Origin: Fibrobacter sp.
GTDB taxonomy: Bacteria > Fibrobacterota > Fibrobacteria > Fibrobacterales > Fibrobacteraceae
Assembly: GCA_024399015.1 (NCBI GenBank)
Contig: JAKSIC010000005.1
Coordinates: forward strand, 1-64,000
DNA: 64,000 bases
Direction of reading: 5' to 3'
This document shows positions 1-64,000 of the stretch, in pieces. Positions within the stretch are counted from its first letter, which is position 1. Every line of letters begins with the position of its first letter. Made by a program: the position numbers and the translations under genes. Under the pieces are notes generated by a model. It searched no databases, was not told the origin of the DNA, and saw only the letters and a list, made by a program, of their open reading frames with translations.

Positions 1-410
1 ATCCTATTTTTTTTACCCCCTTAGAGGAATTTGCGAAAGACAATATACGTTATCTGAAAACCGTAGAAGCCTTCGTTGGTGAGCTTGTGAACGTTAATGA
101 TATTTGCGTTTGTCATGTTGTTATCCTCGTTTAGGAGTTTGTGTTTGTTGTTTGTCTGGCCGGGCACCTCCCGACTCATTGAACAGCAAACTACAACAAC
201 TCATTCTGCGAGAACAGCGGAAACACGATTTTTCGAAAAACCGCCTTTGTGCGATGTTTTTTTTCGTGAAACATGCGATAGGCGTGAAACGTCCATTTTA
301 GCCGACGAAACGTCGATTTTTCCCGACGAAAAAATTGCCTTTTCAATGCGTTTTTACACTAGGGTATATTTTTTGCCGGATGCAACTATTCCAACTTGGA
401 ATGAAAAATG
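1..410. other. AT-rich intergenic region without a convincing long gene
   Basis: This stretch holds no recognisable long gene. It has short direct repeats in which GAAAC recurs at 268, 286, 307 and 328 (spacings 18, 21 and 21), each followed by a T-rich segment. A possible very short reading frame lies on the minus strand at 21-116 and is listed separately. The longer open frames here have no family features, no good ribosome site and low-complexity composition, so they are not called. Confidence 0.5.
21..116 (-). pseudogene. Short 31-residue frame, possibly a broken gene start
   Basis: An ATG at 116 (minus strand) is preceded by GAGGA about six bases upstream, a good ribosome binding site, and opens a 31-codon frame beginning MTNANIINVHKLTNEGFY that stops at 21. 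The good start signal and ordinary amino-acid composition suggest the real 5' end of a longer gene that has since been frameshifted or truncated. A genuine tiny peptide is also possible. No family was recognised, and the remainder would lie left of the window. Confidence 0.3.
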
Positions 411-840
411 ACGGAAATACGATTCAAACAGGTTTTCACGGCATTGATTTCTGCTCTGAATACAGCACAAAGCGGATTTATACGCGTATGATTTCACTCT
501 GAATACGATTCAAAGTCAAATCGTACGTGGCGGAAGTTACTCTGAATATGGTGCAGAGCCAATTCACATGCAGCGGAATCCACTCTGAATAGGATACAGA
601 GCCAATTCACATGCGGTGGAATCCGCACTGAATAGGGTACAAAGTCAATTCTTGTGCGTCGGAAGCAACTCTGAATAGGCTTCAGAGTCAATTCACACGC
701 ATCGGAACGCACTTTGAATAGGATGCAGAGACAATTCACATGCGTCGGTATCCGCTCTGAATAGATTACAGAGTCAAATCATGCGCATCGAAAGATGCTT
801 TGAATATGATTCCTAATCAGATTTTCTTCGATTGCACAAG
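411..840. repeat. 43-bp tandem repeat array, about 9-10 copies
   Basis: The motif CTCTGAATA recurs at 454, 497, 540, 583, 626, 669, 712, 755 and 798, an exact 43-base period nine times over, with a degenerate copy before it at 411. Each unit has CTCTG and CAGAG (or CAAAG) about nine bases apart, so every unit can form a short hairpin; a CTTTG variant still pairs by G-T wobble. A 43-base period shifts reading frame each turn, so the array is not a protein repeat. It begins just beyond the 3' end of the adjacent leftward gene, and the last degenerate unit overlaps that gene's end. Confidence 0.9.
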
Positions 841-2240
841 GACTGATACTCTATCGTATTTTTTAATTGTCTTAACTCTTTGTTCATGGAATCTAAACCT
901 ATTTTTTCAACTATTGTTTTGGATGAATCCGAAAACAAACTTACTCCTAGTCCCATGCGATGCTTATCCAACTCATAGCCCAAAGCTTCAATTATCGTAG
1001 GAGCAATATCAAAAGACGTAAACTGTCGATTTGGATTTGTTTCATTTTTAAGGGGATCTACATTAATAAAGGCGTTATACCAGGAACGTTGTTTTCCATA
1101 TGTATCATCAGCTGCAAGACTTTTGCCTTTAAACAAGTGGTCTCCTACTAATACTATGGTCGTTCTATCATAGATGTTTTGCGCTTTGATCCATTCAACA
1201 AATTCAGCAACCTCTCTAGAGCCGCATTTTAACACAGCTCTATATCTTGCGGAATCAGAATTATCAACAGGAACGTCAGGACAGTCTTCATTGTAAAAGC
1301 CATTAGGATAGTGCGATTCCACGGTAAACAAGGATAGAGAAAAAGGCTCATTACGTTTAGAAAGCTTATCAAGGATTTCCTTTGAATATGACAAGAGTTT
1401 CTTATCGGCAACATAATCAAAACCGTTAGAATGGTTTATTGCTCCATCAAAATTACTTATATCATAAGCAACATCAATCCCAGTATTTTTCAGAAATTGA
1501 TCAAAATATGTAAATCTATTAGATGTCCCACGAATGAAAACATTTTTATAGTTTCTTTTTCCCAGAAGTTTATAAATACTTGATACCTGTGGGAAATACG
1601 AGGCGTGAAATAAATCTAATTGAGGAACACCCGTAACTTTAGCTATCGTAGAATTGAGGGTTCCCGTTGTAGCAAAAGTTTCAAGTCCACCAACACCTTC
1701 AAAAGCGAAAGACAAATTCTTCTTTGATAATTCCGTCAATTCAGGAATGAAGGATCCGTAATTTTTTTCCATTGATTCCAAAAAAATCAGCACCAAATTT
1801 CTTTTTTCTACAGGTTCTTGGACTACTTGGGGAAAAACAAATTCTTTTTGCAAGAATGCGGAATTCTTTAATTCAGAAACACGATTTGACTTTATTAGCT
1901 GAACATATTCCGATATGGGAACTTCGTATTCAAAATAAACCGAATCAAAAACATTTATTGCAACAAACAAATATAGTCCAGGCAGTAAAAAGTTTCTTCC
2001 TCTTTTCAAACATGACAGTATGACGGTCAATACACATGCCGACACAACACTCGGCAATAAGGCTGCAATAAAAAATTTTTCAACCCAGAAAGAAACAAAT
2101 CCCGTTTTTGGAGCCCATAACGTTGCTAAAACAATGTCGGGTTCATTTAAAGGGAATGACTCCAAAGCCCAATCTAAAGAATACATCAATAAAAAGGGAA
2201 TAGAACACAGCAAGAATGTTTTTTCAATATATTTTTTCAA
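813..2240 (-). CDS. OpgB/LTA-synthase-like membrane sulfatase-fold transferase (copy 1)
   Basis: Predicted inner-membrane transferase of the alkaline phosphatase/sulfatase superfamily, 475 residues. Three to four hydrophobic segments lie within the first 105 residues, followed by a periplasmic catalytic domain. Visible family marks are FLESMEKNYG with metal-binding Glu155, a Thr-rich nucleophile region around residues 191-194, VESHYPNG, and VGDH as the second metal site. This resembles phosphoglycerol transferases that decorate periplasmic glucans or synthesise lipoteichoic acid, so a phosphoglycerol or phosphoethanolamine group on an envelope glycan is the likely transfer; the substrate is unknown. 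The start appears to be TTG at 2240, preceded by GAGA. It lies 50 bases after a homologous gene, suggesting tandem duplication. Base composition is AT-rich compared with most of the window. Confidence 0.75.
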   Translation of the reverse strand: MKKYIEKTFLLCSIPFLLMYSLDWALESFPLNEPDIVLATLWAPKTGFVSFWVEKFFIAALLPSVVSACVLTVILSCLKRGRNFLLPGLYLFVAINVFDSVYFEYEVPISEYVQLIKSNRVSELKNSAFLQKEFVFPQVVQEPVEKRNLVLIFLESMEKNYGSFIPELTELSKKNLSFAFEGVGGLETFATTGTLNSTIAKVTGVPQLDLFHASYFPQVSSIYKLLGKRNYKNVFIRGTSNRFTYFDQFLKNTGIDVAYDISNFDGAINHSNGFDYVADKKLLSYSKEILDKLSKRNEPFSLSLFTVESHYPNGFYNEDCPDVPVDNSDSARYRAVLKCGSREVAEFVEWIKAQNIYDRTTIVLVGDHLFKGKSLAADDTYGKQRSWYNAFINVDPLKNETNPNRQFTSFDIAPTIIEALGYELDKHRMGLGVSLFSDSSKTIVEKIGLDSMNKELRQLKNTIEYQSLCNRRKSD

Positions 2241-2290
2241 TTATAAATCTCTAAAAAAAACAAATTCTTTTGGATCGATTATGGTTTACT

Positions 2291-3760
2291 TTATTTTCTC
2301 TCGTACAAGAAATAATCATACTCGTAGCTGCGACCCTTAAGAAGGATATTAAGAGAGTCTGCACCATATTTTTCTAGTAATGTAGGCTCTTGAGAATAAA
2401 GAGATCGTCCAAGCCCTAACGCATGGTTTGGAACATCGACACCCATAGCTTCGAGAATTGTTGGAAACATATCAAAAGACGTAAATTTTCTATTGAATAC
2501 ACTAGCTTGTACCGTAGAATTCATGAAAAAATTCATCCAAAAATGCGTAATTTTTTCTTCGGTGAATCCAACAGCTTGGGCAGGGACATAGGTTTCATGA
2601 TCACCCATCACAGCAATCACTGTATTTTCAAACCAACTTTGCTTTTCGGTCCACTCTATAAAGTCTTTTAGAAGTTTTGAAGAACATTCAAGAACATACG
2701 GATAAAGCTGTTTTGCTGTTAAATTTGGTGGGCATGTACATTTAGGATCCATGTAGCCATAAGGTGTGTGGGAATCCATTGTACTAATAACAAAAGCGAA
2801 AGGAGCTTGCTCTTTGGATACAGAATCAATATCACGTTTCACTAAATTATAAAGATCACGATCATTTATCCCCCAATTAGCTTTTTTTTCCTCAGAAAAA
2901 CGATTTGCAGTCAGATAGTATGTAACGTCACGAAATGAATCTATGTGATGAGTCGATGCAAAGCCATCCATAGATGCAAATTCCTTTTTCGATCCTTGTG
3001 CAAACAAAACGTTATAATCGTTTTGCTTTAAGATATCAGAAAGGCATACAGCATTGGGAAGGAAATTTTTTATTTGATGCGCACTATGATATACGCCAGG
3101 GGGATAATTCAGCGGAATTCCGCATGTTTTCGAAATAAGCGAGGCAACCGTCCAATTTGTACCAAAAACAGATTGTCCTCCCGGAACAAAAGAATCGTTC
3201 CTTTCCATCAATTCTGTAATCTCAGGAATTCTATTGACTGGAAGATTTCCTCCGTGTGTTGAATCCTGAAAATTCGATTCCATTGATTCCAAAAAAACTA
3301 AAATAAGATTTTTCTTTGTATTCGGAAATTTTATTTCGCCTACTGAAACATATTCTCTTTGATAAAAATCAGAATGTTGAGGTTCCTTTAAGTAGGAATA
3401 CCATGTTTGAACATATTTTACTACCGGGAAAAAATACACCAATTCAATGACGACAATAATTGCGGATAATATCGAAAACAATGAAAGGATTTTTGAGAAA
3501 GTTATGTTTTTATATTTCTTTCTCAAAAGATATGAAACAAAAAATGCCAGCCCGATAAATAAGAAAAAATTTATAACACTAGTTGATAAATTTTTCGTAA
3601 ACAAACTGAAGATGATTGACTCTGCACCATCAATTCCTTGGTTGATGGTAAACATAACTGCTTCAATTTGATCTACCGGGAAAAAATAATTCAAAAGTGG
3701 TAGGAATTCAATTAGATAGATTCCTATAAAAAAAAGAGAAGCATTAATTATTATTTTCAT
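2291..3760 (-). CDS. OpgB/LTA-synthase-like membrane sulfatase-fold transferase (copy 2)
   Basis: A 489-residue paralogue of the downstream gene with the same layout: about four N-terminal membrane segments, then a sulfatase-fold domain. It carries FLESMESNF (metal-binding Glu), a Thr motif GTNWTVASL followed by CGIPL as in OpgB, MDSHTPYG and VMGDHETYV. The predicted role is transfer of a phosphoglycerol-type group onto a periplasmic or surface glycan. I chose the ATG at 3760; an upstream extension to 3790 would run into the terminator hairpin that follows the prepilin gene. The two copies align across the whole catalytic domain but differ at many positions, so the duplication is old or the pair was acquired together. 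AT-rich composition hints at transfer. Confidence 0.75.
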   Translation of the reverse strand: MKIIINASLFFIGIYLIEFLPLLNYFFPVDQIEAVMFTINQGIDGAESIIFSLFTKNLSTSVINFFLFIGLAFFVSYLLRKKYKNITFSKILSLFSILSAIIVVIELVYFFPVVKYVQTWYSYLKEPQHSDFYQREYVSVGEIKFPNTKKNLILVFLESMESNFQDSTHGGNLPVNRIPEITELMERNDSFVPGGQSVFGTNWTVASLISKTCGIPLNYPPGVYHSAHQIKNFLPNAVCLSDILKQNDYNVLFAQGSKKEFASMDGFASTHHIDSFRDVTYYLTANRFSEEKKANWGINDRDLYNLVKRDIDSVSKEQAPFAFVISTMDSHTPYGYMDPKCTCPPNLTAKQLYPYVLECSSKLLKDFIEWTEKQSWFENTVIAVMGDHETYVPAQAVGFTEEKITHFWMNFFMNSTVQASVFNRKFTSFDMFPTILEAMGVDVPNHALGLGRSLYSQEPTLLEKYGADSLNILLKGRSYEYDYFLYERK

Positions 3761-3773
3761 GTAGTCTTTGGGT

Positions 3774-3810
3774 AAAAAAAAGACCGGCATTGTTCAATGC
3801 CGATCTTTTT
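3774..3810 (-). terminator. Intrinsic terminator of the prepilin gene
   Basis: The arms CGGCATTG and CAATGCCG form a perfect 8-bp stem with a two-base loop, flanked by A- and T-runs on both sides, so it can act in both directions. It sits 17 bases after the prepilin stop and only 14 bases before the ATG of the next leftward gene, which must therefore rely on read-through or a very short leader. Confidence 0.85.
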
Positions 3811-3826
3811 AGATTTTTTCTCAAAA

Positions 3827-4315
3827 TTACTTGAGTTCGAAGCTCTTGCCAGTAGAAAGACGCTTGAAGTTCGGGGTAAGAGCGTCACAGTTTGCCTTAT
3901 CAGAGATACCTGCGACGTAGGTAGCAATACCACCAGCACTAGTGTTTGCAACAACGTCCAAAGACCACTTAGAGCCGGCCTTGCAGTCGTTCAAAGCACC
4001 ATTTGCTGTAGCAGTCCAACCATCGGTCTGACCACCGGTCAGTTCAACGGAAGTATTGGCGGTGTAACCACCATAAGTGAATGCAGTAGAATTGTCCATC
4101 TTGTAACCAATCTTCTGCCAACCACCGATGCCGGTACCAACTTCAGCAATGTAAGCGTCCTGCAACTTCACGTATTCGCCAGCTGCGGGGCCGATTTCAG
4201 ATGCCTTGGACTTTGCGATCATGCCGAACAGCTTAGGTACTGCGACGGCTGCGAGGATGCCCATGATAACGATCACGACCATCAATTCAATAAGGGTAAA
4301 ACCTTGCTTCTTCAT
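3827..4315 (-). CDS. Type IV prepilin / pseudopilin
   Basis: A 162-residue prepilin. The leader MKKQG is followed by FTLIELMVVIVIMGILAAVA, the classic class III signal: cleavage after Gly, N-methylated Phe and Glu5, then the hydrophobic assembly helix. The globular part has two Cys (in LNDCK and DKANCD) likely forming a C-terminal disulfide, as in type IVa pilins. The start at ATG 4315 is fixed by AAGGAG seven bases upstream and by the leader. It probably forms a pilus, or a minor pilin of a type II secretion/type IV system, at the cell surface; pili of cellulolytic gut bacteria have been linked to fibre adhesion. No assembly genes are adjacent, so the pilin is encoded apart from its machinery. 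Confidence 0.9.
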   Translation of the reverse strand: MKKQGFTLIELMVVIVIMGILAAVAVPKLFGMIAKSKASEIGPAAGEYVKLQDAYIAEVGTGIGGWQKIGYKMDNSTAFTYGGYTANTSVELTGGQTDGWTATANGALNDCKAGSKWSLDVVANTSAGGIATYVAGISDKANCDALTPNFKRLSTGKSFELK

Positions 4316-4407
4316 AGTGTACTCCTTGTTATATGTTACACACTTGTTTGAGACTGGCACCGAGGAGCGTTAGTGTTCCGGAGTGTTTCCTCTCGTTTAC
4401 GTAAATA

Positions 4408-4435
4408 AATATATCTCTTTTCTGACCAATGTCAA
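4408..4435 (-). promoter_or_regulatory. Sigma70-type promoter of the prepilin gene
   Basis: Reading leftward, a TTGACA -35 box (4435-4430) is followed after 16 bases by TATATT (4413-4408). Transcription would start near 4401, giving a leader of about 85 bases to the ATG at 4315. The match to the consensus is strong and lies directly beside the 11-bp repeat array. Confidence 0.7.
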
Positions 4436-4438
4436 TAG

Positions 4439-4482
4439 TTTTGTCAAAGTTTTGTCACAGTTGTGTCACAGTTGTGTCATGA
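4439..4482. repeat. Four 11-bp direct repeats upstream of the pilin promoter
   Basis: The units TTTTGTCAAAG, TTTTGTCACAG, TTGTGTCACAG and TTGTGTCATGA follow each other without gaps, immediately upstream of the pilin -35 box. An 11-base period places each copy on the same face of the helix, as expected for an array of binding sites of a transcription factor. Confidence 0.85.
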
Positions 4483-4483
4483 A

Positions 4484-4499
4484 AGTGACGTTCATCACA
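4484..4499. promoter_or_regulatory. CRP-type half-palindrome upstream of the pilin array
   Basis: AGTGACGTTCATCACA matches the TGTGA-N6-TCACA pattern of Crp/Fnr-family sites with one mismatch. It is centred roughly 90 bases before the predicted pilin start site. With one mismatch such a match is expected by chance about once or twice in a window of this size, so its location is the main argument. Confidence 0.35.
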
Positions 4500-4641
4500 A
4501 AAATATTGATTTTTAGTCCAAAAGAGGCACATTTTTACGCGTTTTGGATGGTTCAATTATACATATTTTTTTACAAAGCAAGGGTCCGGCGTCGAAAAAT
4601 CTTACTTTTTTATTATTCCAATGTGGAGTATATCACAGAGA

Positions 4642-5934
4642 TCAGCCCAAAAGCCACTTCCAACATGGCAGAACCTCTATTTCACCGTAGGAATCCCTCA
4701 GGCTGCATTCCTCACCATAGGTAACAACCACTCGCCGCTTGCATGGCAGAACCTTTGGGAGTTTCGACAACGCCGAAACCTCCCTTTCGAACGTTGTCTC
4801 ATCTCCACCGATTGCAAAGGAGACCTGTATGGCCAATTCATCTTCTGGAACGTAAAAATCAACCTCGTAGGCGGCTCCGTAAAAGAAAACTCTCTCGTTA
4901 TCCAGGTCGTGACCATATCTACGAAACAGACTCAAAGCAACCATATTTTCCAGCAACGTGGTCGTCGGGTCCACCAACAATAGGCTAAGAATTCCATTAT
5001 CAACAAAGTAATACTTCGGCTTAGTTTCCTTATCCACAAGTTTGCCGGTATAGTTTCTGAGAGGAAGCAACAACCAAGAATCAGAACAGGCGCCGATGAA
5101 CGAGATAATGGTGTTGATACCAACCTTGATCCCACAAGCGCCAACAATATTACAGACTCTATTGAAGGAAACCGGCTGTTTGACGCTTTCCGCCAGTTTT
5201 TTCAACATGACCTTCAACGACATCACATTAGTTATTCCATTGCGAGCAACCACATCACCAAGGTAGATCTTTTGAAATACACTGGACACATAGGAACGAC
5301 GATCCACAAAGGCAAGGCTTTCAGGAAATCCACCAAATAAAAAATATTGTTCAAAAAGACCTTCTAACCGGCCACGTTCTGCAGTGGACATCGCAATAGA
5401 GGATTTCTGCAGGGCAGGCAGTTGCGCCCCCTTAGCATCAAGAAACTCGCGAAACGAGAAAGGGTAAACCTCCCTTATGAGATAACGACCACCGAGAGTC
5501 GTCGCAATATCTCCAGAGAGCATTTTTGCATTGCTACCAGTTACATACACAATATGTTTGCTATCCGCCAGACGACGTACAAACTTATGCCAACCAGGAA
5601 CGTTCTGCACCTCATCAAGAAACAGATAAGGTTTCGCGGATCTCCGAGAATATTGGACTTCCAAAATCTTATTGAAATCCTCCGTATCGAAGCCAATCAA
5701 GCGCTCATCTTCAAAGTTCACATACACGATATCATCCCAGTCCACCCCCTGGGAGGCCAGTTCATTCATTCGCTGAAACATCAAGTACGACTTTCCTGCG
5801 CGACGCACCCCTACAAAAACATAACAACCACATTTTTCGAATTCAAAGGAACGCCGCACAAACTGGACAAGTCTTGCGGACTCTCGAAAATCAGTCAAAA
5901 CCGTGGATAATTGCGACAAGCTTAAACTGCTCAT
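4642..5934 (-). CDS. AAA+ ATPase with C-terminal DUF4143 nuclease-like domain
   Basis: A 430-residue protein of the widespread ATP-binding/DUF4143 family. Walker A is GVRRAGKS (residues 42-49), Walker B is YLFLDEVQ (about 103-110), and a sensor-like VTGSNAKML follows. The C-terminal part has the DUF4143 signature with YFVDNGIL and a short EVDFYV resembling the PD-(D/E)XK core. Function in this family is unsettled; roles in toxin-antitoxin, defence or DNA processing have been suggested. The start is ATG 5934, with AAGGAG ten bases upstream. It stands alone, and a TTTTATTC/GAATAAAA palindrome upstream suggests specific, possibly autogenous control. Confidence 0.8.
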   Translation of the reverse strand: MSSLSLSQLSTVLTDFRESARLVQFVRRSFEFEKCGCYVFVGVRRAGKSYLMFQRMNELASQGVDWDDIVYVNFEDERLIGFDTEDFNKILEVQYSRRSAKPYLFLDEVQNVPGWHKFVRRLADSKHIVYVTGSNAKMLSGDIATTLGGRYLIREVYPFSFREFLDAKGAQLPALQKSSIAMSTAERGRLEGLFEQYFLFGGFPESLAFVDRRSYVSSVFQKIYLGDVVARNGITNVMSLKVMLKKLAESVKQPVSFNRVCNIVGACGIKVGINTIISFIGACSDSWLLLPLRNYTGKLVDKETKPKYYFVDNGILSLLLVDPTTTLLENMVALSLFRRYGHDLDNERVFFYGAAYEVDFYVPEDELAIQVSFAIGGDETTFEREVSALSKLPKVLPCKRRVVVTYGEECSLRDSYGEIEVLPCWKWLLG

Positions 5935-5969
5935 ATTTTTATTCTCCTTCAAGAACAAAAATATACATT

Positions 5970-5993
5970 TTTTATTCCCATTTGAGAATAAAA
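5970..5993. promoter_or_regulatory. Palindromic operator candidate upstream of the ATPase gene
   Basis: TTTTATTC and GAATAAAA are perfect 8-bp inverted arms separated by eight bases, 36 bases upstream of the ATPase start. A further direct copy of TTTTATTC lies at the ribosome site (5937-5944). The arrangement suits a dimeric repressor. Confidence 0.4.
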
Positions 5994-6061
5994 TAGCCTA
6001 TAACTTTGAAGACATAGCCTCATTAGTCAAAACACGACGCAAGCAGCTTGTCCTCACCTAG

Positions 6062-6082
6062 GCGGAATGCGCTGCATTCTGC
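6062..6082. other. Hairpin in the divergent intergenic region
   Basis: GCGGAATGC and GCATTCTGC form a 9-bp stem (one G-T pair) with a three-base GCT loop between the divergent ATPase and HIT genes. No T-run follows, so it is not an ordinary terminator; it may be a protein or RNA structure site. Confidence 0.4.
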
Positions 6083-6132
6083 GGTGTAGTATAAACCAGG
6101 CCCATGCGTCATTTGGCAGTTTTACATTTTTT

Positions 6133-6138
6133 CTATAA
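6133..6138 (+). promoter_or_regulatory. -10 box TATAAT just upstream of the HIT gene
   Basis: A perfect TATAAT lies 11 bases before the ATG at 6150, with a TTGGCA-like -35 about 15 bases further upstream. Transcription would start only about five bases before the start codon, implying a nearly leaderless mRNA. No Shine-Dalgarno sequence is seen. Confidence 0.45.
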
Positions 6139-6149
6139 TTCCCCTTACT

Positions 6150-6509
6150 ATGAGTGAAAACTGCCTTTTCTGCAAGATTATCAAGGGAGAGATCCCTTCC
6201 AAGAAGATTTACGAAGACGACGATGTGTTCGCCTTCTACGATATCGCCCCCACCGCACCGGTGCACTTTTTGGTGATTCCCAAGAAGCACATTTCCAGCC
6301 TCATGGAGATGCAGGCCGAAGACTGCGAACTGATGGGCAAGCTTTTGTTCCAGGGTCAGCGCATTGCCAAGGAGCTTGGCCTCGAAGAATCTGGCGCACG
6401 TTTCGTGTTCAACGCCAAGGAAGACGCTGGCCAGACTGTTTTCCACATTCATTTGCATGTGGTGGGCGGCCAGAAGTTGGGTTGGCCCCCGTTCCCGCCG
6501 GAAAAGTAA
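6150..6509 (+). CDS. HIT family nucleotide hydrolase (HinT-like)
   Basis: A 119-residue histidine-triad protein. The zinc-ribbon-like start CLFCK, the nucleotide-binding core ending VIPKKHI and the catalytic triad HIHLHV near the C terminus are all present, and the length is normal. HinT-type enzymes are cytosolic purine nucleoside phosphoramidases that hydrolyse AMP-lysine and adenylated metabolites. It is first in a tight rightward run: recO starts 12 bases after its stop, and panB overlaps recO. Confidence 0.9.
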   Translation: MSENCLFCKIIKGEIPSKKIYEDDDVFAFYDIAPTAPVHFLVIPKKHISSLMEMQAEDCELMGKLLFQGQRIAKELGLEESGARFVFNAKEDAGQTVFHIHLHVVGGQKLGWPPFPPEK

Positions 6510-6521
6510 CCGCGCGGCCTT

Positions 6522-7328
6522 ATGCTTATCAAGACTCGTTGCATTGTTCTTCATCGGTTTCCGTATAGCGATTCCAGTTTTATCGTGAAGGCGCTTACCG
6601 AGGAGAGCGGCGTTATCTCCTTTATATTAAAGGGAGGCAAGCGCAAAGAGTCGCCTTTCAAGGGGGCGCTGGACCCGCTGGCTCTTAGCGAAGTGGTGTT
6701 CCGGCAGAACCCGCAAAAGTCTAGCGGCGACGGGCTTCTGTTCGTGAAGGAGGCAACCCTCCTGGACTGGCACGGCAATATGCGAAACGACTTGATGAGT
6801 ACGGCGGTGGCCCAGGTGATGGCAGAGATTGTAATGCGTTACGCCCCGCCGGGGGTTCCGCTGCAGGAGGAGTTCGCGTTGCTGAACCGCGCATTGGAGG
6901 AACTAGAGCGCGCGCATTCTAGCGACCAAACTAGCACCGACGCAGCAGCGAACGGCACAGGAACTTCCGCGAACAATGTGTTCGCCCAGTGGCTCCTGGA
7001 TACTTGCGACTTGTGGGGCTACCACCTGGACCTGGGAACATGCAGCCGCTGCGAGCGCTCGCTGGAGGAACCGCCGGCAGATTTCCATCCGGAATCCGGG
7101 GGTCTCATCTGCAGGGCCTGCCAAGGTGTCGACACGCCCCGCGCCCGTATCCAGACCACAGCGGGACTTTGGGCCTTGCGGAGCCGGCAGGACATCGGCG
7201 AAAGTCGGGTGTTCGTGGAGAACGCGCTCCTGGCCTACCTCAGGAACCACATCGGCTTTTTAAAGGAAATTCATTCTCTACAATGGTTACAGGAGATTAG
7301 AAAACTATGCTCAGCGCAAACGACATAA
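6522..7328 (+). CDS. recO: DNA repair protein RecO
   Basis: 268 residues. The N-terminal OB-fold (MLIKTRCIVLHRFPYSDSS, then the GVISFILKGGKR loop) and the C-terminal helical domain with a Cys pair (CSRC, then CRAC) that can bind zinc are typical of RecO. RecO acts with RecR to load RecA onto SSB-coated single-stranded DNA during gap repair. A Thr/Ala/Ser-rich insertion around residues 130-150 is unlike compact RecO proteins and looks like a flexible loop. The last 22 bases overlap the start of panB, implying co-translation. Confidence 0.88.
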   Translation: MLIKTRCIVLHRFPYSDSSFIVKALTEESGVISFILKGGKRKESPFKGALDPLALSEVVFRQNPQKSSGDGLLFVKEATLLDWHGNMRNDLMSTAVAQVMAEIVMRYAPPGVPLQEEFALLNRALEELERAHSSDQTSTDAAANGTGTSANNVFAQWLLDTCDLWGYHLDLGTCSRCERSLEEPPADFHPESGGLICRACQGVDTPRARIQTTAGLWALRSRQDIGESRVFVENALLAYLRNHIGFLKEIHSLQWLQEIRKLCSAQTT

Positions 7329-8050
7329 AGTTGAAGAAGGCCAAGGGCGAAAAAGTATCTATGATCACCGCCTATGACTACGCTTTTGCCCAGATGGCAG
7401 AGGCCGCAGGCGTAGACCAGATTCTCGTGGGAGACAGCCTGGCCAACACCATGCTTGGCTACAAGAGCACCCGTGAAGTAGGCATGAATGAAATGCTGAT
7501 TTTCGTAGGCGCCGTATGCCGCGGTGCCGCAAACACCCACGTGGTGGCCGACATGCCCTACGGAAGCGACGCCAACCCCCAGTTGGCCCTGGATAACGCC
7601 CGCCGTTTCATGGACGTAGGCGCCAGCTCCGTGAAGCTGGAAGGTGTTCCCGCAGGCGTCATCGAGAACTTGATCGCCCACGACATCCCGGTTTGCGGTC
7701 ACCTGGGCCTTTTGCCCCAGACTGCAGCCAACTTCAAGCAGAAGGGCCAGACCGAGGAAGAAGCCGCCAAGATTATGGCCGACGCCAAGTATATAGATAG
7801 TATCGGTTGCTTTGAATTCGTTCTGGAACACATTCCGGAGGCTCTGGGCACCCAGATTACGGAAGCCGTGAAGGCTGTGACCATCGGAATCGGCGGCGGA
7901 CGCTTTACCGACGGCCAGGTTCTGGTGATGCACGACGCCCTGGGCATGCACAACCGAAAGATTCCGCCATTTGCAACCAAATTCGCAGATTTGTATAGTG
8001 TAGGCGTAGAAGGAATGAAAAAGTACGTGGAAAGCGTGAAGACAATCTAA
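7307..8050 (+). CDS. panB: 3-methyl-2-oxobutanoate hydroxymethyltransferase
   Basis: 247 residues, a TIM-barrel enzyme making ketopantoate from 2-oxoisovalerate and methylene-tetrahydrofolate, the first committed step of pantothenate and CoA synthesis in the cytosol. Diagnostic segments are MITAYDYAFAQMAEAAGVD, LVGDSLANTMLGY, VVADMPYGS, SVKLEG, VCGHLGLLPQ and the late GIGGGRFTDGQVLV. It is shorter by about 15 residues than many PanB proteins but has all core motifs. Its start lies inside recO. The later CoA enzyme CoaBC is also in this window, on the opposite strand. Confidence 0.93.
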   Translation: MLSANDIKLKKAKGEKVSMITAYDYAFAQMAEAAGVDQILVGDSLANTMLGYKSTREVGMNEMLIFVGAVCRGAANTHVVADMPYGSDANPQLALDNARRFMDVGASSVKLEGVPAGVIENLIAHDIPVCGHLGLLPQTAANFKQKGQTEEEAAKIMADAKYIDSIGCFEFVLEHIPEALGTQITEAVKAVTIGIGGGRFTDGQVLVMHDALGMHNRKIPPFATKFADLYSVGVEGMKKYVESVKTI

Positions 8051-8134
8051 CCATACTTTATACAAAACGTTACTTTACAAGGGCATTCTTTTTTATTAGA
8101 TATCTGTTAATGGGATTATAATATGGGGTTCACT

Positions 8135-8887
8135 ATGAAGAACAAGATTTTTACTATTGCATTGATCGCTACCGGTTTATTGGTTTCCGGCAGCTTCGCA
8201 GCCGACAAGGGCATCCGTTTCGGCGGAAATCTGGCCCTGGGCTACAACACCGTGGCCGGTTTGGAAACCTCCCACGTCGTAAACACCAAGGTTCTTGATA
8301 AAGACGCCTTCTCCAAGACAGAACAGACTCTTGAAATCAAGGGTGCCGACGCTCTTGACGGTTTCGGTTTCGAACTGGGCGGATCTATCGAATTCCCCAT
8401 TAACAATTCCATCAGCATCCGCGGAAACTTGCTGCTGAACTACCGCATGCATTCCGGCAACTTGTCCATGGACACGGTCATCACCAAGTACTCCGACCAC
8501 ACTGTTTCCGGCAAGTTCAAGAAGGAAAGTTCCTCCTTTAAGAGAAACAACCTGGGCGACCATTCCTTCAACCAATTCGGCCTGGACATTCCTGTTCTTT
8601 GCCGTATGGTCCTGCCCACCGGTGACGAAAGCGGTTTCTACGCAGAAGTCGGCCCGGTTTTCACCATCAATCTTAGCACCTCCACCGATGATATCGTTGT
8701 GAAGGCAGACCAGGTCAACTCCTTCACCATGGGACTTTCCGTTGGCGTAGGCCGCCCGCTGCCTTTCGACAAGGTTCCTGTGGACATCGATGTTCATCTG
8801 GTATTCGGCCTCATGAGCATGGCTAACGACGCCTACTTCAACCCCAACGACGTAACCGTCCGCGTGGCAGCAACCTACTGGCTGTAA
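8135..8887 (+). CDS. Predicted outer-membrane beta-barrel protein
   Basis: A 250-residue exported protein. The signal peptide MKNKIFTIALIATGLLVSGSFA is followed by alternating amphipathic strands rich in Gly and aromatic residues (GNLALGYN, GFELGGSIEF, GLSVGVGRP) and ends in VRVAATYWL, a terminal aromatic-ending strand of the kind recognised by the BAM machinery. It is probably a small porin-like or OmpA-barrel-like protein; no ligand can be inferred. ATG 8135 was chosen because the signal peptide starts there. A clear terminator follows. Confidence 0.7.
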   Translation: MKNKIFTIALIATGLLVSGSFAADKGIRFGGNLALGYNTVAGLETSHVVNTKVLDKDAFSKTEQTLEIKGADALDGFGFELGGSIEFPINNSISIRGNLLLNYRMHSGNLSMDTVITKYSDHTVSGKFKKESSSFKRNNLGDHSFNQFGLDIPVLCRMVLPTGDESGFYAEVGPVFTINLSTSTDDIVVKADQVNSFTMGLSVGVGRPLPFDKVPVDIDVHLVFGLMSMANDAYFNPNDVTVRVAATYWL

Positions 8888-8934
8888 ACAAGGTTGACAC
8901 GAATCGGTCAATACACAAAATTGCAACTGAAGAA

Positions 8935-8962
8935 AAGCTCGGCCCTGGGCCGGGCTTTTTTT
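8935..8962 (+). terminator. Intrinsic terminator after the beta-barrel gene
   Basis: AAGCTCGGCC and GGCCGGGCTT form a 10-bp stem with one T-G pair and a three-base loop, followed by a run of seven T. Confidence 0.9.
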
Positions 8963-9274
8963 GTTTACACAGCAAGTATTTTTTCTCATCAAAAAAAATT
9001 AGTTCATCCTTACTGGCAGTAAGGACAAATCATTTATTCATAATCCAGCGAAACCTTGTTTGAAAAGAAAAATTCGCTTATTCAAAAAGCAGGATTTCCT
9101 TGTTCGAAATCCACAATACATACAAATTAACAAACCGCTTATACAAAAATTTTTGTGATAAAGTTCGCACTGTGAAAAAATTTTTCATTTTTTTTGTAAA
9201 AAGGTGTTGATTATTTGTGAAAACAAAGTTATTTTATACACATCTAATCAACATAACCATAAGGAAGAAATAAA
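8963..9274. promoter_or_regulatory. AT-rich leader and promoter region of the H1-like gene
   Basis: This 310-base stretch has no gene. It contains a 19-base palindrome at 9007-9025 (TCCTTACTG, one base, CAGTAAGGA), an inverted pair GGATTTC/GAAATCC at 9092-9112, a one-mismatch CRP-like site at 9154-9169, and a promoter with TTGATT at 9207-9212 and TATTTT at 9230-9235 (17-base spacer). AAGGAAG precedes the ATG at 9275. The amount of structure suggests strong or regulated expression of the abundant nucleoid-type protein downstream. Confidence 0.5.
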
Positions 9275-9622
9275 ATGGCTGAAAAGAAAGTTGCTGCTAA
9301 GAAGGCTGCCCCCAAGGCTGCTGCTGCAAAGAAACCCGCTGCTAAGAAGGCTGCTGCTCCGAAGGCTGCAAAGCCGGTAGCTAAGAAGGCTGCTCCGAAG
9401 GCTGCTGCTAAGCCGGCTGCCAAGAAGGCTGCTCCCAAGGCTGCTGCTAAGCCGGTTGCTAAGAAGGCTGCTCCCAAGGCTGCTGCTAAGCCGGTTGCCA
9501 AGAAGGCTGCTCCCAAGGCTGCCGCAAAGCCGGTTGCTAAGAAGGCTGCTGCTAAGCCCGCTGCAAAGAAGCCGGCTGCAAAGAAGGCTCCTGCTAAGAA
9601 GCCGGTTGCAAAGAAGAAGTAA
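9275..9622 (+). CDS. Histone H1-like Lys/Ala/Pro-rich DNA-binding protein
   Basis: 115 residues composed almost entirely of Lys, Ala, Pro and Val in imperfect repeats of about eleven residues built on KKAAPKAAAKPVA, like the C-terminal tail of eukaryotic H1 and bacterial Hc1/HctB-type or AlgP-type proteins. It has no globular domain. It is expected to be cytosolic and to bind and condense DNA non-specifically through its positive charge. The DNA repeats closely (AAGAAGGCTGCTCCCAAGG and variants), so copy number probably varies among strains by slippage. A strong promoter region precedes it and a terminator follows, so it is monocistronic. Confidence 0.85.
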   Translation: MAEKKVAAKKAAPKAAAAKKPAAKKAAAPKAAKPVAKKAAPKAAAKPAAKKAAPKAAAKPVAKKAAPKAAAKPVAKKAAPKAAAKPVAKKAAAKPAAKKPAAKKAPAKKPVAKKK

Positions 9623-9647
9623 TTCTCCTTTTCCAGCAAAAGAACTT

Positions 9648-9679
9648 AGGGCTCGAGAGAAATCTCGAGCTCTTTTTTT
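9648..9679 (+). terminator. Intrinsic terminator of the H1-like gene
   Basis: AGGGCTCGAGA and TCTCGAGCTCT pair over 11 bases (one G-T) around a GAAA tetraloop, followed by seven T. Confidence 0.92.
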
Positions 9680-9723
9680 ATGCACAGCCAACTCGATTCA
9701 TTTGAAATTCTATCTTTAGCCAT

Positions 9724-10092
9724 ATGATTTCAGAAAAAGATCTCGCCGAACTTGAAAACATTCCCTACGACGAACGCATTAGCCGCGTCGAAAAACTTCT
9801 GGAAGGCAAGGCCGAGCCCCGCGCCTTCGAACTGGGTTTGCTTTTGGCCCTCAAGATGGGTCAGGAACTTCGCCAGGGCAAGGAACTGGGAAGCGAATCT
9901 GGAGACCTGGTGGCAAGCTGGGTCGGAAAGCATCCGGATTCCATTGTCGAAGAAGCTATCGCCAACGCCAAGGAATTCCTGACCAACCCCGCCTCCCTCG
10001 CAGAAAAGATCAAGGCAGGCGTCATGAAGAAGGCCGAAGAAGCGAAGCCCGCTGAAGAAAATTCCGAAAATCAGGAATCCGCCGACAAGTAG
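9724..10092 (+). CDS. Hypothetical acidic cytosolic protein
   Basis: 122 residues, Glu-rich, predicted largely helical, without signal peptide or membrane segment. The N-terminal half (LAELENIPYDERISRVEKLL) looks like a helical hairpin; the last 30 residues are Glu/Lys/Ala low complexity and probably disordered. I do not recognise the family. It ends 12 bases before a Ppx/GppA homologue on the same strand, so the two are probably one transcript. No ribosome site is evident, and a TATCTT box lies close to the ATG. Confidence 0.65.
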   Translation: MISEKDLAELENIPYDERISRVEKLLEGKAEPRAFELGLLLALKMGQELRQGKELGSESGDLVASWVGKHPDSIVEEAIANAKEFLTNPASLAEKIKAGVMKKAEEAKPAEENSENQESADK

Positions 10093-10104
10093 GCCGAGGT
10101 CCTT

Positions 10105-11067
10105 ATGGAAAATAAGCTTATCGCCACAGTAGACATCGGAAGCCACAGTTGCCTTATGCTGATTGCTGCTTTCGAAGAGGGTAAATTAGTTCCCAAGCTC
10201 CAGAAGGCAGAAGTGTGCCGCCTGGGTGAAGACGTCTACAGCGAAGATGGCGAGCCCTGCCCCATCAGCGAAAAGAAGATTAAGGAACTTTGCGACATCA
10301 TGGTGAAGTTCCGCATGGACCTGCACGCCCTGGGCGCAAATCTCCAGGCTGTAGTCATGACAGAAGCCATGCGCCGCGCCAGCAACCAGGAAGAAGTCCT
10401 GGACGCTGTGGAAAAGGCCATCTGGGTGCGCCCGCAGATCATCAGCGGCGAACAGGAAGGCAAGCTGACCTATCGTTCCGTAAAGGAATGGCACGGCGAA
10501 GACATTGTCACCGTGGACATCGGTGGCGGATCCACTGAACTTTCCAACGGCGAAACCACCTTCTCTATCCCCGTGGGCGCCCTGAAGATGTTCAAGGAAA
10601 TGGGTCCCATCCCGGGTCCTGAATACAAGAAGTTTGTAAAGGAAGCTTTCAAGGACGTAAGCTTCAAGGGTATGACCAAGAAGCAGGTGTTCCTGATCGG
10701 CGGCACCGGTACGGCTCTGGCCATGGTCTACCTGGACAAGCAGCAGTTCGACTACAAGGCCATCGAAGGCCTGGAACTGACTATCCGCGATTTGGAAGCC
10801 GTGACCACAAGAATTTCCAACCTTTCCAAGGAACTCCGCGCCATGTTGCCGGGTCTTGAAAACGGCCGTCACGAAGTAATCATCTGCGGTTTGTTCTGGC
10901 TGAAGTCCCTTTTGGAAAAGCTCCGCGTAGAAAGTTTCAAGATCAGTACTGCCGGATTGCGTTTCGGTTTGCTATATCCTCCAGAGCCTGAGCCCGAAGA
11001 AAAGCCCAAGGCCAAGCGCGTTCCGCCCTGGATGAAGAAAGCCGAAAGCGAAGAGGATAAAGGATAA
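10105..11067 (+). CDS. Ppx/GppA-type phosphatase (exopolyphosphatase family)
   Basis: 320 residues with the actin-like ATPase fold of exopolyphosphatase/guanosine pentaphosphatase. Phosphate-1 loop TVDIGSHSCLMLI (Ser replaces the usual Asn), catalytic-region ISGEQEGKLTYRSV, and phosphate-2 loop TVDIGGGSTELS are all present. It lacks the C-terminal HD-like domain of E. coli Ppx, which is about 500 residues; the short form is common in other phyla. The likely role is polyphosphate or pppGpp hydrolysis, and the two cannot be told apart here. The C terminus is a charged Pro/Glu/Lys tail. The stop codon lies in a duplicated GGATAAA heptamer. Confidence 0.82.
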   Translation: MENKLIATVDIGSHSCLMLIAAFEEGKLVPKLQKAEVCRLGEDVYSEDGEPCPISEKKIKELCDIMVKFRMDLHALGANLQAVVMTEAMRRASNQEEVLDAVEKAIWVRPQIISGEQEGKLTYRSVKEWHGEDIVTVDIGGGSTELSNGETTFSIPVGALKMFKEMGPIPGPEYKKFVKEAFKDVSFKGMTKKQVFLIGGTGTALAMVYLDKQQFDYKAIEGLELTIRDLEAVTTRISNLSKELRAMLPGLENGRHEVIICGLFWLKSLLEKLRVESFKISTAGLRFGLLYPPEPEPEEKPKAKRVPPWMKKAESEEDKG

Positions 11068-11137
11068 AGAATTTGAAAAAGGCGCCAAAGGCGCGATTAT
11101 TAATTTCATAATTCATAATTCGTAATTCATAATTAAT
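11055..11137. repeat. Heptanucleotide repeats at and after the ppx-like stop codon
   Basis: GGATAAA occurs twice in a row (11055-11068) across the stop codon. Further on, AATTCAT, AATTCGT, AATTCAT and AATTAAT follow at 11110-11137 with a period of seven. A small GCGCC/GGCGC hairpin lies between them. The second set is the reverse complement of the AATTACG/AATTATG heptads seen near the fumarase and transketolase genes. Confidence 0.8.
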
Positions 11138-11171
11138 CACGCTCCAGCTGTGAAGTTGCAAGGAAGATAAA

Positions 11172-11891
11172 ATGAGAATCAATAAATTCATTTCTTTATG
11201 TGGTATCGCCAGCCGTCGCGCCGCCGATACTTTGATTGCCGAAGGCAAGGTCATGGTCAATGGCGAAGTCATTAGCGACTTGGGCCATCAGGTCGACGAA
11301 GACAAGGACCAGGTGGTTGTGGACGGCGTGCGCGCGCGTCTCCCCAAGAAGTGCACCACCATTATGTTCCATAAGCCTGCCGGATGCGTTTGCACCAAGG
11401 ATGACCCCCAGGGGCGCCAGACTGTCTACGACTACCTGCCTCCTGGTTACCACACGTTGAAATACGTGGGGCGCCTCGACTTGCAGAGCCGCGGCCTGAT
11501 TCTCTTTACCGACGACGGCGAACTTTTGCACCGCCTCACCCACCCCAGCTACGAGATTCCCCGCAGCTACTTCGTGTGGACGGACCGCCCCCTCAGTGAA
11601 CATGCCGCCCAGAAGCTGGTTGACGGCGTAGACATTCGTGAAGAAGGCGCCGAGGAAGAAGAAATAGCTTTCGCTACAGACATTTATCTGGAAAATGGTT
11701 TTGCAGAACTGGTGCTTACCGAAGGTAAGAACCGTGAAATCCGCCGAATGATGCGCGCCGTAGGTTATGAAATCCGCGACTTGAAGCGCGTAAGCTACTG
11801 CAGGCTGCAGCTGGGCGACTTGCCTGCCGGCGAGTTCCGCGAACTCACCGCGGACGAAATGAACAAGCTCCGTCAGGCAGTTCACGTATGA
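11172..11891 (+). CDS. rluB: 23S rRNA pseudouridine synthase (RluB/RsuA family)
   Basis: 239 residues. It has an N-terminal S4 RNA-binding domain (MRINKFISLCGIASRRAAD) and a pseudouridine synthase domain with the catalytic Asp in GRLDLQSRGL and the late motif EGKNREIRRMM. RluB-type enzymes isomerise a uridine in helix 89 of 23S rRNA, RsuA-type one in 16S rRNA; the motif set fits RluB or RluF somewhat better, but the exact target is inferred. AAGGAAG lies seven bases before the ATG. The end overlaps the next gene by four bases (ATGA), so the pair is co-translated. Confidence 0.85.
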   Translation: MRINKFISLCGIASRRAADTLIAEGKVMVNGEVISDLGHQVDEDKDQVVVDGVRARLPKKCTTIMFHKPAGCVCTKDDPQGRQTVYDYLPPGYHTLKYVGRLDLQSRGLILFTDDGELLHRLTHPSYEIPRSYFVWTDRPLSEHAAQKLVDGVDIREEGAEEEEIAFATDIYLENGFAELVLTEGKNREIRRMMRAVGYEIRDLKRVSYCRLQLGDLPAGEFRELTADEMNKLRQAVHV

Positions 11892-12760
11892 GTTCCGCGC
11901 AGTCAAACACCGCGGGCAATGTGAACGCCGCGGGGCGTACCCTCTACATCGGGGACGTTCACGGCTGCGCCGATGAACTGGAAAAGATTGTAGACGCCTT
12001 CGGATTCGTCCGCGGGAAGGATACGCTGTACCAGACCGGCGACATCATCAATAAGGGACCGGACATGCTGCGGGCCATCAAGTTCGTGCAGCAGAACGGG
12101 ATCTTGACTGTCCGCGGAAACCACGAGGAACACCTCATCCGCATGATGACCACGCAGCAATGCGACTGGACCGAAAAACAATGCGCACGCTTTGCCCGCC
12201 TCCCTCTGGAAGACTGGGAATACATTCTCGCCGAAGTTCAGAACTGGCCCCTCTGGCGCGACACACCCCACGCGCTCCTGGTCCATGCCGGGCTGGAACC
12301 GGGCAAGACAAAGCTTGAGGAAATGGACCCGAAGGTCATCTTGTCCATCCGCTACTGGAACGACATTCCCTGGTTTGATCAGGTGACGTGGAATAAGCCT
12401 GTGGTGTTCGGCCACTGGGCCAAGATGGGATTCGTGGACCGCCGCCCCAACTTCATCGGGTTGGATTCCGGATGCGTCTACGGAAAGAAGCTTACCGCCT
12501 GGTGCCCGGAAGAAGACAAGTTCTACGTAGTGCCCGCCGCACGAGAATACACTCCCGTAAAGGACAAGGCAAAGACCGCTATTGATGCGCCCTGCAAGGT
12601 ACCAGGCGACAAGCTCCCCGAAGAGGAACGTCCCAAGACCTTCGACGACATCAAGGCCCGTATTGCAAGTGGCGATATTGCGCCCGCCGACGACAGCAAG
12701 GAAGCAGAAACCATCCGCAAGGCAAGCCCCAGCATTACCGCCGAATGGAGCGGTTACTAA
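11888..12760 (+). CDS. Calcineurin-like metallophosphatase
   Basis: 290 residues. The N-terminal domain has the phosphoesterase motifs GDVHG, GDIINKGPD and RGNHEEH, then VHAGL and FGHWA, in the order found in bacterial Ser/Thr protein phosphatases and ApaH-like diadenosine tetraphosphatases. A Pro/Asp-rich tail of about 80 residues is probably disordered. Substrate cannot be told: protein phosphates or dinucleoside polyphosphates are both possible. The four-base overlap with rluB indicates one transcript, and an ApaH-like role would match other RNA-maintenance linkages. Confidence 0.78.
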   Translation: MSSAQSNTAGNVNAAGRTLYIGDVHGCADELEKIVDAFGFVRGKDTLYQTGDIINKGPDMLRAIKFVQQNGILTVRGNHEEHLIRMMTTQQCDWTEKQCARFARLPLEDWEYILAEVQNWPLWRDTPHALLVHAGLEPGKTKLEEMDPKVILSIRYWNDIPWFDQVTWNKPVVFGHWAKMGFVDRRPNFIGLDSGCVYGKKLTAWCPEEDKFYVVPAAREYTPVKDKAKTAIDAPCKVPGDKLPEEERPKTFDDIKARIASGDIAPADDSKEAETIRKASPSITAEWSGY

Positions 12761-12780
12761 CAAGATTTAGCAAGAGCCTG

Positions 12781-12814
12781 CTTCGATTGCCGCGGCCTTC
12801 GGCCTCGCAATGAC
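12781..12814. repeat. Dispersed GTCATTGCGAG-type repeat element
   Basis: Read on the minus strand it starts GTCATTGCGAG and ends GCAATCGAAG around a small palindromic core. The same ends recur at 21198-21235 and, partly diverged, at 28272-28303; a related form lies at 32538-32572. It lies between convergent genes. Confidence 0.65.
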
Positions 12815-12821
12815 AATTCAA

Positions 12822-13454
12822 TTAGAAATTACAACCTGCAACGCAGCGGTTGTTTTCAAAGGTAGCCTCAAGAACCTTGAGGCCCTTTTTATATCTACGG
12901 TAGGCACCATGTCTGATGCCGTGTTCAAAAGTCATTTCCTCAATCAAGGAACCGACTTCGTCAAAGACTTTTCCCACACCATGGATATGCCCCTTCACAT
13001 AGGGTAGTTTCCGGCGCAGGTTTCCATTTTCATAATACTCTTCGGTGGTTCCGTTCAGGATTCCATCCCTGTAGACTTCCTTGGATTTCTTGGAACCATT
13101 TTCGTAATAGGTAGTGGAAATTCCTTCCTCGATTCCGTCCAGGTAACCGATGGTCTGCCACAATTTTCCATTTTCAAAATAGCTGCGGAATACCCCGTCC
13201 AGTTTTCCGTTTTTATAGGGAGCCTCCACCGCCACTTTACCGTTGGGATGATAGGAAACGGCCACGCCTTCGCGAATGTCGGTACCAGCCAGCACAGTAT
13301 AAACTCGGGCAGGGGTACCATCCGCAAACATGGTTTTCACCGTGTCATATTTGACCGGCGTCACACCCAGGGAGTCCGCATCGGCACAGAAAGCCGAAAC
13401 AGCCGCCATCAGCAAGACCATGGAGATAATCTCAACGAAAAAAAAGCGTTTCAT
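12822..13454 (-). CDS. Exported MORN-repeat protein (YwqK-like)
   Basis: 210 residues: signal peptide MKRFFFVEIISMVLLMAAVSAFCA, then five to six tandem MORN-type repeats of about 22 residues (SYHPNGKVAVEAPYKNGKLDG, SYFENGKLW, TYYENGSKK, EYYENGNLR and so on). Proteins of this type are often labelled YwqK-family antitoxin, but no toxin gene is adjacent and the signal peptide argues for a periplasmic or surface location. The repeats form beta-hairpins that may bind glycans, lipids or partner proteins. ATG 13454 was chosen over an upstream TTG because the signal peptide begins there. Confidence 0.75.
   Translation of the reverse strand: MKRFFFVEIISMVLLMAAVSAFCADADSLGVTPVKYDTVKTMFADGTPARVYTVLAGTDIREGVAVSYHPNGKVAVEAPYKNGKLDGVFRSYFENGKLWQTIGYLDGIEEGISTTYYENGSKKSKEVYRDGILNGTTEEYYENGNLRRKLPYVKGHIHGVGKVFDEVGSLIEEMTFEHGIRHGAYRRYKKGLKVLEATFENNRCVAGCNF
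12865..12890 (+). terminator. Intrinsic terminator inside the 3' end of the opposing gene
   Basis: GCCTCAAG and CTTGAGGC form a perfect 8-bp stem with an AAC loop followed by CCTTTTT on the plus strand. It would end the rightward rluB/phosphatase transcript while lying in coding sequence of the convergent MORN-repeat gene. Confidence 0.65.
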
Positions 13455-13505
13455 TGCTTCCAAATGTAACTAATTCCCCTCTTTTTATGTATTTTGTGGG
13501 GCGAC

Positions 13506-15017
13506 ATGCGCATTACATTTTTAAATCCTCCGTTCCACCCGATGTTCAGCCGCGAATCCCGCAGCCCGTGTGTAACGAAGTCCAGTACACTTTATTGGCC
13601 AATGTTCTTGAGCTACGCCGCCGGCACTGTTGAAGCCGACGGTAATGAAATTCAGCTCATCGACAGCCCGGCCATGGAACTGGATCTGCCGCAGACCTTG
13701 GAAGGCCTCAAGAAGTTTGACCCTGCCCTGGTTATCTGCAGCACCAGCACTCCCAGCATTTTAAACGACCTTAAGGTAGTCAAGGCCATCAAGGAAGCTT
13801 TGCCCAACGTGAAGATTGCCATCATGGGCACTCACGCTACCGCAGAACCTCTGGAATCCATGGAAATGGAACCGGCCCTGGACTACGTGATTATCGGTGA
13901 AGCCGACTACACCAGCCGCAACCTGGTTCGCGCCCTCCGTGGTGACGAAGGTGCAGCACCCATCGGTCAGTTTGCAGGTCTCGCCTACCGTACCGCCGAA
14001 GGCAAGGTAGACTTCCAGCCCGAAGGCCCGAAGATCGAAAACCTGAACGAACTGCCCTGGGTAAGCAAGGTCTACCGCAAGCACCTTTACAGCTGCTACA
14101 AGAAGTACTTCTACGGCGCCAACCTGAACCCGCTGATCGTTATCCTCAGCGGCCGTGGCTGCCCCAACCACTGCAGCTACTGCGTCATTCCCCAGACCTT
14201 GAATGGCCACAAGTTCCGCCGTCGCGACCCCAAGGACGTGGTAGACGAACTGCAGTACATCAAGGAAAATTTCGAGGACCTGGGCGAAGTCTTCTTCGAA
14301 GACGACACCTTTACCGCAAGCCACGAACACGTTCGTGAAATCTGCAACCTGATTCTGGAACGCGGCCTCAAGATCACTTGGAGTTGCAACGCCCGCGCAG
14401 ACGTTCCACTGGACCTGCTCAAGCTCATGAAGAAGGCCGGCGGCCGCGAAATGTGCGTCGGTTTTGAAAGCGCCTCCCCGGAAGTTCTGGAAAACATCCA
14501 CAAGGGTGTAAAGAACACCGACAAGGCCATCGAGTTCACCAAGAACGCCCGCAAGGCAGGCCTCCTGGTTCACGGTTGCTTTATGGTGGGAAACCCCGGC
14601 GATACTCCCCAGACTCTCCGCATGACTCTGGACTACGCCAAGAAGTTGAACCCCAATACGGCTCAGTTCTACCCCATCATGGCTTACCCCGGTACCGAAG
14701 CCTACAAGGAAGCTTTGGCTAGCGGTGCATTGCAGACAAAGGACTACAACCAGTGGCTGGACAAGGACGGTTTCCACCGTACAACTATCCAGCGTGGCGA
14801 ACTCACTAGCCAGGCTCTGGTGGACTTCTGCGATAAGGCTCGCCGCGAATTCTACCTCCGTCCCAGCTACATCTGGCGTCAGGGCATCATGGCATTGAAG
14901 AACCCCCGTGAACGCTACCGCGTGTTCCGCGGCTTCAACACCTTGGTGAAGCACTTGTTCCGCAAGCACGGCGAACTGGCTCCCGTAGCCCGCCAGGCTC
15001 CCACGATCAAGCCGTAG
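13506..15017 (+). CDS. B12-binding radical SAM enzyme
   Basis: 503 residues. The N-terminal half is a cobalamin-binding Rossmann domain (LSYAAGTVEADGNEIQLID, then VIIGEADYTSRNLV); the radical SAM domain starts around residue 215 with the cluster motif RGCPNHCSYC (CxxxCxxC) and has FEDDTF and the late VGNPGDT. Such enzymes methylate unactivated carbons or catalyse other radical reactions, often in lipid, cofactor or natural-product synthesis. No biosynthetic partners are next to it, so the substrate is unknown. ATG 13506 is preceded by GGGG; an in-frame TTG lies 12 bases upstream. The gene is monocistronic and ends before a bidirectional terminator. Confidence 0.82.
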   Translation: MRITFLNPPFHPMFSRESRSPCVTKSSTLYWPMFLSYAAGTVEADGNEIQLIDSPAMELDLPQTLEGLKKFDPALVICSTSTPSILNDLKVVKAIKEALPNVKIAIMGTHATAEPLESMEMEPALDYVIIGEADYTSRNLVRALRGDEGAAPIGQFAGLAYRTAEGKVDFQPEGPKIENLNELPWVSKVYRKHLYSCYKKYFYGANLNPLIVILSGRGCPNHCSYCVIPQTLNGHKFRRRDPKDVVDELQYIKENFEDLGEVFFEDDTFTASHEHVREICNLILERGLKITWSCNARADVPLDLLKLMKKAGGREMCVGFESASPEVLENIHKGVKNTDKAIEFTKNARKAGLLVHGCFMVGNPGDTPQTLRMTLDYAKKLNPNTAQFYPIMAYPGTEAYKEALASGALQTKDYNQWLDKDGFHRTTIQRGELTSQALVDFCDKARREFYLRPSYIWRQGIMALKNPRERYRVFRGFNTLVKHLFRKHGELAPVARQAPTIKP

Positions 15018-15133
15018 AGGACAACCCACAGGTTTTCCTCTAGACCTCTTTCCAGTTTGCAAAAGGAAAAGTTCTCTGCACTTCGCTGAGGACTTTCTTT
15101 TTTACTCTCGGCACTTCGGCCGCATTTAAAAAC

Positions 15134-15167
15134 AAAAAAGACCAACTCCGAAGAGCCGGCCTTTTTT
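15134..15167. terminator. Bidirectional intrinsic terminator
   Basis: AAAAAAG and CTTTTTT flank a hairpin with an inner CTC-CGAA-GAG stem. It sits between the rightward radical SAM gene and the leftward lipoprotein gene and can serve both. Confidence 0.7.
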
Positions 15168-15184
15168 AAAGTCTCGCAGTCAGA

Positions 15185-16342
15185 TTAGTAAGCGACCTGA
15201 CAATCTGCGGCAACATCAAGGCCAACAACGATAGAACTCTTGTTGATGGTCTGGGTAACCGGCAGATTGATGGTAGCAGAGTAATCCGGCTTAGAAGTCA
15301 ATTCACCAATGGTAATGGTAATCTGCTGGTTTGCGCCATCGCATCGGAAGGTGCAAGTACCGGTAGTACCATTATGCCAGTTAGCATCCAAGTCAATCAG
15401 CACGTTAGATTCACCAGCCGGAAGCCTGATCTTGGTGTTCTGTTCGGTGATCTGGTATTCTGCACCCTTGGTGGTCTTCACGGCCGGGCAGGTCACGTCA
15501 ATAACGGTATTGTCATCGTTAGCAACCTTAAGGGTCGGAGCCCAGCCAGCCTGAGCAACGTCAAATGCCTTTTCAAAGGTGGTTTCGGAACCCATGGCAC
15601 CGCCATCCCAGCTATAAGTCAGGACCTTTGTGGTAGTTGCTGTTGCACAGCCGGTAACAGACCAATTCGGAACAGCAGAGGTGTAGTCAACAGAAGTTGC
15701 TTCTGCAGCACACTTACAACCAGTAATATCAACACCGTTCACCTGAAGCGGAGAGCACTGGACCAGATAGTTCTGGCCACTCATGGTCACTTCGACGGAA
15801 GCGTTAAGCACACCGGACTTGTTGATGGTAATACCCGTTGCAGACATACCCGTAGCGGTGCTCGGAGTTGCATTGGTACCAAAATTCCAGTTGTACTTTG
15901 CACCGGTCAAGAATTCGGTCTGGGAGTGACCGCTTGCCAAGTTTGCAGTAAACTTATAGCCAACAGTACCACCTGCCTTGATAGTGCTCATTGTCGGAGC
16001 GCAAGAGCCGATAGCAGTCGGATCAGCAGCGGCAGAGGAGGAAGCTGCAGAATTAATAACCAAAGAGGAAGAAGACTTGGGAGTTGCCCAGGACAAACCA
16101 CCGTTGGAGCTGGAGCTGACACCCTGTGCTCTAGAGGAGGAGGAGGCTTCGGAGCTGCTGGTTTCAACGACAAAAGCACCATCACAACCACCGGAAGCTT
16201 CACAAATGGACACGCCGCTCGGGGGATTATCCAGGAACACGCGTTCAGTCAAAGACGGTTCAAAGATTTCACCATCGCCACAGGCCCAGAAGGCACCGGC
16301 GACAGCGGAAGCTGCAATCACGCCTAAAAATTTCTTATTCAT
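15185..16342 (-). CDS. Exported Ser-rich-linker protein, possible lipoprotein
   Basis: 385 residues. An N-terminal hydrophobic segment ends AGAFWACGDG; Cys follows Ala, suggesting a lipoprotein site, although the Phe-Trp positions are unusual for a lipobox. Poly-Ser linkers (SSSEASSSS, KSSSS) occupy residues about 60-105. The rest is beta-rich with scattered Cys pairs (GSCAP, GCKCA, CTFRC), resembling several tandem Ig-like domains with internal similarity around YxWNFG/YSWDGG. Poly-Ser linkers are typical of secreted Fibrobacter proteins. No enzymatic motif was recognised; surface display or carbohydrate binding is possible. AGAGG precedes the ATG. Confidence 0.7.
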   Translation of the reverse strand: MNKKFLGVIAASAVAGAFWACGDGEIFEPSLTERVFLDNPPSGVSICEASGGCDGAFVVETSSSEASSSSRAQGVSSSSNGGLSWATPKSSSSLVINSAASSSAAADPTAIGSCAPTMSTIKAGGTVGYKFTANLASGHSQTEFLTGAKYNWNFGTNATPSTATGMSATGITINKSGVLNASVEVTMSGQNYLVQCSPLQVNGVDITGCKCAAEATSVDYTSAVPNWSVTGCATATTTKVLTYSWDGGAMGSETTFEKAFDVAQAGWAPTLKVANDDNTVIDVTCPAVKTTKGAEYQITEQNTKIRLPAGESNVLIDLDANWHNGTTGTCTFRCDGANQQITITIGELTSKPDYSATINLPVTQTINKSSIVVGLDVAADCQVAY

Positions 16343-16409
16343 AATAAAAACCTCTTCATCCTAATTTAAATAAATCTTTTCAAAAGCGGAACTGTTATAA
16401 AACTATTTT

Positions 16410-17204
16410 CTACTCCTGAGGGCCATCTTCCACCGAAATTTTGCGCTGTCCAGTGATAAACTGGTGCACATATGGGTTACTGGTGTTCTTGATCTCGTCC
16501 ACGGTACCCACTTCGATGATTCTTCCGTTATAAAGCATGGCGATACGATCCGCTACCTTGAAGGCGCTCACCATGTCATGGGTCACCACCACGGAGGTAA
16601 CACCAAGCTTGCTCTGCATATCCAGGATCAAGTCATTGATCACGTCGCTGGTAATGGGGTCAAGACCGGTGGTCGGTTCATCGTAAAGCAAAATTTCGGG
16701 ATTCAAGGCGATAGCTCGGGCAAGAGCCACACGCTTACGCATACCGCCGGAAAGTTCAGAGGGCATCTTGGTACGGAATTCCGGGACCAGGTTGATCATC
16801 TGGAGCTTTTCAGTCACCACATCCTGGATCTGCTTTTCAGACAGTTCCGGATGATGTTCACGAAGTGCGAAGGCAATGTTTTCGCCAGTGTTCATGGAGT
16901 CGAACAAGGCGCCCATCTGGAACAACATACCCATCTTGCGGCGGATGGTATGGGTGTCAAAGAACTTCGGCGTACTGATGGTGACGCCGTCCACGGTCAC
17001 TTCACCGCCATCCGGCTGGAGAAGGCCAATCATGTGCTTAAGGATAACGGACTTGCCACCACCGGACTTACCGATAATGACCATAGTCTCGCCACGGCGG
17101 ATGTCCAGATTCACATCGCAAAGAACATCCTGGGGACCGAAGGATTTCTTCAGGCCCTTAAGGCGGATAGCGATATCATTTGGGTCGATCTTTACATTTG
17201 GCAT
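16410..17204 (-). CDS. mlaF: Mla-type ABC transporter ATP-binding protein
   Basis: 264 residues. Walker A GKSGGGKS, Q-loop LFQMGALF, signature LSGGMRKRV, Walker B ILLYDEPTTG and switch VVTHD are all present, with the Mla-specific GALFDSMN segment. MlaF energises the inner-membrane MlaFEDB complex that moves phospholipids between the membranes. The permease mlaE is directly upstream (16-base gap). The substrate-binding mlaD is not next to it, unlike the common order E-F-D, and must lie elsewhere. Confidence 0.9.
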   Translation of the reverse strand: MPNVKIDPNDIAIRLKGLKKSFGPQDVLCDVNLDIRRGETMVIIGKSGGGKSVILKHMIGLLQPDGGEVTVDGVTISTPKFFDTHTIRRKMGMLFQMGALFDSMNTGENIAFALREHHPELSEKQIQDVVTEKLQMINLVPEFRTKMPSELSGGMRKRVALARAIALNPEILLYDEPTTGLDPITSDVINDLILDMQSKLGVTSVVVTHDMVSAFKVADRIAMLYNGRIIEVGTVDEIKNTSNPYVHQFITGQRKISVEDGPQE

Positions 17205-17220
17205 AAGTCACCTTCAAACA

Positions 17221-18003
17221 TCAGAAGAACAGCAGTGCGTCCACCACAAAGTCCAAAATAAGAATCATCAAGCAGCAGGAAACCACCACGCTCATGGTAG
17301 CGATACCCACACCGCGGGCACCGGCCTTGGCATTAATGCCGTGGTAGTAACCCAGCAAATAAATAATGGTACCAAAGACAAAGGACTTGATGACACCGGA
17401 CCAGAGGTCCATGGGGTCGAACAAGTACTGCATGCCGGTCACGTAAGTGTATGTCGTGATGTCCAGGCCAAGGACGCAAACGATCCAACCGCCGATAATG
17501 GCCAAAGCGTTGGAAATAATGGTAAGGCAGGGAATCATGGTAATGAAGGCAACGAAACGAGGCAGAGCCAAGTAGCGGTAAGGATTCAAACCCAACACCG
17601 TATAGGCAGCCAGTTCTTCCTTTTCCTTCATGGAACCAAGTTCTGCAGAGATTGCGCTACCCACACGACCAGCCAGCACAATAGCTGTAAGCAAGGGGCC
17701 AAGTTCGATAAGCACCATCTTACAGGCGGCGGTTCCCACAAACTTGTCTGCAACAAGATTGTGGAATTCGAATTCTGCACAGACCGTGGCCACCATGCCA
17801 GTAAAGATGGAGGTCACGAAAAGAAGCGGCAGAGAAGACACACCGATGGAGATCATCTGCTTTACGATGAGGTCCGGGTTCTTGTGCACGTAGCGGAGCT
17901 GTTTCAGCGTATTAAGCAGAATGCAGATGACTTCGCCCACGGCGGAGATTCCAGTGACAATGACGTCACCGATCCAGGCTATGGGGCGTAAAATCAAAGG
18001 CAT
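17221..18003 (-). CDS. mlaE: Mla-type ABC transporter permease
   Basis: 260 residues of the MlaE/PF02405 permease family, with five to six hydrophobic segments. Typical stretches are FTGMVATVCAEFEF, ELGPLLTAIVLAGRVGSAISAELGSMK and the late GYYHGINAKAGARGVGIATM, which forms the coupling region with MlaF. It forms the inner-membrane channel of the phospholipid transporter. It starts 12 bases after the dnaB stop and precedes mlaF, so the three may share a transcript. Confidence 0.9.
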   Translation of the reverse strand: MPLILRPIAWIGDVIVTGISAVGEVICILLNTLKQLRYVHKNPDLIVKQMISIGVSSLPLLFVTSIFTGMVATVCAEFEFHNLVADKFVGTAACKMVLIELGPLLTAIVLAGRVGSAISAELGSMKEKEELAAYTVLGLNPYRYLALPRFVAFITMIPCLTIISNALAIIGGWIVCVLGLDITTYTYVTGMQYLFDPMDLWSGVIKSFVFGTIIYLLGYYHGINAKAGARGVGIATMSVVVSCCLMILILDFVVDALLFF

Positions 18004-18015
18004 CTCAACAACTCC

Positions 18016-19437
18016 TTAGAAATCTGCGAAATCAGGTGCGGCACCGCCATCACCACCATCATCATAAGCGTAGGCGCCACCATCACCGCCATCCTGACCT
18101 TCAGGTGCGGCGTCATAGAAGGTGGTATATTCCGGAATAAAGGTCATGGGGATGTCCTTCACGGAACCGTTACGGTGCTTAGCCACAATCAAGGTCGCCT
18201 TGAAGCGGTCTTCGTCACGGTGAGTCTGCACGTAAGGACGTTCCACGAACCACACCATATCAGCATCCTGTTCGATAGAACCGGATTCACGAAGGTCGGA
18301 AAGCTGGGGGCGTTCACGGCCCTTTTCTTCAACCTTACGGGAGAGCTGAGCCAGGGCGATCACAGGAATTTGCATTTCCTTAGCCAAGATCTTAAGGCCA
18401 CGGGAAATAGCACCGATAGCCACGGCTCGGTTTTCTTCCTTGCCGGTTTTCATCAACTGCAAGTAGTCGATAATCAAAAGATCCAGTTTGCCCTTGCGCT
18501 TGAGCTGACGAGCCTTGCTCATCAATTCCATAATGCCCAGGTCGGCATTGTCATCCACGAACAGGGGTGCCTGGTTAATGGGAGAAACGGCGGCGATCAG
18601 CTTTTTCTTTTCGTCGCTGCTCAGGTAACCGTTACGGAGCTTGCTCTGGTCAATTGCGGCCTGGGAGCAAAGAAGACGCTGGGCCAGCTGCATACCATCC
18701 ATTTCCAGGCTGAAGAAGGCCACGTTCTGATTGTACCTGATAGCGGCATTTGCCGCAATGGTCATAGCGAAGGAGGTCTTACCCACACCAGGACGGGCTG
18801 CCAAGATAATCAAGTCGGAACGCTGGAGGCCGTTGGTCAGTTCATCCAGTTCGGTAATGCCGGTACGGATACCGGTGATGCCATCCTTACGTTCGTTCAA
18901 ACGCTGAAGAAGCGGGGACACAAACTGGTCGATGGACTTGAGGGAGTCGCGGACCTGGTCATCGGCAATAGCCATGACGTCGCGTTCGGCCACGGAAAGG
19001 ACTTCGTCCGGAGCGGCGGAGGGGTCCATTGCGCTCTTGATAACGGAATTGGACATCTTGATGAGCTTGCGAAGAACCGCTTTTTTGCGGAGCAGCTCCA
19101 TGTGCCATTCAACGTTGGCGGAAGACGCCACGGATTCCATAAGTTCAAACAGGTACTCGCGTCCGCCTACCAGCTGAAGCTTACCCTTGGTTTCCAATTC
19201 TGCGGCCAAGGTCACCAGGTCGATGGGAACCACATTGCGGTTCAATTCCGTAAGGGCGCGCCAAACCAGTTGGTGCTTTTCCAAGTAGAAGAAGGCCTCG
19301 TCCTTAATCGTCATGATGGCATTGCCCATCACTTCGGGATCACGGAGGATACCGCCCAAAAGGCAGCGTTCCGCATCCAGGTCCATGGGGACCTGACGGC
19401 CTTCAAAATTACTCTGTTGTTCTTCAATAGCTGACAT
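18016..19437 (-). CDS. dnaB: Replicative DNA helicase DnaB
   Basis: 473 residues. The N-terminal helical domain begins DLDAERCLLGGILRDPE; the RecA-like helicase domain has Walker A ARPGVGKTSF, Walker B LLIIDYLQLM and RPQLSDLRESGSIEQDAD. It unwinds DNA ahead of the replication fork as a hexamer and works with DnaG primase. The start ATG 19437 has AGAGGA at good spacing. The C terminus is an unusual Gly/Asp-rich tail (DGGDGGAYAYDDGGDGG), beyond the normal helicase end, that may be disordered and bind partners. mlaE follows closely. Confidence 0.95.
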   Translation of the reverse strand: MSAIEEQQSNFEGRQVPMDLDAERCLLGGILRDPEVMGNAIMTIKDEAFFYLEKHQLVWRALTELNRNVVPIDLVTLAAELETKGKLQLVGGREYLFELMESVASSANVEWHMELLRKKAVLRKLIKMSNSVIKSAMDPSAAPDEVLSVAERDVMAIADDQVRDSLKSIDQFVSPLLQRLNERKDGITGIRTGITELDELTNGLQRSDLIILAARPGVGKTSFAMTIAANAAIRYNQNVAFFSLEMDGMQLAQRLLCSQAAIDQSKLRNGYLSSDEKKKLIAAVSPINQAPLFVDDNADLGIMELMSKARQLKRKGKLDLLIIDYLQLMKTGKEENRAVAIGAISRGLKILAKEMQIPVIALAQLSRKVEEKGRERPQLSDLRESGSIEQDADMVWFVERPYVQTHRDEDRFKATLIVAKHRNGSVKDIPMTFIPEYTTFYDAAPEGQDGGDGGAYAYDDGGDGGAAPDFADF

Positions 19438-19497
19438 ATAAAAATCCTCTGGAAATATACATAAAATTGTGTCGAGGGTCGTCAACACAACATTGAA

Positions 19498-19520
19498 AGG
19501 TGCGCCAGATAGACGCACCT
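19498..19520 (-). terminator. Hairpin after the uracil-glycosylase-like gene
   Basis: AGGTGCG and CGCACCT form a 7-bp stem with a nine-base loop; reading leftward it is followed by only a short T stretch, so it is a weak terminator or attenuator ahead of dnaB. Confidence 0.45.
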
Positions 19521-19578
19521 CTGTTATTCCCTTTTATAGGGCGTTTTGTCAGAGATTTATTTGACCGTGAGCAAGGTG

Positions 19579-20475
19579 CTATTGCTTGATCGTAAGCAAG
19601 GTACTGCGCGGAATATGGACCTTCCAGGTCAGCCACTTCATCTGCTTGTCGTTCACCATGGCATAGGGGTCGATCAAGGAGCAGGTGGGAACACCGGAGA
19701 AATCCATGTCGGAGCCGGCAAGTTCGTCGAAGTTCTTGGCCTTGCCGAAGAGCTGGTGGAACAGCGGTTGGCCGAAGGTCACCATAACTTCGGGAGCGAT
19801 GAAGGAAAGTTCCTTGGCCAGCATTTTCTTGAGGGCCGTTTCCAGCAGCGGAGAAAGGGGACGTTCCGTAGACTTGAAGAAATAGGCCACGCCGATGGTT
19901 TCCTGGGCGATGTTCAGGCTTGCGAACAAACGAACAAGCATTTCGCCAACCGGGCTGACGAAAAAGTCAGTCGGGTTGGTACCGGTCTTTACTGCGGGAA
20001 GCAGGAACAACACCTTGGGATGTTCCGGACCCATGTAGCGGGCCACATCAGGCTCCTTCGCGTAAAGGGCCTCGGCCTTAATGTTACTGTAGAAGTCCTG
20101 GAGAGAAGCCGCGGACTCGTATGCGGAAGCGACGCGCTTGACCACACGAGGCGCAGGAGCTGCAAGCCCGCCGGCCGGAGCACCAAACATATTCTGGGCG
20201 CCAGTGGCCGGATTCGTCGACGGCTGAACAGGAGCAGAGCCAGCAAACGGCTGACCCATTGTTGCAGGGCGCGGTGCAGGATTTGCAGAAACCGCAGGAC
20301 GCGCAGAAGGTGCCGGCGGGATAGGCGGCGGGTTACGGCCTGCCACAGCAGGGCGTGCACCGGCCGGCTTACGAGTCAAAGTCCAAGGTTCATCCAAGTA
20401 GAGTTCAAATTCACCCAAGTCCATCTGGCCCTGGAGATAATTTTGAAGTTCGCTAAAATCAAATTCTTCAGACAT
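19579..20475 (-). CDS. Degenerate uracil-DNA-glycosylase-fold protein
   Basis: 298 residues. The first 120 residues are a short acidic segment and a Pro/Ala-rich low-complexity linker. The C-terminal domain has the strand and helix order of family 4 uracil-DNA glycosylases: VLFLLPA, then SPVGEMLVRLFASL, IGVAYFFKSTERPL, and LSFIAPEVMVTFGQPLFHQLFG, which parallels the family pattern of a ligand-binding Gly loop, a partner-strand and a VxxxLG helix. The four Cys of the iron-sulfur cluster and the catalytic loop are missing, so it is probably a non-catalytic or changed relative. It lies between coaBC and dnaB, with the start at ATG 20475 after AGAGG. The assignment is by pattern and is tentative. 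Confidence 0.5.
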   Translation of the reverse strand: MSEEFDFSELQNYLQGQMDLGEFELYLDEPWTLTRKPAGARPAVAGRNPPPIPPAPSARPAVSANPAPRPATMGQPFAGSAPVQPSTNPATGAQNMFGAPAGGLAAPAPRVVKRVASAYESAASLQDFYSNIKAEALYAKEPDVARYMGPEHPKVLFLLPAVKTGTNPTDFFVSPVGEMLVRLFASLNIAQETIGVAYFFKSTERPLSPLLETALKKMLAKELSFIAPEVMVTFGQPLFHQLFGKAKNFDELAGSDMDFSGVPTCSLIDPYAMVNDKQMKWLTWKVHIPRSTLLTIKQ

Positions 20476-20483
20476 CAAAACCT

Positions 20484-21791
20484 CTACTTAGCGGACTGCA
20501 AGTTGGCATCCTGCGAAAATTGCGCAGAACAAAAATTCACGATGGATTCCGCAAGGGAAACCTTGCTACCCATATTCAATTCGGGAATAGGCTTGCCGTG
20601 TTCAATCAAAGCGTAACGAACATTATCATGGCCAAAGCCACTGTCGGCAGCCACCGGGGCGTTCAGCAACAAGGCATCGGCGCCAGACTTTTCAAACTTT
20701 TCAGCAGCATGTTCCTTGAAGTGATCCGTTTCAAGGGCAAAGCCCACAATGACCTGCTTGCGGGTCACACGACCTTCGCGACGGGCTGCGGAACAATCAC
20801 GCAGAATATTCGGATTGGGAACCAGTTCAATAGTCAGCTGGCTACGGCTATCCTTAATCTTGGAATCAGCAGGATTTGCCGGACGGTAATCAGCAACGGC
20901 AGCGCAATGCACAAGAACATCCACGTCGGGCTGACGTTCCAAAACAGCATCATGCATCTGGCAAGCGCTACGGACCTTCGTCACCTTAACGCCACCCGGG
21001 AACTGGGCTTCCATAGGGCCAGCCACCACTTCCACGTCGTAACCGTTGGCAAGGAAAACCGCAGACAAGGCAACGGCAGTCTTTCCGCTACTGCAATTGG
21101 AAATATAACGGACCGGGTCGATGGCCTCTTCGGTACGGCCTGCTGTAATCAAGACGCGACGGCCGTTCTTTTCAATAAGATCTTCGGGAAGGTTCGTCTT
21201 CGATTGCTTCGAACTCTGCGAGTTCTCGCAATGACACTTGGGAGCAATTTCCTCGGCAGCTTCAAGGCATTCCACAATTTGAGCCGGTTCCAGAAGTCTT
21301 CCCTGCCCCACTTCGCCACAAGCCAAGAAACCTGCGGGAGATTCCAGCACATGGGTCTTTTCAAAACCGCGGAGCATTTCAAGATTGCGCTTTACCGCAG
21401 GAGAGTTGTACATGGCCACATTCATTGCGGGAGCAATAAAGCGTTCGCAGTCGCAGCTCATGAAGCAAAGGCTTACTGGATCGTCGGCAATGCCGAAGGC
21501 AAACTTGCCAATCACATTGGCTGTAGCAGGAACCACCAGGTACAAGTCCGCCCAGCGGGGAAAATCGATATGCTGGAAAGGACGCGCCTCGGCAGCGCCA
21601 TTCTTCAAATACACCGGGCACTTGCTAAGGCTTGCAAAAGTCAAAGGAGCCACAAACTGGGTTGCAGCCTCTGTCATGCAAACGCGCACCTCGGCGCCCT
21701 TTTTCTGGAGCAGTCTCAACAACTCGCAGCTTTTGTAAGCAGCAATGCCACCAGAAACACCGAGAAGAATCTTTTTGCCTTTAAGGTCCAT
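20484..21791 (-). CDS. coaBC: Bifunctional CoaBC (PPC decarboxylase/PPC synthetase)
   Basis: 435 residues. The N-terminal CoaC flavin domain has GVSGGIAAYKSCEL, HIDFPRWAD (catalytic His), PAMNVAMY and the active-site Cys in FLACGEVGQGR. The C-terminal CoaB domain begins LITAGRTEEAIDPVRYISNCSSGKTA. Together they turn 4'-phosphopantothenate and cysteine into 4'-phosphopantetheine in CoA synthesis. Between the domains, residues about 186-198 (CHCENSQSSKQSK) are encoded by an in-frame copy of a dispersed repeat (21198-21235), so the linker is lengthened without breaking the frame. The next leftward gene starts 9 bases after the stop. Confidence 0.95.
   Translation of the reverse strand: MDLKGKKILLGVSGGIAAYKSCELLRLLQKKGAEVRVCMTEAATQFVAPLTFASLSKCPVYLKNGAAEARPFQHIDFPRWADLYLVVPATANVIGKFAFGIADDPVSLCFMSCDCERFIAPAMNVAMYNSPAVKRNLEMLRGFEKTHVLESPAGFLACGEVGQGRLLEPAQIVECLEAAEEIAPKCHCENSQSSKQSKTNLPEDLIEKNGRRVLITAGRTEEAIDPVRYISNCSSGKTAVALSAVFLANGYDVEVVAGPMEAQFPGGVKVTKVRSACQMHDAVLERQPDVDVLVHCAAVADYRPANPADSKIKDSRSQLTIELVPNPNILRDCSAARREGRVTRKQVIVGFALETDHFKEHAAEKFEKSGADALLLNAPVAADSGFGHDNVRYALIEHGKPIPELNMGSKVSLAESIVNFCSAQFSQDANLQSAK
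21198..21235. repeat. Dispersed GTCATTGCGAG-type element inside coaBC
   Basis: On the minus strand the segment starts GTCATTGCGAGA and ends GCAATCGAAG, matching the copy at 12781-12814 at both ends. It is translated in frame as part of the CoaC-CoaB linker. Confidence 0.75.
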
Positions 21792-21830
21792 GATTTTTAA
21801 GATAGAAAACTAAAAACTCTCGATTATAGC

Positions 21831-22889
21831 TTAAGCTTTTCTACGTCCTGAAAATAGGCGCAAAGCCCAACCACTGACAGTGTTCAAAAGCCAAGCCACC
21901 GCAAGAATCAGAAGCAAGGTCATCCAGAGCATGCCAAAGGCTCCCCAGGAAGAAATTCCAATCTGCAATTTCTCTAAAATTTTCAAGAAACCAATCTGGG
22001 ACCAACTAATAATCACATGCTGAACTAGGAACACGCAATAAGAAAGCTTAGCCACCTTTTGAACAAGGGTATCAGCAATAGCGGCGTTCAATAAATACTG
22101 CGCTCCGTAAAATACAGCGACAAACAAGCCAAGGGCCGCCACAGTTCCCAGGCAATCATAATTCACAACACCAGGAATGTCGACAAAAGAACAAAGAACA
22201 AATACAATCAAGCCCACCAACGCCACAGGCATTTTCTTAAAAGAATCAAGATGTTCGAAAAAGAAAAATCCCAGGCAGAACTTCAAGATTAAAGTTGCGG
22301 GGTAAACACTAACCAAGCCCAAATGATCTTTAAACAAAACAAATTGCAAGCCGTAGCCAACAAGCAATGCAGACATCATCACGACTGGCATACGCTTATA
22401 AATTTTTGCAAGTAGCGGATAAAGCAGATACAAGAATACAATAGCGCCAACAAACCACTCGCCGCAAAAGAAATAAGTTTCAAAGCCGAGAGTCTGGGCG
22501 TAGCCATCAAAGCCAAACACCGTAAGCAGAAGTTTTGCAGGATTACCTGCATAGAAGGGATTGCCGTCACTAACCAAATGACGCACCAAACTCAGAAGAA
22601 CATAAACATTCAAAATCCAGAAAGGCGGATAAATGGACTTCGCCCTCTTAATGAAAAACTCTTTCAAAGATTTCTGAGGAATGATTCCATACTTTTTATA
22701 AAGCAAGCCACCAGAAAGCATGAGAAATATGGTCACTGCCACATTTCCAAAGTCATAATTGACGGTCAGGCGTAGAAAATTAAATGCAGGAATTCCACGC
22801 GAAACAGATTCGCAGCCAAAGTGAAAAGTCACCACAAACAACATTGCGAGGACGCGAAGAACATCCAATTCCTTGATTCTCTTTTCCAT
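21831..22889 (-). CDS. Acyltransferase 3 family membrane protein
   Basis: 352 residues with about ten hydrophobic segments. The family start KRIKELDVLRVLAMLFVVTFHFG (conserved His in TFHF), the KRAKSIYPPFWILN segment (arginine-containing motif) and C-terminal FLVQHVII are present. These inner-membrane enzymes move acetyl or other acyl groups onto sugars of exopolysaccharide, O-antigen or peptidoglycan. The acceptor is unknown, since no polysaccharide genes are adjacent. ATG 22889 was chosen; no clear ribosome site is seen. Confidence 0.8.
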   Translation of the reverse strand: MEKRIKELDVLRVLAMLFVVTFHFGCESVSRGIPAFNFLRLTVNYDFGNVAVTIFLMLSGGLLYKKYGIIPQKSLKEFFIKRAKSIYPPFWILNVYVLLSLVRHLVSDGNPFYAGNPAKLLLTVFGFDGYAQTLGFETYFFCGEWFVGAIVFLYLLYPLLAKIYKRMPVVMMSALLVGYGLQFVLFKDHLGLVSVYPATLILKFCLGFFFFEHLDSFKKMPVALVGLIVFVLCSFVDIPGVVNYDCLGTVAALGLFVAVFYGAQYLLNAAIADTLVQKVAKLSYCVFLVQHVIISWSQIGFLKILEKLQIGISSWGAFGMLWMTLLLILAVAWLLNTVSGWALRLFSGRRKA

Positions 22890-22900
22890 GACCACAAAAT

Positions 22901-22936
22901 AAAAAAAAGAAACCCCGCGGTTTTACCCACGGGATT
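22901..22936 (-). terminator. Intrinsic terminator after the ribosomal protein S1 gene
   Basis: Reading leftward, CCCGTGG and CCGCGGG pair (one T-G) around a GTAAAA loop, followed by a T-rich run of eight. Confidence 0.85.
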
Positions 22937-22960
22937 CCTTTTAAGCTTGAAGTTCTTCGC

Positions 22961-22988
22961 TCGGACCTGGGGCCTCGAGCCTCGAACC
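22961..22988. repeat. Four-fold heptanucleotide repeat GGYYCGA
   Basis: Read leftward the segment is GGTTCGA, GGCTCGA, GGCCCCA, GGTCCGA: four consecutive seven-base units. It starts seven bases after the rpsA stop codon and precedes the terminator. Confidence 0.8.
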
Positions 22989-22994
22989 TTTTAA

Positions 22995-24752
22995 TTAAGC
23001 TTCTTCTTCCTTCTTCTTGGAAGCCTTCTTAGCCTTCGGAGCTGCGTCACCGATAGTGGTGCCGTTTTCACCCGGCTTGTGAGAGTCCATCCAAGCCTTG
23101 AGCTCAGCGGATTCACGGTTCTTGAAGTAGTCAACCACGGAGAGGTAGATCTTACGGTTGTTCTGATCGATTTCGGTAACAACAGCCGGAACTTCATCGC
23201 CAACCTTGAATGCATCGGCAGGAACCTTGATGTATTCAGCGGTGAGCTTGGAAACCGGGATGAAACCTTCGATGCCTTCGTTGAGTTCAACGACAACACC
23301 GCGATCGAGCATACGGACAATCTTGCCCTTCACTTCAGCATCAACCGGGTAGGTGGAATCGATGGAATCCCACGGGTCTTCGGCGAGGTGCTTCATGGAG
23401 AGGGAAATGCGACGCTTTTCCTTATCGACAGCGAGAACGACGCATTCAACCTTGTCACCCTTCTTGACCATTTCGTTCGGATGGGTGATCTTCTTGGTCC
23501 AGGACATGTCAGAAACGTGGATGAGGCCATCAACACCTTCCTTGATTTCGACGAATGCGCCGAAGGAAGCGATGTTGCGGATTTCACCAACAACGCGTGC
23601 GCCCGGGGGAAGTTCGGTTTCGATAGAATCCCACGGATCAGATTCGAGCTGCTTCATGCCGAGAGAGATGCGTTCAGCTTCTTCTTCGACCTTGAGAACG
23701 ACAGCTTCAACTTCCTGACCAACGGTGAGGATCTTGGACGGGTGCTTAACGTGCTGGGTCCAGGACATTTCAGAAACGTGGATGAGACCTTCAACACCAC
23801 TGTCGAGTTCGATGAATGCACCGTAATCAGTGATGGAAACAACCTTACCCTTAACGACTGCGCCTTCCGGATAACGTTCAGCGATGTCCTTCCACGGATG
23901 CGGCTTAAGCTGCTTCATGCCGAGAGAGATGCGTTCCTTCTTGTCGTTGAAGTCGAGAACCATGACTTCGACTTCCTGACCCAGCTGAACCATTTCGTTG
24001 GGGTGGTTGATGCGCTTGTAGCTCATGTCGGTGATGTGGAGGAGGCCATCTACGCCGCCGAGGTCAATGAATGCACCGAAGTCGGTGATGTTCTTGACGA
24101 TACCCTTGCGAACCTGGTTCTTTTCGAGGGTTTCGAGAACGTCGCCACGCTGCTTGTTGCGTTCTTCTTCGAGAACAACACGGCGAGAAACGACGATGTT
24201 ACGACGAGCCTTGTTAACCTTGATAACCTTGAGGTCATATTCCTGACCGATGAGGGCGTTGATATCCGGAATCTGACGGAGATCAATCTGGGAACCCGGC
24301 AAGAATGCATCGATACCGAAGAGGTCGACAACTACGCCGCCCTTGATGCGCTTGGTGAGGGTACCACGAACGACTTCGTTGTTTTCGAATGCAGCATGGA
24401 TGCGATCCCATACGCGAACGAAGTCAGCCTTCTGCTTGGAGAGGATGAGACGACCGTCTTCATCTTCAAGCTTTTCAACAAAAACTTCGATTTCGGAACC
24501 GAGTTCGAGGGAGTCAGTGTCCTTGAATTCAGCGCGATCGATCACGCCTTCGGACTTGTAGTTGACGTCGATGAGAACTTCCTGGTCGTTGACCTGGGAG
24601 ATCTTACCGGTGACGAGATTGCCCTGAGCGAGGCAGTCCATGCCAGCATAAACGTCAGCGTTAGCCTTGCGGAAGTCTGCGCCGCATTCTGCTTCTGCAG
24701 CGAGGATTTCGTCGAGGTCTGCCTGGGAACCGAACTTGAGATTATTTGCCAT
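22995..24752 (-). CDS. rpsA: 30S ribosomal protein S1
   Basis: 585 residues with six S1 RNA-binding repeats of about 75 residues; repeats three to six share the pattern GAFIDLGGVDGLLHITDMS and GxVVSITDYGAFIEL, and the C terminus is a Lys-rich tail (KAKKASKKKEEEA). S1 binds mRNA on the small ribosomal subunit and unfolds it for initiation. The start is ATG 24752, supported by MANNLKFGSQADL and by 37 bases to the end of cmk. No Shine-Dalgarno sequence precedes it, a known trait of rpsA genes that suits autogenous control. The cmk-rpsA order is conserved in many bacteria. Confidence 0.93.
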   Translation of the reverse strand: MANNLKFGSQADLDEILAAEAECGADFRKANADVYAGMDCLAQGNLVTGKISQVNDQEVLIDVNYKSEGVIDRAEFKDTDSLELGSEIEVFVEKLEDEDGRLILSKQKADFVRVWDRIHAAFENNEVVRGTLTKRIKGGVVVDLFGIDAFLPGSQIDLRQIPDINALIGQEYDLKVIKVNKARRNIVVSRRVVLEEERNKQRGDVLETLEKNQVRKGIVKNITDFGAFIDLGGVDGLLHITDMSYKRINHPNEMVQLGQEVEVMVLDFNDKKERISLGMKQLKPHPWKDIAERYPEGAVVKGKVVSITDYGAFIELDSGVEGLIHVSEMSWTQHVKHPSKILTVGQEVEAVVLKVEEEAERISLGMKQLESDPWDSIETELPPGARVVGEIRNIASFGAFVEIKEGVDGLIHVSDMSWTKKITHPNEMVKKGDKVECVVLAVDKEKRRISLSMKHLAEDPWDSIDSTYPVDAEVKGKIVRMLDRGVVVELNEGIEGFIPVSKLTAEYIKVPADAFKVGDEVPAVVTEIDQNNRKIYLSVVDYFKNRESAELKAWMDSHKPGENGTTIGDAAPKAKKASKKKEEEA

Positions 24753-24789
24753 ATTAGTTTGTTTTTGGTTGCGGTTTAAAAAATTCAAG

Positions 24790-25458
24790 CTACGCCACTA
24801 CACCTACGTAGTCGAGAATTTTTTGAACCTGTTGTTCAATTGAGGTTTGTGTAGTGTCAATTTCAATAGCATCATCGGCCTTCTTGAGGGGGGCCGTAGC
24901 TCTCGAAGAATCCAGACGGTCACGTTCGGTCAGGTTTTCGAGAACTTCCTCGTAGGTCACCTTTTCGCCCTTTTCAAGGAGTTCCTTGAGGCGACGTTCG
25001 GCGCGAACCTTCACGTCGGTGACGAGGAAAAACTTGTACTTAGCATTGGGGAAAACCACGGTACCGATGTCGCGACCATCCAGAATGCAACTGGAAACAG
25101 CACCGATCTCGCGCTGCTTGTCGGTCATGGCCTTGCGAACGGACGGCAGGGCGCAGTAGATGCTCACGTTGGAAGAAACGCGCATACCGCGGATGTCGGA
25201 TTCGTAGGAAACACCGTCGATGAGGATGTGGTTTTCAGAATCGAAGCTAAGCTTGAGGTTCTTGAGCAATTCGTCCATGGCAGGGCCTTCTTCTGCAGGG
25301 ATACCCTTTTCCAGGGCTGCAAAGGTCACTGCACGGTACATGGAGCCTGTGTCCAGGTAGGTAATGCCCAACTTCTTGGCAATAATCTTTGCCGTGGTGC
25401 TCTTACCAGTGCCGCTACCGCCGTCCAGGGCGATCACAAAGTTTTCAGAATTACTCAT
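24790..25458 (-). CDS. cmk: Cytidylate kinase
   Basis: 222 residues. P-loop GGSGTGKSTTAK, then YLDTGSMYRAV, ILDGRDIGTVVFPNA and the lid-region RDRLDSSRATAPL are characteristic. It phosphorylates CMP and dCMP in pyrimidine salvage in the cytosol. It is upstream of rpsA with a 37-base gap. The start ATG 25458 has no visible ribosome site. Confidence 0.95.
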   Translation of the reverse strand: MSNSENFVIALDGGSGTGKSTTAKIIAKKLGITYLDTGSMYRAVTFAALEKGIPAEEGPAMDELLKNLKLSFDSENHILIDGVSYESDIRGMRVSSNVSIYCALPSVRKAMTDKQREIGAVSSCILDGRDIGTVVFPNAKYKFFLVTDVKVRAERRLKELLEKGEKVTYEEVLENLTERDRLDSSRATAPLKKADDAIEIDTTQTSIEQQVQKILDYVGVVA

Positions 25459-25479
25459 AAGTGGGGCGAAAAATAGAAA

Positions 25480-25908
25480 TTATTCGTAATAATAAAAGGT
25501 CACCCGGTTGTTCCAGGAGTCCCAAACGGACATTTCCGACCCATCCTTATAGATTTTCACGTCCAATCCGTCCAAATCGAACAAATAATAGGCCCCGTCA
25601 TCAAAACCTTCATCGTAACGGGACTCTGTATAGTAATAGGACGCCCCATCCAGGTTCAAGGAAGCAAATCCGTCCGAATCAATCCTGAGCGTTACTTTGT
25701 ACGAAGGACTGATAACCTTTTCCAGGGAACAGTCATAGGGTCCGATGGCGTCGTAACGGCATTCCTCCGCGTAGTAGTAGCGGAAGGAGCGACTAAAGCG
25801 GTTGCCGTCGGCGTCAGGGTCCACGGCACAGCCCGAGAGCCACAACGCAAAAAACGGCGCTAGGAAAAGCGCCGTCTTCAAAACGATATTTTTAGCAGAA
25901 GCCTTCAT
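25480..25908 (-). CDS. Small lipoprotein of unknown function
   Basis: 142 residues. The signal segment ends in LSGCAV, a good lipobox, so the mature protein should be lipid-anchored. The rest is Tyr/Asp-rich and beta-like (YYYTESRYDEGFDDGAYYLFDL), with one more Cys pair (EECRY, YDCSL). No family recognised. Its ATG overlaps the stop of the upstream lipoprotein gene by one base (TAATG), so the two are co-translated and probably act together. Confidence 0.7.
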   Translation of the reverse strand: MKASAKNIVLKTALFLAPFFALWLSGCAVDPDADGNRFSRSFRYYYAEECRYDAIGPYDCSLEKVISPSYKVTLRIDSDGFASLNLDGASYYYTESRYDEGFDDGAYYLFDLDGLDVKIYKDGSEMSVWDSWNNRVTFYYYE

Positions 25909-26519
25909 TACGGATTTTCGTAATCGCCACCGTAGAATTCGTCGTCAGCCTGTTCAGTATTTTCATCCTGATAGGTTTCAGCAGCGCGGAGTTCACCGGT
26001 GCTACCGTACTTACGCTTTTCTTCTTCGGTCAGCTTGTTGGAGAAGACGATTTCTTCCTGTTCCTGGTTGGCAGCTTCTTCTTCTTCCTTCAAGATCTTC
26101 TGACCTTCTTCGAGGCGACGCTTGATACGTTCGTCTTCCATCTGCTTCAGGTTGGTACCGACCTTAGCCTGTTCTGCAGACATCTTGGTACGTTCGTTGG
26201 CATCGTCCATGGCAGCCTTGATACCAATCAAGCGACCCTTGCGGTCAACTTCGAGGCCAGCCTTACGGAGAGTGGAGAGGGGAAGACGGCGAACAGCCAG
26301 TTTGTATTCTTCCTTAAATTCATGACCATCGGAAGAGACGATTTCTTCGGCTTCGCCAGGGGTAACATATTCGAGAGCTTCTTCCCAGCGAGAGCTCTGA
26401 ACGCAGGAAGTAAAGCCAGTAAGAGCATTGTCCAATGCTTCCGGATCATCGCCCTTAGTTCCGCCACATGCGGAAAGAACCAAAGCCACAAAGGACAAGC
26501 ACACCATCAGTTTTTTCAT
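25908..26519 (-). CDS. Lipoprotein with charged coiled-coil segment
   Basis: 203 residues. The signal peptide ends in LSACGG, a standard lipobox. A folded middle (residues about 30-95) is followed by a long Glu/Lys-rich helix (residues about 115-165, KQMEDERIKRRLEEGQKILKEEEE), probably a coiled coil, and an acidic end. ATG 26519 was chosen because GGAGG lies nine bases upstream and the signal peptide begins there. Function unknown; it is coupled to the next lipoprotein gene. Confidence 0.72.
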   Translation of the reverse strand: MKKLMVCLSFVALVLSACGGTKGDDPEALDNALTGFTSCVQSSRWEEALEYVTPGEAEEIVSSDGHEFKEEYKLAVRRLPLSTLRKAGLEVDRKGRLIGIKAAMDDANERTKMSAEQAKVGTNLKQMEDERIKRRLEEGQKILKEEEEAANQEQEEIVFSNKLTEEEKRKYGSTGELRAAETYQDENTEQADDEFYGGDYENP

Positions 26520-26705
26520 AGGATTAGACCTCCGAAAAAAATTTAAATCCCGCCTAAATATAAACAATTTTCGTAAAAATCAACGATTTTAAACAAATTT
26601 TTTACGTAACACGCTGTCAAAAGCCAACTTACAAACACCATTTAAACATACTTTTCCCCAAAATTTTCCATCTGGGAACGCTTCTTTTACTAAATTGGCG
26701 AAGCT

Positions 26706-27887
26706 ATGACAGAAAACGCAGACATCTACCGCATCAAGAAGGCTACTCCCGAAGGCGAGCGCGAAATCATCCTTATCGGCACCGCCCACATTTCCCAGGC
26801 CTCCAAGGACTTGGTGCGCGAGACCATCGAGGCTGAGTCTCCGGACACCGTCTGCGTTGAACTGGACGAAGGCCGCCTGGGCTCCATCAAGGACCCGGAC
26901 CGCTGGAAAAAGACCGATTTAAGACAGGTTATCAAGAACAAGCAGCTGGGCACCCTGATTGCAAATCTTGTGCTGGGTTCCTACCAGAAGCGTATGGGCG
27001 CACAGACCGGCGTAAAGCCCGGTTCCGAACTGAAGGAAGCCGTGGATGTGGCTGAAGCCGCCGGACACGAACTGGTTCTTGCCGACCGCGACATCAAAAT
27101 CACCCTGAAGCGCACCTGGGCATGCACCCCCTGGTACCGCAAGTTCAGCCTTCTGGGCGGACTTTTCGCAAGCATTTTTGACAAGACCGAAGTCAGCGAA
27201 GAAGAACTGGCCAAGATCAAGGAACAGGACGCCCTCAACGGCATGATGCAGGAATTCGGCAAGACCTACCCCGAAGTCAAGCAGGTTCTGATTGACGAAC
27301 GCGACCAGTTCCTGGCAAGCAAGATCAAGAACGCCCCGGGCAAGAAGATTATCGCTGTCGTCGGCGCCGGCCACATGCGCGGCATCGCAGGCATCATCGA
27401 AGAAGAAAAGAAACTGCCGTCCGAGGAGTCCATCAGCGTCATCCCCAAGAGCGCTCCCATCTGGAAGATCATCGGTTGGGCAATCCCCATCGCAATTATC
27501 GCAAGCATTATCGCTGTGGGCGTCCATGCCGGCGCCGAAAAGGCCGGCCAGCTTTCCCTGCAGTGGGCAATGCTTACTGGCGGCGGCGCAATGCTGGGCA
27601 CGATCATCGCCGGCGGCCACCCGCTCACCATTCTAGTGGCATTGGTTACGGCTCCGTTCACTGGACTCACACCGCTTATCGGCGTAGGTTTCTTCACCGC
27701 CCTTACCCAAGTCTACATGAGACCGCCCCGCGTTGAAGAAATGGAAACCTTGAGCGACGACATCTGGCAGGTGAAGCGTTGGTGGAAGAACCGCGTGACC
27801 CGCGTAATCCTCTGCTTCCTTTGCCCCGGCATCCCGGCCATCATCGGCAAGATCCTCGCCATCTTCAATATTTACCAGGCTTTATAA
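26706..27887 (+). CDS. TraB/PrgY family membrane protein
   Basis: 393 residues. The N-terminal domain has the TraB/GumN-type motifs LIGTAHIS, VCVELDEGR and VVGAGHMRGI; the C-terminal third has about four membrane segments (WAIPIAIIASIIAVGV onward). Enterococcal TraB/PrgY reduces pheromone activity and is proposed to be a protease or peptide-binding protein; the role in this bacterium is unknown. A TACTAAAT box lies just before the ATG, so the mRNA leader may be very short. It stands alone. Confidence 0.82.
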   Translation: MTENADIYRIKKATPEGEREIILIGTAHISQASKDLVRETIEAESPDTVCVELDEGRLGSIKDPDRWKKTDLRQVIKNKQLGTLIANLVLGSYQKRMGAQTGVKPGSELKEAVDVAEAAGHELVLADRDIKITLKRTWACTPWYRKFSLLGGLFASIFDKTEVSEEELAKIKEQDALNGMMQEFGKTYPEVKQVLIDERDQFLASKIKNAPGKKIIAVVGAGHMRGIAGIIEEEKKLPSEESISVIPKSAPIWKIIGWAIPIAIIASIIAVGVHAGAEKAGQLSLQWAMLTGGGAMLGTIIAGGHPLTILVALVTAPFTGLTPLIGVGFFTALTQVYMRPPRVEEMETLSDDIWQVKRWWKNRVTRVILCFLCPGIPAIIGKILAIFNIYQAL

Positions 27888-27985
27888 AGTTCTGCCAAGC
27901 CACATAAAGTTGTACAAAGCCGCATAAGGCCACATAAGGCTCCGCAAAGCCGCGTTTCAGAGATAAATTTCAAGAAACGCACCAT

Positions 27986-28028
27986 TTTACGGGAAAATCA
28001 GGTCTATTCCAAAGGCTTTTCCCGTAAA
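27986..28028. repeat. Long inverted repeat, first of a pair
   Basis: TTTACGGGAAAA and TTTTCCCGTAAA are perfect 12-bp arms around a 19-base loop. The loop contains AATCAGGTC-like sequence whose complement GACCTGATT lies beside the second hairpin. Confidence 0.85.
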
Positions 28029-28185
28029 TTATTACGTTGTTTGCAACATTTCCACACAATTCGCAGCCCAAAAGCCACCAAAGTTCGAAATTTCGGCACA
28101 AACCTAGTGGTTTTCATGAAAAAAAACGGCTCAAACCAGGCTAAAGCGCCTTGTTGGCACCCACTTTTCGTTATTTTGTATGTAA

Positions 28186-28229
28186 AATTACGGGAAAACG
28201 GGTAATAAAAAAGCTGTTTTCCCGTAATT
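28186..28229. repeat. Long inverted repeat, second of a pair
   Basis: AATTACGGGAAAAC and GTTTTCCCGTAATT are perfect 14-bp arms around a 16-base loop. The core TTACGGGAAAA is shared with the first hairpin about 160 bases to the left. Confidence 0.88.
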
Positions 28230-28271
28230 CGACCTGATTTCACAAAATTATCCCCCGGAATCGCTCCAAAA

Positions 28272-28303
28272 GTCATCGCGAGGCGCAGCTGAAGCAATCG
28301 AAG
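28272..28303. repeat. Dispersed GTCATTGCGAG-type element
   Basis: GTCATCGCGAG followed by GCAATCGAAG matches the ends of the copies at 12781 and 21198, with one substitution in the left end. Confidence 0.6.
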
Positions 28304-28337
28304 CGGATTTTTTTGCACTTAGGATTATTTTGCAGGA

Positions 28338-28490
28338 TTTGAGAACATTTGCCCAAATTTTGAGAACATCTTTATTCTAGCCAAGTCCAAAATCATCCTA
28401 TTTCACCACCTATTTTCACAAATATTTACATTTTACCCATTGATTTTACCAAATTTTATGTTTAAATTATGAAAAGAATTTTGAGAACAT
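28338..28490. promoter_or_regulatory. Three direct copies of TTTGAGAACAT upstream of the pectate lyase
   Basis: The 11-mer is exact at about 28338, 28360 and 28480, spaced by 22 and 120 bases, ending about 100 bases before the gene. A 22-base spacing (two helical turns) suits cooperative binding of a regulator. Confidence 0.5.
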
Positions 28491-28587
28491 TCGTTGTTCA
28501 GAAAAATTGAACAAGTGTTTGGGACAGTTCATTTTTCAACGAAACGGCTCAAATTCTGGTGTATAAACAAAAAAGGGATTTTTGGGT

Positions 28588-30354
28588 ATGAATTCTAAAC
28601 TTATCGCAGCCGTCGCATTCGGCCTCGCCACCGCCGCCATGGCAGTCACCTCTCCGGACTTTCCAATGACCGGTTTCGCCACCCAGAATGGAGGCACCAC
28701 CGGCGGCAAGGGCTACGGCGAAGTCACCGTCAGCACTACCGCTGATTTGGCAAAGTACGCTTCTGCAGGCAACAAGATTATTTACGTAAAGCCGGGCACC
28801 TATGCAGGCCCCATCAACGTAGGCAGCAACGTTACCATTTACGGCTACCAGGGCGCAGTAATCACTCAGCCCACTTCCGGCAGCGCCATGAAGCTTTCCG
28901 GTTCCAAGAACGTCATCATCCGCAATCTGAAATTTCAGGGCATTGGCGCCCACGACGACGATGACGAAGATTGCCTCCAGGTGAATCACGAATCCAAGAA
29001 CGTGTGGATCGACCACGTGGATATTTACGACGGCCACGACGGCAATTTGGACATTACCAACGCCTCCGACTTTGTGACCATTTCCTGGACCAAGTTCAGC
29101 TACACAAGCAAGAGCACTGGCCATCAGTTCTCCAACCTCATTGGAAACAGCAAAACCAAGACTTCCGACCGTGGCCATTTGAACGTCACTTTCCATCACA
29201 CTTGGTGGGCAGATGGCGTCGTGGAACGCATGCCCCGCGTCCGCTTCGGCAAGGTTCATGTGGCAAACAACTTGTTTGACAGCAAGAACACCAGCTATTG
29301 TGTCCGCGCAGCTATCGAAGCAGACATTCGCATCGAAAACAATGTGTTCATCAACGTCCAGAAGGCTCTGGACCTGTACACCAGCGACGGAAAGATTACC
29401 GCCGCCCAGATGATCAACAACTACGAAGAAAACGTGAAGAAGAAGGAATCCGGCACAGGCACCGCTTTCAAGCCCAGCTACTCCATGAGTCTCACCGATG
29501 TTAGCACTCAGGCAAAGGCCTATGCTCTTCGCGACTCCATCAAGCTTTACGCTGGCGCCACCTTGCCCAACCCCGGTTCCAACAGCACAGTCACCCCGGC
29601 AAGTTCCTCAAGCAAGGTCGTCGCAAGTTCCAGCTCCGTAAAGTCCAGCAGCAGCGTGGCACCCGCATCTTCCAGTTCTGCAAAGTCGTCTAGTTCCACG
29701 GCACCGGTTTCTGGCACAGCCACCCTCACTAAGCACGGCACCGGCAGTTCCACTCAATCTGTCGCCGCAGGTTCTGCAATTGAAGAATTCTACTTCACCA
29801 TCGAAGGCGCTACCGGCGCAACCGTTACCGGCCTCCCCGAAGGTGTCACTGGTACTTTGAAGGGTTCCGACTTCTACATTTCTGGAACAGTTCCTGCAAA
29901 CGCTACCTCAGGTGCATACAAGTTCACCGTCACCACCACAGGCGCCACCACCAACGCAAGCAAGAGCGGCACCATCACCGTTACAGGCGGCAGCGCACCC
30001 GTGGCATCTAGCAGTTCCACAACACAGACAGCTTCAAGCAGTTCCGTGGTCCCGGCCTCCTCCAGTTCTGCAAACGAAATTGCAGCCATCGAATCCAGCG
30101 ACTCTGGCGAACAGAACGGCAGCGAAACTCAAGCCATCCAGCAAACTTTCGCACCCAAATTCAGCGTCGCCTCAGCAGGCCGCTCCCTCACCGTCTACGG
30201 CGCCGCAGGCAAAACCCTCACCATTATGGACATGCAGGGCCGCCTGATGTTCGGCCGATTCATCCAGACCAACAACTTTGACGTCACCCTCCCCCATAGC
30301 GGCAATTACATCGTCCGTGTGGGCAAGCAGACTCAGCGCGTAAACATCAAGTAG
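28588..30354 (+). CDS. Secreted pectate lyase (PL1) with C-terminal sorting-type domain
   Basis: 588 residues. A signal peptide (MNSKLIAAVAFGLATAAMA) precedes a PL1 right-handed beta-helix, residues about 20-320, with VWIDHVDIYDGHDGNLDIT (calcium site Asp residues) and ERMPRVRFG containing the catalytic Arg. A Ser-rich linker (about 335-375), an Ig-like domain of the He_PIG type (about 375-465), a second Ser-rich linker and a C-terminal module (LTIMDMQGRLMF, then GNYIVRVGKQTQRVNIK) follow. That module resembles type IX secretion type A sorting domains. It cleaves polygalacturonate by beta-elimination outside the cell. ATG 28588 starts the signal peptide. A terminator follows. Confidence 0.9.
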   Translation: MNSKLIAAVAFGLATAAMAVTSPDFPMTGFATQNGGTTGGKGYGEVTVSTTADLAKYASAGNKIIYVKPGTYAGPINVGSNVTIYGYQGAVITQPTSGSAMKLSGSKNVIIRNLKFQGIGAHDDDDEDCLQVNHESKNVWIDHVDIYDGHDGNLDITNASDFVTISWTKFSYTSKSTGHQFSNLIGNSKTKTSDRGHLNVTFHHTWWADGVVERMPRVRFGKVHVANNLFDSKNTSYCVRAAIEADIRIENNVFINVQKALDLYTSDGKITAAQMINNYEENVKKKESGTGTAFKPSYSMSLTDVSTQAKAYALRDSIKLYAGATLPNPGSNSTVTPASSSSKVVASSSSVKSSSSVAPASSSSAKSSSSTAPVSGTATLTKHGTGSSTQSVAAGSAIEEFYFTIEGATGATVTGLPEGVTGTLKGSDFYISGTVPANATSGAYKFTVTTTGATTNASKSGTITVTGGSAPVASSSSTTQTASSSSVVPASSSSANEIAAIESSDSGEQNGSETQAIQQTFAPKFSVASAGRSLTVYGAAGKTLTIMDMQGRLMFGRFIQTNNFDVTLPHSGNYIVRVGKQTQRVNIK

Positions 30355-30394
30355 TTCTCCTCCAACCAACAATCGTGAACCTCGCGTTCACAAC

Positions 30395-30427
30395 ATCCCG
30401 TCACGCAATCGTGTGGCGGGATTTTTT
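30395..30427 (+). terminator. Intrinsic terminator after the pectate lyase
   Basis: ATCCCGTCAC and GTGGCGGGAT form a 10-bp stem (one T-G) with an eight-base loop, followed by a T-run. Confidence 0.88.
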
Positions 30428-30461
30428 GTAGATTTCCAATAACAGAAGGAAAGGAGTTTAT

Positions 30462-31088
30462 ATGATCAAGAATTTCATCTTTGATTTTGGCGGCGTCATT
30501 CTGGACATCGACATGCCTAAAGTTTTTAGAGGTTTCGCAGCCCTGGGCGTTGGTGCAGAAGCCATGGGCATTGCCACAGGAGCCCTCGCCGCCAACTCCC
30601 CCATCCTTCAACTGTTTTCCCAATACCAGTGCGGCACCATCAGCACCGATGAATTCTGTTCGATTATCGCCTCCAAGTGCAGACCGGGAACCACCAAGGA
30701 ACAGGTGGCAGAAACCTGGCTCACCGTTTGTGTAGATTTGCCGCAACACAGGCTTGACGCCATTCAGGAACTTCGCAAGAATCACAAGGTTTACCTCCTT
30801 AGCAACATCAACGACTTGCACTGGGATTACTGCTGCGAAAAATGGTTCAACCGCGGCGGACACAATTGCGAAGAATACTTCGACAAACTTTTCCTGAGCC
30901 AGCGCATGGGTATGGAAAAACCGAACCCGGAAATTTTCAAGCAGGTCATCGCCGCCACCGGCATCGTCCCCGAAGAAACCATGTTCCTGGACGACACTTT
31001 GGAAAACCTGGAATCTGCAGCAAAGCTTGGCTTCCAGACATTCCACGCAGCCCCGGGCGTTGACTGGATCAAGGAATTCGTCGGCTAA
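30462..31088 (+). CDS. HAD family hydrolase (HAD-IA phosphatase)
   Basis: 208 residues. Motif I FDFGGVILDID, motif II LLSNIN, Lys in GMEKPNPEIF (motif III) and motif IV LDDTLENLESA mark a Mg-dependent HAD phosphatase with an alpha-helical cap between motifs I and II. The second Asp of motif I is replaced (DFGG), as is usual in YihX-type subfamilies, which act on sugar phosphates. Substrate is not known. AAAGGAG precedes the ATG, and the next gene starts 2 bases after its stop, so they form one transcript. Confidence 0.85.
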   Translation: MIKNFIFDFGGVILDIDMPKVFRGFAALGVGAEAMGIATGALAANSPILQLFSQYQCGTISTDEFCSIIASKCRPGTTKEQVAETWLTVCVDLPQHRLDAIQELRKNHKVYLLSNINDLHWDYCCEKWFNRGGHNCEEYFDKLFLSQRMGMEKPNPEIFKQVIAATGIVPEETMFLDDTLENLESAAKLGFQTFHAAPGVDWIKEFVG

Positions 31089-31090
31089 AA

Positions 31091-31642
31091 ATGTCCACCG
31101 TTATTTTGTTCAACAAGCCCTTTGGCGTTCTAAGCCAGTTCACTCCGGAAGCGGGGCACCCCGCTCTGGATACTTTCGGTTTTCCGCCGGACATTTACGC
31201 TGCGGGCCGTTTGGACCACGACAGCGAAGGCGCGCTCCTGTTGACCGACAACGGTCGCCTCATTAAAAAGCTGTTGGACCCGAAATTCGAACATCCGCGA
31301 ACTTACCTCGCCCAAGTAGATGGTCAAATTACAGAAGAGGCCGTTCGAAAGCTCTGCAAGGGAGTGGACATCAAGGGGTATCACACAAAGCCCTGCAAGG
31401 CCCGCATCGTCCCGGCTCCAGACTGGATCTGGGACCGCAATCCGCCGGTCCGTTTTCGCGCCAATATTCCCACCAGTTGGGTAGAGCTGACCCTTATCGA
31501 AGGCAAGAACCGTCAGGTTCGCCACATGACAGCCGCCGTCGGCTTCCCAACGCTCCGTCTCGTCCGCGTGAAAATCGGAAACATTCCACTTGGCGACTTG
31601 CAGCCCGGCCAGTGGCACATCATTACAGACAAAGTGATTTAA
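31091..31642 (+). CDS. rluE: RluE-like 23S rRNA pseudouridine synthase
   Basis: 183 residues without an S4 domain, starting directly with the synthase domain: ILFNKPFGVLSQFT, catalytic Asp in GRLDHDSEGALLLT, RTYLAQVDG, and EGKNRQVRHM. This short form fits RluE, which makes pseudouridine 2457 in 23S rRNA helix 89. It is the second member of the RsuA/RluB family in the window. The start follows the HAD gene by two bases. Confidence 0.85.
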   Translation: MSTVILFNKPFGVLSQFTPEAGHPALDTFGFPPDIYAAGRLDHDSEGALLLTDNGRLIKKLLDPKFEHPRTYLAQVDGQITEEAVRKLCKGVDIKGYHTKPCKARIVPAPDWIWDRNPPVRFRANIPTSWVELTLIEGKNRQVRHMTAAVGFPTLRLVRVKIGNIPLGDLQPGQWHIITDKVI

Positions 31643-31819
31643 TTCGCGGCGAATAACCTAGTTTAAAAAGTTTCATTCTCAATCAATAACGAAGCTAAGT
31701 CTCGCCACGTTGACGTTCGTTTCGTTTTTTTATATTCAAAGACAACCTATTCGCAACAACCCATAGCTGCGATGTGTTTGCAAGGTCGTCCATTTTTTAG
31801 GAGTATTTAGGAGGAACAA

Positions 31820-32470
31820 ATGAAAAAACTTTTCACACTTTGCGCAATCTGCGTGGCGTCGCTCGCACTTTCCGGCTGCGCCATTTTGCTAGGCGTAAAC
31901 CCAATGACAAACATCCACTTTGGTGGACTACACGTTTTCACAAGAGTCTCGACAGCCTACTATTACCTGGTCACAGACAATCCAGAAGAAGTCGAAGTGG
32001 ACTTGCCGTTTCACAGCACAAATAGAAACAACAGATATCAAAATGTTTTCTACAACAAGAATAAAGATTTATCAAGCATCACATTCTACAACGATGAAAT
32101 CAGGATGATTTTTCAGTTCACTACCTATGAAAAAATCTACGAAAGAGATCCTAACGGCATTCCGCAAGGGTTAAGCGAGAAACAAAAAATTGACCGCATT
32201 ATTTCCAATTTTTTCAACATTGACAGCACAGACAAATCTGTCCGCCTTGTTTATGATGCAGAAAAGAAAATGGGATACAAATGTTTCTCCCGCTCCCCAA
32301 TGTACGACACAAGCAAGGACATTGAAGATGTCTGCGGTGCAGTCCGGTTTTCAAGGATGGGCAACGTAGCGTTTTTCTACCTAGTAAGCTCAGAAATCGG
32401 AGCAGAACAACTCAAAGAAACAATGCTCAAAACAGCTAACAGCGTTCAATTCAAGGCAGAACAACAATAA
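31820..32470 (+). CDS. Lipoprotein of unknown function
   Basis: 216 residues. The signal peptide ends in LSGCAI, a good lipobox. The mature part is mixed alpha/beta with charged residues and a Cys pair (KCFS, DVCGA). No family recognised. Two similar TTTAGGAG sequences (31797 and 31806) precede the ATG, the nearer at normal ribosome-site distance. The gene is slightly more AT-rich than its neighbours. It faces the fumarase gene across a terminator. Confidence 0.7.
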   Translation: MKKLFTLCAICVASLALSGCAILLGVNPMTNIHFGGLHVFTRVSTAYYYLVTDNPEEVEVDLPFHSTNRNNRYQNVFYNKNKDLSSITFYNDEIRMIFQFTTYEKIYERDPNGIPQGLSEKQKIDRIISNFFNIDSTDKSVRLVYDAEKKMGYKCFSRSPMYDTSKDIEDVCGAVRFSRMGNVAFFYLVSSEIGAEQLKETMLKTANSVQFKAEQQ

Positions 32471-32496
32471 TAATCCTCAAAATTTTGGTAATAAAA

Positions 32497-32523
32497 AACA
32501 CCCCGCCGGTATAACCGACGGGG
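32497..32523 (-). terminator. Terminator of the fumarase gene
   Basis: CCCCG-CGGT and ACCG-CGGGG arms (one mismatch) surround an ATA loop. On the minus strand the hairpin is followed by TGTTTTTT, so it mainly serves the leftward fumarase transcript. Confidence 0.8.
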
Positions 32524-32537
32524 TTAATTTGTCTACT

Positions 32538-32572
32538 GGATCCTATCGCCGCATTCGCGACTCCAGGATGAC
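32538..32572. repeat. Dispersed element related to the GTCATTGCGAG family
   Basis: On the minus strand it starts GTCATCCTGGAGTCGCG and ends CGATAGGATCC; it has the same kind of outer ends around a variable core as the copies at 12781 and 21198, but belongs to a different sequence variant. Confidence 0.45.
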
Positions 32573-32595
32573 ACCGCGCTTTCGCGCGTCGTCAA

Positions 32596-34230
32596 TTACA
32601 GCAAGCCCTTGAAGAAGTCGTTGCCCTTGTCATCCACGAGGATAAAGGCGGGGAAGTCCTTAATGGTGATCTTGCGGATTGCTTCCATGCCCAGTTCCGG
32701 GAAGGCAACGATGTCGTTGGACAGGATGTTCTGTTCAGCGAGGATTGCTGCCGGACCGCCGATGGAGCCCAGGTAGAAGCCACCGAACTTCTGGCAAGCG
32801 TCGGTAACATCCTGAGAACGGTTACCCTTAGCCACCATGATCATGGAGTGGCCCTTGCTCTGGAAGCGCATCACATACGGGTCCATACGGCCAGCAGTGG
32901 TAGGACCGAAGGAACCAGTGGGCATACCTTCCGGAGTCTTAGCCGGACCGGCGTAGTAAATCGGGTGGTTGGAAACAACTTCCAGAACCTTCTTTTCGAT
33001 ATCGGAAAGTTCCTGACCAGCTTCCTGCTTGTCGAGGATTTCAGCGATCTTGGCGTGAGCCATGTCGCGAGCCACAATCATAGTGCCCTTCAGGTTCAGG
33101 CGGGTTGCAACCGGGTACTTGGAGAGTTCAGCGCAAACGTCCTTCATGGGGCGGTCCAGATCGATTTCCACTGCGGCTGCGATGGGAGCTTCACCCTTCG
33201 GCAGGTACTGTTCCGGATTGTGTTCCATCTTTTCGAGCCAGAGGCCGTTTTCGTCGATCTTAGCCTTGATGTTACGGTCTGCAGAGCAGCTAACGCCAAT
33301 GGAAACCGGACAGCTAGCAGCGTGGCGGGGGCAGCGGATCACGCGAACGTCGTGAACGAGATACTTACCGCCGAACTGAGCACCGATGCCAGTCTTCTGG
33401 CAGATGTGGAGAACCTTTTCTTCCATTTCCACATCGCGGAACATACGGCCGCCTTCGGAACCGGTGGTCGGAAGATCATCGTAGTAACCGCAGCTAGCCA
33501 GCTTAACGGTGTGGGTATTCATTTCGGCAGAGGTACCGCCGATAACGATAGCCAGGTGGTACGGCGGGCAAGCAGCGGTACCGAGAGTCTTCACCTTTTC
33601 GGAGATGAACTTTTCAAGGTTCTTCGGGGTGAGGAGGGCCTTGGTCATGGGCCAGTAGTAAGTCTTGTTGGCAGAGCCACCGCCCTTGGCAACGAAGAGG
33701 AACTTCATGTCTGCACCTTCTTCGGCATGGATGTCGATCTGGGCAGGCAGGTTGCAAGCGGTATTCTTTTCTTCGTACATGGTCAGAGGAGCGATCTGGC
33801 TGTAGCGGAGATTCTTGGTGGTATAGGCATTGTAGATACCTTCGGAGATGGCTTCGAAATCATCGCAGCCAGTCCAGACCTGTTGACCCTTGTGGGCAAC
33901 GCAGATGGCGGTACCGGTATCCTGGCAGAACGGGAGCACGCCCTTGGCGGCAACGCATGCGTTCTTCAAGAGGGTAAGAGCAACGAACTTATCGTTGTCG
34001 GAAGCTTCCGGATCCTGGAGGATCTTTGCAACCTTGGCGGTGTGAGCCGGACGGAGACGGAAACTGACTTCTTCGAAAGCAGCCTGGGCGATCTTGGTGA
34101 GGGCTTCCTTAGAAACCTTCAGGATCTTCTTGCCTTCGAATTCGGCTACGGAAACGCCTTCCTTGCCGAGATTGACGTATTCGGTAGTGTCACCGGTGTG
34201 CTGCACGGTAGCTTCGTACTTAAATGCCAT
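32596..34230 (-). CDS. fumA: Class I fumarate hydratase
   Basis: 544 residues, a full-length iron-sulfur class I fumarase with alpha and beta parts in one chain. [10 protein letters not shown] carries a cluster Cys; [20 protein letters not shown] and [12 protein letters not shown] belong to the beta domain. It interconverts malate and fumarate in the cytosol, a step in the reductive branch to succinate in strict anaerobes of this kind. The oxygen-labile cluster suits an anaerobe. The gene stands alone, with repeats in front of it rather than a standard promoter. Confidence 0.93.
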
Positions 34231-34249
34231 AAATATGCCTCTGGGTTAG

Positions 34250-34277
34250 ACGAGAGACGAGAGACGAGAGACGAGAG
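34250..34277. repeat. Four-fold heptanucleotide repeat ACGAGAG
   Basis: ACGAGAG occurs four times without interruption (34250, 34257, 34264, 34271), 20 bases upstream of the fumarase start codon on the leader side. Confidence 0.92.
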
Positions 34278-34314
34278 ATTCTCGGACAGGTCCTTCATTT
34301 CTCATGATTTCGGC

Positions 34315-34417
34315 AATTACAAATTACGAATTACGAATTACAAGATTTAACCAGGCAGCGCAGCTGCGATTATTCCTCTCATAATTCATACTTTATAATT
34401 CATAACTCGTAATTACC
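34315..34417. repeat. Inverted pair of AATTAYG heptad arrays
   Basis: Left: AATTACA, AATTACG, AATTACG, AATTACA at 34315-34342. Right: AATTCAT, ACTTTAT, AATTCAT, AACTCGT, AATTACC at 34383-34417, which is the reverse complement of the same consensus. The 40-base interval contains the palindrome GCGCAGCTGCG. The pair can fold into a long hairpin. Confidence 0.88.
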
Positions 34418-34724
34418 CGTAGGGTTAAAAGTTACGAGGAAAAATTACATAAAAAAAGGGACAAAGGGGGAGCGCCCTCCCCTGGCTCCAGCCTTTTTTC
34501 ACGGGGACCCCTTCCCAAGTACCCTTCCAGACGGCTCCCCCTGGTCGCCGGGGACCCCTAAAAGTCTTCCGCCACCCCTCCCCAAAGCGCCCAAAATCGG
34601 CAAAAAGGGAAAAAAGAACCACAATTAGGAAGATTTTGTAACTTTTTTTAGATAAAGTCGTTCTAATCTTCAAAAGATGAGTTATTTTTTGACGGTAAAA
34701 ATTTTAAAAACAAAGAGGGATACT

Positions 34725-35390
34725 ATGAAGATGAAGAACTTGGTCCTGGCAACTATGATTGCCTCCGCTGTCGCATTTGCCGCTCCGGCAAAGAAGGCTG
34801 CTGCCGCTCCGGCTCCTGCAAAGGCTGCACCGGCTGCTGAAGTTGCCGCTCCTGCTGCTGAAGCTCCGAAGGCTGAAGCCGCTGCACCGGCTGCTGAAGC
34901 TGCTGCTCCTGCCGCTGAAGCTGCTGCACCGGCTGCCGAAGCCGCCGCTCCTGCCGCTGAAGCTGCACCGGCTGCCGAAGCCGCTCCTGCTGCTGAAGCT
35001 GCTCCTGCCGCTGAAGCCGCTCCTGCCGAAGCTGCCGCTGCTGAAGCACCTGCTGCCGAAGCCGCTCCTGCCGAAGCTGCCGCTGCCGAAGCACCTGCCG
35101 CCGAAGCCGCTCCCGCCGCTGAAGCTGCTCCTGCTGAAGCTCAGACCGAAGTTCTCGAAGCAAAGACTGAAGAAGCACCGGTTGACACCGCTGCTCTCGC
35201 TAAGGCTGAAGAAGAAAAGAAGGCTGCCGAAGCTAAGGCTAAGGCTGAAGCCGAAGAAACCGCAAAGGCTGAAGGCGAATCCCAGGGCGCAGCTAAGAGC
35301 TCCATCATGGACAATCCGTGGGAATTCCTGGCCGTTTCCGCAGCATTCATCGCTTCCGTGCTCGTGATCATCTTCACTGGCAAGGACTAA
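34725..35390 (+). CDS. Exported Ala/Pro/Glu-repeat protein with C-terminal membrane anchor
   Basis: 221 residues. A signal-like N terminus (MKMKNLVLATMIASAVAFA) is followed by about 120 residues of AAEAAPAAEAAPAEA-type repeats with some Lys, then a Glu/Lys/Ala helical segment and a single membrane segment near the C terminus (FLAVSAAFIASVLVIIFTGKD). It probably spans the periplasm as a stiff or extended stalk anchored at one membrane. No enzymatic domain is seen. DNA repeats (GCTGAAGCTGCTCC) predict length variation by slippage. GAGGGA lies just before the ATG. Confidence 0.75.
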   Translation: MKMKNLVLATMIASAVAFAAPAKKAAAAPAPAKAAPAAEVAAPAAEAPKAEAAAPAAEAAAPAAEAAAPAAEAAAPAAEAAPAAEAAPAAEAAPAAEAAPAEAAAAEAPAAEAAPAEAAAAEAPAAEAAPAAEAAPAEAQTEVLEAKTEEAPVDTAALAKAEEEKKAAEAKAKAEAEETAKAEGESQGAAKSSIMDNPWEFLAVSAAFIASVLVIIFTGKD

Positions 35391-35433
35391 TTGAGACGCA
35401 AGGGGCAACGCCCCTTGGAACCCCTGCAAAAAG

Positions 35434-35453
35434 GCCCGCTATGCGGGCTTTTT
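35434..35453 (+). terminator. Intrinsic terminator 1 after the repeat-protein gene
   Basis: GCCCGC, TAT loop, GCGGGC, followed by five T; AAAAAG on the left extends pairing to both directions. Confidence 0.88.
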
Positions 35454-35520
35454 GCGTTTTTACATGACCGCTCAGCTACAATGCGGGTATTGAACCTGCG
35501 TTCAGCTTCGCTCTCAAAAC

Positions 35521-35546
35521 AAAAGCCCCGCCATAAGCGGGGTTTT
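35521..35546. terminator. Intrinsic terminator 2 (bidirectional)
   Basis: AAAAGCCCCGC, CATAA loop, GCGGGGTTTT gives a stem with T-tracts readable from both strands. Confidence 0.88.
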
Positions 35547-35591
35547 GTTTTTCACAGTGAGACACAGAGCGCTCGTTTCCCCCAAAAAAAA

Positions 35592-35622
35592 GCTCCGTTG
35601 CAAAACGGGGCATTCTTTTTTT
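35592..35622 (+). terminator. Intrinsic terminator 3
   Basis: GCTCCGTT and AACGGGGC pair over eight bases (one T-G) around a GCAA tetraloop, with a T-run shortly after. Confidence 0.75.
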
Positions 35623-35761
35623 CAAAAATTCAGGTTTTTGTAGCCTAAATCACGGCTTTTTACGTAGTAAACTTTTCGTAACATTTGCGTTTCGAAATTT
35701 TAACCTTCGCGATTAAAAGTCCACACTTTTGGGAGCATTAAAGGAACACTTTATTGCTTAT

Positions 35762-35779
35762 TTGTGAGCCATTTCACAA
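35762..35779. promoter_or_regulatory. Perfect CRP/FNR-type palindrome upstream of the GH9 operon
   Basis: TTGTGAGCCATTTCACAA contains the complete TGTGA-N6-TCACA core of cAMP-receptor-protein sites, centred about 98 bases before the first cellulase start codon. By uniform-base estimate a perfect 10-base core is expected about 0.06 times in 64 kb. Confidence 0.6.
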
Positions 35780-35868
35780 TTTTAAATCTATTTTACAAAT
35801 ATCGTGTTTGGTATGTTGGGTCGGGCATTTTGTGTCCGCTGTTTTTGGATGTAATAAAAGGAGGCGTT

Positions 35869-38800
35869 ATGCCGCTGAAAAAACTCGCTCTCGTTGCATT
35901 GACTGCAGCCACCACCTTGATGGCCGCAACTGATAAAACACAGCCTACACCTTACGACCTTATCAGGCCCGTTTGGCCGTTGACTTGGGACGAGTCCGTA
36001 TTCGACCGTTACGACACCACCGTGACCAAAAAGCACAACATGGTGCCCAAAAACAGAAAGCCCGCCGCTTTTGCACCCAACGAGTTCATCCCGGATACAC
36101 TGAACCAGGCCTACCTGGACGCTATTAACGTCCGTATGTCCCCCATCCGTATCAACCAGGCCGGCTATATGGAAGACGATCCGGAACGCCAGTTCTACTT
36201 CGTGGGCACAGCCACCACCTTCGAAGTGGTGGATCAGAACGGCAAGTCCCTTTCCCCGAAGGTCACCGGCACATTCCGCTCCTCCGGTAAGGAAACTTCC
36301 TCCGACTGGACCATTATCGCAGGCACCAACGCCGCCACCAACGACCAGAAGCGCTATCAAGTGGATATCACTGGCCAGTCCGGCACGGTGCAGATCGGTA
36401 ACATTCCTGGCAATGTTCCCACCGAAACCCGCTTGCGTATCAAGGTGGGCAGTGAAATTTCCAGTACTTTCATCATCAGTAACCGTGTCTACTCCATGGT
36501 GCGCGCCGCCGCCCTTAAGTTCTACGGCATTAACCGTAGTGGTAACGGTGATTCCTGGTTCCACAAGGCAAGCCATACTAAGGATGGCGCAGGTCCTGTC
36601 GTGACCGGCGCTAAAGATGTCCGCGACTTTAACCAGTACAATGCATCCCTGGAAGGAACCCTTGAAGGCGGTTACTACGACTGCGGTGACCACCTGAAGG
36701 AATCCCAGACCCAGATGTACGCCTTCATGGTGGCCGCAGTGATGGCCGCAACCAATCCTGATGGCGACGAAGACCTTTACGCATTCAACCAGAGCGAAAC
36801 TCAGAATACCGACGGTATTCCCGACATGCTCCGTGAAGCAAAGCACGGTGCAGACTTTGTACTCCGCGCCTACAACCGCGCCAAGGGCGTCATTGACGAC
36901 ATGGCTCTTTCTGTGGGTAACTTCGGTTCTGACCACGGCTGGTGGGGCCGTCCTGAAAACCAGGACCTGCTCCCCATTAACGGCACCGCAGCAGCAACAG
37001 ACCGCGGTGGCCCCGTTTCCCGTATTGTCCGTCTCGGTGAAGTCGGTTCCAACATCGGTAGTGAAACTGCCGCTGGTCTCGCAATTCTCGCCAAGGACTA
37101 TGCTATTTACGACAAGCCCTTTGCCGACTCCTGCTTGATGGTGGCAAAGAAGATGTACGAATTCGCAAAGAACCTGAAGCTGAAGGAAAAGAACCTTGGC
37201 CCAGGCACCTACGACGGAGGCAAGCCTTACAAAAACAACACAATGGCAGACACTTGGTCCTCCCCTGCATATAACGGCAATAACGAATCACACGACGACT
37301 TGGCTCTCGCAGCAATTGCACTTCACTATGCAACCTACGAAGACACCAAGGACATGTCCTACTTGAACGATGCTGTAGAAGATAAGCAGATTGGCGTCCT
37401 GCAGGAATCGGACTACGGTTTCTTCCCCGGTGGTTGGATGGCATGGGGTCGCGACGGTATGCGCAAGAGCTTCAAGAACACCAGCTGGGCAAACGCCTAC
37501 ACCTATGCACTTTACGCTTTCTACAAGCTTTTGCTCAAGGATGACGCCACCGCAGCCAAGTACGGCATTTCCAGCGAAAAGCGTCTGGACTACGCAGCTC
37601 GCGTAGGCTTGACCATGGGTACAAACCTTGTGGCTATGAAGGTCGAAGGTTCCGAAAAAATTAGCATCCCCACATTGAACAAGTGGAATACAGAAACCGT
37701 TTCCTTCGGAGACCTTTGGTACAACATGCAAACCGACCAGACCTGGATTTACAACCGTTACCAGGCAGGCAATATTTTTGAAATGCTGGCATACGCCGAC
37801 GTGACCAAGGATTTGGAACTGATCGACCTGCCGGGCGGTGTTGGTATCCAGACCTGGAACTCCGAAAGAATCAGACAGGTCGCTATCAACCAGTTGAACT
37901 ATCTGCTTGGTGTGAACCCCTGGGACGTTTCCTACATCCTGGGTATCGGTGACAAGAACGACGCTCACCCCCACCACCGTGCAGCCAACCCCGAAGGAAA
38001 GAACCAGCCGGGTGCAGCCTACAAGTACAATCCGCCTGTAGGCGCCCTTTATGGCGGCGTAACTCCGGGTGCAATGGATTATGTGACCGGAAAGTCCAAT
38101 TCCATCGTCCCGGACAACAAGAGCTGGGAAGACTACCACAAGTCTGAAACCTGTATTGACGCAGCCGCAGTTCTCGTTAGTTCCACCGCAATCGCAGCAG
38201 CAAAGTACGACCGCACCACACCGCCGAAGGTCAGCGTGGAAATCCGCCATGTCAGCATGGACTCCGCTATCGTGATGGTCAAGCTTTCCAATCGTGGTTT
38301 TGCACAGCTCGCCTATGGCACCACCGAAACCGCAATGACGACCGCAGCAACCCCCGACACCAACAAGGCCGGCATGCAGCACGAAATCATTCTCCGCGGT
38401 TTGGAAAAGGGAACCACCTACTACTTCTACGCAGTGGGTACAAACGCCTACGCTGCAGACAGCATCACCGTAAAGTACATGGTGGACAGCACCCAGACCC
38501 CGTTCAGCTTCACCACCTTGAATACTGTTGAAAACGCCCAGATTAACAACATTACCGTTTGCAACCTCTTCGGTGACACCGCAGAAGTCATGTGGTACAC
38601 CCCCAACGGTGAATACGAATCCAAGATTTACTGGGATACCGTTGCTCATGCAAACGCAAGCGACTACGCGTTCAATTCCGGCGCAGGCAACGCAGATGTA
38701 TCCGGCATTCCTACCAAGTTCCACTACGTAAAGATCGGCGGTCTTAAGGAACAGACCACCTACTACTTCATGGTTGAAAGCAACGGCGTCCAGCAGAATG

Positions 38801-41800
38801 TTGACGACAAGGGAAATATTCTGAAGTTCACCACGCCGGTAGGCTGGTACGACTTCAGCGTCCGTGGTTACCAGTACATCTTTGGAGGCATGGATTTCCT
38901 GAACCTGAATGTGTATAACAACGAAGCAAGGCCTTTCGACAGCTTGACGCTCCGTTTGTACTTTACAGCAACTCCGGATCAGGTCGAAAAGTGTGCCACC
39001 TTGATTGACTCAGACATTTGCCAGGCCTACGACGAAGCCGGTTTTAACAAGCCTTGCGAAAATGACAGAGAACTTCGCGACCTATTGCGCGCCGCCTTGC
39101 CAGTTCGCCTAGACGACACCTACAACCCCGAGGACGGGACCTACTCCTACTACTTCCCCGCTCCGCTGGGTTCCTCCACCATTAAGTCCCAGTCTCGTCT
39201 CCGTATTGACTTCGGCTTCTCTTCCGGTATGTCCAACGACGGCTACAAGACTTGCGAAACCCTCCGTACGCCCGGTAAGAAGCGTTTCACCAAGGAAACC
39301 GGCGACTGGTCCTGGCGTCCCCACAAGTTCCAGGAAGACGGTGCTGACTACGACGGTATGCCTATCGAAGACAAGGACTACGGCGACATCGATGGAGACG
39401 TTCCTGTAGACCCGTATATCACCGTCTATCGTAAGGGCGAGTTCATCTGGGGTTACAGCCCGTCCAAGCAGGAAATGTCCCATAAGAAGGCTCACTACGA
39501 AATTGAAGTCACCTACGATGCTCCGTTCAATGTATCCGACGGATCCTACGTGCAGATTGACCAGACCAGCAGCACTGTCTGGGTAACCGGTCATGCATTC
39601 GTTTCTGAAGGCGGCTACATTACCAAGATTTGGGCAAACGGTGAATTGATTGATGCACAGCCGGTCTCCGCATTCGGCGGCGAACGATTCCTCGTATCTT
39701 CTACCGGAACCGTTATCGGCCATTACAATTCTGGCGCAGAAGGAAACAATCCTGACTCCCTCGGCCTCTGGACTTTGAATATTCCTGTGAAGATGGGTAT
39801 CGGTAGCAACAAGATCGACATCACCCTGTTTGCAGGCGCCGACCCCGAATGCCAGGAATGCACCGAAAACGGTGGCTGCGCATTCGTGAACAGAACCTAC
39901 TACGTCCAGTTCACTCGCGGTAACCTGACCGCATCCGCCCTCACCATCAAGGATGTCCAGGGCAACGCAGTCAGCAGCCCGGCCGACCCGAAGAATACTT
40001 CCTTCTACATATTCCTGACAGACAAGGACAAGGCAAACCATAAGGGCGATTTGAACGTCAAGGTCATCAACGGAAAGAAGCAGGACACCTTGCTTGTGAA
40101 GATGGTCGAAGACGCAACAAACCCGGGCTCCTTCAAGAGCGCCAACATGATTTCCGCAGTCTCTATCGCAAAGAACGTCAGAAACAACACTCAGATTTCC
40201 TTCTTTGCAGGTGACACCATCCAGGTCATCTACCTCGACCCGGATGACGAAGAAGACATCTCTAGACAGACCTTCTTCGCCGAAGCAACCATGCCGATGC
40301 CTCAGAAGATCCTCGCTCAGGATTCCGACTGCGACAACATCGCCGACAAGTTGCTGGTTCAGTTCAGCAACGCACTTAGCGTAAACTACAGCTTCGACAG
40401 CATCCGCGTTTTCATCGACGGAATGAAGGACACTGTAACTCTCGCAGTAAATCCGGCATCCGCCGTAGACCAGAGTGACGTGCTGATTGATTTGCCCGCA
40501 GCCTTGGGCATTCCTGAAAATGCGGTTCCCATGGGCAAGGCCACCATTTACATGAAGGCCGAAGGCATCGTCCAGAGCGAAAGCTTTGACATTAGAGACG
40601 GTATTCCGCCGCGCCTCCAGAGCGTGACCCTCCTTGAAAATCCGGACCACGCCGCAGAATACGACACCGTGATGATTTCCTTCACCGAGCCGGTTCAGCC
40701 CTTCAAGGCATGGCCGCTGGTCGTATTCGACGTCAATGGCGCAGGAATCACCCAGGAATCCATCCAGGTTATCGGAACCCCCACTACCGACAACGATGGC
40801 AAGAGCTACATGTTCACCATTGCCGGTAACGACAAGGGCAAAATCCTTCCCATCGGTGCTCTCGCAATGATCAACGGAGCAGTCCAGATTGCAGACAACA
40901 ACTTCAATATGCTGGATCCGAAGGTTACTTGTACGCAGGTCTACATCGCGGAAACCCCGAGACCGGTTCCTGTGACCCTCGCCGAAATGCGCGACATCGA
41001 AGGCGACGGCTATCCGGATGAAATCTACGTACGCTTCGAAAAGAAGCTCCGCAACAAGGATGTCCTCGACAGCTTCGTTGTAGAATGGGGTCTCAAGTCC
41101 GAAATCAGAAGTTTCATTACAAAGGCAGATACTTCTTCTGGAAGCATCGTCCCCACAAGCGAACTCTGGTCCATCGTTGACAGCATCTCTGAACCTTACG
41201 AACTCATGATTGACTCTGTGGTATCTATCGTAAGAGACACCTTCAGCATCTTGACCATCAAGATTCCGACCACAAACTCCTTCTCTAAGGGAGCAACCAC
41301 TGGTCCCTACGAAGGTTACGGCCGAATCACTCCGCGTCTCGGACCTGAAGGCGGTTTCTTTGACAAGCGCTACCCGGTAAGCGATAAGTGCCCGCCGATC
41401 ATCGTAAGCACCTCCTGGAGAACTTTCGACGTAGGTGGCAAGCAGATGGACGCACTTGAAGTTACCGCTTCCGAACCGTTGGATACCATTGGTCAGAACA
41501 CCGATTACTTCGAACGTCTCCGCGATGGCTTTGCAGGAACCTACTATAGCCCGAAGACAACCCTCGAGCTTGACGCCTACAAGTCTTCCAGCAAGAGCTA
41601 CTCTCTGAACTACCCCCATGAATCGCCCAACGCATTCTGGCTCACAGACTCCATCCGTCTCGTGCCCAACGCAGAACGTGCCTACCTCAAGGACAAGGCC
41701 GGCTTGATCGCAGGTCCTGGAACTCCTTGGGTACCCATTGTTGGTCGAATCACCAAGGCTAAGTTCAAGATTGATATGGTGGAACCGATTACTAACGGCA

Positions 41801-42360
41801 AGAACGACGTATTCTACGGTGGCCTGCCGCTGCTTCCCAACGAAAACTTCAGACTTTCCGTGAAGAACAAGGACGATGCAACTCTGGTCGTGGCCTCCGG
41901 CTCCCAGAAGCTTAAGAACGTAACGTCCTTCCCGATTCAGAACTACCTGCACGCAGGTCCTGTGTTCAAGATCGAGATCACCATGCCTGATGTTCTGGAC
42001 AGCACCGAACTCGGTGAAGCTAAGCGTTCCTATGAAATCTCCCTGGCAATGGATTTGTACAGCAATACCGGTTCCTACGTGAACAGCACCACTTACAAGT
42101 TCAACCCGATGGAATACGTTGACTACATTTCTCCGGCAAACAGCTCGCTGACCTTCTATCTTGAATGGTGCGCACCCAATGATTATCCGTTGAGCGCCGA
42201 AGGCAAGAAGATTGCAACTGGTCCTTACATTGCCAAGTTCACCACAAAGGCAAAGGGCAAGTACACAGCAACTCGTCCGGATACAGATGACAACACCAAG
42301 AGCATCAACGCCAGCGAAACTCTTACAAAGACATTCGGCTTTAGGAGAGTCAAGAAATAA
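35869..42360 (+). CDS. Giant secreted GH9 cellulase (first of a tandem pair)
   Basis: 2163 residues. Signal peptide MPLKKLALVALTAATTLMAA, N-terminal cellulase Ig-like domain (about 85-180, IRINQAGY), then the GH9 catalytic domain (about 210-785) with catalytic Asp271 and Asp274 in YDCGD, HPHHR (700-704) and general acid Glu760 in SETCID. Two FN3-like domains (about 788-985), a beta-rich region that may bind cellulose (about 990-1190), and several beta-sandwich modules starting with calcium-loop-like DSDCDNIADK or EGDGYPDE follow. The C terminus is TKTFGFRRVKK. It should hydrolyse beta-1,4-glucan outside the cell. AGGAGG sits five bases before the ATG at 35869. A second GH9 gene follows. Confidence 0.93.
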   Translation: MPLKKLALVALTAATTLMAATDKTQPTPYDLIRPVWPLTWDESVFDRYDTTVTKKHNMVPKNRKPAAFAPNEFIPDTLNQAYLDAINVRMSPIRINQAGYMEDDPERQFYFVGTATTFEVVDQNGKSLSPKVTGTFRSSGKETSSDWTIIAGTNAATNDQKRYQVDITGQSGTVQIGNIPGNVPTETRLRIKVGSEISSTFIISNRVYSMVRAAALKFYGINRSGNGDSWFHKASHTKDGAGPVVTGAKDVRDFNQYNASLEGTLEGGYYDCGDHLKESQTQMYAFMVAAVMAATNPDGDEDLYAFNQSETQNTDGIPDMLREAKHGADFVLRAYNRAKGVIDDMALSVGNFGSDHGWWGRPENQDLLPINGTAAATDRGGPVSRIVRLGEVGSNIGSETAAGLAILAKDYAIYDKPFADSCLMVAKKMYEFAKNLKLKEKNLGPGTYDGGKPYKNNTMADTWSSPAYNGNNESHDDLALAAIALHYATYEDTKDMSYLNDAVEDKQIGVLQESDYGFFPGGWMAWGRDGMRKSFKNTSWANAYTYALYAFYKLLLKDDATAAKYGISSEKRLDYAARVGLTMGTNLVAMKVEGSEKISIPTLNKWNTETVSFGDLWYNMQTDQTWIYNRYQAGNIFEMLAYADVTKDLELIDLPGGVGIQTWNSERIRQVAINQLNYLLGVNPWDVSYILGIGDKNDAHPHHRAANPEGKNQPGAAYKYNPPVGALYGGVTPGAMDYVTGKSNSIVPDNKSWEDYHKSETCIDAAAVLVSSTAIAAAKYDRTTPPKVSVEIRHVSMDSAIVMVKLSNRGFAQLAYGTTETAMTTAATPDTNKAGMQHEIILRGLEKGTTYYFYAVGTNAYAADSITVKYMVDSTQTPFSFTTLNTVENAQINNITVCNLFGDTAEVMWYTPNGEYESKIYWDTVAHANASDYAFNSGAGNADVSGIPTKFHYVKIGGLKEQTTYYFMVESNGVQQNVDDKGNILKFTTPVGWYDFSVRGYQYIFGGMDFLNLNVYNNEARPFDSLTLRLYFTATPDQVEKCATLIDSDICQAYDEAGFNKPCENDRELRDLLRAALPVRLDDTYNPEDGTYSYYFPAPLGSSTIKSQSRLRIDFGFSSGMSNDGYKTCETLRTPGKKRFTKETGDWSWRPHKFQEDGADYDGMPIEDKDYGDIDGDVPVDPYITVYRKGEFIWGYSPSKQEMSHKKAHYEIEVTYDAPFNVSDGSYVQIDQTSSTVWVTGHAFVSEGGYITKIWANGELIDAQPVSAFGGERFLVSSTGTVIGHYNSGAEGNNPDSLGLWTLNIPVKMGIGSNKIDITLFAGADPECQECTENGGCAFVNRTYYVQFTRGNLTASALTIKDVQGNAVSSPADPKNTSFYIFLTDKDKANHKGDLNVKVINGKKQDTLLVKMVEDATNPGSFKSANMISAVSIAKNVRNNTQISFFAGDTIQVIYLDPDDEEDISRQTFFAEATMPMPQKILAQDSDCDNIADKLLVQFSNALSVNYSFDSIRVFIDGMKDTVTLAVNPASAVDQSDVLIDLPAALGIPENAVPMGKATIYMKAEGIVQSESFDIRDGIPPRLQSVTLLENPDHAAEYDTVMISFTEPVQPFKAWPLVVFDVNGAGITQESIQVIGTPTTDNDGKSYMFTIAGNDKGKILPIGALAMINGAVQIADNNFNMLDPKVTCTQVYIAETPRPVPVTLAEMRDIEGDGYPDEIYVRFEKKLRNKDVLDSFVVEWGLKSEIRSFITKADTSSGSIVPTSELWSIVDSISEPYELMIDSVVSIVRDTFSILTIKIPTTNSFSKGATTGPYEGYGRITPRLGPEGGFFDKRYPVSDKCPPIIVSTSWRTFDVGGKQMDALEVTASEPLDTIGQNTDYFERLRDGFAGTYYSPKTTLELDAYKSSSKSYSLNYPHESPNAFWLTDSIRLVPNAERAYLKDKAGLIAGPGTPWVPIVGRITKAKFKIDMVEPITNGKNDVFYGGLPLLPNENFRLSVKNKDDATLVVASGSQKLKNVTSFPIQNYLHAGPVFKIEITMPDVLDSTELGEAKRSYEISLAMDLYSNTGSYVNSTTYKFNPMEYVDYISPANSSLTFYLEWCAPNDYPLSAEGKKIATGPYIAKFTTKAKGKYTATRPDTDDNTKSINASETLTKTFGFRRVKK

Positions 42361-42391
42361 GATGGTCTCTTGAATGTACATTTGATGCAAG

Positions 42392-42423
42392 AGAATGTGA
42401 CCCCGAGGGTTCACATTCTTTTG
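42392..42423 (+). terminator. Hairpin between the two GH9 genes
   Basis: AGAATGTGA-CCC and GGGTTCACATTCT pair over about 12 bases with one bulge, followed by TTTTG. The T-run is short, so it may only partly stop transcription and reduce expression of the genes after it. Confidence 0.75.
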
Positions 42424-42457
42424 CGTATTTAGGTACTGGGAAAAAAGAGGATTAATT

Positions 42458-45400
42458 ATGAAAAAAACACTTGGATTACTCATTTTGCTAGGTTCAATGT
42501 TTGCAGGGCAAGCCTTTGCAGACTTGGATTTTCCCAACATTGACAGAACGGACAAGGTCAGTGACCGTCGCTACCTGGACTCCTTGAACGTCTACAACAG
42601 ACGTCCCATCCGTGTAAACCAAAGTGGTTTCAGACCCCAGGACCATAAGTACGCCTACGTGGCAGATCCCACCGTCAAGACATTCTCTGTTGTTGACGCC
42701 AACACAGGAAAGATCGTCGAAGCTGGCAACAACACATTGACCTTGCTCGATGCCAAGGCCCCGAAGCCTTACATCTGGGTTAACGGTGCATTCAACTCTC
42801 TTGATGTTCTGTATGAATTCGGAACAAACGCCGAAACCTCGGAAACCGAAGTTCTGTACAAGGCAGACTTTAGCGGACTTACCACCGTTGGTGAATATTA
42901 CATCGTTGTAGGCAAGGACACCTCTGCAACGTTCTACGTTCATCCGTCCATCTTTAACGCCATTTTTGAAAACTCCCTGAAGTTCTTCGGCATCCAGCGC
43001 TGCGGAAACACAAAGTCCCATATGCACGCCGCTTGCCACTTGAAAGACGGTTCTGCAGTTGGTCACGACCTTACCGGTGGCTGGCATGACTGCGGGGACC
43101 ATTTCAAGCCTTCCGAAACTATCGGCTACGCTGCTTACGCCATGGCAACAACCTACCTGGTTTACCAGGACAAGGCAGAAGACCGCTACGGCAATTCCTA
43201 CGCAGACACCACCATAACCGATGGTATTCCTGATATTCTTTACGAAGCCAAGATCGGTGCAGACTATATCTTTAAACTTTACAAGGCTTCCAAGGCAGAC
43301 GGCCTTATTGCAAAGAACGACATGTACCACACCGTGGGTAGCGAACTGGACCACGAATTCTGGGATCTCCCCGAAAGACAGGATGCTCAGGCTTATACAA
43401 AGGGTGGACCGGACCGTGATGTTACTGCAAATATCGGAACCTACGCCGGCGCATTCGCAGCAGCCCTGGCCTACTTTGCTGTAGGTTGGGAACCGTACGA
43501 TCCCGTTTACGCAGACTCCCTTATTGAAGCCGCCAAGGACATTTACAAGAATGTCATGATCCCCCACACTCCCCTTGGAAAGTATGACTACACAAAGAGC
43601 GATATTCCGAGTGCACTCTATCCGGGTGGCAGCAACCAGTCCAACATGAATGATGATGCGGCAGCCGCAGCACTCGCTCTGTGGTACGCCACCAAGGACA
43701 CCTTGTACCAGTACGATTTGTACAAGAACCTGAAGATTAGCGACAACTCCACCAACTACATGTACAACAATGAACCTGGTGACGCAGGTCCGTATTTCAA
43801 GGGTGGCTTCCTTGGACAAATTAGCGGTTTCTATCCTGGCGGATGGATGACCGACTACGAAAATACACACGCCTATGTTTTGTTCTCCTTTGTGAAGCTC
43901 ATCCTTGAAGACGAAGAAGTTGCAAAGACCTACAACGTCGGCACTTTGGAAAGAGATACTCTTATTCAGCGTGCAACCAACTCCCTCCGTCGTTTGACCG
44001 ATGATGGTTCCCAAGGCAACAACATTATTTACGAAAACCGTTTTGGTGCAGTCAAAGCTGTTCCTCCCTACAACCTTGTCTGGACCTCCAGTGACTGGGG
44101 TTTCAACCGTTACAATATTGGTGCAGCAAACGCAATCTTCATGCTTTCTGAAATCACCACCGGCGCAGAAAAGGAAGCATACCTGAACCTGGCCCTGGAC
44201 AACATCTATTACAACTTGGGAGCCAACCCTTGGGATATTTCCTTCATTATGGGTGCAGGTGACAAGAACCAGAACCATCCCCATAACAGAACTGCAAACC
44301 CTGACGGTTATAACGCAGGCGGTATGCCCTACGAATACCGTTGCCCCCGAGGTGCTTTGATGGGTGGTGCAGCTCCCACGAATCCGTTGCTGGAAGACTG
44401 GAAGGATTATACCGCCACCGAAACCTGTATCGACTTCTCTGTTCAGCTGTTGATGCCCGCACAGAGCTTGGCAGCGACCCTCCCCATTGACGCAGAAGGC
44501 CCCCTGTTCAGCAACATCGCAGGCACTCCCATCACAGACACATCCGCTATCATTAGCTGGGACGCCAACGAAGTTGCTCTTGTCACCGTATTCTACAATA
44601 CTACCCCCGACGCTGCTGGTGCAAAATCTGTTCAGCAGACTACCGCAAGCAAGGGCGGTGCTTTGACCATCGAAGGACTTGAACTGGGTCAGACCTACTA
44701 CTTCTTCCTGGAAGGTATGGACACCAAGAGAAACATTTCTACCGACGATAACCATGGTCTGTGGTACCAGTTCACTATGGTTCCCACAGCAACAACCATC
44801 AGCGGCGTAACCATCTGCCAGGTGGACAACCGTAGCGCAAAGATCTTCTGGTGGAGCAGCGACCGTATGAACGGTGTGGTGAACTATGGAACATCCATGT
44901 CCGCCCTTTCCAACGCTCAGCCTGCAGAAGGTGGCGCAGTGATGTTCCATCAGGCAACACTGACCAACCTTAAAGCAGGAACCACCTACTACTTCAACGT
45001 ATCTTCCGGAACCACCACCGACGACAACGGCGGTATGGGATACTCCTTCACTACGGAATCCCATTCCACTTATGCTGACCTGGATATTTCCATCAAGCCT
45101 AGCTCCTACCAAGACGATGCTAAATGCTCGGACTGGAAGGCCTGTAAGCAATTCATCGTCATCATTTCCAACAACGACACCATTCCGTTCGAAGACTTTG
45201 AAATCCGCATGTACCTGAACAACAGCAAGCTTAGCGCCATGAGCAACATCAAGCAGAACTTTGGCGGTAACGGCCTGGCAGGTCCACCCATTTCCATTGA
45301 CTTTGGTACAGCTCAGTCCGACGGTTTCGGCGGTTACTACTTGCCCATCAAGGTCAACGGTGTTCTGGAAGTTTCTGGTCGTTTGACATTCCAGCTTCTG

Positions 45401-48289
45401 TTCCATGACTACAACCCCAACAATCCCACAACGAACTTCGGAGAACTTGAAGGTTCCTGGTCTCTCCGTGCACACATGGAAGAAGATGATCCGGAACAGT
45501 TCAAGGGTATTGACTTGACCAAGGGTCCGTATTACACAGGAACGGAAACTACATTCCTGGAAACCGTAAACGGAGTTAAGGAAGTCGCATTCACCCGCGA
45601 TCCGTACATTGCCGTTTACTACCACGGCAAGCACATTTACGGCTATGGTCCGGACTACACTCCGGAAAACGGTCCGCAAGTTAACCGCACAGTCACCATT
45701 GATTTCAGCAAGCCTTTCGTTTCTCCCATCAGTTCTGTCGAAAAGGAAGACGCAGCAACATCCTATGTGGCAACTAGCGGCGTAACACCTTCCGGCGTAT
45801 TAGACGATTTCGAAATGAACGCTGTTTCCCGTTTTGGAAACACCATGTACGTCAAGTCAAACCGTAAGGACTCCCTGCTGTTCGCTTTGGATACAGCCTT
45901 GTCCTACGGCAACAACTATATGGAATTTGTCAGCTGGCACAATCACGCAGCCAACATGAGCGGCAGTTACGATTGCGCCTGCGCTGTTGCTCGTACCAAC
46001 GTTGAGATCGACACCATCGTCAATCCGCCGGAACAGCGTTATCTCGTATTCACCGTGGATACAGTTTTCGCCTACACCGGAAAGATGACCGAGGTTCACG
46101 TGCAGTTGCTGGACAGCAACCTGAATCTTATTGACAGGGAAACCGTAAACATCCTTCTCAGCACAGGAACAGGCTTTGCCAAGTTCTACACTTCCGCAAC
46201 CGCAACAATTCCTACGGAACGTATCGACATTGTCAATGGCGAAGGCGTATTCTACATCAGCTCTGACAAGACAACTGAAACACTCCTTAGAGCCTCCGGC
46301 AACAACTCTGCAGCCTACAACTATGCAACTGCATCTGCAGTGCTGATCATCAAGGACACTCCGCCTTGGCCGATTATTGATGAAGCTAAGATGGTCGACC
46401 TTGATTGCGATAATATTCCGGACGCAATTCAGATTCTCCTTACTAACGATTACCAGGCTGGACAATCCTTCAGTTCAGTGACCTTCGAATACGATGGCGT
46501 TTCCTACGAAACCACGAACGTCATTAGCCATAACGGTAAGGAATTGACGGTCGGCATCACTATTCCGAACGCAAAGGTCAACACCAGCCCGTTCGGAAAA
46601 ATCAAGCTCGTTTCCAAAGTCGGCAAGGAAACCAAGACACACGAAGACTTCTATCAGGATGGAATTCCCCCGACCCTGTTGTCCGTATCTGTTCTTGAAA
46701 AGCTGGAAAGAGCAACAAGTGACAAGGTCTATATGGAATTCAGCGAACCGGTTGCAATTCCCGATGAATACTGGCCTGTGTCCTTGTTTGCAACGGACAA
46801 GGTAACTGCAGTTGCCGATCCTAGAATCATCGCCACCAAGATTTACAACGATACCCTCAACATTTGGGAATTTGAAGTAGCACTCGGCGTAGTTTCTGAA
46901 GGAATGCACGCTCAATTGAGAAACAACAGCTCCATCAAGGACAAGAGTGGAAACCTGGCAGCAGGCGCCTGCGGCCAGCCCCTCCTCCCCATTATGTTGA
47001 AGTTGCTGCCTGTGCCTATGACATTCGCCGCCATCTCCGATCTGGACGACGACGGCCTTGCAGAACACGTTGATATAGCTTTCGAACGCGCTATGGACAG
47101 CCGTCATATTCCAGACAGCATCTCCGTGATTTTCGGTACCACTGAACCCGAAACTCTTTGGGTTGCTGGTAGCAAGCTGGTTATAAGCGCTACTGGCACA
47201 GAAGCCACCTTAGACCTCGAAACGCCCTTCAGCCTCGGCAAGACCAGCGGTAATTACAGCGGCACTTCCCGTGGCGTGGAAATTGAGAACGCAGGTCTCG
47301 TCACCCAGCATCTGGGCTCCGGCGCAACCTACGAATCCAATTCCGTTCTTGGCGAAGATAAGGCTGGTCCGGTCATTGCTTCCGCAACAGTGATGACATC
47401 AAAGTCTAGCGGACTTGTCATCTTGAACCTCTATGTCAGCGAACCCTTTGTTGAAACAAATACAGCCCTCCCCTATTACGACCAGAAGCAGGCCGACAAG
47501 GTAACTTCGATCAGATCCATTGATGTCAAGACCATGTCTATTATCACTGGCGGCCAAATCACCACTGGTTACGAAGGCAACTCCGACATTGCACCCAACG
47601 ATGGAGACTTCGTTCGCTTGCTGCCGCAGCTCACAGGCGCCATCATGGATAAGAATGGAAACGTTCCCGCAACCAACGCACCGTGGGTACCCATTTCCAA
47701 TAACGGAAAGCCGAAAATCAAGTTCAAGGTGGATCTCGTAAACAAGATTGCAAATTCCAGCAACCAGATTGCATCTGGTGTTCCGAACAACAAGAACATC
47801 AGACTCTACATTCAGAACCCGAAGACCAAGTCTCTTGACCTCATCCAGAACGGAAAGGTTGTGGCAACCCATATTGACTCCACTGCTCTTCAGGGCGCAA
47901 TCTGGAAGATCGACCTCACTATTCCTCGCGGTTCCTCCGGTGCAGAATCTGCAGCTTGGGATTCTCTGAGAGTCCGTTACAACATTCCGATCTATTCTAA
48001 CCTCGGAAGCTACGTAAACCGTTTGGCAGGCAAGTTCAACGTAAGTTCTGCCCAATATCTGTCCACCGCAGGCAAGGTCATCTTCTTTGCCGAATGGGCA
48101 AATATGCAGGGTACCGGCCTCCAGTCGGAAGACGGTGGTTCTGTTGGAACTGGCGCCTATATTTACAAGGCTCAGTTGAATACAACCTTTGTTCCCAACA
48201 AGGACAAGGATCCTGAACTTGCCAAGAAGTTCTCCGGAAAGAATTCCTATGACAAGACGGAAACCTTCGGTGTAAAGCGAAATTGGTAA
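42458..48289 (+). CDS. Giant secreted GH9 cellulase (second of a tandem pair)
   Basis: 1943 residues, same order of parts as the first copy: signal peptide (MKKTLGLLILLGSMFAGQAFA), Ig-like domain (PIRVNQSGF), GH9 domain with Asp211 and Asp214 in HDCGD, HPHNR (607-611) and Glu655 in TETCID, FN3-like modules, a cellulose-binding-like region, and repeats starting DLDCDNIPDA and DLDDDGLAEH. It ends KTETFGVKRNW, like the first copy's tail. The His703 position of the first enzyme is Asn610 here, so substrate handling may differ. It should be an extracellular endoglucanase or processive cellulase. The histidine kinase ATG lies one base after its stop. Confidence 0.93.
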   Translation: MKKTLGLLILLGSMFAGQAFADLDFPNIDRTDKVSDRRYLDSLNVYNRRPIRVNQSGFRPQDHKYAYVADPTVKTFSVVDANTGKIVEAGNNTLTLLDAKAPKPYIWVNGAFNSLDVLYEFGTNAETSETEVLYKADFSGLTTVGEYYIVVGKDTSATFYVHPSIFNAIFENSLKFFGIQRCGNTKSHMHAACHLKDGSAVGHDLTGGWHDCGDHFKPSETIGYAAYAMATTYLVYQDKAEDRYGNSYADTTITDGIPDILYEAKIGADYIFKLYKASKADGLIAKNDMYHTVGSELDHEFWDLPERQDAQAYTKGGPDRDVTANIGTYAGAFAAALAYFAVGWEPYDPVYADSLIEAAKDIYKNVMIPHTPLGKYDYTKSDIPSALYPGGSNQSNMNDDAAAAALALWYATKDTLYQYDLYKNLKISDNSTNYMYNNEPGDAGPYFKGGFLGQISGFYPGGWMTDYENTHAYVLFSFVKLILEDEEVAKTYNVGTLERDTLIQRATNSLRRLTDDGSQGNNIIYENRFGAVKAVPPYNLVWTSSDWGFNRYNIGAANAIFMLSEITTGAEKEAYLNLALDNIYYNLGANPWDISFIMGAGDKNQNHPHNRTANPDGYNAGGMPYEYRCPRGALMGGAAPTNPLLEDWKDYTATETCIDFSVQLLMPAQSLAATLPIDAEGPLFSNIAGTPITDTSAIISWDANEVALVTVFYNTTPDAAGAKSVQQTTASKGGALTIEGLELGQTYYFFLEGMDTKRNISTDDNHGLWYQFTMVPTATTISGVTICQVDNRSAKIFWWSSDRMNGVVNYGTSMSALSNAQPAEGGAVMFHQATLTNLKAGTTYYFNVSSGTTTDDNGGMGYSFTTESHSTYADLDISIKPSSYQDDAKCSDWKACKQFIVIISNNDTIPFEDFEIRMYLNNSKLSAMSNIKQNFGGNGLAGPPISIDFGTAQSDGFGGYYLPIKVNGVLEVSGRLTFQLLFHDYNPNNPTTNFGELEGSWSLRAHMEEDDPEQFKGIDLTKGPYYTGTETTFLETVNGVKEVAFTRDPYIAVYYHGKHIYGYGPDYTPENGPQVNRTVTIDFSKPFVSPISSVEKEDAATSYVATSGVTPSGVLDDFEMNAVSRFGNTMYVKSNRKDSLLFALDTALSYGNNYMEFVSWHNHAANMSGSYDCACAVARTNVEIDTIVNPPEQRYLVFTVDTVFAYTGKMTEVHVQLLDSNLNLIDRETVNILLSTGTGFAKFYTSATATIPTERIDIVNGEGVFYISSDKTTETLLRASGNNSAAYNYATASAVLIIKDTPPWPIIDEAKMVDLDCDNIPDAIQILLTNDYQAGQSFSSVTFEYDGVSYETTNVISHNGKELTVGITIPNAKVNTSPFGKIKLVSKVGKETKTHEDFYQDGIPPTLLSVSVLEKLERATSDKVYMEFSEPVAIPDEYWPVSLFATDKVTAVADPRIIATKIYNDTLNIWEFEVALGVVSEGMHAQLRNNSSIKDKSGNLAAGACGQPLLPIMLKLLPVPMTFAAISDLDDDGLAEHVDIAFERAMDSRHIPDSISVIFGTTEPETLWVAGSKLVISATGTEATLDLETPFSLGKTSGNYSGTSRGVEIENAGLVTQHLGSGATYESNSVLGEDKAGPVIASATVMTSKSSGLVILNLYVSEPFVETNTALPYYDQKQADKVTSIRSIDVKTMSIITGGQITTGYEGNSDIAPNDGDFVRLLPQLTGAIMDKNGNVPATNAPWVPISNNGKPKIKFKVDLVNKIANSSNQIASGVPNNKNIRLYIQNPKTKSLDLIQNGKVVATHIDSTALQGAIWKIDLTIPRGSSGAESAAWDSLRVRYNIPIYSNLGSYVNRLAGKFNVSSAQYLSTAGKVIFFAEWANMQGTGLQSEDGGSVGTGAYIYKAQLNTTFVPNKDKDPELAKKFSGKNSYDKTETFGVKRNW

Positions 48290-48290
48290 C

Positions 48291-50621
48291 ATGGCAGAAA
48301 GTCTGTATTCAGATTCCCCGTATCTACTGATACTGTCCATCACGGCATTGGTACTGTCGTTCTATTTCCCGACCCTCATGGGAAGTAAAATGACGGTGCA
48401 GTCAATGCCCAGTTCCATGAAGAAGTTGATACTTGTAAACATCATCTGGAACGCATGCAGCTGTATCGGCATCATCTTCTTTAGCGGGAATGTTGAACCA
48501 GGCTCCGTGGCTTATAATCTTCGTCAAGTTCTTTTCGGAATCCAGGCCCTTGCCTGGGTTCGAATCGGCATGGTTTCCTACGAAATCGGCGAAATGATTA
48601 TGTTCAGCAAGATAACGACGCTACGAAATGTGACAAACATTTTCGCGTCGGTTCTTATTGTGGCTCTGACCGCATTGTTTATTATCGACCCTACTGTTCT
48701 TGAATCTCTCGACATCCAGATTTTCAAGACCAATCCCATCTTCGCCAGTTTTTGCCTTATCTACCTGTTGTTCCTGCTTCCCGTTTTTATTGGAGCCATT
48801 TACCAGCTCCTCCACGGATCCATGCAGGCCATAGATCACACCTTGGCTCAGACCGGACGTTACATGGCAGGGACATATGCGTTCTTCGTCTCCATCGCTT
48901 GCGCCTTCGACATCATCATTCCCTTTACTGTAAATCTGCAGACTTGGCTGGGCCCGTTCCATTTCATGATCTGGCACCAGTTCCTGACCCTGTTCCTCAC
49001 CTTTCTTTGCAGTCAATACTACACCTCCATTTCCTTCAAGAACAAAAGTTCCCTCTGGTTCCTGAGGAAAATCATCAGCAAGATGGATGACGGCATCATC
49101 TATTTTAATGACGATGGAAAAATTGAATACGCAAACCAAGGTGCCGTAAAGTTGCTTGCCATTCCTGCAGACAACCTTCAGGGAAAATCCATTCGCAGCG
49201 TTTTTCCTCCCAACTTGAACTTTTTCAACGAGTTGGTTTATAACGACATTCAAATGGATATCAACGGTGAGCGCCACTCCTTCAAGATTCATTTTTTCAA
49301 GGTACGCCAAACGATGACGACGTTAATGAATGTCGCTTATTTCATTGACCAGTCCAAGACATTGCTGCTTCAGAAAGACTTGAAAACATTGAACGAGCAG
49401 TACGTGGAATACACCCACGACCTGGTCCGCTACCAGGACCGTTTGAATAGAGAAGCTCGTATCAAGGCAGAAAAGGAAAACGTGCTTAACACATTGATTA
49501 ACGCACTGCCCTTCAGAGTCTGGTACAAGAATGAACAAGGTGTTTATCAAAAGCAAAACCAGCTTGACTTGGACAACCAAGGTTCTTTGGAAGGTGTCAA
49601 CGATTCTCGTGAAAGCATTTCTCCTTACGAACGTAACGCCCGCGAAAACGGAGAAGCTGGCGTTTACACCTCCTACGTAAACAAGGACGGTATCGAAGTT
49701 TCCCAGGACGAAGCAAACCGACTGACAAAAAATGGGGAACTGGTTCAAACCTTTGACAACATGTACATTCCTATCCTTCAGGGGCAAGCTCCGTTCAAGA
49801 CGCTTTGCATCAAGGTGGATATGACGAAGCAGCGTCGTTTGGAGCAGGAACGAAACATGCTCCGCGAACAGAAATTCATCCACAGCCGTCTTGAAGAACT
49901 GGGCACCATGTGCGGAGCCTTCGCTCACGACTACAACAACATTCTCGGTTCCCAGATTGGATTCTGCCAGCTGGCACAGGAAATGTTGCCCAAGGATCAC
50001 CAGGCCTACATGTTCATCAGCGAAGCTTTGAAGGCTGCCGAACGAGGCAAGACCTCCTTGGAAGAATTGCTGAACGCAATCCGCGGAAACGCAAAGTCCG
50101 CAACACCTGCAATCGTCATTTCTCCCTACATGATCATCGAAGACGTGGTGAAGAAACTGACACTGACCTTGCCGCCTAGCATCACCCTCAACAGCGAGAA
50201 CATGGATCACAGCATCAAGATCCGCGGTGTTGTCGCATCCCTGGACCGCATCATCAGCAACATGGCCAACAACGCCATTTTCGCCATGAAGGAAACCGGG
50301 GGCACACTCACCTTCCAGTTGCTCCGAGACGAACTTGCCGAACAGTTGGTTACGCCCTTCGCCCCGCCCATTCCGGCAGGCAAGTACGCAAAGATCATCA
50401 TCTCGGATACGGGCTCCGGCATGGACTCCAGCACCTTGGAACGAATCTTTGCACCGTTCTTTACCACAAAAGCACCTGGCGAAGGTCTTGGTTTAGGCCT
50501 ATCTTCCGCACTTCGACTGCTAAAAGAGGGAAACGCATACTTTACTGTGCAAACAACTCTCGGCAAAGGAACTACATTTAATCTATATTGGCCTTTAGAA
50601 ACTGAAATCAAGGAGAACTAA
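48291..50621 (+). CDS. Membrane PAS-domain histidine kinase
   Basis: 776 residues. About seven hydrophobic segments in residues 8-240, a PAS domain (about 258-355, DDGIIYFNDDGKIEYAN), a short coiled coil, a second PAS-like domain (about 395-510, LPFRVWYKNEQGVYQ), a dimerisation domain with phospho-accepting His546 in AFAHDYNNIL, and an ATPase domain with NNAIFAM (N box), DTGSGMD and a GEGLGLGLS G2 box. It reads a signal in the membrane or cytoplasm and phosphorylates a receiver; the next two genes encode receivers. The start lies one base after the GH9 stop, so translation is probably coupled. Confidence 0.9.
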   Translation: MAESLYSDSPYLLILSITALVLSFYFPTLMGSKMTVQSMPSSMKKLILVNIIWNACSCIGIIFFSGNVEPGSVAYNLRQVLFGIQALAWVRIGMVSYEIGEMIMFSKITTLRNVTNIFASVLIVALTALFIIDPTVLESLDIQIFKTNPIFASFCLIYLLFLLPVFIGAIYQLLHGSMQAIDHTLAQTGRYMAGTYAFFVSIACAFDIIIPFTVNLQTWLGPFHFMIWHQFLTLFLTFLCSQYYTSISFKNKSSLWFLRKIISKMDDGIIYFNDDGKIEYANQGAVKLLAIPADNLQGKSIRSVFPPNLNFFNELVYNDIQMDINGERHSFKIHFFKVRQTMTTLMNVAYFIDQSKTLLLQKDLKTLNEQYVEYTHDLVRYQDRLNREARIKAEKENVLNTLINALPFRVWYKNEQGVYQKQNQLDLDNQGSLEGVNDSRESISPYERNARENGEAGVYTSYVNKDGIEVSQDEANRLTKNGELVQTFDNMYIPILQGQAPFKTLCIKVDMTKQRRLEQERNMLREQKFIHSRLEELGTMCGAFAHDYNNILGSQIGFCQLAQEMLPKDHQAYMFISEALKAAERGKTSLEELLNAIRGNAKSATPAIVISPYMIIEDVVKKLTLTLPPSITLNSENMDHSIKIRGVVASLDRIISNMANNAIFAMKETGGTLTFQLLRDELAEQLVTPFAPPIPAGKYAKIIISDTGSGMDSSTLERIFAPFFTTKAPGEGLGLGLSSALRLLKEGNAYFTVQTTLGKGTTFNLYWPLETEIKEN

Positions 50622-50995
50622 TGTCTACTATCTTGGTAATTGACGATGACGAACAGTTCAATCTGATGCTGAAATCTGCCCTCGAAATCAAGGGTTACAA
50701 CGTAGAGACCGCAAGCAATGGCCGTGACGCCAAGGCTCTCTACCAGAACAAGCAATACGATGTTATCATCACCGACATCATCATGCCGGACGTTGATGGT
50801 TATGAAGTCATTTTGGACCTGCGCCGTTTGAACATGAGCGACCGCACCATCGCAGTAAGCGGTGGCGGACGTACCGCTGCAGAAGACTACCTGGTCACTG
50901 CACAGCACTTCGACGTAGCAGCAACCTTCAACAAGCCCGTTGACCTTCAGGCTCTGCGCTCCAAGGTTGAAGAAATCATCAAGAGCCATTCCTAA
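50621..50995 (+). CDS. Single-domain response regulator (CheY-like)
   Basis: 124 residues, only a receiver domain. Acidic pair VIDDDE, phospho-acceptor Asp near residue 52 in VIITDIIMPD, Ser in AVSGG, and Lys in FNKPV are all present, so it should be phosphorylated normally. Without an output domain it would pass phosphate on or bind a partner. Its ATG overlaps the kinase stop (TAATG), with AAGGAG immediately upstream, so it is the obvious primary target of the kinase. Confidence 0.92.
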   Translation: MSTILVIDDDEQFNLMLKSALEIKGYNVETASNGRDAKALYQNKQYDVIITDIIMPDVDGYEVILDLRRLNMSDRTIAVSGGGRTAAEDYLVTAQHFDVAATFNKPVDLQALRSKVEEIIKSHS

Positions 50996-51014
50996 TAGGA
51001 TCCTCTTCTAGAAA

Positions 51015-52472
51015 ATGAATATCCTAATTGCGGATTCCGACCAGAAATTCGTAAATGACATCCGGCGTTCTTGGTCTGTGCCGAACACCAATCTTTTGAC
51101 GTGTTCCGACGAGAGCGTTCTGATGCCCATGGTTAAGAAGGATTCGATAGACCTTGCGTTTATCGAAGTTCCTTTCTTGATGATGGACAACATGGATATG
51201 GTGAGTTACCTGAAGGAACGTCACCCTGGGATTGAAATTTTCATTTTGTGCGACGACCGCAACTGGCAGGGCGCCGCAAGCGCCATCACCCGAGGCGCCA
51301 ACAGTTTCCTTAAGAAGCCCATTACGCTTTCCCTTTTGGAAGCTACCGCCCAGAAAATTCAGGCACAACTGCAGAACAAGTCCAACAGCCAGCTCATGGA
51401 ATCCCAGGTGCTGGACAGCCTTTTGGGCAACACTGCAGAAATGCGCAAAATCCTCAAGACCGTATACAAGATTGCTCCCACCAACAGTACCGTTCTGATT
51501 ACCGGTGAATCTGGTTCCGGTAAGGAATTCTTGGCCAACGTCATCCACCGTTACAGCAAGCGTGCTACGGAACCCTTCGTGGCTGTGAACTGCGGAGCCA
51601 TTCCCGAGAACCTGGTGGAAAGCGAATTGTTCGGTAGCAGAAAGGGCGCCTACACCGGCTCCACCACCGACAAGAAGGGTTTGTTTGAATCCGCCAACGG
51701 TGGCACCTTGTTCCTTGATGAAGTGGGTGAACTTTCTCCTGCAACACAGGTCAAGCTTCTGCGTTTCTTGCAAAGTCACGAGATTCGTCGCGTGGGCGAA
51801 ACAGAAGCCCGCTATCTTGATGTGCGCATCATCGCCGCAACTAACAGGAACCTTCAGGACCAGATGCGTAATGGCAACTTCCGCGAAGACCTGTACTATC
51901 GTTTGAATACCTTCCACTTGCAGTTGCCGCCTCTTCGCGACCGCAAGCCAGCCCTCCCCAACCTGATCAAGTATTTCATCTTGAAGAACAAGGAATCTCA
52001 GGGCAAGGAAATCATCGACCTGGAACCGGCGGCTCTTTATGCGTTGACCAAGTACCAGTATCCGGGCAACATCCGTGAACTGGAAAACATTCTGGAACAC
52101 GCAATTGTTCTTTCTGAAAACGGCATTATACGTTTGGAAGATCTTCCTGAAAATGTCCAGGAATGCGCCAAGGAAAAGACCATGGCCATCCCCCACATCA
52201 AGGGCGCAGAAAACATCGTCGAAAGTGCGGTCATGGAAGATCAGCCTCGCCAAATCGGTTGCGGCAGCACCGAAACCGCACAGGCAGTAGCCTCTGTTCA
52301 AAGCGATGAAATTCTCACCCTGGAAGAAATGGAACGTCGCCACATTCTGAACGCACTCAGCGTCTGCAATGGCAACCGCACCGAAGTCTGCAAGAGGCTC
52401 GGCATCAGCCGCGCTACACTTTGGCGCAAGCTTAAAGAACTTAAGATTGAAATGGAAGGCGGCGAAGACTAG
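51015..52472 (+). CDS. NtrC-type sigma54 activator with a changed receiver
   Basis: 485 residues. The receiver-like domain (1-125) keeps the acidic pair (Asp7, Asp9) and Lys101 in FLKKP, but the phospho-acceptor position is Glu51 (DLAFIEVPF) and the conserved Ser/Thr is Cys79. The AAA+ domain has Walker A GESGSGKE, the sigma54 loop GAYTGS in place of the usual GAFTGA, Walker B GGTLFLDEVGEL and R-finger-region motifs. A Fis-type helix-turn-helix ends it (RTEVCKRLGISRATLWRKLK). It should open sigma54 promoters, possibly without phosphorylation. It ends the cellulase-kinase cluster. Confidence 0.9.
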   Translation: MNILIADSDQKFVNDIRRSWSVPNTNLLTCSDESVLMPMVKKDSIDLAFIEVPFLMMDNMDMVSYLKERHPGIEIFILCDDRNWQGAASAITRGANSFLKKPITLSLLEATAQKIQAQLQNKSNSQLMESQVLDSLLGNTAEMRKILKTVYKIAPTNSTVLITGESGSGKEFLANVIHRYSKRATEPFVAVNCGAIPENLVESELFGSRKGAYTGSTTDKKGLFESANGGTLFLDEVGELSPATQVKLLRFLQSHEIRRVGETEARYLDVRIIAATNRNLQDQMRNGNFREDLYYRLNTFHLQLPPLRDRKPALPNLIKYFILKNKESQGKEIIDLEPAALYALTKYQYPGNIRELENILEHAIVLSENGIIRLEDLPENVQECAKEKTMAIPHIKGAENIVESAVMEDQPRQIGCGSTETAQAVASVQSDEILTLEEMERRHILNALSVCNGNRTEVCKRLGISRATLWRKLKELKIEMEGGED

Positions 52473-52489
52473 CGCGAATTGCGCCGGCC

Positions 52490-53455
52490 TTAAACTTCCA
52501 CAAGGGTAGCAACCAAGCAAGAGTCCTTAGTGCTACCGCTCCCCACAAAATCAATATCCTGAGAACGTTTCCAAACGGTTTGTGCATTGGCATGAACCGA
52601 TCCTACGGCGTCACGTACACTACGAGCAAAAGCGTTCAAATTGAACTCGCTGTAGTTGGAACTGACCATAAAGAATCCCTTGGGATTCAGGAGTGTTGCA
52701 CAGTCTGCCACCAAAGGCATCAAGTGTTCGCGAACGTTAAAATTCGCACCCTTGAAGCGAGCAAAACTTGGCGGATCCAGAACGATTCCGTCAAACTTCA
52801 AGCCCTTCTTCTGAGCCCAGTGAACATACTCCACCGCATTGCCGCGGAAGAATTCTCCCGGTCGTAAATCAAGACCGTTCAACGCATAGTTTTCGCGGCC
52901 TTTATCCAAAATCTTTCCGCTAATATCAGCGTTAGTCGCAATAGTAGCACCACCCAGTCGTGCGTGCACAGAGAATGTGCAAGTGTAACTGAAGAGGTTC
53001 AAAAAACGGCGACCTTCACACATGTTGCCTACATCAAGGCGCACATGACGCATATCCAGAAACAAGCCCGGATTCACCGTATCCAGAAGATCCACGTTCA
53101 GTGTAGCCTTGCCTTCACGCACCGTACCAAGGGAATCCGAGGCGGATCCAATCAGCACTTCCATAGGCGGGTTTTCCAAGGACCTTCCTGAGCTGGAAAG
53201 ACGTTCCTTGGCAACTAGGCAAACCGGGGCGAAAACTTCACCTACAGCCTCGGCAATGGCCTTCTTTTGGGAGATCAATTCCGACCCAAAGAATTGAATC
53301 TGGAATCTGTTTCCGAAACGATCCAAAGTCATTCCAGGAAAGCCATCAGCAGCTCCGTTCACAACACGATAAGCGTCGGTAACGTCAAAAAGAGGGCTGC
53401 GTTTTTCGTTGGCAGTCAGCAGAAGATCCTTTAATTCGGTCAATTTCTGGGGCAT
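52490..53455 (-). CDS. SAM-dependent rRNA methyltransferase (RlmI/RlmK-like)
   Basis: 321 residues of the class I methyltransferase family close to 23S rRNA m5C methyltransferase RlmI. The insert domain with DRFGNRFQIQFFG is followed by LNLFSYTCTFSVHARLGGA (SAM site), then VLDPPSFAR and SSNYSEF. It lacks the N-terminal PUA domain of full RlmI. The target base is inferred only. Convergent with the activator gene, 17 bases apart. ATG 53455 was chosen; no ribosome site is clear. Confidence 0.82.
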   Translation of the reverse strand: MPQKLTELKDLLLTANEKRSPLFDVTDAYRVVNGAADGFPGMTLDRFGNRFQIQFFGSELISQKKAIAEAVGEVFAPVCLVAKERLSSSGRSLENPPMEVLIGSASDSLGTVREGKATLNVDLLDTVNPGLFLDMRHVRLDVGNMCEGRRFLNLFSYTCTFSVHARLGGATIATNADISGKILDKGRENYALNGLDLRPGEFFRGNAVEYVHWAQKKGLKFDGIVLDPPSFARFKGANFNVREHLMPLVADCATLLNPKGFFMVSSNYSEFNLNAFARSVRDAVGSVHANAQTVWKRSQDIDFVGSGSTKDSCLVATLVEV

Positions 53456-53554
53456 GGACAAAAGCTAAAAAAAAAGTGGCGAAGCTTCAACATTGTCCGT
53501 ATTTAAAGAGAGAAGAGAATCATCAAAGCCTTTAATTTCAAGAGGAGAACCAAC

Positions 53555-54361
53555 ATGGCAGAACAGGCAAAACAACTCCAGCACAACACCATGAAGTGGA
53601 TCAAGGAAAAATTCAAGTCTGAGCATCCTTTGTCCAAGGACGAAGAAGACTTGCTTTTTGATCTGGCAAAGAAAGGCAACAAAACTGCAAAGACAAAACT
53701 TTTGAAAGCTAATATGAAGTTCGTTATTCAGGTGGCGGCAAGCTACCATAACGATTGCCTGACTCAGGAGGAACTGATTAATGAAGGCGCCATCGGACTT
53801 TGGAAAGCCATGGACTATTACGATCCGTCCCGAGGCGTACGCTTTATTACCTATGCGGTGTGGTGGATCAAGGCGTCCATCACTCGCGCCATCAGCGAGA
53901 AAGGAAGCATGGTGCGGCTCCCCCTCAATCAGCAGACTCTGCTGCATAAGGCTAGGGCGAAAAGCGGCGGCCAGCAGCTCCCCGCCGAAATCAAGACATT
54001 GGAAGCCATTAGCGGCAGGACCGTTTCCCTAAGCGCAACATTTGACGCAGAAGGCGGCGCCAAGCTGGAGGATCTTATTGCAGACAAAAATGCGGACAAC
54101 CCGGAGGAAACTACGGAGAAAGACTTTATTCGTAAATTCACAACCAAATTACTCAACAAGTTGCCTTCTAGAGAACGGCAGATTATGAAAGACTTAAACG
54201 GTGTGGACCGAGAATACACCAGAAGCATTCGTGAGGAAAGCCTTTTCCTCGGGCTTTCCCGAGAACGAATCCGTCAGTTGCGGGATCAGGCCAAGCTCCG
54301 ACTTCGCCGCATCAATAGCGACGGCCATCTGAACCCAACGTTAATGGAAATCATGTCATAA
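53555..54361 (+). CDS. Sigma-70 family RNA polymerase sigma factor
   Basis: 268 residues, without region 1.1. Region 2 (ANMKFVIQVAASYHN, EELINEGAIGLWKAMDYYDPSRGVRF, ITYAVWWIKASITRAI), then VRLPLNQQ at the region 3 start, and region 4.2 (SLFLGLSRERIRQLRDQAKLRLRRI). The short form and RLPLNQ resemble primary sigma factors of Bacteroidetes; it could be the housekeeping or an alternative sigma factor. A GAGGAG site lies eight bases before the ATG. A bidirectional terminator separates it from nrdR. Confidence 0.88.
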   Translation: MAEQAKQLQHNTMKWIKEKFKSEHPLSKDEEDLLFDLAKKGNKTAKTKLLKANMKFVIQVAASYHNDCLTQEELINEGAIGLWKAMDYYDPSRGVRFITYAVWWIKASITRAISEKGSMVRLPLNQQTLLHKARAKSGGQQLPAEIKTLEAISGRTVSLSATFDAEGGAKLEDLIADKNADNPEETTEKDFIRKFTTKLLNKLPSRERQIMKDLNGVDREYTRSIREESLFLGLSRERIRQLRDQAKLRLRRINSDGHLNPTLMEIMS

Positions 54362-54387
54362 AAAAAAGGGCCTTCTGGGCTCCTTTT
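54361..54387. terminator. Bidirectional terminator between the sigma factor and nrdR
   Basis: AAAAGG-GCC and GGCTCCTTTT pair with one bulged base, leaving A- and T-tracts at both ends. Confidence 0.65.
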
Positions 54388-54433
54388 CAAATATTGCGGT
54401 GCATGTTTCCGCAAGCCAACTTGCGTTGAAGAA

Positions 54434-54877
54434 TTACTTGTCCAGAGTCTTGATCTGGTCAACGAACTCGCCCACTTCCTTGAACTCACGGTAGATGGAA
54501 GCAAAGCGAACGTATGCCACCGGGTCCAACTTCTTCAGTTCCTGCATCACCAGATTACCAATCTGTTCGTAGGACACTTCGAAGTTTTCAGTAACGGTCA
54601 GCGCATTTTCAACGTTGATAGCAACCTGTTCCATTTCCATAGTGGAAATGGGGCGCTTCTTGCAGGAGTTCATGATGCCCTTCAGCAACTTTTCGCGCTG
54701 GAAGGCTTCATGTTCACCACTACGCTTGATCACAGTAAGGGGCTGAAGTTCCACGTATTCGCGGGTAGAGAAACGGCGACCGCATTCGACGCATTCACGG
54801 CGACGACGGATGTAGGAGCCGATAGCGCGGCTATCGACTACCTTGTCGTTATCTTTCTTGCAAAACGGACAGATCAT
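54434..54877 (-). CDS. nrdR: Transcriptional repressor NrdR
   Basis: 147 residues. The zinc ribbon (CPFC near the N terminus, CVEC and RFSTRE) and the ATP-cone (VIKRSGEHEAFQREKLLKGI) are complete, and the length is typical. NrdR senses ATP/dATP and represses ribonucleotide reductase genes; none are adjacent. The start at ATG 54877 is inferred from the conserved MICPFC start. The upstream leader consists of AATTATG heptads, and there is no normal ribosome site. Confidence 0.93.
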   Translation of the reverse strand: MICPFCKKDNDKVVDSRAIGSYIRRRRECVECGRRFSTREYVELQPLTVIKRSGEHEAFQREKLLKGIMNSCKKRPISTMEMEQVAINVENALTVTENFEVSYEQIGNLVMQELKKLDPVAYVRFASIYREFKEVGEFVDQIKTLDK

Positions 54878-54890
54878 GATTTTCAAAAAC

Positions 54891-54984
54891 AATTATGAAG
54901 TACGAATTATGAATTATGAGATTTTTTCGCGCCGTAGCCGCCTTACTTACTCTTGTAATTCATAACTCATAATTCGTAATTAGC
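54891..54984. repeat. Inverted pair of AATTATG heptad arrays between nrdR and tkt
   Basis: AATTATG, AAGTACG, AATTATG, AATTATG occupy 54891-54918. AATTCAT, AACTCAT, AATTCGT, AATTA- run from 54957, the reverse complement of the same heptad. The tkt stop codon TAA is the outermost part of the right array. A T-tract and CGCGCCG separate the arms. Confidence 0.88.
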
Positions 54985-57049
54985 CATTGGCCTTCTTGAA
55001 TTCCTCGACGTTAGCCTTGTATTCAGCCAGGTATTCCTTAGCGGCAGCCACAACTGCTTCCGGAGTGTAACCGAATTCCTTTTCGAGGACGCCAGCCGGA
55101 GCGGAAGCGCCGAAGCGTTCCAGGCCGGAAACCTTACCGAAGCCACCCACGACCTGAGCGAACAGGAGCGGGAGACCGCTGGACTTGGCGAACACCGGAG
55201 TCCACGGGGTAATGATGGAGTCGCGGTATTCCTTGCTCTGGCTCATGAAGAGAGCCGGGCTGATCATGGAGACCACGCGAACCTTGAGACCTTCAGCGCG
55301 GAGAACTTCTGCAGCGTCGTGAGTCAAGAGAACGTCGGAACCGTTGGAAACGAAGGTGAGGTCCGGACGAGCGGAACCGCAGTTGTCACTAACAACGTAA
55401 GCACCCTTACGGCACTTGGCAGCGTCAACCTTGCGATCACCCGGGAGGGTCTTCACGTTCTGACGGGTAAGAATGATGGTGGTCGGGCTATCGTTGTTTT
55501 CAAAAGCCATTTCCCATGCTGCAACAGTTTCGAATGCGTCAGCCGGACGAAGGACCAGCATTTCGGACTTACCGTTAGCCTTCTTGAGGCCTTCCAGCAA
55601 ACGAATCTGAGTTTCGTGTTCAATAGGCTGATGAGTAGGACCATCTTCGCCAACGCGGAAGCTGTCATGAGTGTACATGAACTTCACCGGCAGGCCCATG
55701 AGAGCTGCCATACGGAGAACAGGCTTCATGAAGTCACTGAACACGAAGAAGGTTGCGCAAATCGGATAGAGACCGCCGTGGAGGGCGATACCGCAGCAGA
55801 TAGCACCCATGGTAAGTTCGGCAACACCGACCTGGACGAAACCGCCCTTGAAGTCGTTAGCGCGGAAGATACCGGTCTTGTTCAGGAAGGCCTGGGTATT
55901 ATCGGAGTTAGAAAGGTCAGCAGAAGAGCAAATGCAGTTCTTTACGTTTTCAGCCAGGTGACCGAGGATGGTACCGGAGGTAACGCGGGTTGCAACACCT
56001 TCCTTAAGTTCGAGACCGGAGAGGTCAATCTTCGGAGCCTTGCCAGAGAGCCATTCCTTGAGGGTTGCTGCCTTTTCAGGATTTGCAGCGTCCCAAGCAG
56101 CCTTTTCCTTCTTCCAGGCTTCGACTTCCTTGCGAAGTTCGGCCTTGCGAGCTTCGAAAGCTTCAGCAACGTCCGGGAAAATCTGGAACGGTTCTGCCGG
56201 ATCGCCACCGAGATTCTTCACGGTTGCGTCGGTAGAAGCACCAGCGGCATTCAGCGGCTGGCCGTGGGTAGAGACAGCACCTTCAAAGGACTTGCCGTCT
56301 TCGGCAATGGCGCCCTTAGCCATGGTGGTATGACCAATCACGATGACCGGCTTTTCGGTTTCAGCCCAAGCAGCCTTGAAAGCCTTGCGGAGAGAGGCGA
56401 TATCAGAACCATCGGAGTCAATGACGCGGAAACCCCATGCTTCGTACTGCTTCACGAAGTCGTGGCTCATCACGTCTTCGCAGCGGCAGGAAAGCTGGAC
56501 CTGGTTGGCGTCATAGAAGAAAATCAAGTTGGAGAGCTTGAGGTGACCAGCGACGCGGCCCACGCCGTAAGCGATTTCTTCTTCGAGACCGCCATCGGAA
56601 ACCAGGCAAACCACCTTGTGGTTCAGGATGTCGCCGAAACGTTCCACCATGAAGCGTTCTGCGATAGCGTTACCGAGGGCAAGACCATGACCGATACCGA
56701 GGGGGCCACTGGAGTTTTCGATGCCGAGGGCAACTTCAACTTCCGGATGACCAGGGGTACGGGAACCCAACTGGCGGAAGTTCTTCAAGTCTTCCATGGA
56801 GAGCTTACCCTGGAGGGCAAGTTCGGAATAAAGAAGTGCAGACATATGGCCCGGGTCCATGAAGAAACGGTCACGGGCTTCCCAGTTGGGGTTTTCAGGG
56901 TCAAAACGGAGGAATTCTGCGAAAAGGAGGGTGGTAGCGTCAGCTGCACCCATGGCTCCACCCGGATGACCGGACTTTGCCTTCTGCACCATGGCAGCGG
57001 AAAGAATTCGAACGTTGTCGGCCGCTTTTGTAACTAATGCGTCTTGCAC
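54980..57049 (-). CDS. tkt: Transketolase
   Basis: 689 residues. SGHPGGAMGAAD, then the thiamine-diphosphate site GDILNHKVVCLVSDGGLEE and metal ligand region, the pyrimidine domain with TMGAICCGIALHGG and MYTHDSFRVGEDGPTHQPIEH are characteristic. It transfers two-carbon units in the pentose phosphate pathway in the cytosol. The start is probably GTG 57049, with AGAGAGGA upstream. The stop codon lies in heptad repeats. The extended Lys/Ala-rich segment near residue 315 is a small helical insertion. Confidence 0.94.
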   Translation of the reverse strand: MQDALVTKAADNVRILSAAMVQKAKSGHPGGAMGAADATTLLFAEFLRFDPENPNWEARDRFFMDPGHMSALLYSELALQGKLSMEDLKNFRQLGSRTPGHPEVEVALGIENSSGPLGIGHGLALGNAIAERFMVERFGDILNHKVVCLVSDGGLEEEIAYGVGRVAGHLKLSNLIFFYDANQVQLSCRCEDVMSHDFVKQYEAWGFRVIDSDGSDIASLRKAFKAAWAETEKPVIVIGHTTMAKGAIAEDGKSFEGAVSTHGQPLNAAGASTDATVKNLGGDPAEPFQIFPDVAEAFEARKAELRKEVEAWKKEKAAWDAANPEKAATLKEWLSGKAPKIDLSGLELKEGVATRVTSGTILGHLAENVKNCICSSADLSNSDNTQAFLNKTGIFRANDFKGGFVQVGVAELTMGAICCGIALHGGLYPICATFFVFSDFMKPVLRMAALMGLPVKFMYTHDSFRVGEDGPTHQPIEHETQIRLLEGLKKANGKSEMLVLRPADAFETVAAWEMAFENNDSPTTIILTRQNVKTLPGDRKVDAAKCRKGAYVVSDNCGSARPDLTFVSNGSDVLLTHDAAEVLRAEGLKVRVVSMISPALFMSQSKEYRDSIITPWTPVFAKSSGLPLLFAQVVGGFGKVSGLERFGASAPAGVLEKEFGYTPEAVVAAAKEYLAEYKANVEEFKKANG

Positions 57050-57223
57050 TTTATATATCCTCTCTCTAGTTTTAGAACGATGAGCCGTTCCAAATTTTGA
57101 GCCAAATTTAGTTTTTTAACACCACTCTTCAAGGTGAACAAACCTATTTGTACATTAAAATGTAAAGAAAGGTTACTTGCCAGCCGTTAAGCTACACATT
57201 TGAACAGGAAATTTGGTAAAAAA

Positions 57224-57883
57224 TCAACGAAATAGACGTTGGTTGAACTCTATCTCGAAGCCTGCATAGGAAGGGGAAATCTTTCGAAGGGCGGAGCACA
57301 AACCATCAGTTTTCCCCTGGTACGGGTAATTTCGACAGACTTTCAATTCAGGTGCGCGGGACCGGATTTCATCGATGATTACGTCTGCAATTTTTTTCTC
57401 CCAAGGGCGACTGGAATCATAGAGTACACCCACATCGGCATTTCGTTCTTTTCCGTCTAAAACAGGAGTAAAACTATGAATCGCCAGATGGAAAATAGGT
57501 GTTTCTGCTGAATTGACAAAATTTTCCAGGGAATCTCGATAATCCAGGTAGTAAGCAAAAGCCTTTTTTCGAAGAGCATAATATTTAGCTACAGTGCGGT
57601 CATCAGCCAACGGAGCCGGCGCGCAATGTTCCCAGAACTCGCTGAAAACACTTTTATTCCAAAGGCTACGATTCAGGTCTATAAACAGCCTGCTGTATCT
57701 TCCTGCAGAATAGAAATCCGGCTTTAGCTTCCGCACCAAGGCGTCATAAAGTTCCACCGCCCCAATATCGTATCCGCGATGGGTATTCAGAATTTCCTGA
57801 GGAATTTCCAAATTACGGGCAAAGGAAGGAACGTCGTTGCGGGCATGTTCGCAAGTAACGATCAACTTAAAATCATCAAACAT
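57224..57883 (-). CDS. N-formylglutamate amidohydrolase-like protein
   Basis: 219 residues. VTCEHARNDVP (metal-binding Glu and His), HRGYDIGAVELYDAL, SRLFIDLNRSLWNKS and HSFTP (His) match the HutG/N-formylglutamate amidohydrolase family, zinc-type peptidase-like enzymes. It would cleave a small amide such as formyl- or acyl-glutamate or a product of the neighbouring ligases. No histidine-degradation genes are near. ATG 57883 was chosen, 17 bases after the GCS2-type gene stop; last gene of the four-gene cluster. Confidence 0.78.
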   Translation of the reverse strand: MFDDFKLIVTCEHARNDVPSFARNLEIPQEILNTHRGYDIGAVELYDALVRKLKPDFYSAGRYSRLFIDLNRSLWNKSVFSEFWEHCAPAPLADDRTVAKYYALRKKAFAYYLDYRDSLENFVNSAETPIFHLAIHSFTPVLDGKERNADVGVLYDSSRPWEKKIADVIIDEIRSRAPELKVCRNYPYQGKTDGLCSALRKISPSYAGFEIEFNQRLFR

Positions 57884-57900
57884 ATGTGTCCCGGAGAACC

Positions 57901-59145
57901 TTACTCCACGTCGTACAAAGTATTTTCTGCAAGGCAACGGGCCAAGCGACCGTATTCGCAAACAAAATCGTCGCGACCAGGATTTGTCCCCACGTTCTTT
58001 ACCAGGGTGCTGGCGAGGGTGCCACGGTTGAACATTTTTTGGAGAAGTGCCAAAGAATGGGCGGAAATCTTGGACTGAACTTTTGCGGTGATTTTCTTGA
58101 CGAGTTCACCTGCCGTGATTTCAGAAGCTTCGATACCAAAGGCTACCAGAAAGTTCTTGTCGCGAATGATTGTCTTTTCGGCGAAGCGGGTGGTGTCCAG
58201 CAGGATTTTTGCAAGGGCTTCCGTCTCCAGCTTTTTCACACGGTACAATGCGAAGGAAGAATCCAGCCCGGTGAAGGCACCTTCGGTGAGGCCCTTCAAC
58301 ACAGCCACTTCCCATTCGGCGATGGCGATGTCGGCATCAGGACATTCCTGAATATCCACCAGACGGATTTCCACGGCACCGCGGTCAAAGCGGGCAATGG
58401 CTCCACGGCTATTGAGGAAGAAATGGTTCAGCAAATGTTCCGTATCGTAGGGAGCAATATCCGCCTTCACCTTCTCGAAAATCTGCTTGTTGTAATCGTC
58501 GTAAGTGAATACAGCTTCCGGAATCACGGAGCCAGCGATACTGGGAACACGATCCTGATTGTGGCGGTAAGTCTCAATACGGCCATCCAAGCAACCGCAG
58601 TATTTTCCATCCAGGAAGGGGCTGGATGCGGCGATGGCCGGAATCAGAGGAAGCAAGGCTCGAATGGCAGCATGCAACTTTCCGAATTCAGCATCACCGT
58701 TAAAACTCAAGTTAATATGAGTGCTCTGAAGATTCGCCCAGCCGTGGCCTTTGCAGTTGAAAATGCGGTCGTAGGTCTCGTAGATTTCGTTGCAGTCATA
58801 GGGCCACAACTGCATTTCTGCAGGATCCATAAAAGGGTGTGCCGCACTAGGCAGGAGCATGGCGTTAATGGACTTCAGTTTTTCGTTGGCCAGCAAAATT
58901 TCCTTATGGAAGGCTGTGCCAAGATTCTTCAGATGCTCCACAGGGTTAGCGCACTTGAATTCCAGAACATGGCTCACCAATTCATTGGAAAGTCCAATAC
59001 AACCGTGTTCCACATCGGAAAGCTGTTCGCCGTTCTTATCCTTTCCCAGCGGCACATCAGCACGAGGGAGGACATTTAAATTGTCTCGGTCAACGATCAT
59101 GTATTCCATCTCGATGCCGTATTTTTGCCAAAGTTTGAAATTCAT
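57901..59145 (-). CDS. GCS2-type glutamate-cysteine-ligase-like enzyme
   Basis: 414 residues. YGIEMEYMIVDRDNLNVLP (Glu-containing active-site strand), HVLEFKCANP, STHINLSFNG, CGCLDGRIETYRHNQDR and AVEIRLVDIQECP are features of the carboxylate-amine ligase family that contains GshA type 2 and YbdK. It forms a gamma-glutamyl or related amide bond with ATP. The ATG overlaps the stop of the ATP-grasp gene by four bases. With two ligases in one cluster, the likely job is building a small glutamyl-containing compound, or modifying a peptide. Confidence 0.78.
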   Translation of the reverse strand: MNFKLWQKYGIEMEYMIVDRDNLNVLPRADVPLGKDKNGEQLSDVEHGCIGLSNELVSHVLEFKCANPVEHLKNLGTAFHKEILLANEKLKSINAMLLPSAAHPFMDPAEMQLWPYDCNEIYETYDRIFNCKGHGWANLQSTHINLSFNGDAEFGKLHAAIRALLPLIPAIAASSPFLDGKYCGCLDGRIETYRHNQDRVPSIAGSVIPEAVFTYDDYNKQIFEKVKADIAPYDTEHLLNHFFLNSRGAIARFDRGAVEIRLVDIQECPDADIAIAEWEVAVLKGLTEGAFTGLDSSFALYRVKKLETEALAKILLDTTRFAEKTIIRDKNFLVAFGIEASEITAGELVKKITAKVQSKISAHSLALLQKMFNRGTLASTLVKNVGTNPGRDDFVCEYGRLARCLAENTLYDVE

Positions 59146-60644
59146 AAATAAAAGGCTCTCTCGTGTTGAATGAGTTTTTGTTGGGCTGCGTTCAGGCGGT
59201 CTTCTATGCGGTGGCGCAAGGAACGCATGATGGCAGCGTAGATTTTTCTTTTACCGACTTGATCTTCAATCCCCGCGTCGATACTGGGGTTATCATTGAC
59301 TTCTACTACAATGGGGTGGCCATCCCATTCCTTAAGATCCACGCCATACAAGCCGTTGCCAATCATGCTGCAGATTTTAAGCGCAGTCTTTACAACGCCA
59401 TGAGGCACATTTTCAATAGGCAGGCAGTCGAACATGCCACAGATTTCGTCCTTGTCTTCGCTGGCCCAGTTATAGATTTGCCAGTGGTCCTTTGCCATGT
59501 AGTATTTGCAGGCATAAAGGGGCTTTCCGTCCAGCACGCCAATACGCCAGTCAAAATCCGTAGGGGTAAATTCCTGGGCAATCAGAAGGTCGCTGGTTTC
59601 GAACATCTTGTTCAGCGTATCTTCCAGTTCCTCGTGATTCGTCACCTTCTTCACGCCCATGGAGAAGCTGGAATCCGGCGACTTGATCACCATGGGGAAC
59701 CCGATCTCCTTAGCCAACGTGTGGCGATTTTCGGAATGGGCAATGATGGTCTTCGGCGTATGAATTTTTGCAGCCTGCATCAATTCCTGAAGGTACACCT
59801 TGTTGGAGCAGCGGAGGATGCTATCCGGGTCATCAATGACGGCGATGCCCAAGGATTGAGCGCGACGAGCAAAACTGTAAGTGTAATGATTTACGTTGGT
59901 GGTTTCGCGGATGAACAGAGCGTCAAATTCACCGACTCGGTGATAATCCTTACGGGTAATCAATTCCACACGGAAACCGGTTTCTTCGGCAGCCTTGATG
60001 AAGTTCTGGATAGCCTGAGCGTTACTGGGAGGCTCCTTTTCTTCAGGGTTCGTGAGAATCGCCAAGTCATACAAGTAATCTTCTTCCTTGCTGGTGGCGT
60101 AGCGGTTCTTTTCGAAGTATTCCTGGGCAAACTTGTTCACCAAATCCATGTGGGTTTCCGGAATTTCATCCACGCAAATAGGGCGAATGCTCTGAATGAA
60201 CCATTTCTGCTTAAAGATGAATTTGGCACGAAGAAGCGGAGCCTGGAACAAGCGATAAAGTTCCTGAGAAAGTTCCAAGTACTGGGGGCTTACATTCTGG
60301 CCGAAGTAAATACTCAAGACAAACTCGGTACTCGTTAGTTTATGCAAACTCTTCTGGATCAAGTTGTCAATTTCGTCAGAAATATGCTTGATGACTGCGG
60401 TAGTCTTGAAATCACGCATATTCTTGACGCCAGGAATCACCTTGTGTCCGCGGGCTTCCGCCAGGAGGGACACGTAGTAGCCCTTGCTCTGGTAACTGTA
60501 ATCCCTGCAGAGGTTAAAAACGCGAGTATTACGGTCACCGTTGTATTTTTGGGAAATAAGGTAGTCCTGGGCAGAAACAACTTCTACTCCGGGTACATTA
60601 AGCTTCCAATTCTTCGGGTTATAAACAACAATTAATTTTTTCAT
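59142..60644 (-). CDS. RLAN-domain RimK-like ATP-grasp ligase
   Basis: 500 residues. The N-terminal RLAN domain (about 1-170) has RDYSYQSKGYYVSLLAEARGHKV; the ATP-grasp domain (about 225-480) has IRETTNVNHYTYSFA, CSNKVYLQELM, PMVIKSPDSSFSMGVKKV (nucleotide loop), and VVEVNDNPSIDAGIED (metal site). RimK-type enzymes attach glutamate or other amino acids by amide bonds; RLAN forms occur in predicted peptide-modifying and metabolite clusters. Substrate unknown. It sits second in the leftward cluster, between heptad repeats and a four-base overlap with GCS2. ATG 60644 has no strong ribosome site. Confidence 0.8.
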   Translation of the reverse strand: MKKLIVVYNPKNWKLNVPGVEVVSAQDYLISQKYNGDRNTRVFNLCRDYSYQSKGYYVSLLAEARGHKVIPGVKNMRDFKTTAVIKHISDEIDNLIQKSLHKLTSTEFVLSIYFGQNVSPQYLELSQELYRLFQAPLLRAKFIFKQKWFIQSIRPICVDEIPETHMDLVNKFAQEYFEKNRYATSKEEDYLYDLAILTNPEEKEPPSNAQAIQNFIKAAEETGFRVELITRKDYHRVGEFDALFIRETTNVNHYTYSFARRAQSLGIAVIDDPDSILRCSNKVYLQELMQAAKIHTPKTIIAHSENRHTLAKEIGFPMVIKSPDSSFSMGVKKVTNHEELEDTLNKMFETSDLLIAQEFTPTDFDWRIGVLDGKPLYACKYYMAKDHWQIYNWASEDKDEICGMFDCLPIENVPHGVVKTALKICSMIGNGLYGVDLKEWDGHPIVVEVNDNPSIDAGIEDQVGKRKIYAAIMRSLRHRIEDRLNAAQQKLIQHERAFYL

Positions 60645-60662
60645 AGGAAATTTTGGGTATGC

Positions 60663-60733
60663 AGTGGTTAGTGGCTAGTAAACAGGATTGCAGAAAAATG
60701 TCCGCAACCACCAATCACTAGTCACTAATCACT
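60663..60733. repeat. Inverted pair of AGTGRYT heptad arrays
   Basis: AGTGGTT, AGTGGCT, AGTAAAC lie at 60663-60683; AACCACC, AATCACT, AGTCACT, AATCACT at 60706-60733, the reverse complement of the same consensus. The TGA stop of the C39-like gene (60731-60729) is part of the right array. Confidence 0.88.
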
Positions 60734-61421
60734 TTTCTACTACAAGAACATTGCCGTCGTAGGTCATGACGCCAAGGAGAATGCTGTGGATCAGTCGGAA
60801 CTTATCCACCTTGTAGTAAGGGCCGTCGCAAAGAGGATTTGCGCAGTCCGGATCCGCCACCAGGAACTGTTTCTTTTCATCAAGGCCGTACAGCACTACG
60901 AAATGGCCGCAAGGATCCCCGATGATATCATCAAACACAGAGCGGTTGTTTTCGTTGGTGTATTCCCGCTTGCAACCGTAGAGATATGTGGCCGAAAGTC
61001 CGCAAAGAACAGGAACGTTCTTCTTGAAGTACTTCTCGAACATGGACGCCCGCAAGTCTGCAGTCGCCACAGTGCCACCCAGGTCAATAAAGCGGATATA
61101 GGCTTCGATAGCCTTCTTCAGTTTTGGAGCATGCTTCGCCTTGTGGAGCTGAACGAGTTTTGCTCGCAACTCCGGCATCTTGAGGTCACTCCAGCTGGGG
61201 TCGAAAATCTTGAGATTGTAAGAATAGATAGTAACCTTAAAGCCCCGCTTCAGGGCGTCGATACCCAGGAACACCCCAAGGGTACCGCCTTCTTCAAGGA
61301 ATTCAATTTCAGAGATGAGTTGTTGAAGGGAAAGGTTTAAGCCAAGATGCGCATAAACCGCGTGGAGGCTCGTGGGGCCGCAAGTCACGTCATCTGGCTG
61401 CGGTAGGATTTTGATGTCCAT
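60729..61421 (-). CDS. C39-like cysteine peptidase
   Basis: 230 residues. DDVTCGPTSLHAV contains the catalytic Cys14, and GHFVVLYG gives the His, with ADPD as the likely Asp. This is the peptidase C39 fold used to trim double-glycine leader peptides, here without an ABC transporter fusion. As the first gene of the leftward cluster with two amide ligases, it may process a precursor peptide, or act as a hydrolase on the product. No precursor peptide gene with a double-Gly leader was found nearby. Function otherwise open. Confidence 0.78.
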   Translation of the reverse strand: MDIKILPQPDDVTCGPTSLHAVYAHLGLNLSLQQLISEIEFLEEGGTLGVFLGIDALKRGFKVTIYSYNLKIFDPSWSDLKMPELRAKLVQLHKAKHAPKLKKAIEAYIRFIDLGGTVATADLRASMFEKYFKKNVPVLCGLSATYLYGCKREYTNENNRSVFDDIIGDPCGHFVVLYGLDEKKQFLVADPDCANPLCDGPYYKVDKFRLIHSILLGVMTYDGNVLVVEK

Positions 61422-61605
61422 CGTTTGCCTCTGTCGAACGCCCTGGTCAACACGACCTAGGCCCTGAACTTGGCGGTTTCGGTATTACTATCTAGCCGTC
61501 GATTGGACATGCATAAAACTACCAATATCAAAGAGCAAAAACAAGGGGGAGGAAATAATATTTTTTTCGTATTATCTATATTATGGGGAACACCAAAGGA
61601 GAACA

Positions 61606-64000
61606 ATGAAAAGTTTCATTACAGGTCTTTTAAAGAACTTGGCCCACCCCGGAACAATTGCCGGGTTGGTAGTAGCCATTGCGGTTCCGTTCCTCATCTA
61701 CCTGGCTCCGAACATCGGCCATAAGGCTACCATCCAGAACCTGGATCTGAACCTTCCCCTCCCCCTGTTCTTTATCCAGCTCATTGCCGGCATTGTCCTC
61801 CTAGTTCTTTTGCGCAAGGATCTGAGAGACTGGTGCAAGGATGTTCTCCCGGCAAAGTCCTACTCCATTCTCGCCGTAGTTTTTGCAGTCGCTATCGCCA
61901 TTTTCGCCGGCACCCAGATTGAAGCCCGTCATCGCGTCCAGAGTGACGAAAGCGTATTCCTTTCTGTGGCCCAGAACATGTATTATAACCAGCAGACAGG
62001 AACTTGCAACCAGGGCTATTTTGAAAACGGCAACCTGGACTGCGTCGCTACCTCCAACAGTTTCAAAACCAAGGGTCTCTCCTTCCTGTACCTGTTGGGC
62101 ATGCCCTTCCTGGGAACCGACCTTCATTGGATATTCTCCGCAGAACTGTTGATGCTCCCGCTGGCAGTGCTTTTAATGTTCCTCGCGGTGGTCGCCTGGA
62201 CAAAGCAACCCCTTTTGGCATTTTTTGCCGCCCTCCTGACCGGCCTACAGCCCACCGTACTTTTCCAGTTCCGTTCCATGTCCGTGGAACCCCTCTATAT
62301 TTTCCTCTCCGCCCTCGCATTATTCTCCTTCAAGTGGGCTTATGACCGAAACACAGTCAAGCACTGGGCATTGAGCGCACTGATCCTCGCATTCTTCGCC
62401 CAGACTCGCCAGGAAACCGTATTCTGCTTTGCCCCCTTCATTTTGATGGCTCTCCCCAAGTTGCTGGACGAGAAAGGCGCAAAGACACCTGTTTTCTTCG
62501 TCATTCTTTCTGTATTCACAGCTCCGGTACTTTTAACCATCAGTTACTTCCAGGGTTTCGGTTTCCAGGGTGGCGAATTTGAAGCCCACGGGCACTTCTT
62601 CGAAGACTTCGCCAAGAACTGGGAAGTCATGACTCAGCCTCTCAAGGAAAACGGCGAACTGGCCAACCCCTTCCTCTCCTATTTTAACTACCTGTTTGCA
62701 GCCGGCGGTATCTACCTTATCTTCCGTGCCATTTTTGACGCCACCAAGAAAAACTACTTCTACCTGAAAGTCCTCGCATTTGTCGTCCTTTACCACATTC
62801 AGACCTATGTAATCCTGGAAAACGTTTCCGGAGACTTCAGCATCGAAATCAACCAGCGTTACAGCTTGGTCATGCTTCCCACCATGGCATTCCTGGGAGC
62901 ACTTCCTGTTGCCCACCTAATTGAAGCAACCATGAAGTACTCCGTACCCGAAAAGGCTTTGTTCAAGGGAACCTTCATTGCAGGCGTCATCGTAGCTTTG
63001 TGTTTTGCAGGATGGACCGCCCACTACAAGGAATCCTTCAACAACAACATCATGTACAACCGCAACCATTTGACCATCGAGGAATACGAGATTCTCAGTT
63101 GGCTCAAGGAACAGCCCAAAGCCGAGCGATTGTTCATCTACGGTAGGCCCTGGCATTTTGTAGGTTACGGCATTTCTTCCATCCACTACGAGCGAGCACG
63201 TCAGCTGAACGACGATGACCTGAAGCAGCTCATCAGCAAGTACAATGGAGAAGTCTACTATATCCGCGGTTTGGATTGCTGGGATAGCAAGACCTACCAC
63301 AAGAAGGCTGTGGAACATCGCATTCCCACCACCTGTGATATTTTCGAACGCGAAATGGACATGGACGGCGTGAAAAACATCCTCGTCACCAACAATTACT
63401 GGGTGCAAATCGCCAAGTTCAATGGTCGAAAGAATTTCAACCCCAAGAATATCATTGTCATTGACGAGCCCATTCTCAAAAAGGTCGCTCCCGAAGAAAA
63501 GCTGAACCTGAACGAAATGGAAGAAAACACCGACGTCAACAAAATCGTTGTTGATTCCGTCAAGTTCAACTACAATCTTAAGGAAAATGGCGAGGCTGCA
63601 GACAGCTGGGATTTGCGAATTGTTCTCAACACCAAGAGTATGCAGTTTGGCAAATACGAATTCGGCGAAGGTTCTTTCACCCTCCCTATCGATACTCTTC
63701 CGGCAGGTTACAGCAACATCCGTTTCATCATCACCAACCGAAATTCTGGAAAAACCATCGCCAACATCAACAAGACTTACTTTAATGCTGCAGATGGAGT
63801 TATCAACCTTGCAGACCTGAAGTACGAGAGTCACAGTCAAGATTGGGGCAAGATTGGATTCAACCAGACCATTGAAGGTCACAAGTTCACAGTCAACAGC
63901 ACCACTTACGATAATGGACTTGGCACACACGCAAAGTCCGAGACCGTCTACAACATTGAAGGAAAGTACACAAATTTCCGCACAAGCTACGGTCTGGACG
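61606..64000 (+). CDS. GT-C-like membrane glycosyltransferase with C-terminal NPCBM domain (cut by window end)
   Basis: 798 codons are visible with no stop before the right edge. Residues about 15-470 hold about ten hydrophobic segments with an acidic loop VQSDESVFLSVAQN typical of GT39/ArnT-like, polyprenyl-sugar-using enzymes. A soluble region follows, then an NPCBM domain from about residue 745 (SQDWGKIGFNQTIEGHKF, YDNGLGTHAKSETVYNIEGKYT), a carbohydrate-binding module usually found on secreted glycosidases. AAAGGAG lies six bases before the ATG. It probably glycosylates an envelope lipid or protein; the end of the gene is outside the window. Confidence 0.82.
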   Translation, partial: MKSFITGLLKNLAHPGTIAGLVVAIAVPFLIYLAPNIGHKATIQNLDLNLPLPLFFIQLIAGIVLLVLLRKDLRDWCKDVLPAKSYSILAVVFAVAIAIFAGTQIEARHRVQSDESVFLSVAQNMYYNQQTGTCNQGYFENGNLDCVATSNSFKTKGLSFLYLLGMPFLGTDLHWIFSAELLMLPLAVLLMFLAVVAWTKQPLLAFFAALLTGLQPTVLFQFRSMSVEPLYIFLSALALFSFKWAYDRNTVKHWALSALILAFFAQTRQETVFCFAPFILMALPKLLDEKGAKTPVFFVILSVFTAPVLLTISYFQGFGFQGGEFEAHGHFFEDFAKNWEVMTQPLKENGELANPFLSYFNYLFAAGGIYLIFRAIFDATKKNYFYLKVLAFVVLYHIQTYVILENVSGDFSIEINQRYSLVMLPTMAFLGALPVAHLIEATMKYSVPEKALFKGTFIAGVIVALCFAGWTAHYKESFNNNIMYNRNHLTIEEYEILSWLKEQPKAERLFIYGRPWHFVGYGISSIHYERARQLNDDDLKQLISKYNGEVYYIRGLDCWDSKTYHKKAVEHRIPTTCDIFEREMDMDGVKNILVTNNYWVQIAKFNGRKNFNPKNIIVIDEPILKKVAPEEKLNLNEMEENTDVNKIVVDSVKFNYNLKENGEAADSWDLRIVLNTKSMQFGKYEFGEGSFTLPIDTLPAGYSNIRFIITNRNSGKTIANINKTYFNAADGVINLADLKYESHSQDWGKIGFNQTIEGHKFTVNSTTYDNGLGTHAKSETVYNIEGKYTNFRTSYGLD

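Follow-up and report, generated by a model that had tools for sequence, protein, structure and literature searches.

In the glutathione pathway and phytochelatin synthase taken together, a GCS2 ligase, an ATP-grasp ligase and a papain-fold enzyme are found, and the locus described here encodes one of each. It differs from that pathway by an additional RLAN domain and an additional FGase hydrolase, by scores far under the GshA and GshB cut-offs, and by its coexistence with glutathione synthetase in Gammaproteobacteria. A related group of ligases comprises RimK, which modifies ribosomal protein S6, and LysX and ArgX, which modify LysW; their ATP-grasp core resembles that predicted for residues 190-486 of the ligase studied here (Z 26-28), which in addition carries some 180 residues of RLAN domain at its N-terminus and scores far under the RimK, LysX and MptN cut-offs. 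Finally, clusters in which RLAN is fused to a RimK-like ATP-grasp enzyme, with partner ligases and peptidases adjacent, were reportedly predicted as RLAN amidoligase clusters by Iyer et al. 2009. With RLAN already a Pfam domain (PF14401), the present gene set has very probably been noticed before among predicted amidoligase clusters, and nothing analysed here sets the cassette apart from these. Neither a characterised product nor a paper on this gene set was found in the literature searched. Added here are quantitative co-inheritance, a two-plus-two split of the operon, the alternation of GNAT and GCS2 partners, and structural matches.

Organization of the four-gene cassette

The window, that is, the whole stretch of 64,000 nucleotides that was analysed, belongs to a Fibrobacter genome of 3.34 Mb and 99.85% completeness (G000, contig 39). 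Open reading frames and Pfam matches delimit a four-gene cassette on the minus strand at 57224-61421, transcribed in the order C39-like peptidase, RLAN-ATP-grasp ligase, GCS2 ligase and FGase:

60729..61421, minus strand: C39-like papain-fold cysteine peptidase, 230 aa; first gene; Cys14, His173, Asp190 and oxyanion Gln8
59142..60644, minus strand: RLAN domain plus RimK/LysX-like ATP-grasp ligase, 500 aa; PF14401 and PF08443
57901..59145, minus strand: GCS2-type carboxylate-amine ligase, 414 aa; PF04107
57224..57883, minus strand: FGase-family (N-formylglutamate amidohydrolase-like) hydrolase, 219 aa with the likely ATG; PF05013

The leftward run of these four genes, named in a preliminary description of this DNA, is borne out, with every gene in its place and all Pfam matches over their cut-offs. 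The four-base overlap claimed for the two ligase genes is likewise visible in the sequence as an ATGA: in TTTATTTATGAATTTC, TGA is the stop codon of the RLAN gene and ATG the start codon of the GCS2 gene. The FGase frame is also open over 57224-57961, from a TTG at 57961 inside the GCS2 gene. Since the alignment of relatives begins at the ATG at 57883, located 17 bases past the GCS2 stop, this ATG appears the more likely start. The spacer between the C39 and RLAN genes (60645-60728) contains imperfect repeats of TTAGTGACTAGTGATT and CCACTAACCACT. It measures 84 bases in the window, against a few to tens of bases in the majority of close relatives; as their gap is so much shorter, the spacer possibly represents a small repeat element that was inserted.

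All four window proteins are intact at the positions conserved in at least 97% of their relatives (29-62 relatives), the catalytic ones included. The genes on either side have no relation to the cassette: downstream lies a transketolase gene, and upstream a divergent gene for a large membrane-type protein. No structured RNA was matched by Rfam within the operon, and promoter and terminator scans gave signals not above chance.

Conservation and rearrangement of the cassette

When about 85,000 species genomes were searched with a RLAN protein alignment, more than 575 relatives were obtained, the nearest named ones being Fibrobacter MAGs and F. intestinalis. Neighbourhoods were counted for the best 80 of these loci, which come from about 15 phyla according to their record titles. 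The order C39-RLAN-GCS2-FGase was present in 42 of the 80, C39-RLAN-GCS2 in 16 and RLAN-GCS2 in 9, all of these being lower bounds, with some loci stopping at contig edges. Adjacent genes overlap or lie at most 50 bp apart in 59 of 63 C39-RLAN, 57 of 67 RLAN-GCS2 and 38 of 42 GCS2-FGase pairs, as judged from start sites set partly by alignment. This shared gene order is far beyond chance. The four genes thus remain together, in one order and in many phyla, and the earlier reading of the set as one functional module, in which two ligases form amide bonds with ATP and are joined by two hydrolases, is supported by conservation well outside the genus. Cultured carriers include Fibrobacter intestinalis, Pontibacter, Rufibacter and Legionella adelaidensis.

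Divergence between phyla is correlated for RLAN and GCS2 (rho 0.55) and for RLAN and C39 (rho 0.69), above 2000 label shuffles, although common species history can contribute to such values. The correlations of FGase, which evolves faster, are weaker (rho 0.30-0.41). Beyond the four, no gene around the 80 loci is kept with the cassette from phylum to phylum, and the repeated neighbours reflect genus-level synteny, mostly in Pontibacter. The small peptide gene envisaged in the preliminary description did not appear in the 80 neighbourhoods, whose open frames of at least 45 aa likewise show no co-conserved gene for a carrier protein, a precursor peptide or a transporter. Phages and viral contigs yielded no relatives of the cassette.

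Co-occurrence was also evident when whole genomes were compared. Seventeen of 295 Bacteroidia encode a full-length RLAN protein (at least 640 bits; next best 59), and the 12 genomes with a cassette-type C39 are all among these 17, with C39 directly beside RLAN. Throughout 463 genomes, the cassette-type C39 never occurs without RLAN. Of the 168 Fibrobacterota genomes, 92 have RLAN together with GCS2, 73 have neither gene and 3 have one without the other (Fisher p 4e-44, a value that overstates independence, the genomes being related). C39 is found in 82 of the 168 and never without the ligases, while FGase occurs without them once, as a 76-aa fragment.

The Fibrobacterota also show how the cassette comes apart. 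Sixteen Fibrobacter genomes keep all four genes but hold RLAN-GCS2 apart from an adjacent C39-FGase pair, at a distance of 25-125 kb where both pairs are on one contig; in a seventeenth (G019), contig ends interrupt the arrangement. In the RLAN tree, the sampled split genomes group together as a single clade (support 97/92); one row of this tree, G010, fell in the wrong place on a very long branch and was disregarded. Furthermore, RLAN and GCS2 are the only cassette genes in ten Fibrobacterota genomes, of which G124 is 99% complete, and no genome carries only intact C39 and FGase; where a MAG is less complete and has the split arrangement, the absence of both hydrolase genes possibly reflects a missing contig. 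Since the operon is split between the two pairs, and since C39 and FGase are absent jointly, we infer two sub-modules, one of ligases for synthesis and one of hydrolases for processing or turnover. In two genomes, G144 and G147, an intact C39 gene stands beside RLAN in addition to a C39 relic at the FGase gene, which suggests that the split went through a duplication. The relics, both broken, adjoin FGase on contig 53 of G144 (3468-4414) and contig 81 of G147 (12212-13113), and the duplicated C39-FGase pair of these genomes looks as if it were decaying. A set of genes conserved over many phyla, and surviving as two intact pairs after the operon was broken, must be widely useful.

Several Fibrobacter genomes carry, between GCS2 and FGase, a lipoprotein-like gene that encodes a Y_phosphatase3 domain (58.7 bits); it was located at 6229-7677 of locus L042 and 10986-12431 of locus L048, and is absent in the window.

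Outside the Fibrobacterota, the gene content of RLAN loci is variable. In Legionella adelaidensis, the RLAN-GCS2-FGase genes are annotated as RimK family protein, glutamate-cysteine ligase family protein and N-formylglutamate amidohydrolase. Three Candidatus Uhrbacteria loci (L066, L069, L122), from genomes of about 1 Mb, have RLAN-GCS2 with the four-base overlap and lack C39; the retention of only the ligase pair in these reduced genomes argues that this pair is useful alone. Several other loci carry RLAN without GCS2, some of them with a GNAT neighbour, so GCS2 is not required by every RLAN enzyme. Indeed, in two loci of Verrucomicrobia type (L094, L119), a GNAT gene adjoins RLAN, and GCS2 is absent from both the locus and the rest of the genome. 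An Azospirillum locus (L145, 3763-6470) resembles the cassette in that its RLAN-ATP-grasp gene adjoins a C39-like peptidase domain, here within a GNAT-DUF3335 fusion whose gene overlaps that of RLAN by one base; it differs in having GNAT instead of GCS2 and no FGase gene nearby. This arrangement looks like a second flavour of RLAN system. These variants suggest that RLAN is the constant element, that its partner ligase is exchangeable and that it is regularly accompanied by amide hydrolases.

Family assignment and predicted structures of the four proteins

The RLAN protein belongs to the RLAN-RimK ATP-grasp family, with 161.9 bits to PF14401 (cut-off 25) and 39.8 bits to RimK PF08443 (cut-off 21). 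Its RLAN domain occupies approximately residues 25-170 and its ATP-grasp part residues 190-486; the ATP-grasp fold is seen in the structure model (pLDDT 89), and the EVNDNP and DWR motifs are at the expected positions of the core. When the predicted model was compared over residues 192-484 by VIA-align, the core came nearest to ArgX/LysX (Z 27.9), then to RimK (Z 26-27). In the search with the whole model, the match list was filled by the ATP-grasp domain; by sequence, the RLAN domain finds no counterpart in any solved structure. The idea that RLAN is an internal duplicate of the ATP-grasp domain was unsupported (hhalign probability 1.7%). The protein does not exceed any NCBIfam equivalog cut-off (RimK 27.9 bits versus 331, LysX 68.2 versus 275.6, MptN 65.9 versus 350) and gives 74 bits to rimK_fam, whose cut-off is 143.4.

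Its partner ligase is a GCS2 family member (PF04107, 61.3 bits, cut-off 21) in which E12, E14, H103, H134, Q140, H143, R247, R252, E259 and R261 are conserved in at least 97% of 48 relatives. It is distant from all named members, and NCBIfam does not place it in GshA or YbdK, the best score being 39.6 bits against a YbdK-subfamily cut-off of 176.4.

The peptidase is assigned to the C39 family by matches to Peptidase_C39_2 (PF13529, 30.3 bits, cut-off 24) and Peptidase_C39 (PF03412, 29.4 bits, cut-off 22), and its residues Q8, C14, H173 and D190 are invariant in 48 relatives. By VIA-align, its AlphaFold model (pLDDT 93.6) matches the glutathione-bound C83-family phytochelatin synthase Alr0975 with Z 15.2 over 155 residues, the C39 domains of PCAT1 and ComA with Z of about 15, and the pseudomurein endoisopeptidase PeiR with Z 14.9. 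Lying less than 1 Z unit apart, these matches are tied and concern the fold only.

The last protein can be assigned with confidence, from its sequence, to the FGase family (PF05013, 65.5 bits, cut-off 28.9) and not to HutG: the HutG model TIGR02017 gives no match to the window protein and 17.9 bits, against a cut-off of 278.75, to a gammaproteobacterial relative. A solved relative is 2odf (Atu2144; E 8e-24). Residues E12, H13, H35, D39, R65, N71, R72 and H136 are conserved in at least 97% of 29 relatives, and the predicted metal site includes H13 and H136.

Possible products of the cassette

With moderate confidence, we read the cassette as a self-contained cytosolic system for the synthesis and turnover of a small glutathione-like non-ribosomal peptide or isopeptide. 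In such a pathway, the GCS2 enzyme would couple an amino acid to an amine at the expense of ATP, the amino acid being probably glutamate, attached by its side-chain carboxylate, and the RLAN-ATP-grasp ligase, with its RimK/LysX-like core, would append another amino acid. The C39-like enzyme could then cleave or transpeptidate the ligase product, as phytochelatin synthase does with glutathione, and the zinc-type FGase-family hydrolase could release a terminal acyl-amino acid, leading to recycling or maturation. This reading is favoured by the conserved gene order, by the co-inheritance of the genes and their division into two pairs, by the intact catalytic residues, by the ArgX/LysX/RimK-like core and the tied phytochelatin synthase match of the C39 model, and by the lack, in the 80 neighbourhoods, of any co-conserved carrier, precursor or transporter gene. 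More tentatively, the product could be a small peptide metabolite or cofactor not described so far, glutathione-like in chemistry and not in sequence, made in at least 10 phyla and provided with its own turnover enzymes. Several points speak against a peptide product: a shared fold does not show function, and the phytochelatin synthase match is tied with others; not every RLAN enzyme requires GCS2; the joint loss of C39 and FGase in draft MAGs can stem from missing contigs; and RimK and LysX use protein carboxylates, so the target could also be a protein.

The main rival of the glutathione-like peptide is protein tagging, in which the RLAN-ATP-grasp and GCS2 enzymes would add an amino-acid or short-peptide tag to a protein, to be removed or trimmed by C39 and FGase. 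The resemblance of the ATP-grasp core to ArgX/LysX and RimK, which act on protein C-termini, is in its favour; the additional RLAN domain could bind a protein, and the cassette peptidase fits the role of an eraser. However, a gene for a carrier or target protein is not co-conserved near the cassette in the 80 neighbourhoods, and the NCBIfam RimK and LysX scores are all far under the equivalog cut-offs. We consider tagging rather unlikely.

The loci with GNAT beside RLAN, or with RLAN after the GNAT-DUF3335 fusion, bring to mind an N-acylated or amidated small peptide akin to N-acetylglutaminylglutamine amide, used as osmolyte or for storage, for which GCS2 and GNAT would be interchangeable suppliers of the first acyl group. 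The FGase family cleaves N-acyl-glutamate-type amides, which would suit such a compound. The Azospirillum GNAT fusion, however, reaches only 34 bits against the N-acetylglutaminylglutamine synthetase cut-off of 569, and an asparagine-synthetase-like partner was not seen among the co-conserved neighbours, making an osmolyte of this kind improbable.

Ordinary glutathione biosynthesis, with GCS2 acting as GshA and the ATP-grasp enzyme as GshB, would agree with the gene logic of the cassette and with its GCS2 being the sole PF04107 protein of the genome. Yet the GCS2 protein scores 18-29 bits with GshA models (cut-offs 249-463) and the ATP-grasp protein 23.7 bits with GshB (cut-off 272), and the predicted ATP-grasp core is structurally nearer to RimK/LysX (Z 27.9) than to glutathione synthetase (Z 22.2). 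Five gammaproteobacterial RLAN genomes, four of them with the cassette, moreover contain a strong glutathione synthetase match (223-259 bits). Since GCS2 is far under the GshA and YbdK cut-offs and the cassette coexists with glutathione synthetase elsewhere, it does not correspond to ordinary glutathione synthesis, which we regard as highly improbable here, nor is it a glutathione replacement everywhere. The possibility raised in the preliminary description, that its GCS2 protein is an ordinary GshA acting alone, is contradicted by the same data.

A graspetide-like RiPP, in which the ATP-grasp enzyme would cross-link a ribosomal peptide and C39 remove its leader, is scarcely credible: graspetide loci can hold both C39 peptidases and ATP-grasp enzymes (PMC8939145), but no small precursor gene (open frames of at least 45 aa) or transporter is conserved around the 80 loci, the C39 protein is of a stand-alone, cytosolic type with a helical insertion and without an ABC transporter, and GCS2 and FGase enzymes are unexpected in such clusters.

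If the cassette truly makes a glutathione-like compound, it would represent a new general small-molecule pathway in bacterial physiology; if it makes a protein tag, a new reversible modification. As regards the glutathione-like peptide, a spirochaete locus (L118) has a peptidase C26 gene (6418-7140, 209 bits) directly before C39-RLAN, with GCS2 elsewhere in the genome. This peptidase belongs to the family of gamma-glutamyl-GABA hydrolase, and its presence hints at a product with a gamma-glutamyl bond.
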